A stretch of DNA of 40,736 nt, taken from positions 1-40,736 of the IMG/VR virus record IMGVR_UViG_3300027608_000068. One strand, 5' to 3'. Position 1 is the first letter of the stretch. Each line of letters opens with the position of its first letter. The notes under the pieces are model-generated. The model did not search any database. It worked only from the letters and a program-made list of their open reading frames with translations, and was not told the origin of the DNA. This DNA comes from a virus. The translations under genes and the position numbers were made by a program. Of this stretch, positions 1 through 40,736 are shown piece by piece.

Positions 1-3000
1 ACCAATTGCACCAGCGGCATCCGCCATTTGTACTAAACTGTCATAAATTCCAGTTTGATCGATGACAACATCAGGCGCACGAAGTGTTTCTTTCCATTCA
101 TCCGTACCGGGAGAAAGAACAACGTCCCCGGTCCAGGAAAATACCATGTATGGATTTACATTCTCTGCATAAGAAGCATAGGGCTGAGAAATATAGTTCG
201 CGGTATAATAGTTTAATGTCAAAAGCGATCCGGTCTTTCTTACATTTGATGAATCGGCCGAATTAAAAATCAGGCGAAGATTGTCTTCATAGTACATTGG
301 CCGAAGACGACCAGCTGAACGGTCCATTGATACGCTATAGTCGTTGTTTGTAACTGCACCCACATTTGAACCATAGAAGCTATCCACCACAAATCCGTTT
401 TTAAACCGATTTCCAGTGGCATCAAAGATTTGAGTATTTGCCGTGTCTTTTTCCAGCAATGAGAGAGATGTGTAATACTCTAAATTCGTGACTCGTTTTT
501 CGATTTTACCAATATCGCGCATCGTATAGCGCTTATTGTCGATCATCGTGGGAATTGTATCCGCATCGCTGAACGTATACGCACCAAGACGAATGATATA
601 AAGAACCATTGCATCCTTCGGATCTTCGGGTGCAACAGGATTAATAGCAGAAGTGCCCTTCGCAACACCAAACTGTCCGTCTCCAGTGACATAAATCTTA
701 TCAACTCTCGGAAGATAATGCTGAATATCCGTGGTCATAATACTATTGGCCTGGAATAGTGTTACGAGCGAGGAATTTGTTCCTGAAAAATTTGCACCAT
801 CATTTCCCTTTGTGGGTCTGAAATCGATGGCATCACGCAGCTGAATAAATCCATTCGAAGACTGATATGACGGAATGACTCCGTAATCAACACCCGAATA
901 AGAATCTACTGAGAAATAATCTCCGCCACCATGAGTAAAATTCTTTAAAACAACCAGTAATGCACCTACCGGAGCCGGCACATTGTGTTTTAACTGAATT
1001 CGCGCTTGATCATAGAAATTATCACGTTGGCCGTTATCAACAATATAACGATCCGTTACATTTAGATGTGCCGTTGTTGCCGCTGTACCTAGCGCCGGAG
1101 ACATATAGATTGCACTTACCTCAAACAAATCTGTTACTCCAAGAAGGTCGTAACTACCCGCAGCTGTGTTTGGTGTTGCAAAGGCAACATTTGTATTTGC
1201 TGAGAGAGTTTTAGTCTTTTCAACAATATTTCGGCGAGTAGGAGCAATAATGTTTGCGGTTATACTTGCTACGCCGTATGTGAGGGTGACACTTGATCCG
1301 CCTCCTACAAGAGCAACTGTAGTTGGTACAATGAAAGCACCACTGGTAGCGTTTACTGTTATGTAATCCGCGGGTGTTGTTGACTGGAAAGTTTCATTTG
1401 AAATTGCCGAAAGCGAGCATACAGAACTACCGTTAATGCTCACTGCATCAAATTTACGCTTTACTGTATATAAATTGTCATTTGTAATGAAATCAAGACT
1501 GCGAAGCGTCTTCACAGTATTTACTGGCAATGCAAACACAAGTGAATTGTTTGATGTGTCCTGCAAGCCTGATCGAAGGGCTCCGCTTGATATAGCATCA
1601 GCCACATTTGCTGTAAAAGCAGCACCAGACGCCAACGTCTGCTGCAGAGTAATAGCATCAGCATTAAACGTATAGCCCGCATTCATCTGTATATCAAAAA
1701 GATACAGTTTATAAATTGCCGTTGAAGTGTTGACTGTTCCACTTACATATTCAATTGCTCTTGCACGTGCAGTACCGCGAGTAACTGAACCGCTATCTCT
1801 AAGATTGATCGTGCTAAAATTGACAATGTCAGGAAGACTTACAACGGTGTCAATGTAAATATAATTTCCAAGAGGTAAGAGAGTCGAAGCTGCATTTAAG
1901 AAATTGTCGTCACGAGCCTTTTCAACCTCAACGTATACGGTTGATTCACTTGCAATTCGGTATCCCTTTACATATGCAACAGAAGGTTCAAGGCCGACTG
2001 CCAAACGAGCATCTCCAAAGGTGTTAGCTTCGCCATCAGTAGTTAATTGAAGAGGATAGAGTGCTCTGAGTTGCGCAGTTGTATAACGCCCACCATTGCT
2101 TCCAGTGTTGCGCAATTCACGCACATTCACCTGAAAGGGGCGTACTGTGTAATTACCAGATTCTTCAAATGTTCTTTGTGCAAGAATATCTCCAAGTTCA
2201 GAGTATTCTGTACGAGCCGTTGCCTTGATATCACCATTCTCAATCACGAGCAACTGAATGATATTTGCCTCAACTCGTGAGGAAAGTAATAGAGGTTCCT
2301 TTGCTAACGTCAGAGTAATCTGATAACGATGCGCTCCGGGAGCCGCAGCATTTGGAGAACCAGCTGCATTATCCGTGAGCGTTGAATCTGTTGAGGAAGT
2401 GACAACCTGTTCAAGGACTTTATACACAACACGAGTATTTACATTTGTAGTGTATTTTTCCAGAATCAGACTTGCCGCAGGAGTAAAAACAAAATTACCC
2501 GAAACGAAGAACACGCCTTCATTGACTGACACTCGAGTTCCGAGGCCAGTCGGAAGAACACCAGATGCGCTAGCCTTTACTTTAAAGAGTGTAACGCCAC
2601 TATCGTTTGCTGTCAGAACTTCTTCCGGAGCAAAAACGAGTGTTGTATTATTTGTTCCCGCCTTTGTGTACTTTACAAAAAGCGTAAGAGGATCGGGTGA
2701 TGCTGTTGCAGTGACTGCAAGCACTGTTGCAGTAACACCGCTCGTTCCGCCCGTGATAACTTTACCAATGACTGCCTCTCGTCTTCCAGCTGTGTCGGAT
2801 GTGTATGATGCACCAGCATTTGTAAATGTAGTTTCGCATTTAATATATGCAAATCCACTATCCAAAGATGCAAGACCGCCAATCGCAGCAGAACCATCCT
2901 TAAAAATATGCCGACCAAATCGATCAATCTGAGCCTGAAGCGCGGTCTGAAGCTGAGTCAGTTCTCGAGTTTGTACAGAGACGCCTGGACGAAACAAAAT

Positions 3001-3069
3001 CCTTTGATAGTTTTTTGTCTCATCATAATCATCATAATAAGGCGCAACATTGTATGTTTTAATTGGCAT
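1..3069 (-). CDS. T4-like baseplate/fibre-connector structural protein (DUF4815-like), 3' end cut by window
   Basis: The reading frame is open for 1023 codons from the ATG at 3069 to the window edge, so the C terminus is missing. The N terminus (MPIKTYNVAPYYDDYDETKN, then RPGVSVQTRELTQLQTALQAQ) resembles the large DUF4815-type virion proteins of T4-like cyanophages and pelagiphages. The rest is Thr/Ser/Ala/Val-rich with repeated beta-strand-like segments, as expected for an extended structural protein. It lies 11 bp downstream of gp8, where T4 carries gp9 and gp10, so it probably joins the baseplate rim to the fibres. That role is inferred from position. No internal stop or frameshift is seen. 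Confidence 0.8.
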   Translation of the reverse strand, partial: MPIKTYNVAPYYDDYDETKNYQRILFRPGVSVQTRELTQLQTALQAQIDRFGRHIFKDGSAAIGGLASLDSGFAYIKCETTFTNAGASYTSDTAGRREAVIGKVITGGTSGVTATVLAVTATASPDPLTLFVKYTKAGTNNTTLVFAPEEVLTANDSGVTLFKVKASASGVLPTGLGTRVSVNEGVFFVSGNFVFTPAASLILEKYTTNVNTRVVYKVLEQVVTSSTDSTLTDNAAGSPNAAAPGAHRYQITLTLAKEPLLLSSRVEANIIQLLVIENGDIKATARTEYSELGDILAQRTFEESGNYTVRPFQVNVRELRNTGSNGGRYTTAQLRALYPLQLTTDGEANTFGDARLAVGLEPSVAYVKGYRIASESTVYVEVEKARDDNFLNAASTLLPLGNYIYIDTVVSLPDIVNFSTINLRDSGSVTRGTARARAIEYVSGTVNTSTAIYKLYLFDIQMNAGYTFNADAITLQQTLASGAAFTANVADAISSGALRSGLQDTSNNSLVFALPVNTVKTLRSLDFITNDNLYTVKRKFDAVSINGSSVCSLSAISNETFQSTTPADYITVNATSGAFIVPTTVALVGGGSSVTLTYGVASITANIIAPTRRNIVEKTKTLSANTNVAFATPNTAAGSYDLLGVTDLFEVSAIYMSPALGTAATTAHLNVTDRYIVDNGQRDNFYDQARIQLKHNVPAPVGALLVVLKNFTHGGGDYFSVDSYSGVDYGVIPSYQSSNGFIQLRDAIDFRPTKGNDGANFSGTNSSLVTLFQANSIMTTDIQHYLPRVDKIYVTGDGQFGVAKGTSAINPVAPEDPKDAMVLYIIRLGAYTFSDADTIPTMIDNKRYTMRDIGKIEKRVTNLEYYTSLSLLEKDTANTQIFDATGNRFKNGFVVDSFYGSNVGAVTNNDYSVSMDRSAGRLRPMYYEDNLRLIFNSADSSNVRKTGSLLTLNYYTANYISQPYASYAENVNPYMVFSWTGDVVLSPGTDEWKETLRAPDVVIDQTGIYDSLVQMADAAGAIG

Positions 3070-3080
3070 ATTCGGAAATA

Positions 3081-4541
3081 TTAAAATTCAGTGATAACCT
3101 TGATATCTTCAATCTGCGAGGCAGACCGGTTGATTGGTGCTCGATTTTCGACAAAGATGATTTTTCCAGAGAATCTATCTACTTCCGGATTCTGCAATGA
3201 GGCAATGACTCCAGTTCCAACGCTGCTCTGTCCCGTAATTGTTTCGGCAGTTACAAAAGTGCCATATCCAGTTTTATCATTTTGGTGATAGCGAACAACA
3301 CCAGTTGCACTATCCCACGAATCAAGATATGCAACGGCTCCACTTGTTCCACCCGTAAAATAATTACCAATCACCAGTGCAGAAGAACCCGTCAGAGTCA
3401 TGCCTTTCAGAGCCTTTAGCGTTGATGCTGTTGCAACTGTTGTAGTTCCGTAATTAAATGGATTTTTGACAATTCCCAATTGCCGAAACGAGTTATTAAT
3501 AATAAAATCAGTACCTTCCGCACCCGTCAGGCTTATGCTCAAACCGCTATAAAATCCACCAAGTTCTTCAACTGGATTTGATCCGTGACCATTTGCAGGA
3601 GAAAGAACAGCTCTGACTGTGGCCGCAGCTGAAAAACCACCACCACTCAGTGTTACATTTGCAACACTGTAGTTAGAACCGGCATTTGTATTAAAGCCCG
3701 AACCAGTTGTCGTAACCGTTACACCTGTTACAACACCACCCGCGATTGTTGCTGTTGCAAGAGCTCCAGTTCCATCACCCACTACCGTTACGGTTGGAAC
3801 AGTTGCATACCCTGTTCCACCACTCGTAACGACATAACGATAAATTTTACCTTTAAGAGCTGCAATATTTGCATTTTGATTTGCGTATTGCGTTTGATCC
3901 GCCTCGCTTAGATCTTCTGCAACTCCAACGGTCTTTACCACGGTCGTCACCGAACCAACCGTTGACGATGTTGTGACAACCGGAAGTGCCACCGTTTTGA
4001 CTGGAATATAGAAATTAGTAAGAAACTTTGTGGCGTCCACCGTGGCCACGGTGTACATGTATTTCCAGAGATATCCATCACCCAACAGAACGGGTGCAAC
4101 TGTTGCGGTATCGACGGGTTTATTTGTGCTTGTTCCTGCACCAGCCTTAATGCACTTATAGACCTTGTATTCGTCGGTAATAATGTAGTATGGCTTCGAA
4201 TAGATGTCAGGGTCTTGATCATCCCATGCAACATATGTGGCTCCTGATACCCACGTGAGTGAAACATCAACATTTGAAACAGAAGCATGGCGGGGCATGA
4301 CGTTTGTGACGTCCCCCGAGGCGATTTTCTTTAATGCCGACATATTCTGATATGCGTCATTGATTTCAACGAGACTGTCGAGAGGTGTAGGTGCTTCCGA
4401 ATCGGTTGTGGTTGCGAGATTGGCTGACCACGCATCTGATCTACCTACGAATAGATAATAGCTATTTGCAAGATCCGCGACGGAGTCCTTGAAGTTATTT
4501 GCGTTGAGCGTCCGAAAAAGAGAAGTGATGATAGCAGCCAT
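3081..4541 (-). CDS. 8: Baseplate wedge subunit gp8
   Basis: This 486-aa protein is clearly related to T4 gp8 (334 aa). The N terminus has the SLFRTLNANNF and LFVGRSDAWS segments that correspond to the T4 SKFRT and FGRSEPWS region. GDGYLWKYMY matches T4 GDGYVWEYLF, FRQLGIVKNPF matches FRQISIITNP, and the C terminus IIFVENRAPINRSASQIEDI matches the T4 end. The extra length is a Gly/Thr/Val-rich, beta-strand-rich insertion of roughly 150 residues in the middle (about residues 195-370) that T4 lacks. gp8 forms part of the baseplate wedge with gp7, gp10, gp6, gp53 and gp25. It lies 11 bp after the preceding baseplate gene, in one late transcription unit. Confidence 0.92.
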   Translation of the reverse strand: MAAIITSLFRTLNANNFKDSVADLANSYYLFVGRSDAWSANLATTTDSEAPTPLDSLVEINDAYQNMSALKKIASGDVTNVMPRHASVSNVDVSLTWVSGATYVAWDDQDPDIYSKPYYIITDEYKVYKCIKAGAGTSTNKPVDTATVAPVLLGDGYLWKYMYTVATVDATKFLTNFYIPVKTVALPVVTTSSTVGSVTTVVKTVGVAEDLSEADQTQYANQNANIAALKGKIYRYVVTSGGTGYATVPTVTVVGDGTGALATATIAGGVVTGVTVTTTGSGFNTNAGSNYSVANVTLSGGGFSAAATVRAVLSPANGHGSNPVEELGGFYSGLSISLTGAEGTDFIINNSFRQLGIVKNPFNYGTTTVATASTLKALKGMTLTGSSALVIGNYFTGGTSGAVAYLDSWDSATGVVRYHQNDKTGYGTFVTAETITGQSSVGTGVIASLQNPEVDRFSGKIIFVENRAPINRSASQIEDIKVITEF

Positions 4542-4552
4542 AGTGAGGGTCT

Positions 4553-6484
4553 TTAGATATTAGAGAGAGTAATGAGAGAACCTACGTTACCCCAAGGTAT
4601 TTGGTTATTTATATCATTTGAGTCGGCTTGTTCGATCGTATAATTTGCATAAGTGTGCATTTCAGTGCCTGGATCAAAGAAGTGACCAATACTCTGGTAC
4701 CTCTTTACTAGCATTTCAGGATGTGCAGAATTGGCCGAAACAATGGGTATTTGATCAAAGAGAAGAGTAAAGTGAGTGCCCTTGAATACTGTTGAATCAT
4801 AAACCGCAGTGACTACACCAAGCTTATGAGGACTGCGCGTACTGGCAGCAGTAAAGAGACTCCGAAGATATGCGGTGCCATCGTTCTTCTTTGGAAAAGG
4901 AATCATCGCCTGAGGCACCACAAAAGACTCATTCCAGACCATTGTGGCAGTGCCAATGGTACCAGCCTCAATGGTACATACCCATGCAGTATTTCGATTC
5001 TGAGTGGATCCATGAGGAATAAACACGAATGCTGAAACCAGTTCATCACGAGTATCAGCATCGGTAGTACGAGTCCATGCTCCGGCGTTCACCTGATAGA
5101 TACCATTCTGAGAGGTGGTTGTTTGATTCTTTACTAAGACCCGGTCTCCTGCAATCACGGCAAGACCGTCAATTGTCTGAGGTGCACTTAGAGTAATATT
5201 CGCCGTTGTTGCCGCAACACAGCGTTCTTTTCTGCTGAATGGCTCGCCGGAAAGACCATCAGTAATACTCTCGGCAAACCCAACAAAAATCGGTACTGGC
5301 AAATCCTCGTCTGAAATTAACCCGGGCTGGTGAGTATGCATCGAACTATAGATTCGAACATCGTCTCTTCCGTCAATAATATCTAACAGTTTAATGTTTA
5401 AATCTTCAAGCGTAAGATCGACCAGGATACCATTCACATATTGTTTACCGGATAACCATAAATCTAGATCCTGGATAATATCAACTGGAAAGGCATTTAC
5501 GTTTTCAATAAAGATAACGATCTGACCAAAGAAAATAAATCCAGCAGGATGGACCAAACGATTAAATTCGTTTTTCCAAGTATCCGTATTATTGCCCGTC
5601 TGAATTACATAGGAAAATTGCTGATAAAAATACGAATCCTGAAGCTTTATTGTATCCGAAAGAAATCCTTTGTTATCAACATAACCACCCGGAAGAGGTG
5701 CATCAGCCGCGGTCACACCCTGTACACCTTGAATGCCTTGAATGCCTTGTACACCCTGAGTCACAGCTTGAATAAATTGAATACCTTGTACACCTTGAAT
5801 AAATTGAATACCTTGTACACCTTGAGTCACGCCTTGTACGCCCTGAATTCTATCTGAGATGCCTTGAATGCTTTGAATAAATTGAATGCCCTGTACACCT
5901 TGAGCTACGCCCTGAACGAATTGAACACCTTGAACGCCCGTGACTTGCTGAATGCCCTGAACGCCCTGAGTTACACCTTGAATTGCTTGTACTCCTTGAA
6001 TGCCCTGAGATCCCACAAGAGTATTACCAACAAATTTTGGCCTCTCCGCGGTTTCATCCCAATTACCAGAAGATGGTATCAGCATATCCTCGCGAGGATA
6101 ATATACCTGTACATTATCCTGAAAAAGGATTTTAAAAAATAGGCGAATGGAATCAACTGAGCCTCTCACAGAATAATACTGGAGTAGGCTTTTGTATAGT
6201 TTTACCTTGTCAATCTGTACGTTTTTAGGAATTGCCGCTGCAATTTCTTTTTGTAAAAGGGCCAGATATTTTTCATCAACAAGGTCAATATCACGAGAAT
6301 TGTTAATCGAATTAATCTCATAGCTCGGATTCCCGGACAAATTCATGTAGTCATAATAACTCTTTAGCAGCTCAATAAGCGCTGCTGACTTATCACGAAG
6401 ACCCGAAGGAATTAAGGATTCTACGCGAGAAGTCTCTTTTCTTTTCCGACGAGTGCTTGCAAGAGTTTCAATTGAATACGCCAT
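4553..6484 (-). CDS. Baseplate wedge protein at the gp7 position, with collagen-like triplet insert
   Basis: This 643-aa protein lies between gp6 and gp8, the place of gp7 in T4, but it is much shorter than T4 gp7 (1032 aa) and I cannot confirm homology. Residues 1-155 are helical and contain LLQYYSVRGSVDSIRLFFKI, a signature seen at the N terminus of wedge proteins in marine T4-like phages. Residues about 158-258 are almost pure [G/F/S/A][V/I]Q triplets. Residues about 415-520 carry a module common in phage tail proteins (ANITLSAPQTIDG, then AGDRVLVKNQTT and NGIYQVNAGAWTR). Expected role: a baseplate component with an exposed repeat spacer. The ORF is intact and in step with its neighbours. 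Confidence 0.7.
   Translation of the reverse strand: MAYSIETLASTRRKRKETSRVESLIPSGLRDKSAALIELLKSYYDYMNLSGNPSYEINSINNSRDIDLVDEKYLALLQKEIAAAIPKNVQIDKVKLYKSLLQYYSVRGSVDSIRLFFKILFQDNVQVYYPREDMLIPSSGNWDETAERPKFVGNTLVGSQGIQGVQAIQGVTQGVQGIQQVTGVQGVQFVQGVAQGVQGIQFIQSIQGISDRIQGVQGVTQGVQGIQFIQGVQGIQFIQAVTQGVQGIQGIQGVQGVTAADAPLPGGYVDNKGFLSDTIKLQDSYFYQQFSYVIQTGNNTDTWKNEFNRLVHPAGFIFFGQIVIFIENVNAFPVDIIQDLDLWLSGKQYVNGILVDLTLEDLNIKLLDIIDGRDDVRIYSSMHTHQPGLISDEDLPVPIFVGFAESITDGLSGEPFSRKERCVAATTANITLSAPQTIDGLAVIAGDRVLVKNQTTTSQNGIYQVNAGAWTRTTDADTRDELVSAFVFIPHGSTQNRNTAWVCTIEAGTIGTATMVWNESFVVPQAMIPFPKKNDGTAYLRSLFTAASTRSPHKLGVVTAVYDSTVFKGTHFTLLFDQIPIVSANSAHPEMLVKRYQSIGHFFDPGTEMHTYANYTIEQADSNDINNQIPWGNVGSLITLSNI
5711..6013 (-). 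repeat. In-gene triplet repeat coding (G/F)(V/I)Q units
   Basis: A stretch of about 300 bp encodes roughly 33 tripeptide units of the form X-(V/I)-Q, such as GVQ, GIQ and FIQ. The GV(T/A)Q and SIQGISDRIQ interruptions shift the register. On the DNA the plus strand reads as recurring cttgaat, cttgtacac and cctgaat units. Blocks of 30-40 bp recur almost unchanged, so slippage or recombination could change the length. The Phe-containing units break the Gly-every-third rule of a collagen helix. Confidence 0.9.
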
Positions 6485-6492
6485 ATAAAAAA

Positions 6493-8337
6493 TTACCGGT
6501 GACGTGCCGTCGTTGTATAGATCACAGCGCCCGAAGAACCAGCAACCGCAATCGTATCATTTTCGCCGACTACTACGACTTCCTGCAAATCAATTGAGAG
6601 GAGCTGGTTTCTTTTTGGAGCAATGTCGTTCGAGTTCGGAATCACGGTAAACCGAATTGCCGGAGACGCTCCGCCACCCGCAGGCGGATCTACTATAAAT
6701 CCTGAAATCGTAATATTGCCTGTTGCTGCATATAACATTCCGACTTCCTTCACCTTTTCAACAGTTCCGTTTACAAGCTTACACATGAATATTTTTCTAT
6801 TGTATGATCCTTCAACCACAAAATCTCTAAAATAATGTTCAATGCCACCCACTAAAAAAGCATTTGTTGAGAGTACAAATGAATCGGAAGAACTCTGATA
6901 AATCGGACCTGAAAAATTTAAATCAAAGTAATTGTTATTTGTATTGGATGGAGTGGCTTCTTTATACATGAAGACGCGAATTGTGGAATTCAGGATGGAC
7001 GGTTCCGCATTATCAATCTCTCTTAAAAGTTTTGAATGACGAAACACTCCATCGAATTTTAAAAGATCATCATCATTATACGCAATCACCGCCTCACGTA
7101 CCAATGTTTGCAGTTCAACAAGAGCTCTATCTGTCAAATTAGCATTGTATTTAAAAAATACATCCAGCTCAAGATAGGTATACTCGGGATCGACTAAAAT
7201 AGGAGTAATTGAGACTACATTCTTACCCGCAAGAACAGAAGATAGAATTGTAGTTTTCTCCGCGCCTGTGAGAGTTTCTGCTCCAATAGGTTTCACAGAA
7301 ATATAAACTTTTCCAAAATCTGGAACAGTATTATCTTCTCCACCCCATACTGAAATTGCCTCAACGTTTGCCACATTCTTTAAAATAATTGCACGATAGT
7401 CATCCGCCGTGACCGCTCGATTTTGTGCAGTAAAGGTAAGAGGTGCATTATAGCGAATTGATTCAATTGATTCACGAACTCCGCCGCCATATGAGTTTGT
7501 TGCAACAGTAACCGCAATATTACTGTAACCTGAAATGGTATCAACAGAAGTAAACAGACTGGCTCCGTCCGCAACAGTTCCATCCGTATAGACGTATTCG
7601 ATCTCAACAATGTTATCTGAGGTTGGCATCTTACCCAGAATACCGTCTCCAAAGTAAATTTCATAGAGTCCCTGAGGAGTTTCCTGCAGATAATAAATCT
7701 GAGAATTCTCGTCGATATTTACAAGTGATGTAAATTGCGTATAGATCGAATATGAATCGGATTCGGTATTCGCCTTTAACCTCACGCGCATTGTGCTTGT
7801 ATCAATGTTCGCATCTGGAATTTCAAATTTTTGATTTCCAAGTGAGGTATCAACTCGATAGATCATTCTCTTGAGCGTACCCTGACGGACCGGAATATTC
7901 GTAAAGGTATATTTACCTCCACTCACCGGCGCAAGATGAGATTCAAGAGCAACAAAATAATAACGAACTTGATCTACTACTGTAGAAAACCGAGTCCCTC
8001 GTAGGATTGTTGCCTGATTTGCAACAGTTGCACCCGGAGTGACAACAACATTAATGACCGCCTTTGATGATGACAATGATCTCGGAACATACCCCAAGAG
8101 TTTTGCATGAGAGACTACATTTCCACGAATCTGAGCCGAATCTAAAAACGTCTCATTCAAAGAGAGATGCGCCACCATTGCATTGTAGTGAGTATTATAT
8201 GCGAGCACATCGAGAAGAACGGAAAGGCCCGAGCCATTAAAATCCCAATCGTTGTATTTTGATTGCGACCGAAAATGAGCCTTGATTGAATCCTTGATTG
8301 TGGCAAAATCAAGTTCAGAGACGTTGAATGAAGACAT
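6493..8337 (-). CDS. 6: Baseplate wedge subunit gp6
   Basis: This 614-aa protein matches T4 gp6 (660 aa) in length, order and sequence character. The N terminus has LDFATIKDSIKAHFRSQSKY followed by DWDFNGSGLSVLLDVLAYNT and ETFLDSAQIRGNVVSHAKLLGY, the conserved gp6/baseplate-J-like start. The middle (AVTADDYRAIILKNVANVEA, GKVYISVKP) is the baseplate-J core. In T4, gp6 dimers form the inner ring that holds the wedges together and changes conformation on contraction. It is followed after 8 bp by the gp7-position gene and preceded by gp25. No Shine-Dalgarno (SD) motif is visible before the ATG. Confidence 0.94.
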   Translation of the reverse strand: MSSFNVSELDFATIKDSIKAHFRSQSKYNDWDFNGSGLSVLLDVLAYNTHYNAMVAHLSLNETFLDSAQIRGNVVSHAKLLGYVPRSLSSSKAVINVVVTPGATVANQATILRGTRFSTVVDQVRYYFVALESHLAPVSGGKYTFTNIPVRQGTLKRMIYRVDTSLGNQKFEIPDANIDTSTMRVRLKANTESDSYSIYTQFTSLVNIDENSQIYYLQETPQGLYEIYFGDGILGKMPTSDNIVEIEYVYTDGTVADGASLFTSVDTISGYSNIAVTVATNSYGGGVRESIESIRYNAPLTFTAQNRAVTADDYRAIILKNVANVEAISVWGGEDNTVPDFGKVYISVKPIGAETLTGAEKTTILSSVLAGKNVVSITPILVDPEYTYLELDVFFKYNANLTDRALVELQTLVREAVIAYNDDDLLKFDGVFRHSKLLREIDNAEPSILNSTIRVFMYKEATPSNTNNNYFDLNFSGPIYQSSSDSFVLSTNAFLVGGIEHYFRDFVVEGSYNRKIFMCKLVNGTVEKVKEVGMLYAATGNITISGFIVDPPAGGGASPAIRFTVIPNSNDIAPKRNQLLSIDLQEVVVVGENDTIAVAGSSGAVIYTTTARHR

Positions 8338-8352
8338 ATGGCAAAAATTAAA

Positions 8353-8802
8353 TTAACGGAGCCGGGAAAGAAAGAGTGTGATATTTACTTCAAGGTTTGG
8401 AGAAATCACTCGAAATGATAAATTTACATGATATCGATTATTATCGGAATCATCAATGATCTCTACATTAATTGAATCAATTCGAGGTTCATTTTCTCGA
8501 AGGACTCCAAGAATAGACTGCCTGAGTAGAATGATCGTAATAACATCGGCGGGTTCAAAGAGAAGATTACTCAGATTTGATCCAAGATTCGGCCGGAATG
8601 GTCTTTCATGAAAATTAGTTGATATTAAATTTCTAACTGCGTTAATAACAGCAGCTGTATCTGTTAAAGGCATAATATCATGAAAAATAGGATGAAGAGC
8701 CAATGACAGATCAAGATCGGAATACAGACGGCCACTCGAAACGACAGATGTTTTCTGGCCTGATGTATTATAATCCGAGAAGGTTTGAACAGAATTTGCC
8801 AT
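8353..8802 (-). CDS. 25: Baseplate wedge subunit gp25
   Basis: This 149-aa protein belongs to the GPW/gp25 family (T4 gp25 is 132 aa). Supporting segments are YSDLDLSLALHPIFHDIMPL, AVINAVRNLISTNFHERPFR and PNLGSNLSNLLFEPAD, which match the family core (alignment of a conserved EPR loop, here NEPRIDSINV). gp25 joins gp6 and gp53 in the wedge and contacts the sheath, helping to start sheath polymerisation. A TATAAATA late promoter lies upstream at 8816-8823, with 13 nt between it and the ATG. gp6 follows 15 bp downstream. Confidence 0.93.
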   Translation of the reverse strand: MANSVQTFSDYNTSGQKTSVVSSGRLYSDLDLSLALHPIFHDIMPLTDTAAVINAVRNLISTNFHERPFRPNLGSNLSNLLFEPADVITIILLRQSILGVLRENEPRIDSINVEIIDDSDNNRYHVNLSFRVISPNLEVNITLFLSRLR

Positions 8803-8815
8803 GAAGAGTGTACTC

Positions 8816-8823
8816 TATTTATA
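8816..8823 (-). promoter_or_regulatory. T4-type late promoter for gp25
   Basis: Minus-strand TATAAATA lies 13 nt before the gp25 ATG. In T4 this octamer spans about -13 to -6, so transcription should begin about 8 nt before the start codon. This box can drive gp25, gp6, the gp7-position gene, gp8 and the large protein at the window edge. Confidence 0.75.
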
Positions 8824-8831
8824 TGAATTGT

Positions 8832-9446
8832 CTAGACTTTAGTTGGCGCTGCGACAAAGCCAGTAGCACTTGTATTTGCTGGGGTTACCTGGCCAGTCAG
8901 GGTCGCCGATGCTGTTGTATTCGTTGTTAAATTTACGTCAAGTGCCGTGGCCGCGGCCTGTGCGTTATCAAGAAGAGATCCAGCATTTGACAGAAGCGCT
9001 CCGGGAGATTGTACTAGTTGTGCTATGGACCATGCCTTCTGTACCTGAAGAAAAATACCAGTTTGTGGTATCGACGGAATAATGCTATCCAGCGTCGGCA
9101 GTTTTATATTTCGACAGTCTAATTTGGCCAGCTTTTCCTGTATTGCATTGAGTAGTTTTGTAAAAGCAGCAACTGTCTTTGCGTATAATTCAACCAGTGC
9201 TATATACTTGGCATACGCTCCGCCAGCAATCTTTTTTGCCCACTTAATTAGCTTTTTAAGATTCGTTGGGGGAATTGCAATTTCAGCCTGACGGGCAAGT
9301 TCTTCTAACATTGTTTCAAGCTGTAGTTTAATCATCGCCTGAATGTCTTTTATGAGTTCCTCGAGTGCACTGCAGTCTGGAATTTCTGCAACTTTATCGG
9401 CTATTTTAGTAATCTGATCAATCGGATTATTTGATGCGTTTGTCAT
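8832..9446 (-). CDS. Virion-associated protein of unknown function between gp5 and gp25
   Basis: I do not recognise a domain in this 204-aa protein. Residues about 5-115 are predicted helical with heptad-like spacing (AELEELIKDIQAMIKLQLET-type composition, then KLIKWAKKIAGGAYAKYIAL). The C-terminal 70 residues are Ala/Thr/Ser-rich and probably flexible. It lies 12 bp after gp5 and 29 bp before gp25 inside the baseplate block, so a small structural or assembly role is likely. Marine T4-like phages often carry an unnamed virion protein at this point. Function is not shown by the sequence. Confidence 0.7.
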   Translation of the reverse strand: MTNASNNPIDQITKIADKVAEIPDCSALEELIKDIQAMIKLQLETMLEELARQAEIAIPPTNLKKLIKWAKKIAGGAYAKYIALVELYAKTVAAFTKLLNAIQEKLAKLDCRNIKLPTLDSIIPSIPQTGIFLQVQKAWSIAQLVQSPGALLSNAGSLLDNAQAAATALDVNLTTNTTASATLTGQVTPANTSATGFVAAPTKV

Positions 9447-9458
9447 AATTTATGTTTC

Positions 9459-10646
9459 CTATATTGGTGTAATTCCGGTAATGATGCCGTTCGTAATTTG
9501 AACAATACTGTTACCACATGTCACAGTTCCAGATGCGCCATTTCCGCATCTGACAGATCCATTTAGATCTATTGTTGCATAGTTTAAATTGATTCCATTG
9601 GATGTGAGACTCACAATTGTGCCATCCGTATTGTTTGCGGCTAAATTTCCATTTGATTTAAGTTTATCAGTGTGAGTATTTGCAATTGTCTTTGATGAAT
9701 TTATACCACGCTCCGCATCAATGTGATCAGACTGCTCTACCTTTGATTGGCGATGACCATGAATATATTCGGTTTTATCGCCCTTTACCTCAAGATGATA
9801 ATTTCCTCCAACGTACTGCCTGAGATTGCCATCAATTGTCATGTTAACATTACCTTTGCCTCCGCCATCAGTTGACGAAGCTCTTACGTGTATGTAATCA
9901 TCGCCGATAATTACTGTTTGATTAGATCCAACGACCGTTGTTATTTTATTTCCCTTCTTATCAATTTCTGTATATGTTCCTGATTTATGATAATCGAGTA
10001 ATCGTTCATGGCCCGGTGTATCATCAACTTCAAAAACATGGCCAGATTCACTTTTAAAAACGTGATTTTTAGGATATTCTGGTTTTACGGTATCAGCGAT
10101 ATTCCAATTGGTCATTTTGTATGCTTCTGGTTCTGACGCCTGTCCTGTCATGGGAGGGCGTTGAGCAACTGGAATGTCTGTGCCTAAATATTTCTCTCTG
10201 GACTTATATGCCTCTGATTGAGCAAATTGTGTTCTCGCCTCAAGCGGAGTATCAGGAGTTCCTAGTTTAGCTGGAAGAGGATAGTTTCCAGCCGGATCGG
10301 AAAATCCTTTTGTTTTATCTGGCTGTTGTTCCGTCATTGATGGAATTGTTCCAAGAACAATAGGATCCTGAGCGGATGGACCATCACGGAAAAAACCAAT
10401 CACCCAAGAACCGGGTAATACTCCTGTTGCGGACATTCCAATTCCTGACATTGATGCAGAGTTTACAGGGGTCATAACCGACGCCCAAGGTAAGTTTTCC
10501 GTTTTAATAAGACCTCGATCATCCGTATGATAACCAATGCAACGCACTTTTATGCGTCCCATCTGCAATGGATCATTCACATCCTCCACGACTCCAGTGA
10601 ACCAGGAAAAAACACCACCTATAAAACTGTCGTGAGAATAGCTCAT
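9459..10646 (-). CDS. 5: Baseplate hub/needle protein gp5, without a lysozyme domain
   Basis: This 395-aa protein has the two end domains of gp5. Residues about 1-115 form the OB-fold (GVFSWFTGVVEDVNDPLQMG, RIKVRCIGYHTDD, then LPGSWVIGFFRDGPSAQDPIVLG). Residues about 190-395 are the triple beta-helix needle (ESGHVFEVDDTPGHERLLDY, HKSGTYTEIDKKGNK, VNMTIDGNLRQYVGGNYHLEV). T4 gp5 (575 aa) has a T4-lysozyme domain between them. Here only an 80-residue Pro-rich linker is present. The tip ends in RCGNGASGTVTCGN, a Cys pair of unknown use. Its ATG overlaps the end of the hub gene by 4 nt, so the two are translationally coupled. Confidence 0.9.
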   Translation of the reverse strand: MSYSHDSFIGGVFSWFTGVVEDVNDPLQMGRIKVRCIGYHTDDRGLIKTENLPWASVMTPVNSASMSGIGMSATGVLPGSWVIGFFRDGPSAQDPIVLGTIPSMTEQQPDKTKGFSDPAGNYPLPAKLGTPDTPLEARTQFAQSEAYKSREKYLGTDIPVAQRPPMTGQASEPEAYKMTNWNIADTVKPEYPKNHVFKSESGHVFEVDDTPGHERLLDYHKSGTYTEIDKKGNKITTVVGSNQTVIIGDDYIHVRASSTDGGGKGNVNMTIDGNLRQYVGGNYHLEVKGDKTEYIHGHRQSKVEQSDHIDAERGINSSKTIANTHTDKLKSNGNLAANNTDGTIVSLTSNGINLNYATIDLNGSVRCGNGASGTVTCGNSIVQITNGIITGITPI

Positions 10647-12178
10647 TTAAAAACCTCAGTTGAATATGCATCGGTATTTGCGCGGACATCGCAATAATAC
10701 TGTTTTTCAAATTTATGAATAACCGAAGTTATTAAATAGTATCCGCTAAACATTTTTTGATTTTCGACGTCGTCTTTTTTATCCAATTCGTTTGTTGGCT
10801 TAAACGTCGATCTCAATTGTAATTTAACGATTTTACCCGAATGAAAATCCAAATCTCCAGTAATAGTAAAGTCATGAGAGATAAACTGCATATTTTCATT
10901 CACTGAATTTGCAACATTTATAGATTTATTTCTTGTTGCACTATGGTAGTTATTATTACTTCCGAGTGATTTTCCGTTTAACGAAATGTAATTAACATTT
11001 GCATCACTGAACTGCGAAAGTGTTAATCCACCGGCATTTATTTGTGCACTGATTGATTCAAATGCCCGTATCGTGTTAGCTATTTCGGCTTTATTAAATG
11101 GATTTTTTCTTAAATTAAATTTATCAGTAGTTACATCCGTTTTTGAGGCTTTGTCAACTACTCCACGTGCTTCAGGGAAAAATGCATGAGAAAGAGGTGA
11201 ATTTGTTCCGATTTTTGCCATATTTGGAAACTCCACACCATAATTAAAATCAAGAGTTTCAATTTTCTTTGACGAAATATTCACATAAACGGATTTTGAA
11301 GCATAGGCTCCATTTATGCTAGACAGATATTTTGATATTCCAATATTTGAAGCTAAATTTAAAATGCGGCTCTTTCTTTGTTTAAAATCCTCTGCGGTTC
11401 CAACTCTGTATTGAAAAAACTGACCGTCGGTGTATTCTCTAATGTTGTTCTCCTTTGCCTTCGCATTCATATCTGTATGAGATTCAATATGAATTTTTCC
11501 GTCAAGAGTTTCATAGCAATACCATGGGCTTCCGTGTGAATCATAACAACGCCGAAGGACCCACAGAATAGCGTCTATTGGATTTAGATTTGGAACAATA
11601 AATGAAACTAATGGCGAAGATTGTGCACTTTGAACAATATCTGATTCCTTTACTCCTAAATCCTCGGTTAAAGTATCCTTAATAAATTTAGCCATTGTCC
11701 CAGTAAATGCCCTTGAAATCCTTTTAAGTTTTGATAAGTAAATATGCCGCGATACGCCCTTTATAGTATAAACCTCAGTTCTATTCTCCATTTTTCCATA
11801 AAGAGGATACTCAGTGACAAAAAACATTCTGCTTATTGTTTTAGGTTTAGGTTTTTCTCTAGAAGCAGAATCTGCCGGTTTTGTGCCTGCGGTCTCTGCA
11901 TCGGGTTCAGGCTCTGCCCCCTGTGTTAGATTTACTGTAATAGTCTCCTGACCTGTTAACTGGCCAATTTCAAAAAAATTAATAGAATCTTTTATATTAA
12001 TCGAAAGAATCAGGCCTGCATGATATATGCTCTCGGTAATTGAAAAATCGGTTTTTAAAGTATTTAAATCGTATGTCATGCCCATATGATTTTCTAAAAC
12101 AATACTTGTGACCCGATATGCTTCTGGAATATGAAGATTATCGCCAAGTAAATTTTCTAAATTTGCCGTCTTACTCAT
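10643..12178 (-). CDS. 27: Baseplate hub subunit (gp27-like)
   Basis: The 511-aa product lies immediately upstream of gp5 and overlaps its start by 4 nt (ATGA type). In marine T4-like phages this is the place of the hub protein that carries the gp5 needle. Recognisable parts are an N-terminal barrel-like region (VTSIVLENHMGMTYDLNTLK, ITESIYHAGLILSINIKD), a low-complexity acidic/Pro stretch at about residues 90-120, and a central segment IVPNLNPIDAILWVLRRCYD with GSPWYCYETLDGKIHIES, typical of gp27/hub proteins. It is longer than T4 gp27 (391 aa). It should form the trimeric ring at the end of the tail tube. Confidence 0.8.
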   Translation of the reverse strand: MSKTANLENLLGDNLHIPEAYRVTSIVLENHMGMTYDLNTLKTDFSITESIYHAGLILSINIKDSINFFEIGQLTGQETITVNLTQGAEPEPDAETAGTKPADSASREKPKPKTISRMFFVTEYPLYGKMENRTEVYTIKGVSRHIYLSKLKRISRAFTGTMAKFIKDTLTEDLGVKESDIVQSAQSSPLVSFIVPNLNPIDAILWVLRRCYDSHGSPWYCYETLDGKIHIESHTDMNAKAKENNIREYTDGQFFQYRVGTAEDFKQRKSRILNLASNIGISKYLSSINGAYASKSVYVNISSKKIETLDFNYGVEFPNMAKIGTNSPLSHAFFPEARGVVDKASKTDVTTDKFNLRKNPFNKAEIANTIRAFESISAQINAGGLTLSQFSDANVNYISLNGKSLGSNNNYHSATRNKSINVANSVNENMQFISHDFTITGDLDFHSGKIVKLQLRSTFKPTNELDKKDDVENQKMFSGYYLITSVIHKFEKQYYCDVRANTDAYSTEVFK

Positions 12179-13368
12179 GACGCATTCTTATTAATTAGAC
12201 TATAATATAATTGAACAAACTTATAGATGTAATCAGGGTGAATGATTCGAATTCTCGATCTTTGTTCGTTTACTTCAATTTCATATGCTCGGTTCGAAAC
12301 TGCCGTAAGATCGGCATCGGCTGTTCCTGCTTGATTTCCTGGTCCAAGATCATTTACCCCCTGTTCGTCAACGTGCACACTATTATATGATATTAACCCC
12401 TCACTATTTAAATAGTGATGCGGAGCATCCGGAGAATTATAAACCTTAAATGATGTAACACTATCACCTGAAGTCTGCCCGGTGATTATTTCAGTATCTT
12501 GAAACAGCCTCTCAACTTGAGTAATTGATACATGCGCTCTGGAACATTTAGATATAGCACCAATAAGTGACAGACCTACTGTAAAATCTCCAGATACATA
12601 TCCAACAATAAGACTTGTTTGTGATTCAACTTCAAAAATAAGAGCGGATCGAATTGTTCCATTTGGCAGAGTCATTGAAATACTTTCTCCCACAGTATAG
12701 GTGGGATGAGCGGTTCCAGTACCAGTACCAACTCCAGTCGCCGTAAAAACAGAGCCAACTGTGTTTGTTGCAGCTCCAGGAAATGTTGTATTTCCAACTG
12801 TTACAATTTTATAATTGGCTCCTACAACAAAGGAACCAGCGGTTAGTGCAACCGGTGCAGCAACGGTAAGGCGAGATTGAGCAAGAGTAACTGCCTGAAG
12901 TTGGCTTTGCTGAATATTTTTGCCTATTACAATTCCACGTGCACTCGAGGTACTTCCAAAAATTGTCTCAGCAAATAAAAATCGATTGGACAGCGAATTT
13001 GGCTGATCTACAATTAAACCGTCGCCATCTCGAGCAATATATGGCCGAGTTTCAATCGTTGTTCCAGGATACTCTTCAGCAATATATTCGATCAATTCCT
13101 GCTCGGGCATTGGCCACCCCGAAATTCCATTCTTTAGATGTTCGTTTATGAGAAAAAATACCCAGTAATATTCCGGTGTGCCATAAAGCGAATCAGAGAC
13201 AATGTCAGGACGTTCGCCGTCTCTAACCTGATAATCGATATACGTTGCAATTTCATTAAAATATTGTTCATTCGCCTTTACAAATCTAAACAAATCGACG
13301 ATATTCGAATCAATACCGTTGGAGCCGAAATCGTATGCTATCTTGGGAAACTGTTGAAAGAATGGCAT
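12175..13368 (-). CDS. 53: Baseplate wedge subunit gp53, enlarged
   Basis: Both ends match T4 gp53 (196 aa). The N-terminal half has IVDLFRFVKANEQYFNEIAT, PDIVSDSLYGTPEYYWVFFL and GISGWPMPEQELIEYIAEEY (compare T4 ANAIYGNPQLYWVLLM). The C terminus has EVNEQRSRIRIIHPDYIYKF, like the T4 IKIIAKSDINSFMND end. Between them (about residues 125-305) is an insertion of Thr/Ser/Val-rich, beta-strand-like sequence that doubles the size of the protein. gp53 clamps the gp6, gp7 and gp25 wedge parts. The 3' end overlaps the hub gene start by 4 nt. Confidence 0.88.
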   Translation of the reverse strand: MPFFQQFPKIAYDFGSNGIDSNIVDLFRFVKANEQYFNEIATYIDYQVRDGERPDIVSDSLYGTPEYYWVFFLINEHLKNGISGWPMPEQELIEYIAEEYPGTTIETRPYIARDGDGLIVDQPNSLSNRFLFAETIFGSTSSARGIVIGKNIQQSQLQAVTLAQSRLTVAAPVALTAGSFVVGANYKIVTVGNTTFPGAATNTVGSVFTATGVGTGTGTAHPTYTVGESISMTLPNGTIRSALIFEVESQTSLIVGYVSGDFTVGLSLIGAISKCSRAHVSITQVERLFQDTEIITGQTSGDSVTSFKVYNSPDAPHHYLNSEGLISYNSVHVDEQGVNDLGPGNQAGTADADLTAVSNRAYEIEVNEQRSRIRIIHPDYIYKFVQLYYSLINKNAS

Positions 13369-13377
13369 AAGAATAGA

Positions 13378-14490
13378 TTAGGCGTTTCTGCCCTCGGATA
13401 AAGATTTAATATCATCAAGAGTAAGCGCTCTGGTTTCTTCAAATGTTAACTGAATATCTGTTTCGACCGGATGTCCATCCGCATGAAACATATTACCACT
13501 GCTGTTATATACCGCGCTCATTGCTATAAGATAGCAGGTGTGTATTCCTGGAAGTTTTGTATTTGGTTTAGGGTCATGACCATTAAAAAAATCTATATTC
13601 CATACTGGAGGATATGTTAAAATCAAATCATTTGCCTCTGGATACATATTTTCGCGAAACAGCCTTACGATTTGACTAATTGTATCCGCCTCTTTTTTAT
13701 CCTTTGGCATCATTTTAAATGAAAACTGAAACTGCCGGATTCCACTATTTTGAAATGCTGTATTTGTATTTGGAGCAATCACCTGCCTAGCTCCAAAATC
13801 TATAGCATTTGAAAGATTGTCGGCTCCTACAAATTTAGTCGCAATTGATAACGCTGCTGCAGCATTTGTGCTTTTTATTTGATTTACGATTGTTCCTACT
13901 CCCGCGCCAATTCCGGCTCCAGTACCCGAAAAAAGATTGCTTTGGTTGACTGCTGATCCAACAGCCTTTGAAACAATGTTACCTATAATTCCAAGATCAA
14001 TAGAAGAATACTGCATATTGTCCGAAAAGGTGAGTCCAGAGGGAATTGGAAGAAACACAGCATAATTGCCTTCTTTCTTTAAATTAGCAACAAACTGAAT
14101 AAATGGGAATATATTTCCAGCTGTTCCGTTCCCTAGGTTTGCGGGAAAACGCAGCGGCGCAGCTGATTTTGACTGCACGGTTGCAATTGAAGCCCTGATT
14201 TTTGATGCAGGTGAAATTTTTGTTTCTTCTAAGGCGTCCGCAAGGTTGTTTTTAATAGAAGGGTTAAGTTCAGCTGCTTCATAGTCGTCTGGATCTTCAG
14301 CAATCGCCAATAAACTAAGGTTTGATGCTATAAATTGAGGCTGATTAAAGGTGAAACCACCGATAGCAACATCAGTGCCGTTGTTAACAGACCCACCAGT
14401 TTGAAATGATTCATTAAAATTTAGATTTTGGTCTGTAATGCCAAGATCCGCAAAAGACTGATTAAGCTCGTTAAATTTTGGTGATGCCAT
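13378..14490 (-). CDS. 48: Baseplate tail-tube cap protein (gp48-like)
   Basis: At 370 aa this matches T4 gp48 (364 aa). The diagnostic region is in the C-terminal half: RQFQFSFKMMPKDKKEADTI, SQIVRLFRENMYPEANDLIL and PVETDIQLTFEETRALTLDD, shared by gp48- and gp54-type tube-junction proteins. The first 200 residues are Ala/Gly/Asn-rich. The protein should sit on the central hub and begin tail-tube assembly. gp54 is the alternative name, but the length favours gp48. It is the first gene of the leftward baseplate block and has its own late promoter at 14506-14513. Confidence 0.85.
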   Translation of the reverse strand: MASPKFNELNQSFADLGITDQNLNFNESFQTGGSVNNGTDVAIGGFTFNQPQFIASNLSLLAIAEDPDDYEAAELNPSIKNNLADALEETKISPASKIRASIATVQSKSAAPLRFPANLGNGTAGNIFPFIQFVANLKKEGNYAVFLPIPSGLTFSDNMQYSSIDLGIIGNIVSKAVGSAVNQSNLFSGTGAGIGAGVGTIVNQIKSTNAAAALSIATKFVGADNLSNAIDFGARQVIAPNTNTAFQNSGIRQFQFSFKMMPKDKKEADTISQIVRLFRENMYPEANDLILTYPPVWNIDFFNGHDPKPNTKLPGIHTCYLIAMSAVYNSSGNMFHADGHPVETDIQLTFEETRALTLDDIKSLSEGRNA

Positions 14491-14495
14491 AAATA
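14488..14495 (+). promoter_or_regulatory. Late promoter (CATAAATA) for gp4
   Basis: Plus-strand CATAAATA, one mismatch from the T4 late octamer, lies 17 nt before the gp4 ATG. It overlaps the start codon of gp48 on the other strand. With the TATAAATA at 14506-14513 it forms a compact divergent late promoter pair. Confidence 0.6.
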
Positions 14496-14505
14496 GTATT
14501 TTAAC

Positions 14506-14513
14506 TATTTATA
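14506..14513 (-). promoter_or_regulatory. Late promoter (TATAAATA) for gp48 and the baseplate block
   Basis: Minus-strand TATAAATA lies 15 nt before the gp48 ATG. Its last position coincides with the first base of the gp4 start codon on the plus strand. Confidence 0.75.
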
Positions 14514-14953
14514 TGGCATACCGAGGTCGATTCAGTCCAAAGAACCCAAGTAAGTATAAAGGCGACGTGATTGGCATTGTCTATCGTTCACTTTGGGAGC
14601 GGCAGCTTTTTCGGTGGCTGGATGAGCAATCCTTTGTTGTATCGTGGTCATCCGAGGAGGTTGTAATACCCTATCGCTGCAAAACGGATGGTCGAATCCA
14701 TAGGTACTTTGTGGATGTCAAGTTTGAATTTACGGACGGCCGCATTATGTTAATCGAGGTGAAGCCATCAAAGGAAGTGAGTCCACCCAAGAACACTGGA
14801 AGAAAGACGCGCAGGTACATTACAGAAGTTATGACCTATGCTAAGAACATCTCGAAGTGGGAGGCGGCCACTGAATATGCTGCGGATCGAGGTTGGATCT
14901 TTGAAATCTGGGATGAAAACATGTTAAGGAAACTGGGTATGAAGATCCTTTAG
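14513..14953 (+). CDS. 4: Head completion protein gp4
   Basis: The 146-aa product matches T4 gp4 (150 aa). It has the family pattern GRFSPKNPSKYKGDVIGIVY, RSLWERQLFRWLDE, then VDVKFEFTDGRIMLIEVKPS and KYITEVMTYAKN-like RRYITEVMTYAKNISKWEAA. The D-x(n)-(I/V)E-V-K arrangement resembles a TnsA/restriction-endonuclease-like core, with the Glu at IEVKPS as a probable catalytic residue. In T4, gp4 (also called gp50) acts with gp2 and gp64 to finish filled heads before tails are joined. It begins the rightward late cluster and faces the baseplate block. Confidence 0.92.
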   Translation: MAYRGRFSPKNPSKYKGDVIGIVYRSLWERQLFRWLDEQSFVVSWSSEEVVIPYRCKTDGRIHRYFVDVKFEFTDGRIMLIEVKPSKEVSPPKNTGRKTRRYITEVMTYAKNISKWEAATEYAADRGWIFEIWDENMLRKLGMKIL

Positions 14954-14961
14954 AATTGTGA

Positions 14962-14969
14962 TATAAATA
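14962..14969 (+). promoter_or_regulatory. Late promoter (TATAAATA)
   Basis: Plus-strand TATAAATA ends 8 nt before the ATG at 14978. With T4 spacing, transcription would begin 2-3 nt before the start codon, so the mRNA would be practically leaderless. No SD sequence is present. Confidence 0.75.
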
Positions 14970-14977
14970 GATGATCT

Positions 14978-15577
14978 ATGGCAGTTTCACTCTTCACCAC
15001 TCTTGACAAGGAGTTCACCACGACGGGCTTTGAAAGGCGTTCCGCCCAGGCTCGGGAATGGTTCACTCAAAGAGTCAAAGAACTGAATGGCAAAATTAAC
15101 AGAGTGACTCTGTTAAAAGATGAGAACTTAACGGTTCGATCAATGCCGATATGGGGATCAATGTACATGTTTGTGTATGACCCAAAGCTAAAGAAAGAAT
15201 TACCCTATTACGACCGGTTTCCTTTGGTGCTAATCATTCAGCCAGCAGAAGGCGGGTTCCTGGGTCTGAATCTTCACTATCTACATCCAAAAATTCGCGC
15301 AAGGTTTCTGGATAAATTGATGGGAACAATCTCGGATGATAAACTCACAGAAAAGACTCGGTTAAAGGTTCGTTATAGCCTTCTTGCTTCGGCAAAGAGA
15401 CTTCGTGAATTTGCACCATGTTTAAAGCATTATTTAAAGAGCCACATGAAGACACGGGCTTCTCAGGTATTTGCTACAGAATGGGAAACTGCAATCTTTC
15501 TTCCGACGGAACACTTTAGAGGTGCCACGAAGAATAAGGTATGGCTCGAATCACGTAAACAATTTCAAAAAATTTGA
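14978..15577 (+). CDS. 2: Probable DNA end protector protein (gp2-like)
   Basis: This 199-aa protein contains SAQAREWFTQRVKELNGKIN, MYMFVYDPKLKKELPYYDRF, PLVLIIQPAEGGFLGLNLHY and EWETAIFLPTEHF. These segments recur in a protein that marine T4-like phages usually label the DNA end protector, gp2. T4 gp2 (274 aa) binds the packaged DNA ends and blocks RecBCD after injection. The label rests on remembered family likeness and on its place next to gp4, since gp2 and gp4 are neighbours in T4. I did not align it. The C terminus is rich in Lys and Arg, which fits DNA binding. Confidence 0.55.
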   Translation: MAVSLFTTLDKEFTTTGFERRSAQAREWFTQRVKELNGKINRVTLLKDENLTVRSMPIWGSMYMFVYDPKLKKELPYYDRFPLVLIIQPAEGGFLGLNLHYLHPKIRARFLDKLMGTISDDKLTEKTRLKVRYSLLASAKRLREFAPCLKHYLKSHMKTRASQVFATEWETAIFLPTEHFRGATKNKVWLESRKQFQKI

Positions 15578-15582
15578 TCTAA

Positions 15583-16314
15583 ATGGCAACACTGCTCGAC
15601 AATCTTCTTGGTAAATCGATCGACAATTTAAAGACTTCACTCATTAAACATGGTGGAGTTGCTCATGAAAATCGGTTCACGGTGAACTTTTCTCCGCCAA
15701 AGCAGTCTCTGTTTAATTTAGATTTTCGCAATATTGTCACATCTGCTCTTTCAGGGACATTCAATGCAAAGAATCTAATTAACGATTATCGAGACATTAC
15801 AATTCTGTGCGAATCCTGCTCATTGCCCGGAAGACAGATTATGACTCTGGATTATCAATTAGAAAAACACTCGGTAAAACGGCCCTATAGTTTCTTTAAT
15901 GATGAGATTAATTTTACCTTTCTTCTCACGGGTGATTATTACATGAAGAAAATTTTTGATAAGTGGTCCGAAGAGATTATGGGATTTAATAATTACCGCC
16001 TTAATTATCTTAAAGACTTCGCGGTTGATGTTAAAATATCTCAGTTAAATAAGAAAAATCTTCCCATCTACACTGTGGTCCTGCACAATGCATTTCCAGT
16101 TACATTTAACTCGATTGCACTCGACAATACCGTGGAAAATTCAGTTCAAAAGTTTTCCGTAACCATGGCCTATGAAAACTTCTTCGTGGACAGTATTCCA
16201 ACTGAAAGAGCCGCTCCAGCCATTAAGCGCGAAACTACAGTTACTTTTGAGGGTTCGGCATCTGGCGATGCATCGGCAGGACCAAATGATACGATCATTT
16301 ATACAGGTCCATAA
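15583..16314 (+). CDS. Tail-tube-fold protein (gp19/gp54 type)
   Basis: The 243-aa product has the tube-protein pattern: an early ESCSLPGRQIMTLDYQL segment (compare T4 gp19 CKATALPAGIVEKIPVGFM), a central FNDEINFTFLLTGDYYMKKI followed by FDKWSEEI, and a C-terminal FNSIALDNTVENSVQKFSVT then MAYENFF. T4 gp19 is 163 aa and gp54 is 320 aa, so this could be the tube initiator gp54 or a minor tube paralogue. The major tube gene probably lies outside the window. The last 40 residues are Gly/Ala/Thr-rich. It starts 3 nt after the previous stop codon. Confidence 0.7.
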   Translation: MATLLDNLLGKSIDNLKTSLIKHGGVAHENRFTVNFSPPKQSLFNLDFRNIVTSALSGTFNAKNLINDYRDITILCESCSLPGRQIMTLDYQLEKHSVKRPYSFFNDEINFTFLLTGDYYMKKIFDKWSEEIMGFNNYRLNYLKDFAVDVKISQLNKKNLPIYTVVLHNAFPVTFNSIALDNTVENSVQKFSVTMAYENFFVDSIPTERAAPAIKRETTVTFEGSASGDASAGPNDTIIYTGP

Positions 16315-16355
16315 TTCTAATTTTCGATTGATATTAACAACTAAATCATACCTAT

Positions 16356-17096
16356 ATGCCACTACCGATTATTGAAACACCAAAATATGAAACAAAGCTT
16401 CCTTCCACTGGAAAGAAGGTTTTTTACCGTCCCTATCTTGTCAAGGAAGAAAAGATGCTCATGATTGCACTTGAGTCTGCGGATTCGAAGCAAATCATGC
16501 AGGCAGTCAAGGATACAATTTCAGCATGCACATACAATAAGGTTGATCCAGGTGAACTACCTATTTTTGATCTTGAGTATATGTTCCTTCGCCTCCGTGC
16601 AAAATCTGTGGGAGAAATCTCAAAGCTAAACCTAAAATGTACCAGCTGCGAAAAGAACACTCGGGTTGATGTAAATTTAGATGAAATTAAGATCGATGTA
16701 AAGAATCTTCCTTCCGGTACAATTCAACTGACCGACACAATTGGTATCACAATGAATTGGCCCAAGGTTGATTTGGTGGCTGAGTTTAGTGATGAGGGCG
16801 ATTCGGAGAAAACAAATAAAGCCGAATTGGCCTTTAACATTATTGCTGGTTGTATTGAATCCATCTTTGATAATAAGAGAGTCTATCCCGCAAAGGATCA
16901 AACCAAAGCAGAATTGCATGAGTTCCTCGAGTCATTGAATCAGAATCAATTTAAAAAGATTCAAGAATTCATCGAAGCAATGCCTAAATTAGAGCATAAC
17001 GTTGAGTTTGAATGCGCACACTGCAAAGCTAAAAATTCACTATTGATCAGAGGAATTCAAAGTTTTTTCTCATCGCCCTCTCCCACGACAGTTTGA
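16356..17096 (+). CDS. 26: Baseplate hub assembly chaperone gp26
   Basis: The 246-aa protein matches the T4-like gp26 family (T4 gp26 is 208 aa). It starts PLPIIETPKYETKLPSTGKK and continues VFYRPYLVKEEKMLMIALES, then LPIFDLEYMFLRLRAKSVGE. Two CxxC knuckles, CTSC (about residue 95) and CAHC (about residue 227), could bind one zinc ion. In T4, gp26 acts in hub assembly and is not a major virion part. The final codons contain a T TTT TTC slippery heptamer, and the next ORF lies in the -1 frame. The stop overlaps the next ATG (TGATG). Confidence 0.85.
   Translation: MPLPIIETPKYETKLPSTGKKVFYRPYLVKEEKMLMIALESADSKQIMQAVKDTISACTYNKVDPGELPIFDLEYMFLRLRAKSVGEISKLNLKCTSCEKNTRVDVNLDEIKIDVKNLPSGTIQLTDTIGITMNWPKVDLVAEFSDEGDSEKTNKAELAFNIIAGCIESIFDNKRVYPAKDQTKAELHEFLESLNQNQFKKIQEFIEAMPKLEHNVEFECAHCKAKNSLLIRGIQSFFSSPSPTTV
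17063..17069 (+). promoter_or_regulatory. Candidate -1 ribosomal frameshift site T TTT TTC
   Basis: In the gp26 frame the codons are AGT TTT TTC, giving the X XXY YYZ pattern T TTT TTC nine codons before the stop. After a -1 slip the frame stays open through LIALSHDSL into the ATG of the downstream 54-aa ORF. The product would be a gp26 extension of about 63 residues. Confidence 0.5.
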
Positions 17097-17260
17097 TGAA
17101 TCATTATCAGACTAATTTCGCCCTTATGCAACATCACAAATACAGTTTATCGGAATTAAACACGATGTTGCCGTGGGAGAGGGAAATCTACGTAGCTCTC
17201 TTAGTCGATCATGTGAAAGAAGAAAACGAAAAGGCTCGAAAGAGAACTACATCTAAGTAA
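17096..17260 (+). CDS. Small tail-assembly ORF after gp26 (possible frameshift extension)
   Basis: The ATG at 17096 overlaps the gp26 TGA as TGATG. The 54-aa product contains HKYSLSELNTMLPWEREIYV and then ALLVDHVKEENEKARKR, a short helical protein with a basic tail. Marine T4-like phages usually carry a similar small ORF directly after gp26 and before the tape measure, the place of tail-assembly chaperones in other phages. It may be made alone by coupling, as a -1 fusion with gp26, or both. The gp51 name is possible but not demonstrated. Confidence 0.7.
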   Translation: MNHYQTNFALMQHHKYSLSELNTMLPWEREIYVALLVDHVKEENEKARKRTTSK

Positions 17261-17274
17261 AGAAACATACCATC

Positions 17275-19071
17275 ATGGCTGAAGCAAAAGACAAAAACGA
17301 AACATTCAAGGACATACTCCTAGAGCTCATGGTCTCGAACGAGGCTCTTGATAAGATTAGTGCGCATATGATGCATATGTCTGTACTGTCCCTTGAGTCC
17401 GCGGCGAGCCTTAAATCTTTGGTTGAACAGGATATTTCAAGTGCGGAAAATGATAAAGAGAGTGGTCCAAATACGGTTCTAGGTGTGTTAAAGCTCATTG
17501 CAGAAGATACGCTCAAATCAGTGGCTGCGTTGAATGCTATAAGCCAGGTAATGAGCGATACGTTTGACTTGAACAAATCTGAGGCTTTAAAGAATGAGGA
17601 AGCCCGCCGCGAGGGTGAAAAGAATAAAAAAGAAGGAAGAAGTGTTGTCGAAGACGATAAACATCTAGAAGGCGGTCTTGGATTTTGGGAAATACTTTTA
17701 GGTATTGGCGCTGCTATTATGGGTTCATTTGCCGGATTTGTCGTTGGCATTAGAAAGGTTTTGGATAAAACATTGTTCGGCATATTAGGCAAAATTAAAA
17801 ACATTTTAATGGAGGCGCTGGGTATTAATAAATTAGCCAGAATACTTGGAATTGCTGGATCCGGCGGGATGTTTGAACCCGTTGTCCAGTCATTAGATTT
17901 CCTGCGTAATTTTTTTACAAAGATTGGAAGAACAATTCGAGCTTCCGTATTTTTATTAATGAGAGGAGATGAAATGATGGCCTTAAAAGAACTCTTTCCT
18001 CGGATTAAACAAATGCAGACATATTTTGGCAAACTTGTTAAATTTGTAAAAGCTGTAGGTGGAATTGCTTTTAAAATCGGAGCAGCACTTGCAAGATTTG
18101 CTGGCCTTCTTCTTAGACCACTGGCAGTAGTGTTTGCTATTATAGATGGACTTGACGTATTTAAAAAGACTGGCGATATTTGGGCAGGGCTTGAGGCTGG
18201 TGTTATCAGCTTTGTAAATTTCTTTACTGGTGATCTGGCTGATTTTATAAAAGATGCCATTTCTTGGGTTGCCGGAGCACTTGGATTTGAAGAGGTGGAA
18301 AAGTTCCTTGATTCATTTAGCTTTAGCGATATTATCGGCGAAACCATTCATAGACTTGCTAAAGCGGCCAAAGATCTGTTCGAGCAATTTTTTGGAAATA
18401 TTTTTGACACGTTTACCGATATTTCAAGGGAATTTAAAGAGGGTGACATTCTCGGAGTTATAACGGAAATTTTCAGAGGAATGCTTAAAACATTTGCTAC
18501 AGCCGTGCTTGATATACCTAAAAATCTTCTTGCGAGTGTGGCGGAAGGCCTTGGGCTCGATTCAATCGCAAAGAGTATGCGTGATTTTAGTTTTTCTAGA
18601 GCGCTGGGTGGTACACATACAGAGACTGGAGGAGAGGTTCAGACGGATACGAAGAGCATCATTGCTGCAGCAGGCGAAACAACTGCAACAAAAGCAGCAG
18701 CAAAAGAACTGAAGAAGAAAACGGACGCAGCATCTGCTGGCCAAGAAAGCAATCCTCTCCTAAATGTTTTTGGATCAGATCCATTTGGCGATTTCGGTAA
18801 AGCGATGCTGGATAGCTACAGAATGACAACAAATCCCGCCGGAGCTGCAATTGGGCCAGCTCTCGTTTCATCGGCCGGAGCTGACATTTCTGCATTCACA
18901 AACAGTACAAAAGAAATGAGAGAGAATGCTGCTTCTGGAGGCTCTGTTGCGATAGCTCCTGTAGTGAATAAAAATACAGTTTCTAACAACAATAGCAGCG
19001 TTACAATTCAGCAATCGAATCATCCGAATAAAACAGAAGAGTCTTTTGGTTATAGGTCGACGGGACACTAA
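17275..19071 (+). CDS. 29: Tail tape-measure / baseplate hub protein (gp29-like)
   Basis: The 598-aa length is close to T4 gp29 (590 aa). It follows the gp26 chaperone pair, as tape-measure genes commonly do. Residues 1-110 are helical and charged. Residues about 130-330 hold several hydrophobic helices (FWEILLGIGAAIMGSFAGFV, VGGIAFKIGAALARFAGLLL, RPLAVVFAIIDGLDVF) typical of tape measures that enter the membrane at ejection. The last 150 residues are Ala/Ser/Thr/Asn-rich. gp29 sets tail length and plugs the tube. Sequence identity to gp29 is not obvious, so the call rests on length, composition and order. Confidence 0.75.
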   Translation: MAEAKDKNETFKDILLELMVSNEALDKISAHMMHMSVLSLESAASLKSLVEQDISSAENDKESGPNTVLGVLKLIAEDTLKSVAALNAISQVMSDTFDLNKSEALKNEEARREGEKNKKEGRSVVEDDKHLEGGLGFWEILLGIGAAIMGSFAGFVVGIRKVLDKTLFGILGKIKNILMEALGINKLARILGIAGSGGMFEPVVQSLDFLRNFFTKIGRTIRASVFLLMRGDEMMALKELFPRIKQMQTYFGKLVKFVKAVGGIAFKIGAALARFAGLLLRPLAVVFAIIDGLDVFKKTGDIWAGLEAGVISFVNFFTGDLADFIKDAISWVAGALGFEEVEKFLDSFSFSDIIGETIHRLAKAAKDLFEQFFGNIFDTFTDISREFKEGDILGVITEIFRGMLKTFATAVLDIPKNLLASVAEGLGLDSIAKSMRDFSFSRALGGTHTETGGEVQTDTKSIIAAAGETTATKAAAKELKKKTDAASAGQESNPLLNVFGSDPFGDFGKAMLDSYRMTTNPAGAAIGPALVSSAGADISAFTNSTKEMRENAASGGSVAIAPVVNKNTVSNNNSSVTIQQSNHPNKTEESFGYRSTGH

Positions 19072-19103
19072 AAAAAGAGGCTCCCTTTCGAGAGCCTCCT
19101 TTT
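19071..19103. terminator. Bidirectional intrinsic terminator
   Basis: A GAGGCTC/GAGCCTC stem (19077-19083 and 19092-19098) is flanked by an A6 run on the left and CTTTT on the right. It can therefore stop rightward transcription from the tape-measure gene and leftward transcription from gp32, which converge here. Confidence 0.88.
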
Positions 19104-19129
19104 GCATTATATAGTGAATGAATCTCGGA

Positions 19130-20062
19130 TTAATCTTCCTTCGCTAGCTTTGCGAAGTAGCTGAGGGTATCTTCCTCTTTACCTGAATCATCATCGCTAC
19201 CCGCCTCAACGGGCTTAAAGGGTGCACGTACCGCCGCGGGAGTCTCGGCATAGCGAGGACCCGAGGCTGTATTATCAAGATCAATTGACTCTGCAGTCGA
19301 ATGAACCTGATTTGCATCACCCAGAACTTCCATCAGTTTACGCTTTAGATCAGCATAGGACTTGTAGTTCTTTGGATCAACAAACTCCTTCAAGGAGTAT
19401 TGTTTTTCATAGACTGCATTTAGCTTCTCGTCATCACCATTCAGAAAAGGTGAAGGAGCCGCAAACTCGGACTTATCATAGTTGCGATAGCCTTCGACAT
19501 TACGAATCTTTAACTTGAAGTCTGCGCCATCCCAGAAATCAAATGGATTCACTGGCTTTTCATCTTGAAACTGAGGTTGCATAAGGTCTAGCATCTTATC
19601 AAAGATTTTCTTGCCGAACTTATAGAGGAATACCTTGCCATCATTGGCAGGATTTGCAGGATCAGAAATCACAAGGATGTTTGCGACATAATGAAGACGG
19701 CGCTTTTGAAGGCGGCACGTTTCTTTATCAGCCTCAATTCCAGAGTTCCAGAGTTTGGTATTCAGTTCACCCACAGGATCGGGTTGACCGATTGATGTGA
19801 GAGAGTTCTCGATATACCAGCGACCCGATGGGCCTTTGAAGCCATGATCCCAGTAACGGACCCATGGAAGTTCCTCACCCTTTGTAATTGGAAGGAAACG
19901 GATCACGGCATAACCATTACCAGCTTTGTCCACGGCGGGAGACCAGAAACGATCGTCCGTATAGGACTTCTTTTCACCTCCACCACCCGATGTTTTTCCA
20001 GCCGCGCTCATGAGAGCAGCGATGGAAGTTGTACGATTCTTTTTTAAGTCAGCGAATGACAT
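19130..20062 (-). CDS. 32: Single-stranded DNA-binding protein gp32
   Basis: At 310 aa this matches T4 gp32 (301 aa). The N-terminal LAST-like LKKNRTTSIAAL, the core DHGFKGPSGRWYIENS, the VANILVISDPANPANDGKVF followed by LYKFGKKIFDKM, and the acidic C-terminal tail (GSDDDSGKEEDTL) are all present. T4 gp32 holds zinc with one His and three Cys. Here only His73 remains, and the T4 CPVC knuckle reads DPVG, so the zinc site is gone. gp32 coats ssDNA and recruits gp59. The long leader has no SD motif and is built of ACAATA-like repeats. The gene ends at the shared bidirectional terminator. Confidence 0.95.
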   Translation of the reverse strand: MSFADLKKNRTTSIAALMSAAGKTSGGGGEKKSYTDDRFWSPAVDKAGNGYAVIRFLPITKGEELPWVRYWDHGFKGPSGRWYIENSLTSIGQPDPVGELNTKLWNSGIEADKETCRLQKRRLHYVANILVISDPANPANDGKVFLYKFGKKIFDKMLDLMQPQFQDEKPVNPFDFWDGADFKLKIRNVEGYRNYDKSEFAAPSPFLNGDDEKLNAVYEKQYSLKEFVDPKNYKSYADLKRKLMEVLGDANQVHSTAESIDLDNTASGPRYAETPAAVRAPFKPVEAGSDDDSGKEEDTLSYFAKLAKED

Positions 20063-20137
20063 TGTATTGTAGTATTGTTGTATTGTTGTAGTATTAACAG
20101 TGTATCTAATCTATACTGAGTGCCTCAGTTTGTAAAC
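20063..20137 (-). promoter_or_regulatory. gp32 promoter and unstructured repeat leader
   Basis: A GTTTAC -35 box (20132-20137, inside the 3' end of gp59) is followed by TATAGATT, a weaker -10. The leader before the ATG is a run of ACAACAATACAACAATAC-type repeats with no G residues and no SD motif. T4 gp32 represses its own translation by coating an unstructured leader, and this repeat tract fits the same role. Confidence 0.5.
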
Positions 20138-20748
20138 CTTAAAAGAGTAATTTCTTTCATCTTTTTTCGGTCTATTCGCAGAAACACACGGTATTTACGA
20201 AGCTTGCGAGAAAGACTCGGCCACAGAATTGTTTCTGTAATGAGTTTATCCGCTCGCTTCATAAAGTCTGTGAGTATGTCCAATATGGTTACAGTCTCAA
20301 GAGTGATTTCACCCTGAGTGAACAATCGCATGACAAGAGGATGAGACTGATCGTCTAGTCCTGCCTGAAATAATTGATCGAATCGTAACTTATGTTTTGA
20401 ACAGTAATCTGAAAGTTTTTGAATGTCCTGATCGTAGACATAGGACAATGAGTCATGAATCTTGAGCCATGCTGCATATACATCCTCACTCTGAGTGTCC
20501 ACAAGTTCACCCACCCAGACCTTTCCGTCCGTGTGATGAACAAAATTGGCAATGTAATAGTTGATCAGTGTTTGTTTTTCTGGATACCTCTTGGCCAGTT
20601 TGGCAAAGAAGTACTTATCCTTACGTGCAAAGAACGACTTCTCTTTGACAGAAGTCTTATAGTTATACCTCACTGCATCATATGATTCGCTATCAAAGTG
20701 TAACTTGATTGCGGTATATATCAGATATGCGTCCCAAGGTTTTAACAT
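20125..20748 (-). CDS. 59: Helicase loader gp59
   Basis: The 207-aa product matches T4 gp59 (217 aa). KPWDAYLIYTAIKLHFDSES, YDAVRYNYKTSV and ARKDKYFFAKLAKRYPEKQT line up with T4 YKLYLMIKQHM, YDVIKYNW and KRRDKYFFQKLSEKY. The C-terminal region keeps the two-helical-domain pattern. gp59 binds forked DNA and gp32 and loads the gp41 helicase, linking recombination to replication. It lies just upstream of gp32, as in T4. Its ATG overlaps the stop of the preceding gene by one base (TAATG), which suggests coupled translation. Confidence 0.92.
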   Translation of the reverse strand: MLKPWDAYLIYTAIKLHFDSESYDAVRYNYKTSVKEKSFFARKDKYFFAKLAKRYPEKQTLINYYIANFVHHTDGKVWVGELVDTQSEDVYAAWLKIHDSLSYVYDQDIQKLSDYCSKHKLRFDQLFQAGLDDQSHPLVMRLFTQGEITLETVTILDILTDFMKRADKLITETILWPSLSRKLRKYRVFLRIDRKKMKEITLLRFTN

Positions 20749-21302
20749 TATGAAATAGAACTTTCAACACTATAATTTTTGCTAGGGCTTTTCCAATTCA
20801 AATTTACCTGTGGTTTAATCCAACTGTCATCCGGCCAAACTGTTTTGTTATTGGGATATGCCACCCATTGACCCGTATTCAGACTAATAATATGATGATT
20901 TTTATGCTGGTCTGGTATTTCCGACCACCCATCTTTTGCCCAGTCAATTGTAAATATGTAATTACCCCTCCGAGTTATTTTATCTCTGCCATAACACTCA
21001 ACGGGTCTGTTTTTCAGAAAATTAAATTCATGAACGGTACAGCATCGACCGAAACCATCCCACCATACAGAGATGTCCAGTGGTAATGGATCACATGGTT
21101 TACTGCAGATCATATGTACTGGTACTCGTGCCCATTGTGCTCCATTCTCAAGCATTACCTGAAACACTGGTACTCGATGCGGTTCAGCTCTGAATCCAAA
21201 AACAAAACCATGAGTAAATTCTCCATGTCCTTCTTGTTCATCAAAGAAGAATTGATTTCTTATAAAGCACGGGGTATATGGCGTGTCTAATAAAAAAGTC
21301 AT
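20748..21302 (-). CDS. Conserved marine T4-like phage protein, function unknown
   Basis: I chose the ATG at 21302, giving 184 aa, because the upstream in-frame ATG at 21395 lies inside gp33. The protein starts MTFLLDTPYTPCFIRNQFFF and has GEFTHGFVFGFRAEPHRVPV, FQVMLENGAQWARVPVHM, then DISVWWDGFGRC and YIFTIDWAKDGW. The same architecture recurs between gp33 and gp59 in many T4-like marine phages. No catalytic motif is recognised. Its place between a late-transcription coactivator and a helicase loader suggests a link to replication-coupled late transcription, but that is inference. Confidence 0.8.
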   Translation of the reverse strand: MTFLLDTPYTPCFIRNQFFFDEQEGHGEFTHGFVFGFRAEPHRVPVFQVMLENGAQWARVPVHMICSKPCDPLPLDISVWWDGFGRCCTVHEFNFLKNRPVECYGRDKITRRGNYIFTIDWAKDGWSEIPDQHKNHHIISLNTGQWVAYPNNKTVWPDDSWIKPQVNLNWKSPSKNYSVESSIS

Positions 21303-21306
21303 GGTA

Positions 21307-21537
21307 TTAAATAAAGCTCGCGAGGGAATTGCTCTTGGGAAGAAGATTTGCAGCCATTGCTTCCACCTCGATCTTCGATTTAATCGTGGGGCCAATTAAC
21401 TTGCCAATGTCCAATGGATCAATGAGACGTTCGTTACAGATATGCAGGACCGCCTCCATATAGGTCATCTTCTCGGTGTGAACCAGGTTCTCCACGAGTT
21501 GTGTTACAAGGGCTTTTGTCAGGATATCGTCGAGCAT
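21307..21537 (-). CDS. 33: Late-transcription coactivator gp33
   Basis: This 76-aa protein has the short gp33 pattern: VTQLVENLVHTEKMTYMEAV, LHICNERLIDPLDIGKLIGP and TIKSKIEVEAMAANLLPKSN. T4 gp33 (112 aa) binds the beta-flap of host RNA polymerase and joins it to the gp45 clamp and the gp55 sigma factor. The TATAAATA boxes elsewhere in this window are the promoters this machinery would serve. It lies 4 nt before the next gene. gp55 and gp45 are not in the window. Confidence 0.85.
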   Translation of the reverse strand: MLDDILTKALVTQLVENLVHTEKMTYMEAVLHICNERLIDPLDIGKLIGPTIKSKIEVEAMAANLLPKSNSLASFI

Positions 21538-21548
21538 AAGAGTATATA

Positions 21549-21905
21549 TTAACGGTGGAGTTCCACTCGTTGAATGCGATAGCTAACGACCGTTTCCGGG
21601 ATATTCATATCCTTTGCCATCTGAGCTCTCTCGGGAGATGAATCCGTTTGATGGTAGTACATGATACCATAGACGAAATGGCTACTCTTATACTTATTAT
21701 AATTCAAAAGTTTATTTAATTGAGCCTCAAAGGTCATATCGGAATAGAACTTTGGTGTTGGATTCGTCTTGCTCTTGACTTCAAGAGGATAGAGCTCATT
21801 TAGTTTTTCAAGGACGGATTTATAACTGCCAACAAGGACAGTTGCAGTTTTTGCAATGGCCATGACATCATAAAATTCGGGTTTTGTTGTTGTAGGTGTT
21901 TCCAT
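21549..21905 (-). CDS. Hypothetical protein with possible helix-turn-helix C terminus
   Basis: I do not recognise this 118-aa protein. It has an acidic/helical N-terminal half and a C-terminal PERAQMAKDMNIPETVVSYR segment whose spacing resembles a helix-turn-helix (AQMAKDMNIPETVVS as helix-turn-recognition helix). It is 11 bp from gp33 and its ATG overlaps the stop of the previous gene. In T4 the neighbour of gene 33 is dsbA, a small DNA-binding protein acting at late promoters. Context makes a similar role possible, but no sequence match to DsbA is apparent. Confidence 0.65.
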   Translation of the reverse strand: METPTTTKPEFYDVMAIAKTATVLVGSYKSVLEKLNELYPLEVKSKTNPTPKFYSDMTFEAQLNKLLNYNKYKSSHFVYGIMYYHQTDSSPERAQMAKDMNIPETVVSYRIQRVELHR

Positions 21906-22210
21906 TAGATTGAAGGCTCCATCATTGATCGATCAGTTTCCTGCCATTCTTTTTCTCCCATCCAGACTTGCAATTCGTCTTCGGGTTCATCCCGGGCAAC
22001 AAAGTCATCGTTCTCGATATAATCCAGAATGCAATTCTCGGGTGGAACATAACCACATGCTTTCACAAAGAGATCTATCTGCTCAAGTAACTCGGGGAGA
22101 CTCATCTCTCCATCCAATGTAATTTCGACCTTTCGTTCCGGCCCTTCGAGGCGATTTCCAGCGATCTCGATGTATTCGTTTTCGCATATTAGTTTGATTG
22201 TAGTATTCAT
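21905..22210 (-). CDS. Hypothetical acidic protein
   Basis: The 101-aa product is acidic (many Glu and Asp, for example ENDDFVARDEPEDELQVWMG) and contains a mixed beta/alpha start (TTIKLICENEYIEIAGNRLE). No known motif is seen. It is tightly packed, 4 nt after the 392-aa gene and overlapping the next start by one base, so it is very likely expressed. Strong net negative charge is common among small phage proteins that bind host DNA-binding enzymes, but nothing here shows that function. Confidence 0.65.
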   Translation of the reverse strand: MNTTIKLICENEYIEIAGNRLEGPERKVEITLDGEMSLPELLEQIDLFVKACGYVPPENCILDYIENDDFVARDEPEDELQVWMGEKEWQETDRSMMEPSI

Positions 22211-22214
22211 ATAT

Positions 22215-23393
22215 TTAGATCACTCGTAACAAGATTGTATCTGAATTGATACGACCATTGGGTTTGCTTTCCTTGGTTGTAAGTTTGCTCCAGGCTTTTT
22301 CAAATTGATTGGCTGTGCTATTTAGCGCAATCTGAAGGAACTCTTCCGGCTTGCGTAGCCGAATGCATCGACATGTTGCCTCATCCAAATTCTGGAGTGT
22401 GGTACCCTTTATTGCAAGGCCAGCAGCAACGGCAGCCTTATAATCAAAGAGCATTCGAGTTTTGGTATTAAAGGCTAGCAGTCTTTGTGCACCAACGATG
22501 CGCACTGGATTGATCGATGTAATCTTAAACTCCTCACTATGCTTCATATATTGAATTTTAGCAATCTGCTTTGCCGTTGAGGTGGGTTTCTTCTCTCGAG
22601 GAGCCCGTGCAGCCTTGGCGCTATTCTTGAACTTACCGAGATCATTGATCATGGAAGCCAGTGCTTCGACTCGGGCAGTTAATTGCTTCTTTGTGAGATA
22701 GGAATAATTTTCAACAAAATATGGATCTGCACCAAGAAGAGCAGCGCTCATCTCGGTATGAATCTTGGCAAGATACGACTCAACCTGAGAGCATGATGCG
22801 GCAGGAAGACCGTGACCCTTCATCGCAGTAAAGACTGGAATGATTCGCACAACATCACCCGACTTACACCATTCGTCCATGAGTAGATCCAGATCCATGA
22901 TCATTGTTGAGAGGCACTTCTTCTGAAGTCGTACCATGGGTGAGATTGCAACGGTTGTATTTGCTGTGGGCAAATCATCGGTGGGATTTACACGAATTGA
23001 ATTTGCAATGGCAACGGCAATTTGCTCTCTCACAAAGACTTCATCCGAACGAATCGGACCATGCAGTGGATTCAGCGAATCAACATAGCCCTGAAGGTTC
23101 GGATGCAATGGAGGCATGCCACGATTCATACAAGTGCAGAGAGTGCCCGTGGTTGTGCCGGGGCTATAATCTGGAGCACTCTTGATTGCCCGAATATCTT
23201 CCTTGCTGTAACCATGACTCTGCATCCATTCAATGACTGCAGGTTTTGTATCTTTTGCATTACAGTAATAATTATAAAAGGTAAAGGATCGAGTATATTC
23301 TTTCCAATACTTTTCGGGTGACCAGTTCTGCCAATCGTCCCATATAGGTTCTTCACCCGTATACCGAGCATCAACTGCTTTGATTTTAGACAT
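22215..23393 (-). CDS. Conserved hypothetical phage protein, 392 aa
   Basis: I do not recognise a named domain. The N-terminal 130 residues contain DDWQNWSPEKYWKEYTRSFT, FYNYYCNAKDTKPAVIEWMQ and a CTC motif in TLCTCMNRGMPPLHP. The central part is helical with a basic linker (KAARAPREKKPTSTAK, about residues 265-280). The C-terminal part has RIVGAQRLLAFNTKTRMLFD, YKAAVAAGLAIKGTTLQNLD and a CRCIRLRKPEEF segment. Similar proteins with this FNTKTR...GLxIKGTT pattern occur in other T4-like marine phages as I recall. It lies in the early/middle replication block. Confidence 0.75.
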   Translation of the reverse strand: MSKIKAVDARYTGEEPIWDDWQNWSPEKYWKEYTRSFTFYNYYCNAKDTKPAVIEWMQSHGYSKEDIRAIKSAPDYSPGTTTGTLCTCMNRGMPPLHPNLQGYVDSLNPLHGPIRSDEVFVREQIAVAIANSIRVNPTDDLPTANTTVAISPMVRLQKKCLSTMIMDLDLLMDEWCKSGDVVRIIPVFTAMKGHGLPAASCSQVESYLAKIHTEMSAALLGADPYFVENYSYLTKKQLTARVEALASMINDLGKFKNSAKAARAPREKKPTSTAKQIAKIQYMKHSEEFKITSINPVRIVGAQRLLAFNTKTRMLFDYKAAVAAGLAIKGTTLQNLDEATCRCIRLRKPEEFLQIALNSTANQFEKAWSKLTTKESKPNGRINSDTILLRVI

Positions 23394-23402
23394 GGTAATA
23401 AA

Positions 23403-23657
23403 TTACTTTACTTCAAGAATGGAATCCATACGAAAGCTACGCCATCCATTATTTACAACGTCATACACTCGAAGAGTGTCGGTATTCTCTTTGGCTGTGG
23501 AGGTACCTTTTGGATGATCGCTCAATGGAATCTTTGTGCCATCCAGAGTGCATTGCATCTCTCGGACTGTTCCATCAATCTTTGTAAACTTAACGAACAC
23601 TGGAGCATCGGAATACTTCAGCCGTTCTTTTAGATCTTCTCGGGATAGTGTGGTCAT
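23403..23657 (-). CDS. Small SH3-barrel-like protein (DUF2693/WYL_2 type)
   Basis: The 84-aa protein has the layout of the phage DUF2693 family: EDLKERLKYSDAPVFVKFTK, IDGTVREMQCTLDGTKIP, then DTLRVYDVVNNGWRSFRMDS and ILEVK. The family folds as a small beta barrel, and members probably bind nucleic acid or proteins, but the function is not established. It is driven by a clear early promoter whose -10 ends about 10 nt before the ATG. No SD motif is visible. It is the first gene of a leftward early unit. Confidence 0.75.
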   Translation of the reverse strand: MTTLSREDLKERLKYSDAPVFVKFTKIDGTVREMQCTLDGTKIPLSDHPKGTSTAKENTDTLRVYDVVNNGWRSFRMDSILEVK

Positions 23658-23667
23658 TATGTAGTGT

Positions 23668-23696
23668 ATTATAATCAGTTTCAGTCAAATGTAAAC
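23668..23696 (-). promoter_or_regulatory. Early promoter GTTTAC-17-TATAAT
   Basis: The -35 GTTTAC is at 23691-23696 and the -10 TATAAT at 23668-23673, with 17 nt between. GTTTAC is the -35 of T4 early promoters. The predicted start is about 4 nt before the ATG at 23657. Confidence 0.85.
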
Positions 23697-23708
23697 AACA
23701 AAAGCACG

Positions 23709-23735
23709 GCTCAAATGAGCTCACACATTTGAAGC
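23709..23735. terminator. Hairpin, possible weak terminator
   Basis: GCTCAAATG pairs with CATTTGAAGC with one bulged base and an 8-nt loop. A TCTTTTAT tract follows on the plus strand and CGTGCTTTT on the minus strand. It lies between the transglycosylase gene and the next early promoter, so a leftward terminator is the likely use. The region 23736-23835 shows no gene. Confidence 0.4.
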
Positions 23736-23835
23736 TCTTTTATGTTAAGATAGACCAACTAAGGTCTTAAATGGATCGAATGGATCTGCTTCTGAATGGG
23801 CTCGTTTGAGGCGTGCTTTCAAAGTTATTTATTCT

Positions 23836-24273
23836 TTAAAGGTTTTTGGCAACCTTGTTCCAATAGCGTTCAAGGTTACGTTGCGTAGTATCGTTTAAAG
23901 GGTGATCGACGCGCTGCCAGCGGGATGCCCCACCATTCCAGATGAAGGATAACTCTTTGAGAGTGGCAGGTCTGCCTGTTTTGGCTTGAATCTGACGCGC
24001 GTAGGACTCCAGGACGATCTTAGCTACATCGCGGGATTTGCTCGCGTTAAACATGTCCTGGTGGACGTAATTCGTATGCCCCAGGCGATTCGCCTCTCGT
24101 ACCATGATAGAATGAATCTGGAGAATTCCAAAGGCTTTGCCCTGATCACCCACTGCATTGGCGCGACCGTTGCTCTCGACTTTCACGAGGGCATTGATAA
24201 GGCTTTCCACATTCTGAGCTTTTGCCGAGGTGGCAAGAAGCGCGAGGATGATTAAGATTTTGTTGACTTTCAT
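23836..24273 (-). CDS. Secreted lytic transglycosylase (SLT/lysozyme-like)
   Basis: The 145-aa protein begins with a Sec signal peptide (MKVNKILIILALLATSAKAQ, cleavage after AKA). The mature part has the SLT core: catalytic Glu33 in VKVESNGRANAVGDQGKAFG, then GILQIHSIMVREANRLG, and SFIWNGGASRW near the end. Such enzymes cut the MurNAc-GlcNAc bond in peptidoglycan and leave anhydro-MurNAc. An exported form would reach the wall without a holin. It has a GTTTAC early promoter with the -10 only 6 nt before the ATG, so its mRNA should be leaderless. Early expression is odd for an endolysin, and a role in wall opening or superinfection control is possible. Confidence 0.82.
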   Translation of the reverse strand: MKVNKILIILALLATSAKAQNVESLINALVKVESNGRANAVGDQGKAFGILQIHSIMVREANRLGHTNYVHQDMFNASKSRDVAKIVLESYARQIQAKTGRPATLKELSFIWNGGASRWQRVDHPLNDTTQRNLERYWNKVAKNL

Positions 24274-24275
24274 AG

Positions 24276-24366
24276 TACAATCCTACACAAACTCCCAGAA
24301 AAGTAAACAACTAAAAAAGTTCTAAGTGATTGATAGCCAACACTTTTCTAAGTGATTGGCCACCAA
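24276..24366 (-). promoter_or_regulatory. Early-promoter module, copy A, with two upstream direct repeats
   Basis: The -10 TAGGAT (24280-24285) and -35 GTTTAC (24303-24308) are 17 nt apart, and the -10 lies 6 nt from the ATG at 24273. Bases 24276-24309 are identical to 34819-34852 (34 nt). Upstream of the -35, CTAAGTGATTG(A/G) occurs twice (about 24321 and 24345, plus strand). Confidence 0.85.
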
Positions 24367-24642
24367 CTACATTGACCAATAGGTCTCTGTACTAGGATCG
24401 CAGCTCATAGGTGTGTCAACGGGGATCTTCACGATGGCACCTGTCATCATATTTTTGACTTCTTTATAGTCGGTATGAGTGACGTTCCGGGCCAGCATTT
24501 TGCGTTGGCGCGAGGTGAAGTCTTTGTAACTGATAATCTGCGTACTGCCTTTCGCTTCGCCCTTTGCGACGATAATCGTGATGGCAATACCGTTATTCTT
24601 GATGATTGGAGAATAAACTCCTTTGTGGGTGATGGCTTTCAT
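24367..24642 (-). CDS. Hypothetical small early protein
   Basis: I start this at the ATG at 24642 (91 aa, MKAITHKGVYSPIIKNNGIA). The in-frame GTG at 24669 lies inside the promoter spacer and would not be transcribed from it. The protein is basic and rich in beta-type residues (IAITIIVAKGEAKGSTQIIS), with KDFTSRQRKMLARNV in the middle. No family is recognised. The -10 box of its promoter ends 9 nt before the ATG, so the leader would be about 3 nt. Confidence 0.65.
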   Translation of the reverse strand: MKAITHKGVYSPIIKNNGIAITIIVAKGEAKGSTQIISYKDFTSRQRKMLARNVTHTDYKEVKNMMTGAIVKIPVDTPMSCDPSTETYWSM

Positions 24643-24651
24643 TATGTGATA

Positions 24652-24713
24652 ATCATACTGTAACTCCACGAAAAGTAAAACAATAAGAATGTCCTAAGTG
24701 ATTGATAGCCAAT
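24652..24713 (-). promoter_or_regulatory. Early-promoter module, copy B
   Basis: The -10 TATGAT is at 24652-24657 and the -35 TTTTAC at 24675-24680, 17 nt apart. The upstream CTAAGTGATTGATAGCCAA element (plus strand) matches copy A. The module separates the CHASE2-cyclase gene end from the small early gene. Confidence 0.75.
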
Positions 24714-24728
24714 ATGGTCTGAAAATAG

Positions 24729-26777
24729 TTACTTACTTGTCGCTCGGAATACGCCATCCCAACCCTCACCCGGATCGTTCTTCTGCAGTTCCTGAATACG
24801 TTCAATCATCATCTCGTAGTATTCCTTCATATCAATCATATCCAGACTCCGCATAATGTCTCGGCCCAATGCAATTGCTTTCTCCCATTCGCGGGCTCGG
24901 TAATGGGCAAGGAACTGATTGTGTGTGGAAGTATAAAGATGAACGCCCTTATCGAATACCGTGTAAATTCTCACTCCGTCTTTCTTTCCTTTCACCGCAA
25001 TGCAATCCAATTCAAGTGTCGGATAAACATCCTTGACATACTGTTGCGTAATCGGACCAATAATAATCTTCACGTGATAGGGCTTGGACTGACCCTCAAG
25101 ACGGCTCGCAAGGTTCACCGAGTCACCGAGGCAGGTATAATCGAATCGTTGTGTTGAACCCATATTGCCCACCACTACGGTTCCAGTATTGACTCCGAGT
25201 CCCATACCAAATGCAGGAACGCCTTCCGCAGTGACTTCTTTATTGAATGCCTTGAGGCTACCCAACATTTGCAGACCCGTGCGTACCGCATTCAACGCAT
25301 GGTTCTTATCGTCGAGAGGAGCGTTCCAGAAAGCCATCTGAGCATCCCCAATATACTTATCCAGAGTGCCTTCGTTCTGCAATATCGCCTGAGTCATTGC
25401 CGTCATGTACCGATTCATAATACTTGTGAGACCCTGCACATTTGCGCCATAGTGTTCCGAGATAGCGGTGAAGCCACGAACATCCGTAAACATAATTGAC
25501 AGCTCTCGCGATTCGCCACCCAGTCGAAGAAGTTCTGGATTCTTTTGAAGTTTCTCGACCAGTGCAGGAGACAGGTAGGTTCCAAATTGTTTCTTGATCT
25601 GCTGCTTGAGTTTGAACTCCATGACGAATCGCATAAAGATGGATCCCGACCAGGTAATGAACGCAGCAATCGTAGGCCACGTATAATCTGCAAGATAACC
25701 TTTATTGAAAAGATCAATTCCAGCAAAGTAAGGACACATAAAGATGAGTACGACAATCAGAGCACTTAACCAGTATGGACCCCAGACGGCAGCGCCAATT
25801 GCAATGAGTGCCATTCCGGTGCCAATTGCAATCTCGTAAAGATCAAACTCTGCGGGACGTTCAAGTCGGTTACCGTCAAGAAGCATCTGAAGTGTCTGCA
25901 ATGCAGTTTCGTGACCATACATGACTCCCACGGGAGTGGCCACGGTATTTGCAAGACCTTCCGCGGTGAGAGCGATCACGACAACCTTATCCTTCACATT
26001 CCACGTTTCAGTGGTATAAGGAATGGCGGGAAAGGTATATTTAAAATTGATCCAAACTCGGCCATTGCCATCCGTCTTAATGGGTGGTGTTCCCGGCACT
26101 CGAATGGCAGAAACCCCTGCTGGACTCATCTTTACCTGATAACTTGTCTGCCCACCAAAGACACGAAGAATCTCCAATGGAAGAGTCGGATACTTTTCTT
26201 TCTGAATCTGAATGAGTAAAGGAAGACGGCGAACAACTCCATCAAGTTCCGGCGCCGTGAGTAACATTCCCACGCCCGCGGACGCCTCGCCAATCTCTTT
26301 TAAAGGACCAATGGCTGCTGGATAATCATATAACCAATCGTCAGTGCTACCACCAATTGTAGCTGCTCCACGAGGAACAGGAACACCTTTTCCTTTGGAC
26401 GATGCGGATTGTGCAGTAATGACGGGTGCTGCTAAAAGAGCCTCAATAAATTCTTTATCTCCGCCAAGGCGATCGGTTTCAGCAAAGATGATGGGCAATA
26501 CAACTCCGGATGCTCCGGACTCCATTGCCTTCTTAATTGCTCCGGCGAGTTGAGTACGTTTCCAGGGCCATTGACCATTCTTTTCAAGTGCTGCCTCATC
26601 AATCTCAATGACAACAGTGGATTCGGATTGAACCTTCGTTTGATTCCTTTGATAAAAATCTAACCCCTTTAAGCGAGCCACCTCGATGGGAAAAGGATCT
26701 GCAATTCGAAGAGCTACAGCAACCGCAAGAAGACCAAGACCCACAATCATGATCTTTGTTGTGTGAGCAATCTTCAT
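24729..26777 (-). CDS. CHASE2-domain transmembrane adenylyl cyclase
   Basis: The 682-aa protein has a TM helix at about 7-27, a periplasmic CHASE2 sensor (about 30-310: KGLDFYQRNQ, IEIDEAALEKNGQWPWKRTQ), three TM helices (about 312-385), and a class III cyclase domain (about 420-610). Catalytic residues are present: metal-binding Asp432 (FTDVRGFT) and Asp478 (KYIGDAQMAFW), adenine-selecting Lys474 and Asp546, and transition-state Asn555 and Arg559 (GDSVNLASRLEG). It should therefore make cAMP from ATP at the inner membrane in response to a periplasmic signal. A C-terminal helical tail follows (about 620-682). It is the last gene of the curli-like operon and overlaps the FecR gene by 4 nt. Confidence 0.95.
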   Translation of the reverse strand: MKIAHTTKIMIVGLGLLAVAVALRIADPFPIEVARLKGLDFYQRNQTKVQSESTVVIEIDEAALEKNGQWPWKRTQLAGAIKKAMESGASGVVLPIIFAETDRLGGDKEFIEALLAAPVITAQSASSKGKGVPVPRGAATIGGSTDDWLYDYPAAIGPLKEIGEASAGVGMLLTAPELDGVVRRLPLLIQIQKEKYPTLPLEILRVFGGQTSYQVKMSPAGVSAIRVPGTPPIKTDGNGRVWINFKYTFPAIPYTTETWNVKDKVVVIALTAEGLANTVATPVGVMYGHETALQTLQMLLDGNRLERPAEFDLYEIAIGTGMALIAIGAAVWGPYWLSALIVVLIFMCPYFAGIDLFNKGYLADYTWPTIAAFITWSGSIFMRFVMEFKLKQQIKKQFGTYLSPALVEKLQKNPELLRLGGESRELSIMFTDVRGFTAISEHYGANVQGLTSIMNRYMTAMTQAILQNEGTLDKYIGDAQMAFWNAPLDDKNHALNAVRTGLQMLGSLKAFNKEVTAEGVPAFGMGLGVNTGTVVVGNMGSTQRFDYTCLGDSVNLASRLEGQSKPYHVKIIIGPITQQYVKDVYPTLELDCIAVKGKKDGVRIYTVFDKGVHLYTSTHNQFLAHYRAREWEKAIALGRDIMRSLDMIDMKEYYEMMIERIQELQKNDPGEGWDGVFRATSK

Positions 26778-27901
26778 TTCTGTATGATATTTATCTTTAC
26801 CTTATCTCCGAAGTTGAGTTGATAGAATGTTGTGCCGTTTCCATCCGTAATGGAAAATGTTGCACTCGTGTCACCTTTTAATTTATAGTGAATGTGACCA
26901 CGGCTTGTTGTCACGTTGAGAACAGCATTCACTCCATCGCTCGCAAAAGGACTTCCACTTTGTATAGGTGTTGTATATGTGAGAGGAGGCAACGCAAGTA
27001 TTGTTTCCTTGACCGCCTCGAGTGTCTGAGGTTGCAGTGCCGATAAATTTAATACTGGACTTGATTCAACAGTGGCTTCTTCAACCGCGGCTTGAACCGG
27101 AGCAGCAGTGGCTTCCACCTGAGCAACCGCAGTTGCAGTGTCAGCCTTGGCCGCTTTCTTATTTGATTTACTATCACCACCATCATCGCTTGCTCCACTT
27201 TGATTACCGGCATTCTTCTTTGTCTCCTTTGCCGCCTGAGTTACAACCTTTGGAGTTTCAACCATGATCATATTATTAATCTTGCTTTCATCCTGAAATT
27301 CAAGAATAACCGGAATGGATGGTGAGGACTGCAAAGAGGTGACGAGTGTTGCCTGATATGCTTTATCCATGATTACACTTCCTCCTGCATTGCTCACCTC
27401 GATGATTCCTACAATGCTGGGCAATCCGGATGAATTTGGTAACGATGGAAGCAGAACCACAAGGCTCTTTCCATCTTCTGATACCGTCATCGAGAAGTCC
27501 GTACCACGAACGGAAATTTTTGCGGTCGGAGTCTCAACTCGTACATTCTCGCGAGTATTCTTTGCAATAAGACCCGAGGCATATCTTACTGTTCCAAAAG
27601 CAGTCTTCATCGAAAGCCTTCCTTTTTCCGAGGACGCATCGTAGACGAACTCATCAATCTTTAACTTGGAAAACTCCGTTACCTGCATTCGAGTGTCATC
27701 CTCGAAGGTAATGGACACTCGAGCCTTGAGTGTCTCAATAGTATCCTCCGCTTCTAACTCGGTGCCAACCTCTCCTACAATCTTTTTCTCTCCACGAACA
27801 ATCTGAGTCGGACCGGTGACCTCGGTTAGTTTCCCAATCGAGGCACCGGCACGAACGCAGAGAAGAACCGCAAACAGAACTGCTGCGATTCTTCGATACA
27901 T
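26774..27901 (-). CDS. Secreted FecR-domain protein
   Basis: The 375-aa protein has a signal peptide (RRIAAVLFAVLLCVRAGA) and a FecR domain at about residues 20-200: GEVGTELEAEDTIETLKARV, SITFEDDTRMQVTEFSKLKI, MKTAFGTVRYASGLIA and VRVETPTAKISVRGTDFSMT. A low-complexity Ala/Lys/Val linker (about 225-285) leads to a C-terminal beta-rich segment (GHIHYKLKGDTSATFSITDG). FecR domains are periplasmic, and in bacteria such genes often stand beside CHASE2 cyclase genes. It probably passes an envelope signal to the cyclase or anchors the curli pore, but that is inference. It is the eighth gene of the operon, 7 nt after the curlin-like gene. Confidence 0.88.
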   Translation of the reverse strand: MYRRIAAVLFAVLLCVRAGASIGKLTEVTGPTQIVRGEKKIVGEVGTELEAEDTIETLKARVSITFEDDTRMQVTEFSKLKIDEFVYDASSEKGRLSMKTAFGTVRYASGLIAKNTRENVRVETPTAKISVRGTDFSMTVSEDGKSLVVLLPSLPNSSGLPSIVGIIEVSNAGGSVIMDKAYQATLVTSLQSSPSIPVILEFQDESKINNMIMVETPKVVTQAAKETKKNAGNQSGASDDGGDSKSNKKAAKADTATAVAQVEATAAPVQAAVEEATVESSPVLNLSALQPQTLEAVKETILALPPLTYTTPIQSGSPFASDGVNAVLNVTTSRGHIHYKLKGDTSATFSITDGNGTTFYQLNFGDKVKINIIQK

Positions 27902-27908
27902 GACATTC

Positions 27909-28616
27909 TTAAGGTCCGCCTGGTCCCGTCTGCTGAATCGATACTGTATTGCTCGATCCAGTTAGGTTAAGAACTGCCGTTTGTTTTTCAACTCCACTCT
28001 GAGCCACGGTCAAAGAGTTTGAACTTCCCGTAATTGTAACGGTCTGTTCATGTCCTGTTCCTACACTGAGTCCAGCCGGGTTACCCGACTGAGTCGAGAG
28101 AACGGTATTGGAGCTTCCAGCAATGGTATAATCAAGAGTATTGTATTTACCAGAGATCACACCAAACCGCATCACGTTACTATTGCCAGTGACATCAAAC
28201 GTGATATCGCTATCCGTGAGTGTCGCCTTTGTAGTCGACTGAGCGGTCGAGTCATTATTCAGGATGAACGTATTGGAATTTCCCGTGAAGTCCATTGCAA
28301 GAGTATTGTTTGCTCCGTTCGCGAAGTATTTTTGAATATTACTATCGCCCGTGGTGATTGATGCCAAGTCGAGATTCGCTCCGAGAAACGAAAAGTTCGC
28401 TGCGTTATTATCTCCGATTTGCGACAGTGCAAAGACCACATTGTCCGATGTGATTTCACTGGGCGTTTGGGAAGATCCGATGGTATTGCTCGATCCAGTC
28501 TGTACCAGTGTGGTAGAGCCGGACGTACTGATTTGGTTCACATAGATTGAATTTTGCGCTGAGACTGATAGAATCAGAGCAAGAAACAAAGTGAATATTT
28601 TTGTTATGTGTTTCAT
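27909..28616 (-). CDS. Curlin-like secreted amyloid subunit (CsgA/CsgB-like)
   Basis: The 235-aa product has a signal peptide (KHITKIFTLFLALILSVSA) and then ten G-x-x-N motifs at residues 41, 68, 90, 101, 112, 144, 156, 167, 197 and 220, several as TG(S/N)SN. Two occur in the full curlin form Q-x-G-x-x-N (Q39, Q66). Spacings are close to 11 or multiples of 11, which suggests a beta-solenoid with 11-residue rungs. E. coli CsgA has five longer repeats. The gene lies 2 nt from CsgG, which would export it. No separate nucleator (CsgB) is seen, and this protein may do both jobs. Confidence 0.8.
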   Translation of the reverse strand: MKHITKIFTLFLALILSVSAQNSIYVNQISTSGSTTLVQTGSSNTIGSSQTPSEITSDNVVFALSQIGDNNAANFSFLGANLDLASITTGDSNIQKYFANGANNTLAMDFTGNSNTFILNNDSTAQSTTKATLTDSDITFDVTGNSNVMRFGVISGKYNTLDYTIAGSSNTVLSTQSGNPAGLSVGTGHEQTVTITGSSNSLTVAQSGVEKQTAVLNLTGSSNTVSIQQTGPGGP

Positions 28617-28618
28617 TT

Positions 28619-29452
28619 TTATTTTGCTGTTGTGATAGTGCTATTAATGTTGGATTGAATTGGTTCTTTGACAAATTTCCAAAGGCCTTCAGCCTCCCCT
28701 AATTTTACAATTTCAATGACTGCCTGATCAATAGCGCTCCGAACGGCAATGCCATTCGGTTCATTTGCAGTGATACCTAGCTCTGACTCAATCGGGGTTG
28801 TTCCATGATCATAAAATCGAAAAAGGTTTCCAGAGACCGCCACACTTGTAATGGTCTTTGTAACCGCAACGCTCAGAAGGACCTCTCCAGTCTGAACACT
28901 TATAAGACGCAACGAAATAGTTACAACGTCTTTCCGGTATTGTGTACTTGCCGAAATTCCAAGAGCACTGGCACCGGCTCCTCCGGTAAGGATATTTGTG
29001 TCATATCCAATAATGCCACCCTCCGCGATGATGCCCGCAAAGAGCATGGGAGAAAGCTTTTCAGCATTCTTTCCAATAAAAGTATCACGAGTCTGAGCAA
29101 TGAGCTGTCTTTCTTTTATGATGTTATCAAGACTTGCTCGTTCAAGTACCTGAAACCATTTACCCTTTCCAGCGGCGCGAAGGCCATCAATGAGCCAACT
29201 CTCTGCACCCTGAGTAACTGCCGAGGAGAAGGTGGCGTAGGCATCCACAGTTTTTCTCTGTCCCGTTTTATCCGCAAATCCGTAGACTGCAATCGTCATG
29301 CGTTGGCCATCCAGCGCGGGAAGACTCTCGAGCTGTTTTGCTAGGGGAGATACCTGCGCGCGGGGTGCCTCTAGGATTCCTGGTTTTGTTGCAACAGATG
29401 CACAACCAGAGAACCATAACGCAGAGAGTGTGAGTATGAATACACGCAGCAT
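28619..29452 (-). CDS. csgG: CsgG curli secretion pore lipoprotein
   Basis: This is 277 aa, the same length as E. coli CsgG. A lipobox (WFSGC, Cys17) sends it to the outer membrane. The match is clear: LERASLDNIIKERQLIAQTR, GIIAEGGIIGYDTNILTGGA, GISASTQYRKDVVTISLRLI, VQTGEVLLSVAVTKTI and FRFYDHGTT. In E. coli, Tyr51, Asn55 and Phe56 form the pore constriction. The corresponding loop here (VDAYATFSSAV) keeps an aromatic pair, Tyr72 and Phe75, but has Thr in place of Asn. It forms the nonameric outer-membrane channel for curlin. CsgF, its partner, is encoded 6 nt upstream. Confidence 0.95.
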   Translation of the reverse strand: MLRVFILTLSALWFSGCASVATKPGILEAPRAQVSPLAKQLESLPALDGQRMTIAVYGFADKTGQRKTVDAYATFSSAVTQGAESWLIDGLRAAGKGKWFQVLERASLDNIIKERQLIAQTRDTFIGKNAEKLSPMLFAGIIAEGGIIGYDTNILTGGAGASALGISASTQYRKDVVTISLRLISVQTGEVLLSVAVTKTITSVAVSGNLFRFYDHGTTPIESELGITANEPNGIAVRSAIDQAVIEIVKLGEAEGLWKFVKEPIQSNINSTITTAK

Positions 29453-29458
29453 TACGGG

Positions 29459-29920
29459 TTATCCCCCACCGGGTAAGGTCAGAGTTCCGACAGGAACCTG
29501 AATTTCTGTTGTATTTCCCGTAGCAGGATCAACGATGTAGAGTGTAACCATATCGCCATTCTTCTGCCACGTGACCGTTGCTCCTCCCTGAAGATTGATA
29601 ATACCAAAACTGGCACCTCCGGCATTAAAGATTGCATCCGTCACCTGCGAGGCTAATTGAGAATAGATTCTAGCTTGTAGGTTATTGATGAAGTTGTTAA
29701 GAGGGGTACTCGATGCTGTGACTTTTGCCGTTTCCGCTTCTGCTTTTGCTTGGTCTTTGAGAGCTTGCTTGCGCGTACGCGCGAGGTTTTCGACGGTAAG
29801 TTCATGGGATGAGAATCCAATTCCACTAAAGAGTGGAGATTTAAAACTCTGCACCATATCCGAGCAATACGCCCGATTAAGGAGTAGGAGGCTGAGGAGG
29901 AGGTGTGAGAGGTATTTCAT
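29459..29920 (-). CDS. csgF: CsgF-like curli assembly factor
   Basis: I use the ATG at 29920 (153 aa), because it begins a signal peptide (MKYLSHLLLSLLLLNRAYCS). The longer frame from 29977 has no signal peptide at its start and lies inside the previous gene. The mature N terminus DMVQSFKSPLFSGIGFSSHE corresponds to E. coli CsgF TMTFQFRNPNFGGNPNNG, the part that plugs into the CsgG channel. LNNFINNLQARIYSQLASQV matches LDNFTQAIQSQILGGLLS, and a beta segment with DPATGNTTEIQV matches DRKTGQTSTIQV. CsgF holds the nucleator at the cell surface. The gene overlaps the preceding ORF by 44 nt. Confidence 0.88.
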   Translation of the reverse strand: MKYLSHLLLSLLLLNRAYCSDMVQSFKSPLFSGIGFSSHELTVENLARTRKQALKDQAKAEAETAKVTASSTPLNNFINNLQARIYSQLASQVTDAIFNAGGASFGIINLQGGATVTWQKNGDMVTLYIVDPATGNTTEIQVPVGTLTLPGGG

Positions 29921-30200
29921 TCGAAGAGGCTTTAGGTTCTGTGGGAAAGGGAGACGATGTCCCGCGTTGTAGTTCAATCGAGGTATTAATCTTTTGCTCG
30001 AGTCGAATCATGTCATTGTCGAGCATGCGAATTCGATCGATCAAAGCAATCATTGTCTTCTTTGCTTCTGATAGCTTCGAGTTAATGTTCTCCGTCACAA
30101 ATTTCCAAACAAAGTAAATAAAGTATGCCATTCCACCCGCCGCAATCATTGGCATGCCGTACTGATTGATGAGTGTTTTGAGTTCGCTCGATTCAATCAT
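29877..30200 (-). CDS. Small membrane protein with coiled coil, operon paralogue 2
   Basis: The 107-aa protein has one TM helix (MPMIAAGGMAYFIYFVWKFV, about residues 16-35), a helical region with LIDRIRMLDNDMIRLEQKIN (about 52-71) and a Pro-rich tail (PLTPPPQPPTP). The RIR-x-x-(D/N)-ND-(M/L)-IR core recurs in the preceding gene, so the two appear paralogous. The function is unknown. It lies upstream of CsgF, a position that suits an inner-membrane partner of the secretion system or a holin-like protein. No start other than the ATG at 30200 is favoured. Confidence 0.7.
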   Translation of the reverse strand: MIESSELKTLINQYGMPMIAAGGMAYFIYFVWKFVTENINSKLSEAKKTMIALIDRIRMLDNDMIRLEQKINTSIELQRGTSSPFPTEPKASSNEIPLTPPPQPPTP

Positions 30201-30206
30201 GGTGGA

Positions 30207-30491
30207 TTAGTCCTTTCGAGCGTCGGTTTTTCCGTCTGCTCGTGACAATCTTTCAAGATCAACACGAAGGCCAAAGCGAGATGATACTAGTGCATCAATA
30301 CGAATAAGGTCATTATTCATTGTCCGAATGCGATTATTCAGCATGTTGGCCAATCCATTCAGTGACTCAACATCGTCAACCACACCCGCAAGAATGTACT
30401 TCAGGAGAATGACAATAAAGACTCCGCTCGCGATAACCGCAGAAACAGAGAATCCAAGATCCGCTAAAGATTTAAGTGTGTCAATGCTCAT
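30207..30491 (-). CDS. Small membrane protein with coiled coil, operon paralogue 1
   Basis: The 94-aa protein has one TM helix (FSVSAVIASGVFIVILLKYI, about residues 14-33) and a helical segment containing LNNRIRTMNNDLIRIDALVS, close to the RIRMLDNDMIRL segment of the next gene. The tail is basic (RLSRADGKTDARKD). The ATG overlaps the end of the 88-aa gene by 4 nt and the stop is 6 nt before paralogue 2. Function unknown. A holin/antiholin-like pair and an inner-membrane scaffold for the curli machine are both possible readings. Confidence 0.7.
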   Translation of the reverse strand: MSIDTLKSLADLGFSVSAVIASGVFIVILLKYILAGVVDDVESLNGLANMLNNRIRTMNNDLIRIDALVSSRFGLRVDLERLSRADGKTDARKD

Positions 30492-30754
30492 CCGCTGACA
30501 ATTTTTGAAATGTGAGCCTCGAACTCCTCAACCTTCTTTATTCGGTTGGGCCATTTAATGAACTCTTTCTCTGGATTCTTCTTGAGATTGAGCAGCAAAG
30601 GAAGAATGGCATTATAAAGACGGTTCAGTCTGTCCTCATGTACAGCCGCAGTTGATTCTGCCGCACTTGCAACCTTTGCAATGTCGAGCTCATCTTCGTC
30701 AACGGTGGTAAAGCCAAAGTCAAAAGGAATATCAGAATTATTAGTTGCACACAT
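30488..30754 (-). CDS. Conserved small T4-like phage protein
   Basis: The 88-aa product starts NSDIPFDFGFTTVDEDELDI and ends with a helical part, LYNAILPLLLNLKKNPEKEF followed by IKWPNRIKKVEEFEAHI. A similar small protein with the KNPEK-(E/D)-(F/Y)-IxWPxR pattern is common in marine T4-like phages, so this gene is probably native to the phage and not part of the acquired cassette. It is acidic at the N terminus and has no TM helix. It overlaps the neighbouring genes at both ends (14 nt and 4 nt). Confidence 0.75.
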   Translation of the reverse strand: MCATNNSDIPFDFGFTTVDEDELDIAKVASAAESTAAVHEDRLNRLYNAILPLLLNLKKNPEKEFIKWPNRIKKVEEFEAHISKIVSG

Positions 30755-30905
30755 GATTAAAATAGATAAGAATGAGAGTTGCGAGTCCGGATCCGATTAT
30801 AATTCCAAAGCAAAATGCCGTAATCATATTGCACTGAGACCATATACGCGTTCCTACGGAAGAATATGCGTATTTTTCGGCTTTGGACTGTTGAGGTGAA
30901 TTCAT
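30741..30905 (-). CDS. 54-aa membrane protein, first gene of the curli-like operon
   Basis: The ORF runs from ATG 30905 to TAA 30741. The N-terminal 28 residues are polar (NSPQQSKAEKYAYSSVGTRI) and are followed by one long hydrophobic helix (MITAFCFGIIIGSGLATLIL, about residues 27-46) and a short tail HVCN. It overlaps the next start by 14 nt, typical of this operon. The topology (N-in, single TM) fits a small membrane partner or pinholin-like protein, but no family is recognised. It lies just downstream of the hairpin and late promoter at 30914-30967. Confidence 0.6.
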   Translation of the reverse strand: MNSPQQSKAEKYAYSSVGTRIWSQCNMITAFCFGIIIGSGLATLILIYFNHVCN

Positions 30906-30913
30906 TGAGACGT

Positions 30914-30951
30914 AAAAAAGGCTACTTCATCATAACGAATAAAGTAGCCTT
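30914..30951 (-). terminator. Terminator-like hairpin at the head of the curli-like operon
   Basis: Minus-strand AAGGCTACTT and AAGTAGCCTT form a 10-bp stem with a 14-nt loop, followed by a T6 run and then the ATG at 30905. It should end leftward transcripts from the two genes upstream. It also falls within the first 40 nt of any RNA begun at the late promoter at 30960-30967, so it could attenuate the operon. Confidence 0.75.
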
Positions 30952-30959
30952 CAATGCAC

Positions 30960-30967
30960 TATTTATA
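30960..30967 (-). promoter_or_regulatory. Late promoter for the curli-like operon
   Basis: Minus-strand TATAAATA. Transcription would begin near 30954, immediately before the hairpin at 30951-30918, and run into the nine-gene operon. No other promoter with a good match was seen before the first gene. Confidence 0.6.
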
Positions 30968-30977
30968 TAAAATACTT

Positions 30978-31148
30978 CTAGAACTTTTCTTCGAATATTG
31001 CTTGCATCACCGCGGTTTCTTCTATTGTAAATTCATAACAATTAGAATTCATTTTAGCTTTTGTTTTTGAATTCAGAATGCGATAGTGTTCTCTATCATC
31101 AAACTCATTCACTCCAGTCTCATCAATCAGATAGTCCCAATTTTTCAT
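30978..31148 (-). CDS. Hypothetical 56-aa protein
   Basis: I favour the ATG at 31148 (MKNWDYLIDETGVNEFDDRE). A TACAAT -10-like box lies 7 nt before it, a spacing seen at other genes here. An ATG at 31178 would add ten hydrophobic residues. The protein is acidic, with YRILNSKTKAKMNSNCYEFT and IEETAVMQAIFEEKF at the C terminus. No family is recognised. The gene ends just before the hairpin at 30951. Confidence 0.55.
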   Translation of the reverse strand: MKNWDYLIDETGVNEFDDREHYRILNSKTKAKMNSNCYEFTIEETAVMQAIFEEKF

Positions 31149-31198
31149 TAGAGATAATTGTACCACAATCATCCCCACATGTACATACTAAAAAGTAA

Positions 31199-31783
31199 CT
31201 ATTTTGATGCAATAAAAGCGCCTGTTTCGACGGGCTTCATAATGTTCTTGAAGCCGCGAACCTGAATGCACCGGAACACAAAGTAGGGCCACCAAATCAT
31301 TTTTGGTATCTTTACAATCTTTACATGCGAATTGAACATTTCCGGAACTGTTGCGTCCCAAAGTTTTACCACAACCGGGTTTCCATCCTCGGCGGATATG
31401 TTTGAAAGCATTCCCCCACGAGTGGGCTTGCGGCCAATGTACCAGTAATTGTCATACTGACCAAACTCCATGTCGCAGTCGCTCCCGTGACTAAAAAATT
31501 TAACACTCTCGATAAGATAATTAACAAAACCACCCTTGATTGTAATTCCATTCTTTCGTGGGCTCAGATAGGTGTGAAGCACTTTAAAGTTTTCTCCACG
31601 TACCACATCAATGCAGTCTTCCTTGCCACCTTGAATTGAACAGTTTTCAACAGTTGCATTGCTGCAGTTCGAGAATTTTAACACATCCGAGTAATCCGAT
31701 GCTTCAACTCCTTCAGGAATGATCCTATTTGTAACAATAGTTCCGTTTTCATAGTGAGATTCAAAGTTTTTATCAATTGCCAT
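31199..31783 (-). CDS. Right-handed beta-helix protein
   Basis: The chosen ATG (31783, 194 aa) sits 8 nt after a TATAAATA late promoter. The longer frame from 31810 would start inside that promoter. The sequence shows beta-helix rungs: SDVLKFSNCSNATVENCSIQ, GGKEDCIDVVRGENFKVLHT, RKNGITIKGGFVNYLIESVK, then WYIGRKPTRGGMLSNISAED. The N/C/G-rich turns resemble pectate-lyase-like carbohydrate-binding or depolymerase folds. Late timing suggests a virion or envelope role. No clear catalytic set is seen, and no signal peptide. The C terminus (WWPYFVFRCIQV) is hydrophobic. Confidence 0.7.
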   Translation of the reverse strand: MAIDKNFESHYENGTIVTNRIIPEGVEASDYSDVLKFSNCSNATVENCSIQGGKEDCIDVVRGENFKVLHTYLSPRKNGITIKGGFVNYLIESVKFFSHGSDCDMEFGQYDNYWYIGRKPTRGGMLSNISAEDGNPVVVKLWDATVPEMFNSHVKIVKIPKMIWWPYFVFRCIQVRGFKNIMKPVETGAFIASK

Positions 31784-31791
31784 AGTGTATC

Positions 31792-31799
31792 TATTTATA
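31792..31799 (-). promoter_or_regulatory. Late promoter for the beta-helix gene
   Basis: Minus-strand TATAAATA ends 8 nt before the ATG at 31783. It overlaps the plus-strand TATAAATA at 31798-31805 by two bases, forming a back-to-back late promoter. Confidence 0.8.
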
Positions 31800-31805
31800 T
31801 AAATA
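31798..31805 (+). promoter_or_regulatory. Late promoter for the spanin-like lipoprotein
   Basis: Plus-strand TATAAATA ends 6 nt before the ATG at 31812, so transcription would begin at or next to the start codon. No SD motif is present. Confidence 0.8.
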
Positions 31806-31811
31806 GGCAAT

Positions 31812-32762
31812 ATGCGGTTGATTTATTCGACATCTCTGATGATATTCATTCTGGTGCTATCCGGCTGTACAATGATGAAGGGCATTAAGTTTCCAAGTCT
31901 TCCAAATAATAAGACGGGAGACTCTACCGGAACTGTGGCAGGAGCTGCAGCCACTGCCGCCGCGGTGGATCGTATGGATGAGATTAATAAGCGCAATGAA
32001 GAAACCCGGGCTGCACTGGAACTTGAATATGCTAAATTTCGTAAAGAATTAAGCGATGCTTATGAGGCTCGATCAAAAATTGATGATGATAACTTTGACC
32101 GAATTTCTGAAATTAACTTTGGCATCTTTAAGGCCACCGAAGAGATCACAAGCCTGGATCGTCGCGTCCTGATTGCCAATCTAAAATCTCGTGAGAACAT
32201 GGCTCGTCTTATGCCCGTTTCCGAGACGAAGAAGAAAGAGATCATTGCAGACATTGAACTGGATCGAAAGAAGATCGAAGTTGAGATCGTAAAGAGATAC
32301 GAAGACCGTATTAAAGCAGGAGAAGCCACAGCCGCAGCTTATGCAAAAGCCGATGCACTCGTCAAACAAAAGGAACTGGAAAAAAACAAACTGCGTGATC
32401 AGCAGGCGGAACTCTTGGCAAAAATGAAGGCGGCGCAGGATGCAGAACGCGAACAACTTCGAAAGGAAGCGGCGGATGCAGTTGCAGTGGCAAAAGAAAA
32501 ACAGCGCCTCGAGATGATAGGCTGGATTGTAAAATCTCTTCTTGGCGTTGGCATCGCAATTCTCTTACTCGGGTTTCTATTAAAATCGCCGATGTTTATT
32601 GTCTCGGGCATTGCCTGCCTCGGACTCGCCTATGTTGCAGCAACCATTCCCTTCTGGGTTGTAGCAACCATTATGGGGATCTTTGTACTTGTAATGGTAC
32701 TCGTGGATCCCAAGACGGGTAAAATCTCAGCCTTCTCAAAGAAGGCACCGCCTCCAGTCTAA
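31812..32762 (+). CDS. Spanin-like lipoprotein: lipobox, long coiled coil, C-terminal TM helices
   Basis: The 316-aa protein begins with a lipoprotein signal (IFILVLSGC, Cys19). Residues about 50-235 are highly charged and helical (EEITSLDRRVLIANLKSREN, KRYEDRIKAGEATAAAYAKA, KEKQRLEMIGW), consistent with a long coiled coil. Residues about 236-299 form three hydrophobic helices (WIVKSLLGVGIAILLLGFLL, MFIVSGIACLGLAYVAA, FWVVATIMGIFVLVMVLV). A protein lipidated at the outer membrane with its C terminus in the inner membrane has the topology of a u-spanin, which fuses the membranes at lysis. About 185 helical residues could span the periplasm. Late, nearly leaderless expression fits. Its stop overlaps the convergent gene by 4 nt. 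Confidence 0.75.
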   Translation: MRLIYSTSLMIFILVLSGCTMMKGIKFPSLPNNKTGDSTGTVAGAAATAAAVDRMDEINKRNEETRAALELEYAKFRKELSDAYEARSKIDDDNFDRISEINFGIFKATEEITSLDRRVLIANLKSRENMARLMPVSETKKKEIIADIELDRKKIEVEIVKRYEDRIKAGEATAAAYAKADALVKQKELEKNKLRDQQAELLAKMKAAQDAEREQLRKEAADAVAVAKEKQRLEMIGWIVKSLLGVGIAILLLGFLLKSPMFIVSGIACLGLAYVAATIPFWVVATIMGIFVLVMVLVDPKTGKISAFSKKAPPPV

Positions 32763-33115
32763 CTGGACTGTTTCCGCTTCTCTTTCACAACCAGCCATAT
32801 ATCCATGGCGGATGCGCAGGGAAACTGTTCGTGTTTTTTGAATTTAAACCCGTTAAGAGAGAATGGCTTTACAACCCGATCTCCATTTATGTAATCGTGC
32901 TCGATTTGAATGTAGCCTTGTTTTTCAAGTCTATTGCGCATCTTTGTAAATTCCGGATGATCTATAATACTATGCGCATCTCCCTCTAGTTTATGATCAA
33001 ATATCTTGAATAAGGCACGTGCCTCTGGAGGCACCTCTAGCACCATACGTTCAGTGTGAGACACGCTTGTAATGTGCTCTCTCTTTAATTTAAACTGTTT
33101 AAGGGAGGATTTCAT
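32759..33115 (-). CDS. Hypothetical basic protein
   Basis: The 118-aa protein is basic, with a helical N terminus (SSLKQFKLKREHITSVSHTE) and a winged-helix-like middle (IIDHPEFTKMRNRLEKQGYI then QIEHDYINGDRVVKPFS). The pattern of two helices followed by a beta hairpin would suit a small DNA-binding domain, but no family is recognised. It ends head-on into the spanin-like gene and lies 8 bp downstream of the ligase gene, in the same leftward unit. Confidence 0.6.
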   Translation of the reverse strand: MKSSLKQFKLKREHITSVSHTERMVLEVPPEARALFKIFDHKLEGDAHSIIDHPEFTKMRNRLEKQGYIQIEHDYINGDRVVKPFSLNGFKFKKHEQFPCASAMDIWLVVKEKRKQSS

Positions 33116-33123
33116 ATGTTGAA

Positions 33124-34236
33124 TTACTCGTAGTTGCGGATCGCAGTGATATAAGGAAAGCGCGGAACGCCGTCCGGAGTGAGATGAAAGAATTGTACCG
33201 TGGCCAGTTGACCCACGATCTCTTGTTTATTCTGTAGGAGTTCAGTTAAAAACTCGTGACTGCCTTTGATGTTGGATTTAAAAATAGTGCCATCGTCATT
33301 CTTCATGACCATGAATCCAGCCATTCCGGTACGGTTACCCGTGCCCTCTCCTACTTCCAGAATTTGATATTCCTTATCTTGAAACTCTTTGCGCTTCAAT
33401 AGGAATTTTGATCTCTTGGTTTCGTAGACATCATCCACGCGAACCATCTGACCCTCATAATTTGCCGCAAGAAATCCTTCATAGATTGTATTGAGCTGCT
33501 CAAGAGTATCCACCTTCAGAGTGATCACGTGCTTGATGATATGTGAATTGTTTAGATCCGCAGTGAAGAGATTCGTCTCGAGCCACTGATTTCGCTGAGA
33601 GAAAGTAGAAGTCGTATCGATTACGTCGTAGATATGATACTGAATGACCTTCTCGGATTCCTCTAGATCCTTTGCATTGGGTTTTGTCTTTTTGACCAAT
33701 GAGGTAATCTTATTAAAGTCATTCGCAAGTTTGTCGCAGTAGAGTTCGCCATCCAGAACAACATCGGGATGTTTCTCAAAGAAAGCCTCAAGAGTCTTGA
33801 GGATATGCGGAGCCGATTTAAAAATCTTACCTCCGCGAGAGAACATTGCGTCCTTTGTGCAGAGGCATCGAATGCCATCCAACTTAGGCTGAGTGTAAAG
33901 TGGCCATTCGAGCTTTGCGGCACGATCCTCGAACTTATGTGCAAGCATACAGTCAATCATTATGGGCTTATCGATGTTTTTGATATTTACATGATAACCC
34001 GTCTCGGTACGTTTCTTCCAAGAAGCATTCGCCTCAAAGAGTGCCTGAGACATCTCGTTGCGTTCGTTGGCACGACCAACATTGGTTGGAACCGAAATGT
34101 ACCACTCAGTCGTGGTCATCATTCCGTCCGTCTGACCATAGGTGGTGCGCCAGCGACCGCCGTCCACTTCAGCGGTCCAAGTCTGGATTGCGCCGGTGGC
34201 TGTACGGGAATAAAGTGTCGGGAGCGCAATGCTCAT
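33124..34236 (-). CDS. ATP-dependent DNA ligase with WGR-like N terminus
   Basis: The 370-aa protein has the nucleotidyltransferase motifs: motif I YTQPKLDGIRC with AMP-accepting Lys118, motif III VVLDGELYCDKL, motif IV YEGQMVRVD and motif V KRSKFLLKRKEF, then an OB-like C terminus (IVGQLATVQFFHLTPDG). The first 75 residues (LYSRTATGAIQTWTAEVDGG, then YGQTDGMMTTTEW and NVGRANERNEMSQAL) look like a WGR-type domain. It is shorter than T4 gp30 (487 aa) and belongs to a different ligase lineage. It should seal nicks in replicated phage DNA. Its ATG overlaps the previous stop (TAATG). Confidence 0.9.
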   Translation of the reverse strand: MSIALPTLYSRTATGAIQTWTAEVDGGRWRTTYGQTDGMMTTTEWYISVPTNVGRANERNEMSQALFEANASWKKRTETGYHVNIKNIDKPIMIDCMLAHKFEDRAAKLEWPLYTQPKLDGIRCLCTKDAMFSRGGKIFKSAPHILKTLEAFFEKHPDVVLDGELYCDKLANDFNKITSLVKKTKPNAKDLEESEKVIQYHIYDVIDTTSTFSQRNQWLETNLFTADLNNSHIIKHVITLKVDTLEQLNTIYEGFLAANYEGQMVRVDDVYETKRSKFLLKRKEFQDKEYQILEVGEGTGNRTGMAGFMVMKNDDGTIFKSNIKGSHEFLTELLQNKQEIVGQLATVQFFHLTPDGVPRFPYITAIRNYE

Positions 34237-34478
34237 TAGCTGGCCTCCTGATAATAGCCATTCTTGCGAGCCTCTTTTAGATCCTCGAGAGCTTCATTCT
34301 CGGCGGTCCATGTCTTAAATTGCTCCACGGTGTAAACACCATCCTTAGCAAGATCGGCAACTGTCAGTGCACTTATACAATAAAAAGTAGCACCTCGAGC
34401 AATGCACTGAGCCTCAAAGGCTGCATTCCGATCGGTGAGATATTGTTCAAGTTGCTGCTGTTGTTTGTTGTTATTCAT
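34236..34478 (-). CDS. Hypothetical small early protein
   Basis: The 80-aa protein has a Gln-rich start (NNNKQQQQLEQYLTDRNAAF) and a helical body (AKDGVYTVEQFKTWTAENEA, LEDLKEARKNGYYQEAS). No family is recognised. It has a module-type early promoter whose -10 lies 6 nt before the ATG, and it is coupled to the ligase gene by a one-base stop/start overlap, so it leads the ligase transcription unit. Confidence 0.7.
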   Translation of the reverse strand: MNNNKQQQQLEQYLTDRNAAFEAQCIARGATFYCISALTVADLAKDGVYTVEQFKTWTAENEALEDLKEARKNGYYQEAS

Positions 34479-34484
34479 ATTAGT

Positions 34485-34545
34485 ATCCTACACAATTCTT
34501 GGAGAAAGTAAACACCTAAGAATGTCTTAAGTTGTTGATTATCAA
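34485..34545 (-). promoter_or_regulatory. Early-promoter module, copy C
   Basis: The -10 TAGGAT (34485-34490) and -35 GTTTAC (34508-34513) are 17 nt apart, and the -10 is 6 nt from the ATG at 34478. The upstream part (GTGTTTAC preceded by ACATTCTTAG on the minus strand) is shared with copy D. Confidence 0.85.
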
Positions 34546-34552
34546 TGGAGCC

Positions 34553-34816
34553 TTAAACTTTATTGCTCAATACCCACTTGGCGCGATTGAGCGTCTGACG
34601 AGCCTCTTCATTGAGACCTCTTTCGATCATCTCTTGTGCATCGGAGATCATAGACATGGCAAGTAGCTTGTTGCCGCCTACAAAGGGCGAGTCCTTATCT
34701 TCCGGGTACAAGAACTGTTCATCGTACCACTCGCCGATGGCGGGTACTCCGAACATTTCCGTCATACGTTGCGTTACGATTGGTAACATGGGGTTGGTAG
34801 CAGTGCTGTTATTCAT
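34553..34816 (-). CDS. Hypothetical small early protein
   Basis: The 87-aa protein has TNPMLPIVTQRMTEMFGVPA, IGEWYDEQFLYPEDKDSPFV and a C-terminal helix, ERGLNEEARQTLNRAKWVLS. No family is recognised. Its promoter is module copy D with the -10 6 nt before the ATG, which predicts a leaderless early mRNA. It is a single-gene unit, since module copy C follows immediately. Confidence 0.7.
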   Translation of the reverse strand: MNNSTATNPMLPIVTQRMTEMFGVPAIGEWYDEQFLYPEDKDSPFVGGNKLLAMSMISDAQEMIERGLNEEARQTLNRAKWVLSNKV

Positions 34817-34822
34817 ACTACA

Positions 34823-34886
34823 ATCCTACACAAACTCCCAGAAAAGTAAACACCTAAGAATGTCCTAAGTTGTTGCATATCAACAA
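34823..34886 (-). promoter_or_regulatory. Early-promoter module, copy D, with hairpin
   Basis: The -10 TAGGAT (34823-34828) and -35 GTTTAC (34846-34851) are 17 nt apart. Upstream, GTTGTTG/CAACAAC (34867-34885 region) forms a 7-bp hairpin. A promoter joined to a stem-loop is the layout of the mobile early-promoter/stem-loop cassettes described in T4-type phages. Confidence 0.85.
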
Positions 34887-34897
34887 CCCCTAAAAAT

Positions 34898-35089
34898 TTA
34901 CTTCGAATCGGATCGATTCTTCTCTTCGGGTGACTGCTCAGAATCGTTTTTTGTACGATGCCTACGTTTTGTATTCGCATGAAAGTCCGACTTTGGAATC
35001 CGACGAAATATGCGATCCCAGTTCTCCTCAAACACTTCGGGTGAAACCGAGAATGGCCTTGCCTTTGATCCTTTGCCGTTTTCAGACAT
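34898..35089 (-). CDS. Small basic phage protein (GKGSKxRP family)
   Basis: The 63-aa protein opens MSENGKGSKARPFSVSPEVF and continues EENWDRIFRRI, a short pattern found in many phage genomes, followed by a charged, low-complexity tail (KRRHRTKNDSEQSPEEKNRS). The function of the family is unknown. It overlaps the gene upstream by 8 nt and is the last gene of the 36156-34898 leftward unit. Confidence 0.75.
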   Translation of the reverse strand: MSENGKGSKARPFSVSPEVFEENWDRIFRRIPKSDFHANTKRRHRTKNDSEQSPEEKNRSDSK

Positions 35090-35411
35090 TCACGTTTGGC
35101 GTTGATATCTCGCAATCAAATGATTGATGAAGAAAGTTCGAAAGGCTATCGCAGAAACAATTATCCTCTTCCACGCTCTCAAATCCGATACCAGCTTTAT
35201 TCAGGACATCATAGGTTGCGGCAATGATGTTACTAACTTCCACCGCGGAAGGCTTTGGCAATAGTTTCGGCTGAAAGGCAGGATAATCTATGCGAATCGT
35301 TGGAAGATCGACTTCAGCCTTGGGCTTCTTCACTTTGATTGTTCTGATCGTTTGCAGGATGATTGATCCGGGCAGTTTGGTTACTTTCTTTGATGATTTA
35401 GTTGTTTTCAT
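35082..35411 (-). CDS. Hypothetical protein
   Basis: The ATG at 35411 (109 aa, MKTTKSSKKVTKLPGSIILQ) is preferred because the longer frame from 35537 overlaps the upstream gene. The protein has a basic start, a Pro-rich middle (PTIRIDYPAFQPKLLPKPSA) and a C terminus with a Cys pair (VEEDNCFCDSLSNFLHQSFD). No family is recognised. It is 4 nt downstream of the 120-aa gene. Confidence 0.65.
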   Translation of the reverse strand: MKTTKSSKKVTKLPGSIILQTIRTIKVKKPKAEVDLPTIRIDYPAFQPKLLPKPSAVEVSNIIAATYDVLNKAGIGFESVEEDNCFCDSLSNFLHQSFDCEISTPNVNV

Positions 35412-35415
35412 AAAA

Positions 35416-35778
35416 TTATCTCCAGGTGCGATGTTTCTCCGCAACCCATTCGGCTCCATCATATTGTTGAATAGACCACTCAATATGAGAAGGAATCTCC
35501 ACGATCTTGAGTTGGCACCACTTTCCGTTTGCTTCATCCTTTAAACTCTCCACGACCTGAACAAGAAAGATATCATCTCGCTGAATGTCGCCGTCGTGCA
35601 ATGGTTCCGTCATTGGTATATTGGCCAGAGTGCGATATTCGGAAAGAGCCCGGGTTGAAAGGCTAAACCCACCGTATGTCAAATTAATGACGATCTGCCG
35701 CACCTCGCCGACACGTGAACCGTCTGCTGTAAAAATAAGAGTGCTACTTTTATCTGTAGCCGTGACTGAATTATTCAT
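35416..35778 (-). CDS. Hypothetical protein
   Basis: The 120-aa protein appears beta-rich: STLIFTADGSRVGEVRQIVI, NLTYGGFSLSTRALSEYRTL, then GDIQRDDIFLVQVVESLKDE and IPSHIEWSIQQYDGAEWVAE. No known motif is visible. It sits in a run of small leftward genes with short spacings and is probably co-transcribed from the promoter at 36164-36192. Confidence 0.65.
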   Translation of the reverse strand: MNNSVTATDKSSTLIFTADGSRVGEVRQIVINLTYGGFSLSTRALSEYRTLANIPMTEPLHDGDIQRDDIFLVQVVESLKDEANGKWCQLKIVEIPSHIEWSIQQYDGAEWVAEKHRTWR

Positions 35779-35783
35779 AAATT

Positions 35784-35915
35784 TTAATCGTAGAAACCTT
35801 TATCGTCCAGGTCCTTTTCCATCCTTCGAGCGTTCACAATTAACACAATGACAGTGACAATAAATGCCACGGATACAATGAAACCGGCAACGAGGAGTAT
35901 TTTAACGAGGATCAT
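35784..35915 (-). CDS. 43-aa single-pass membrane protein
   Basis: ATG 35915 to TAA 35784. Residues about 3-28 form one long hydrophobic helix (LVKILLVAGFIVSVAFIVTV, then IVLIV), followed by a charged cytoplasmic-type tail NARRMEKDLDDKGFYD. It overlaps the previous gene by 14 nt. Function unknown. Small early phage membrane proteins of this type often act on host membrane functions, but nothing specific can be read here. Confidence 0.65.
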   Translation of the reverse strand: MILVKILLVAGFIVSVAFIVTVIVLIVNARRMEKDLDDKGFYD

Positions 35916-36156
35916 CTAACTTTGGAGCTTCGGAAAAAAGCGGCCGAAGACCAGCCAATATCTGAGTGATATCGAAATACTGATCTCTTGTAAGCGCTAA
36001 TTTATTCACTAAAAATTCGAGGGCCTGAAACTGTTCAAAGGCATAATCAATCTGAGAGATATCAACATGGCTGAGATTCGAGGCAATTGCGGCTCGCCGA
36101 GATGCCTGCTGCTTTTCGTTTTTGCCTTTGCGCGCCCAGGATTGTGATGAACTCAT
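35902..36156 (-). CDS. Hypothetical small early protein
   Basis: The 84-aa protein has a basic start (SSSQSWARKGKNEKQQASRR) and a helical body (QIDYAFEQFQALEFLVNKLA, LTRDQYFDITQILAGLRPLF). No family is recognised. It is the first gene of the 36156-34898 unit. A GTTTAC early promoter places its -10 (TAATAT) 7 nt before the ATG, so the mRNA should be leaderless or nearly so. Confidence 0.65.
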   Translation of the reverse strand: MSSSQSWARKGKNEKQQASRRAAIASNLSHVDISQIDYAFEQFQALEFLVNKLALTRDQYFDITQILAGLRPLFSEAPKLDDPR

Positions 36157-36163
36157 ATAATAT

Positions 36164-36192
36164 ATATTACTCTAATTTCGTGCAATGTAAAC
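36164..36192 (-). promoter_or_regulatory. Early promoter GTTTAC-17-TAATAT
   Basis: The -35 GTTTAC is at 36187-36192 and the -10 TAATAT at 36164-36169, 17 nt apart. The -10 ends 7 nt before the ATG at 36156. Confidence 0.8.
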
Positions 36193-36230
36193 AAAATAAT
36201 GCATTATTTTCAATATTTATTGGCATAAAC

Positions 36231-36266
36231 AAAAATGGTCCGATGGTCTCAATGACCACCGAACCA
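36231..36266 (-). terminator. Intrinsic terminator of the tRNA-side transcript
   Basis: On the minus strand TGGTTCGGTGGTC pairs with GACCATCGGACCA over 13 bp (two G-U wobbles), with a 5-nt loop, followed by TTTTT. On the plus strand the two wobble pairs become A-C mismatches and no T run follows the stem at once, so it is built for leftward transcripts. Confidence 0.82.
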
Positions 36267-36280
36267 CGTTTTTGTCTGTT

Positions 36281-36358
36281 TTATTCTCGGGAATAATCGT
36301 TTTTCAGAATCACGAATATTCCTAGGACTGCGGCATATGCCACAATGATAGCTATCAT
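36281..36358 (-). CDS. Possible 25-aa membrane peptide
   Basis: ATG 36358 to TAA 36281 encodes MIAIIVAYAAVLGIFVILKN and a short charged end. An AAAGGA SD-like motif lies 8 nt upstream, rare in this genome. It lies between tRNA-Ala and a strong terminator. Its small size makes it uncertain. Confidence 0.4.
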   Translation of the reverse strand: MIAIIVAYAAVLGIFVILKNDYSRE

Positions 36359-36413
36359 ATACTCTATCCTTTCTAATCGGAACCTCGATTCAATGAATCT
36401 CGGTTGTTTCAAG

Positions 36414-36434
36414 ACTCCTACACTTTATAGGAGT
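36414..36434 (-). other. Hairpin just after tRNA-Ala
   Basis: ACTCCTA/TAGGAGT, 7 bp with a 7-nt loop, starts 3 nt past the encoded CCA of tRNA-Ala. No U run follows, so a tRNA 3'-processing signal is more likely than a terminator. Confidence 0.4.
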
Positions 36435-36437
36435 AAT

Positions 36438-36513
36438 TGGTGGACCAGACAGGGATCGAACCTGCGACCTTCTGCTTGCAAAGCAGCTTCTCTACCAACT
36501 GAGATACTAGCCC
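36438..36513 (-). tRNA. tRNA-Ala (TGC)
   Basis: The 76-nt gene includes an encoded CCA. The acceptor GGGCTAG/CTGGTCC pairs with two G-U wobbles, the anticodon loop is TTTGCAA (TGC), and the T arm carries GGTTCGATCC. It reads GCN codons, mainly GCA. Confidence 0.93.
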
Positions 36514-36520
36514 AAATAAA

Positions 36521-37186
36521 TTAGAATGACCAGCTTGTCGATGTGCGCCAACCGAGAATGTGCTTATTCAGATTACCGTCCTGAAGAGCAATCATTCCAA
36601 CCGAGAACATCTTCCAAGAAGCATCAATTGAACCACCATAATAGGCATTCGTGTATTTGATTTCCTTGAGTGTCTTTGGCAGTGCATCATTCGCATCGGT
36701 ATAACCCACGAAGATTGCGGTCTTGAGGCTGACATTCTTGCTCAGAGCATGTTTGCTGGCAAATTCGGCTTCAATATTTGTGAGGCGTGATTCAGCATCA
36801 TAACGAGCAGTGACAAGAGCTGGACCCTTTCCAACGCTCACAAATGGGCGGGAATGGCTATTCAGATCGTATTTGCCCGGATGGTTTTTCATGACATAAT
36901 TCACACCAACATTCACATCGGCCAAGGTCGAAAAGAACTTGTAACCAGCGCTAAGTGTTGCCTGAGAGAATTGAGCCCTGGACATATCAATATGATTTTC
37001 AGCGGCAGCACCAAAGGAGAAGCTTTTCCAATTTGTATTGGCAGCTGCTACAATTGCACCTTTCGAATCTGAAACCTTACCGAAGTCGATACCCTTTTCG
37101 CGATATCCAACTGAGACAGTCGTGCTAGCAAAAGCACAGATTGTGAGGATACTTGAGATGATTGACAGTTTAATGAGTTTGTTCAT
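36521..37186 (-). CDS. Outer-membrane beta-barrel protein
   Basis: The 221-aa protein has a signal peptide (NKLIKLSIISSILTICAFA, cleavage near AFA-S) and then alternating amphipathic strands rich in aromatic and small residues (TVSVGYREKGIDFG, NWKSFSFGAAAENHI, ATLSAGYKFFSTLADVNVGV, LKTAIFVGYTD, ASWKMFSVGMIALQD). It ends ...RTSTSWSF, with the C-terminal Phe that the BAM complex recognises. I count about 8-10 strands. A TATAAATA late promoter ends 7 nt before the ATG. Possible roles are receptor masking, superinfection exclusion or permeability. The family is not identified. Confidence 0.8.
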   Translation of the reverse strand: MNKLIKLSIISSILTICAFASTTVSVGYREKGIDFGKVSDSKGAIVAAANTNWKSFSFGAAAENHIDMSRAQFSQATLSAGYKFFSTLADVNVGVNYVMKNHPGKYDLNSHSRPFVSVGKGPALVTARYDAESRLTNIEAEFASKHALSKNVSLKTAIFVGYTDANDALPKTLKEIKYTNAYYGGSIDASWKMFSVGMIALQDGNLNKHILGWRTSTSWSF

Positions 37187-37193
37187 ACGTTGC

Positions 37194-37201
37194 TATTTAT
37201 A
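37194..37201 (-). promoter_or_regulatory. Late promoter for the outer-membrane barrel
   Basis: Minus-strand TATAAATA, 7 nt before the ATG at 37186, which predicts a nearly leaderless late mRNA. Confidence 0.78.
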
Positions 37202-37283
37202 TCTACTATGAAGTACTCCATATGATTCTCCTTGGATGGAGACATCCTGACCACTGGATGATGGTAATACGTGTGGGTCAAAT

Positions 37284-37358
37284 TGGGTGCAGAGGTTGGA
37301 ATTGAACCAACTACCTCCTGGTTATGAGCCAGACGAGCTACCGATGCTCTACTCTGCA
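37284..37358 (-). tRNA. tRNA-Met (CAT)
   Basis: The 75-nt gene includes encoded CCA. The acceptor is TGCAGAG/CTCTGCA with a U1-A72 pair, the anticodon loop is CTCATAA (CAT), and the T arm is TTGGTTCAATTCCAA. The CAT anticodon alone cannot separate elongator Met from a lysidine-modified Ile tRNA. Confidence 0.9.
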
Positions 37359-37369
37359 AAAAGGGGCGA

Positions 37370-37599
37370 CCGCATTATTCCGTAGCTTGGAACTCAAGAT
37401 TTGTCATGAACGTTGGCTACAACGTGTATGTTTTGTCCTGATTTTATTTTGTTCTAGGAAGAGTGTTCTTACGCGTGATCAGCGCAGCCTAGGCGGCCAA
37501 GTTGCATTCTCCATCGAATGCCGCACTATGCTTAGTCTTCTGTTTATACTCGCATAGTCGAGTTTATGATCGTATGAAATGTCAAAGAATCACTAACCT
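37370..37599 (-). ncRNA. Candidate structured RNA upstream of tRNA-Met
   Basis: This 230-nt stretch has no convincing ORF but follows a good early promoter (37606-37634) and leads into tRNA-Met. Hairpins on the minus strand are ACTATGC/GCATAGT (37525-37531 with 37552-37558), directly beside GCATTC/GAATGC (37504-37509 with 37516-37521), and ACGTTG/CAACGT (37410-37415 with 37420-37425). GTAGC/GCTAC (37382-37386 with 37416-37420) is a competing longer pairing. I do not recognise the family. It could also be a long leader for tRNA processing. Confidence 0.45.
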
Positions 37600-37605
37600 A
37601 GATCT

Positions 37606-37634
37606 ATACTACACTATTTATTCGGAATGTAAAC
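37606..37634 (-). promoter_or_regulatory. Early promoter GTTTAC-17-TAGTAT
   Basis: The -35 GTTTAC is at 37629-37634 and the -10 TAGTAT at 37606-37611. It drives the candidate structured RNA and probably tRNA-Met. Confidence 0.75.
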
Positions 37635-37671
37635 AACAAAGATCAACTTTATTTCATATACATATAACACC

Positions 37672-37917
37672 ATGAGTTCAATGCTTCCATCACTCTTTCA
37701 GAATACTCTCTTTGGAGATTATACCTTTACTCTGATGCCAAGCGGAGATATCGTTCTGGATGATCAACTAAGGCCATCTCAGCTCAGAGTCACACCTGGA
37801 GATCAATTCGAGGTGGTGATCACTCCGGATGGTGTCATTGTTCTAAAGAAAATGGAGCGGCAGACAGGGATCGAACCTGCGACATCAAGTTTGGAAAACT
37901 CGCTCTCTACCAACTGA
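37672..37917 (+). CDS. Small AbrB-like protein whose 3' end runs antisense to tRNA-Gly
   Basis: The 81-aa ORF has LFQNTLFGDYTFTLMPSGDI, VLDDQLRPSQLRVTPGDQFE and VVITPDGVIVLKK, a beta-strand pattern like AbrB/SpoVT swapped-hairpin domains, with LRPSQLRVTPGDQFEV as the hallmark. The domain is complete by about residue 60. The last 21 residues (MERQTGIEPATSSLENSLST) are read from the complement of tRNA-Gly, so the tail is probably an accident of a lost or shared stop. The function is unknown. It is one of few rightward genes in this region. Confidence 0.65.
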   Translation: MSSMLPSLFQNTLFGDYTFTLMPSGDIVLDDQLRPSQLRVTPGDQFEVVITPDGVIVLKKMERQTGIEPATSSLENSLSTN

Positions 37918-37928
37918 GATACTACCGC
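37853..37928 (-). tRNA. tRNA-Gly (TCC)
   Basis: The 76-nt gene includes encoded CCA. The acceptor is GCGGTAG/CTGCCGC with U73, the anticodon stem is CGAGT/ACTTG with loop TTTCCAA (TCC), and the T arm has GGTTCGATCC. It overlaps the plus-strand small ORF by 65 bp in the opposite sense. Confidence 0.93.
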
Positions 37929-37934
37929 ACTAAG

Positions 37935-37942
37935 TATAAATA
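37935..37942 (+). promoter_or_regulatory. Late promoter for the SNase-type nuclease
   Basis: Plus-strand TATAAATA ends 7 nt before the ATG at 37950. It sits directly beside the 5' end of tRNA-Gly on the other strand. Confidence 0.75.
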
Positions 37943-37949
37943 CATTCCT

Positions 37950-38369
37950 ATGTATCAATATTCTTGTAAAATTAATAAAGTGATTGACGGCGATACTGTT
38001 GAGATCGACCTCGACCTCGGATTCAATATTGTGCTTGCTGGCCAACGAGTCAGAATGGTCGGAGTAGACACCCCCGAGTCTCGTACTGCTGATAAAGAAG
38101 AAAAGGCTCGAGGCCTTCTGTCAAAGAAGAAACTTGCTGAAAAACTTCCAGCTGGTTCCTATCAAAAGATCAATACTCAGAAACCCGGAGCGAATGACGA
38201 TAAGTTCGGCCGGATTCTTGGCATCTTCATCCTGGAAGATGGAACAAATGTCAATGAATGGCTCATCGAGAACAATTACGCGGTAAAGTATCTCGGCGAG
38301 AACAAAGAACTAGTTCAAGAAGCCCATGCAGCAAATAAGAAAATTCTTATTCGCCGTGGCGAACTTTAA
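37950..38369 (+). CDS. Staphylococcal-nuclease-type (TNase) nuclease
   Basis: The 139-aa protein has the SNase core: KVIDGDTVEIDLDLGF with IDGDT at 12-16, VRMVGVDTPESR with Arg35, Asp40, Thr41 and Glu43, and DKFGRILGIF with Arg88. These match the catalytic Arg35, Asp40, Glu43 and Arg87 of the type enzyme almost number for number. It should cut DNA and RNA in a Ca-dependent way. No signal peptide is present, so it acts in the cytoplasm or is packaged. Late promoter timing makes host-DNA breakdown less obvious, and it may trim DNA during packaging or attack superinfecting DNA. Confidence 0.9.
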   Translation: MYQYSCKINKVIDGDTVEIDLDLGFNIVLAGQRVRMVGVDTPESRTADKEEKARGLLSKKKLAEKLPAGSYQKINTQKPGANDDKFGRILGIFILEDGTNVNEWLIENNYAVKYLGENKELVQEAHAANKKILIRRGEL

Positions 38370-38372
38370 ATC

Positions 38373-38621
38373 TTAGTAACCCACAGATACCATGCGGCAA
38401 GATGTCGCAGCGGTAATTGTAGAGAGAGGTGACTTTTCAAGATAGAGGACTTCACCCGGAGCAATCGTCACTGTTGTCGTTGCGGCAGCCGCAGTTGTCA
38501 CAGTGAGAAGTACCGCGGTGCCATTGTTATTATAGACACGTACGAGCGAAGCGGATCCGACGGTTGATGCCGTTGAAACTGCAGCATCTGTTCCTTGAAG
38601 ATTGAGAATTGGTGAAATCAT
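38373..38621 (-). CDS. Small late protein, probably virion-associated
   Basis: The 82-aa product is Ala/Thr/Val-rich and beta-type: MISPILNLQGTDAAVSTAST, VRVYNNNGTAVLLTVTTAAA then TVTIAPGEVLYLEKSPLSTI. Similar short proteins that present a single beta-sandwich-like unit occur in marine phages as I recall, sometimes as head-decoration proteins. A TATAAATA box 24 nt upstream supports late expression. No family name can be given. Confidence 0.65.
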   Translation of the reverse strand: MISPILNLQGTDAAVSTASTVGSASLVRVYNNNGTAVLLTVTTAAAATTTVTIAPGEVLYLEKSPLSTITAATSCRMVSVGY

Positions 38622-38645
38622 TGAATTTTAGATTGAGGTGTAGTC

Positions 38646-38653
38646 TATTTATA
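38646..38653 (-). promoter_or_regulatory. Late promoter beside tRNA-Glu
   Basis: Minus-strand TATAAATA, 24 nt before the ATG at 38621 and 4 nt past the tRNA-Glu 3' end. Confidence 0.7.
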
Positions 38654-38657
38654 TGAA

Positions 38658-38732
38658 TGGTACCGCTACGGGAAATCGAATCCCGATTAACGAAATGAAA
38701 ATCCGTTGTCCTAGCCGTTAGACGATAGCGGC
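38658..38732 (-). tRNA. tRNA-Glu (TTC)
   Basis: The 75-nt gene includes encoded CCA. The acceptor is GCCGCTA/TAGCGGT, the anticodon loop is TTTTCAT (TTC), and the T arm is CGGGATTCGATTCCCG. It reads GAA and GAG. Confidence 0.93.
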
Positions 38733-38737
38733 AAAAT

Positions 38738-38825
38738 TGGCGGAAGGGGAGGGATTCGAACCCCCGGTACCTTTCGGCACGTCAGTTTTCAAGACTGAAG
38801 CTATAAACCACTCTGCCACCCTTCC
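38738..38825 (-). tRNA. tRNA-Ser (TGA)
   Basis: The 88-nt class II tRNA has a long variable arm (TGCCGAAAGGTA type), acceptor GGAAGGG/CCCTTCC, G73 and encoded CCA. The anticodon loop is CTTGAAA (TGA). It is 5 nt from tRNA-Glu, so the two are likely one transcript. Confidence 0.94.
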
Positions 38826-38832
38826 AAATAAA

Positions 38833-39063
38833 TTAGCCGTCGTTTCCGATTGCGGCCACGGGGCATCCTTCCAATGCCTCCATGCACATCAACACTCCAG
38901 CCTCTGTTGTGGGCTGAGTATGAACATAGGAGAACCCACCGTCTTCTTCACGAGTAAAGAAGTCAGGAGCAGTCTCTCGGCAAAGGTCACAGTCGATACA
39001 CTGAGTATCAACGTAGAACTTTCCTAATGCATTTTGTGAATATCTATCTGTAGGATTTGCCAT
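38833..39063 (-). CDS. 4Fe-4S ferredoxin
   Basis: The 76-aa protein holds Cys22-x2-Cys25-x2-Cys28 ([20 protein letters not shown]) and Cys67-Pro ([10 protein letters not shown]), the ligand set of a single [4Fe-4S] cluster. Cys60 is an extra cysteine. It is cytoplasmic and acidic. It differs from the plant-type 2Fe-2S ferredoxins of cyanophages and, as I recall, resembles bacterial ferredoxins of the [14 protein letters not shown] type seen in Verrucomicrobiota. It may support reductase chemistry during nucleotide synthesis or radical enzymes. It lies between tRNA-Ser and tRNA-Asn, alone in its cluster. Confidence 0.9.
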
Positions 39064-39073
39064 AAATTTAAAT

Positions 39074-39148
39074 TGGCTGCCCGAGCTGGGATCGAACCAG
39101 CGGCCAAGTGATTAACAGTCACCTGCTCTACCACTGAGCTACCAGGCA
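39074..39148 (-). tRNA. tRNA-Asn (GTT)
   Basis: The 75-nt gene includes encoded CCA. The acceptor is TGCCTGG/TCGGGCA with G73, the anticodon loop is CTGTTAA (GTT), and the T arm is GCTGGTTCGATCCCAGC. Confidence 0.92.
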
Positions 39149-39197
39149 ACTAAATGCCGCTTTTTTGCTATGTGCTGGCGGACGTGTAAACTAAATG

Positions 39198-39332
39198 TTA
39201 TTTCTTTGCTTTGAGATCAGCAACTTTAGACTGAACGGCTTCGACTGCGGCGGCAACCTTTGCTGCGTTTTTACGAGCAACAAGAAGACCAGCGACGAAA
39301 CCAACGATGAGGGCGAGGAGTAATGAGAACAT
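39198..39332 (-). CDS. 44-aa membrane-anchored helical protein
   Basis: ATG 39332 to TAA 39198. Residues 1-19 form a Gly-containing TM helix (MFSLLLALIVGFVAGLLVAR) and the rest is an Ala/Lys-rich helix (KNAAKVAAAVEAVQSKVADL). Small proteins of this form recur in marine myoviruses, with function unknown. It lies between tRNA-Asn and a strong hairpin. Confidence 0.65.
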   Translation of the reverse strand: MFSLLLALIVGFVAGLLVARKNAAKVAAAVEAVQSKVADLKAKK

Positions 39333-39379
39333 GTGTTTATTGAGTTGAGGTTATCTGTACGTATCTATATATGGGAAAG

Positions 39380-39409
39380 GAGGAGCTGGACATTGTGATC
39401 CAGCTCCTC
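39380..39409. terminator. Strong 11-bp hairpin
   Basis: GAGGAGCTGGA pairs perfectly with TCCAGCTCCTC around an 8-nt loop. The following tracts are only modestly T-rich (CTTTCCC on the minus strand, GATTTGTTATTT on the plus strand). It probably ends the leftward 79-aa gene transcript or stabilises its 3' end. Confidence 0.55.
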
Positions 39410-39439
39410 GATTTGTTATTTAGCAGCTATTGCTGACAA

Positions 39440-39679
39440 TTACTGCTTGTTTTCTATGAAGCTATAGAAGCTAGCTGCAAGTGCAAGAGCTTCCTCCTGC
39501 CGATTATCCGGCGGGAGTTCGTATGTGTATTTGCTTCCTGTTTTCACGGCTTCAAATTCCGCGGTCATGCGGATTTGCTCGAGACTCGTATGATAGCGAT
39601 TTTCAGCCAAACCGAGTCCCATTTGAAGTACCTCGAGACGAATCTCGTAGGCGTTTTTACCTGTTGTGTCTTTGCTCAT
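39440..39679 (-). CDS. Hypothetical small protein
   Basis: I use the ATG at 39679 (79 aa, MSKDTTGKNAYEIRLEVLQM). The frame extends upstream to 39781, but there it runs into tRNA-Thr. The body is helical (GLAENRYHTSLEQIRMTAEF) with a C-terminal helix EEALALAASFYSFIENKQ. No family is recognised. The leader has an ACACACACA tract and no SD motif. Confidence 0.65.
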   Translation of the reverse strand: MSKDTTGKNAYEIRLEVLQMGLGLAENRYHTSLEQIRMTAEFEAVKTGSKYTYELPPDNRQEEALALAASFYSFIENKQ

Positions 39680-39718
39680 TGTGTGTGTTTCCTTATACCG
39701 TGTTATGTGTGTGAATCC

Positions 39719-39743
39719 CAGAAGACTCACGGTCTGTCTTCTG
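39719..39743 (-). other. Hairpin after tRNA-Thr
   Basis: CAGAAGAC/GTCTTCTG, 8 bp with a 9-nt loop, starts 5 nt past the tRNA-Thr CCA. No U run follows, so it is more likely a processing or leader structure than a terminator. Confidence 0.5.
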
Positions 39744-39748
39744 AAAAG

Positions 39749-39824
39749 TGGAGCCTCCGGACGGATTTGAACCGACGACATCCAGTTTACAAAACTGGCG
39801 CTCTACCAACTGAGCTACAGAGGC
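39749..39824 (-). tRNA. tRNA-Thr (TGT)
   Basis: The 76-nt gene includes encoded CCA. The acceptor is GCCTCTG/CGGAGGC with U73, the anticodon stem is CCAGT/ACTGG with loop TTTGTAA (TGT), and the T arm has GGTTCAAATCC. Confidence 0.93.
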
Positions 39825-39836
39825 GAATTAAATTTC

Positions 39837-39941
39837 GCGGTAATAAGATTGTGCCGACCGGCGGTATGATCTGCGAAGATCACAGTGCACTTGTTATTTG
39901 TTTAAAAGAGGCGCTACCTCAATGACAGCTCTTATTACCGC
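39837..39941 (-). ncRNA. Candidate structured RNA between tmRNA and tRNA-Thr
   Basis: A perfect 12-bp stem, GCGGTAATAAGA with TCTTATTACCGC (39837-39848 and 39930-39941), closes an 81-nt interior. Inside are GAGG/CCTC (39908-39911 with 39917-39920), GTGC/GCAC (39851-39854 with 39887-39890) and TGATCT/AGATCA with a 4-nt loop (39867-39872 with 39877-39882). This is a multi-branched fold. The minus strand is assumed because the tmRNA and tRNA beside it are on that strand. I do not recognise the family. Confidence 0.5.
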
Positions 39942-39969
39942 TGGTCTTCTCCTTAAGGAGGTTAGACCA
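39942..39969 (-). other. Hairpin after the tmRNA 3' end
   Basis: TGGTCT/AGACCA (6 bp) and an inner CTCC/GGAG with TTAA loop. It starts 10 nt past the tmRNA CCA and lacks a U run. A 3'-processing signal is likely. Confidence 0.45.
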
Positions 39970-39979
39970 AAATGTAAAT

Positions 39980-40337
39980 TGGTGGAGGTGAGGGAAGTTG
40001 CATCCCTGTGTTCCGAAACTTTCCTCGCAATCACTACAGGTTTAGTATTGTGTGATACGATGGGCTCATTACAATACATCAGAGCACGTCGTTCAAGACA
40101 GTGATTCTAAATGTTCTACAATCTTGAGTCTGGAACATTCGAACTCGCAAGATGACGGAATCTTTCCTCAGCGAGTATCAAGAGGATTCCGACGTCTCAC
40201 TACTGTTTAGGCAGCGAGAGCATATTCAGCATTGAAGTTGCCGATTACTGTTTTTGCATGCACTTTTAAGGTTGTGACATACTTTTAACCACCTGCGATT
40301 TTGAAGTCTGCTCCAGAGTCGAATCTAGAACACCCCC
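39980..40337 (-). ncRNA. ssrA: Transfer-messenger RNA (tmRNA), one-piece
   Basis: The 358-nt gene has all parts of a tmRNA. The 5' end GGGGGTG pairs with the 3' CACCTCC, followed by A and CCA. The conserved TTCTAGATTCGAC lies next to the 5' acceptor strand. A T arm, AGGGA/TCCCT with loop TGCAACT, precedes the 3' acceptor strand. The tag ORF reads AKTVIGNFNAEYALAA and stop, starting at a GCA resume codon about 40263 and ending about 40212, and EYALAA is a typical ssrA degron end. A long helix (AATC-GCAGG with CCTGT-AGT-GATT) joins both halves. It should rescue stalled ribosomes during infection. It has its own early promoter. Confidence 0.95.
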
Positions 40338-40360
40338 ATATGTAAAAGAACTAAGTAGCA

Positions 40361-40390
40361 ATACTATACTACTTATATGTAAATGTAAAC
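40361..40390 (-). promoter_or_regulatory. Early promoter for tmRNA
   Basis: The -35 GTTTAC is at 40385-40390 and a TAGTAT -10 at 40361-40366 (18-nt spacing). Predicted initiation is about 17 nt before the mature tmRNA 5' end. Confidence 0.7.
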
Positions 40391-40405
40391 AACAAAGTGC
40401 AACAC

Positions 40406-40630
40406 TTATCCGCGAAAGCCATATTTCTTAATGCCCGAGCGATGGCCCGGAAGAGCCATGTATTGCTTTGCATTCTTAAAACTAGAGCCGGAAAGAACCT
40501 GACAGGATCCACCCGTCTTATGATCCCAGACCATAACACCGAATCGATTCAGTTCCTTCTCTCTGAGAGGCTCAGAAGGAAGAAGCCCCAGAGCCTGAAG
40601 CCTCAGAGTTTGTTCCGTTTGAGTGTACAT
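40406..40630 (-). CDS. Hypothetical small protein
   Basis: The 74-aa product contains QTLRLQALGLLPSEPLREKE, LNRFGVMVWDHKTGGSCQVL and KQYMALPGHRSGIKKYGFRG. It is basic at the C terminus. No family is recognised. The ATG overlaps the stop of the gene at the window edge (TAATG), so the two are coupled. It ends 16 bp before the tmRNA promoter. Confidence 0.65.
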   Translation of the reverse strand: MYTQTEQTLRLQALGLLPSEPLREKELNRFGVMVWDHKTGGSCQVLSGSSFKNAKQYMALPGHRSGIKKYGFRG

Positions 40631-40736
40631 TATTGGAAAGACTTTGAAACCTTATAGACGTAGACGTCATATCGAACCGCATCCGCAAGACGGATGTATG
40701 AGTATGAGCTTAGGGTGAAAAGTCCTGGTTTCTTAT
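40630..40736 (-). CDS. C-terminal end of a gene cut by the window edge
   Basis: The minus-strand frame is open from the window edge to TAA 40630-40632. The visible 34 residues (KKPGLFTLSSYSYIRLADAV, then RYDVYVYKVSKSFQ) are basic and beta-like. The TAATG overlap with the next gene supports it as real. The identity cannot be told from this part. Confidence 0.6.
   Translation of the reverse strand, partial: KKPGLFTLSSYSYIRLADAVRYDVYVYKVSKSFQ

Follow-up and report, generated by a model that had tools for sequence, protein, structure and literature searches.

tmRNA releases stalled ribosomes and adds a tag to the unfinished proteins on them. One-piece bacterial tmRNAs of the E. coli and B. subtilis type (RF00023) carry acceptor and T arms, the sequence GAUUCGAC, a G3–U70 pair, four pseudoknots and a tag reading frame with a stop-codon hairpin, and their elbow combines G18 with U55. 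The tmRNA of alphaproteobacteria (RF01849) is permuted and made in two pieces; its Rfam consensus reads UAGGAUCGAC with the T loop GGCgGUA, hence A18 with G55, usually with G54 as well. The change U342→G has been noted in the Caulobacter tmRNA (PMC1168896), which the title of Keiler 2000 describes as functional. Among phages, tmRNA genes have been reported in 402 of 18,146 genomes (PMC9004378), and an earlier list (PMC4131195) includes Mycobacteriophage Bxz1 and Bacillus phage G, which have other hosts and are likened to the present case by gene presence only. The Methylophilales phage Melnitz (PMC9004378) is a related T4-like phage with a curli-type csgG gene and a two-piece tmRNA adjoined by a glutamine riboswitch.

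Using the RF00023 covariance model (cmscan), we found a single full-length tmRNA on the minus strand of a virus sequence of 40,736 nucleotides (IMG/VR record IMGVR_UViG_3300027608_000068, analysed over its whole length and called the window below). The match scores 87.0 bits (E = 1.4e-32) against a gathering score of 47 bits and spans positions 1–374 of the 374-position model, and a second search placed the gene at the same coordinates (Table 1). A first-pass annotation made from the letters had proposed a complete one-piece phage tmRNA at this place, which the full-length match bears out; the strand, which it had not given, is minus. Of the two programs it had suggested as checks, the Rfam search was clearly significant, and ARAGORN did not report the gene. 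The order of the parts is collinear from GGGGGUG to CCA and not permuted as in the two-piece families RF01849 and RF04321. The same annotation had considered its proposal refuted if the two halves could not pair; instead, the acceptor stem GGGGGUG/CACCUCC forms 7/7 pairs, with the G3–U70 pair and encoded ACCA of alanine identity. G3–U70 is present in all 317 tmRNAs scored in this work. The T stem forms 5/5 pairs, and a pairing check indicated that all four pseudoknots and the stop-codon hairpin are able to form.

Table 1 Features of the window tmRNA gene and its flanks (positions are those of the window)
Feature	Positions	Strand	Basis or remark
One-piece tmRNA gene (ssrA), 358 nt, 3' CCA encoded	39980–40337	-	RF00023 match; 97.8% identical copy in virus contig L003
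D-loop A in place of G18 (E. coli tmRNA G13)	40326	-	Sequence; covaries with nt 55
Pseudoknot 1	40256–40294	-	Stems 6/6 and 6/7 pairs
UAAUC immediately 5' of the resume codon (E. coli UAGUC); helps set the tag frame	40243–40247	-	Sequence, alignment
Tag frame GNFNAEYALAA; resume codon GGC 40240–40242, stop UAA 40207–40209	40210–40242	-	Covariance alignment; homologous tract of relatives
Helix 5 hairpin with tag stop codon	40195–40219	-	8/8 pairs
Pseudoknot 2	40143–40191	-	Stems 7/7 and 6/6 pairs
Pseudoknot 3	40093–40139	-	Stems 7/7 and 6/6
Pseudoknot 4	40045–40092	-	Stems 4/4 + 4/4 and 7/7
T-loop G in place of U55 (E. coli tmRNA U342)	40001	-	Sequence; covaries with nt 18
Sigma-70-like promoter candidate, TTTACA-17-TAGTAT, 24 bases upstream	40361–40389	-	9/12 matches; weak
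Hairpin GGTCT..AGACC directly downstream; possible processing or stop signal	39943–39968	-	Inspection only
tRNA-Thr(UGU), nearest tRNA gene downstream	39749–39824	-	One of seven tRNA genes, same strand

The window tmRNA has one near relative, a copy in the IMG/VR virus contig L003 that is 97.8% identical along the gene, and no DNA similarity to GenBank phages was found. The tag, acceptor, D loop and T loop are identical in the two copies, and the differences lie mostly in loops or preserve pairs; in pseudoknot 3 the stems are kept despite the differences, the second being shifted by one pair. The gene forms the 5' edge of a phage tRNA cluster, whose seven tRNA genes follow it on the minus strand and which also includes a ferredoxin gene (Fer4_13, 38833–39063). 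Promoter-like sites are about as frequent as in shuffled sequence (2 found, 1.6 expected). The RNA adds to the phage tmRNAs already known, with its own tag and an A18–G55 elbow.

The T loop of the window tmRNA reads UGCAACU, and its D loop reads CUAGAUUCGAC where the consensus has CUGGAUUCGAC. The G at the place of U55 had already been noticed in the first pass and is real, but the matching change in the D loop had been missed. Judged from the sequences compared here, G55 is not damage but part of a paired substitution with A18, and this second change probably preserves the elbow of the folded RNA. This sets the window tmRNA apart from the RF00023 type, with its G18–U55; it shares A18 with G55 with the consensus of RF01849 but is in one piece and retains U54. 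Covariation assigns A18–G55 to the D/T-loop pair 18–55, from which we infer the three-dimensional contact. In suppressor tRNA selections, Steinberg's group reportedly found position 18 to be G with U55 and A with G55, a rule that the window tmRNA fits at the sequence level. A 2002 study of the D/T-loop interaction in tmRNA (Barends et al., FEBS Lett 514:78, cited in PMC7912444) reportedly showed by mutation that the corresponding G13–U342 contact in E. coli tmRNA matters for SmpB function.

The coupling extends well beyond this phage. When phage and bacterial one-piece tmRNAs are scored alike, U55 occurs with G18 in 186/186 cases and G55 with A18 in 128/130, the two exceptions having G18 (L364) and C18 (L515). 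Some scored loci are duplicates, and without near-identical ones the counts are 162 G–U and 113 A–G. Left out of the scoring were L468, a G55 locus that was not scorable, and the spurious finds L107 and L315. When virus contigs were scanned with letters 54 and 55 both left open, 118 tmRNA 3' ends were obtained among the matches listed: 110 with UU, seven with UG and one with UC. Where a 5' end could be read, almost every UU case shows GG in its D loop. The seven UG cases comprise five with AG, one with GG (again L364) and one without a readable 5' end. A slightly wider pattern with G55 fixed matched 18 stretches of virus contigs, and bacterial genomes yielded at least 119, from Elusimicrobiota, Patescibacteria, Clostridia and Bacilli MAGs, Anaerolineae and others; the idea that G55 is specific to phages was therefore dropped. 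In samples from three phyla drawn by RF00023, without conditioning on nt 55 and with best-scoring loci only, G–U and A–G numbered 28 vs 2 in Elusimicrobiota, 16 vs 8 in Patescibacteria and 15 vs 0 in Chloroflexota. Thus, the elbow pair 18–55 in tmRNA is either G–U or A–G, with almost nothing between, in phages and several bacterial phyla. In the literature searched, most subscription papers lying outside that scope, we found no earlier notice of this A18–G55 coupling.

In a tree of 278 tmRNAs built with nt 18 and 55 masked, about 25 changes of nt 55 and about 26 of nt 18 were counted. Only five independent pairs fall on well-supported branches; they agree in nearly every case, and none is opposed (p = 0.0625). 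The formal test on the tree thus reaches its limit, yet the pattern as a whole is very strong. A single origin of A18–G55 in phages is not supported, as the family tree has three changes of nt 55; as many as three branches of this family may have acquired the pair, the window's branch having no settled place. L364 (3' end near 10866–10921) shows the rare unmatched state G18–G55 inside a clade of A18–G55 phage tmRNAs, and its T stem is altered on both sides (CCGGG/CCCGG). The alpha-type two-piece tmRNAs at L625–L638, like the RF01849 consensus, mostly have the T loop GGCRGUA with A18, in which G54 accompanies G55 and a G stands at 58.

In all 11 bacterial genomes tested, the G55 tmRNA is the sole tmRNA over the cut-off; given this and U342→G in Caulobacter, the G55 variant very probably works. 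Since G55 cannot become pseudouridine, such tmRNAs would have no need of TruB at nt 55. What looked like a flaw thus becomes a rule, and the choice between G–U and A–G yields a prediction about the SmpB-dependent step that can be put directly to the test.

The tag frame is open from the resume site UAAUC–GGC to a UAA stop inside the 8/8-pair hairpin, and the tag is read as (A)GNFNAEYALAA rather than the AKTVIGNFNAEYALAA given in the first pass, in which the frame was right and the start was not. Two observations place the start at GGC: the GCA that would open 'AKTVI' shares bases with the 3' strand of pseudoknot 1, and both the covariance alignment and the UAAxC–GGC/GCA tract in relatives point to GGC. 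In related phages the homologous tract ends in AAAC and is followed by GGC or GCA; E. coli tmRNA has UAGUC–GCA where the window has UAAUC–GGC. The glycine resume codon, which occurs also in Bacillus anthracis (PMC1168896), sets the window tmRNA apart from the E. coli and B. subtilis type. The tags that ARAGORN reports in relatives, GINKALSNFFGFAEEMPLAA (in two phages), GISNVIEAIFGTRTEELQLAA, GISNMLKSLFAVNQQEAQLAA and AKTNKVKSYFAKMSRKVSETFSSEFEALPLAA, are quite unlike one another, and all end in LAA. The pattern GN.N.EYALAA-stop has no match among 84,980 GTDB species genomes, and the window tag therefore looks phage-specific. For the same reason, the proposal that comparing tags would reveal the host group had to be abandoned: a YALAA C-terminus is widespread, the full pattern is without a match, and we name no host. 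Two virus-contig tmRNAs of 471–472 nt (L104, 1501–1971; L106, 1501–1972) have a tag frame open for about 45 codons (AENYISDLLAEAEYIFNNASEFLGDVVDSVVDFFNGAEQEYALAA) and the odd T loop AUCGUAU. To our knowledge, this frame exceeds every known tag.

The left part of the window encodes T4-type baseplate genes, and the phage is T4-like. The nearest matches to its gp6-like protein are in Melnitz and Pelagibacter phage HTVC008M (~37%), and close relatives in IMG/VR share 93–100% in gp6 and 50–81% in a 682-aa protein. A full one-piece tmRNA is present in 5/50 related records. Four of these five have it on the strand of the 682-aa gene and ~15–19 kb upstream of it; the corresponding distance in the window is 13 kb. 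Melnitz and four further relatives (G125, G126, G127 and G129) instead match the permuted tmRNA of alpha type. Searches of the 40.7-kb window, of L003 and of 20 longer related records turned up no SmpB gene, and the window tmRNA therefore probably relies on host SmpB; most of these records are fragments, as is the window, beyond whose ends an SmpB gene of the phage could lie.

In our view, these features are best explained by ordinary trans-translation, performed by a working phage-encoded tmRNA with host SmpB, alanyl-tRNA synthetase (AlaRS) and proteases, a reading in which we place high confidence. Once transcribed, the RNA would be charged with alanine by host AlaRS via G3–U70, bound by host SmpB and EF-Tu, and carried into ribosomes stalled on broken mRNA. 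Translation would then move to the tmRNA's own frame at GGC, adding (A)GNFNAEYALAA, whose C-terminal LAA would send the product to ClpXP-like proteases. The elbow would be held by A18–G55 instead of G18–Ψ55, an alternative also seen in many bacterial lineages and other phages, and the phage would benefit because ribosomes are freed during the breakdown of host and phage mRNA.

A functionless host tmRNA, passively captured or in decay and with the T-loop G as a mark of that decay, might also account for a T loop that departs from the usual UUC, for the long tree branch of the window tmRNA and for its being missed by ARAGORN. We regard this as highly improbable, since all helices are intact in two copies ~2% apart, the T-loop change is matched by a D-loop change seen across phyla, and relatives keep a tmRNA gene. 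Nor does it seem likely that the RNA is a decoy, blocking trans-translation in the host by titrating its SmpB or AlaRS: there is a precedent in the mycobacteriophage DS6A kind of tmRNA, which has the tRNA-like domain only and strongly inhibits tmRNA, perhaps by titrating SmpB (PMC4131195), but a decoy needs none of the mRNA part, resume site, stop-codon hairpin and four pseudoknots kept here, and the tags of relatives stay open and end in LAA.

Trans-translation could be refined by supposing that a tag unlike the host's changes what becomes of proteins stalled in infection, which might, for instance, be degraded more slowly or without an adaptor. The absence of the tag pattern from 84,980 GTDB species, the strong differences among tags of related phages and the often long tags of viral tmRNAs would fit, and the window tag may be an altered degradation tag; we nevertheless find this refinement doubtful, because the C-terminal YALAA is the ordinary degradation signal and fast drift of tags could be neutral. 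It is similarly speculative that phage tmRNAs follow evolutionary rules of their own, the group having repeatedly rebuilt its tmRNA (one- or two-piece, G18–U55 or A18–G55, new tags), so that host SmpB would serve a phage RNA with no need of Ψ55 and with a phage-chosen tag.

Few phage tmRNAs were thought to be known when this gene was first annotated, a view at odds with the 402 phage genomes cited above and with at least 119 candidate stretches in our IMG/VR pattern scan. ARAGORN found 111 of 129 viral U55 tmRNAs and 0/14 with G55 (the window included, as well as one duplicate of L003). G55 by itself is not a general cause, as the program finds 78/131 G55 tmRNAs overall. Counts of phage tmRNAs based on ARAGORN are probably too low for the G55 class.

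Several further elements were observed in these phages. A csgG-type curli pore gene lies at 28619–29452 of the window, as in Melnitz-like phages. A phage contig with an A18–G55 tmRNA (L402) also carries a group I intron at 4556–4770 (RF00028, 106.7 bits). Similar stretches of 50–90 bases, possibly promoter regions, recur in the window (24280–24342, 24662–24712, 34468–34548 and 34810–34895), and the same family is present in L003 (4907–4995 and 5248–5328).
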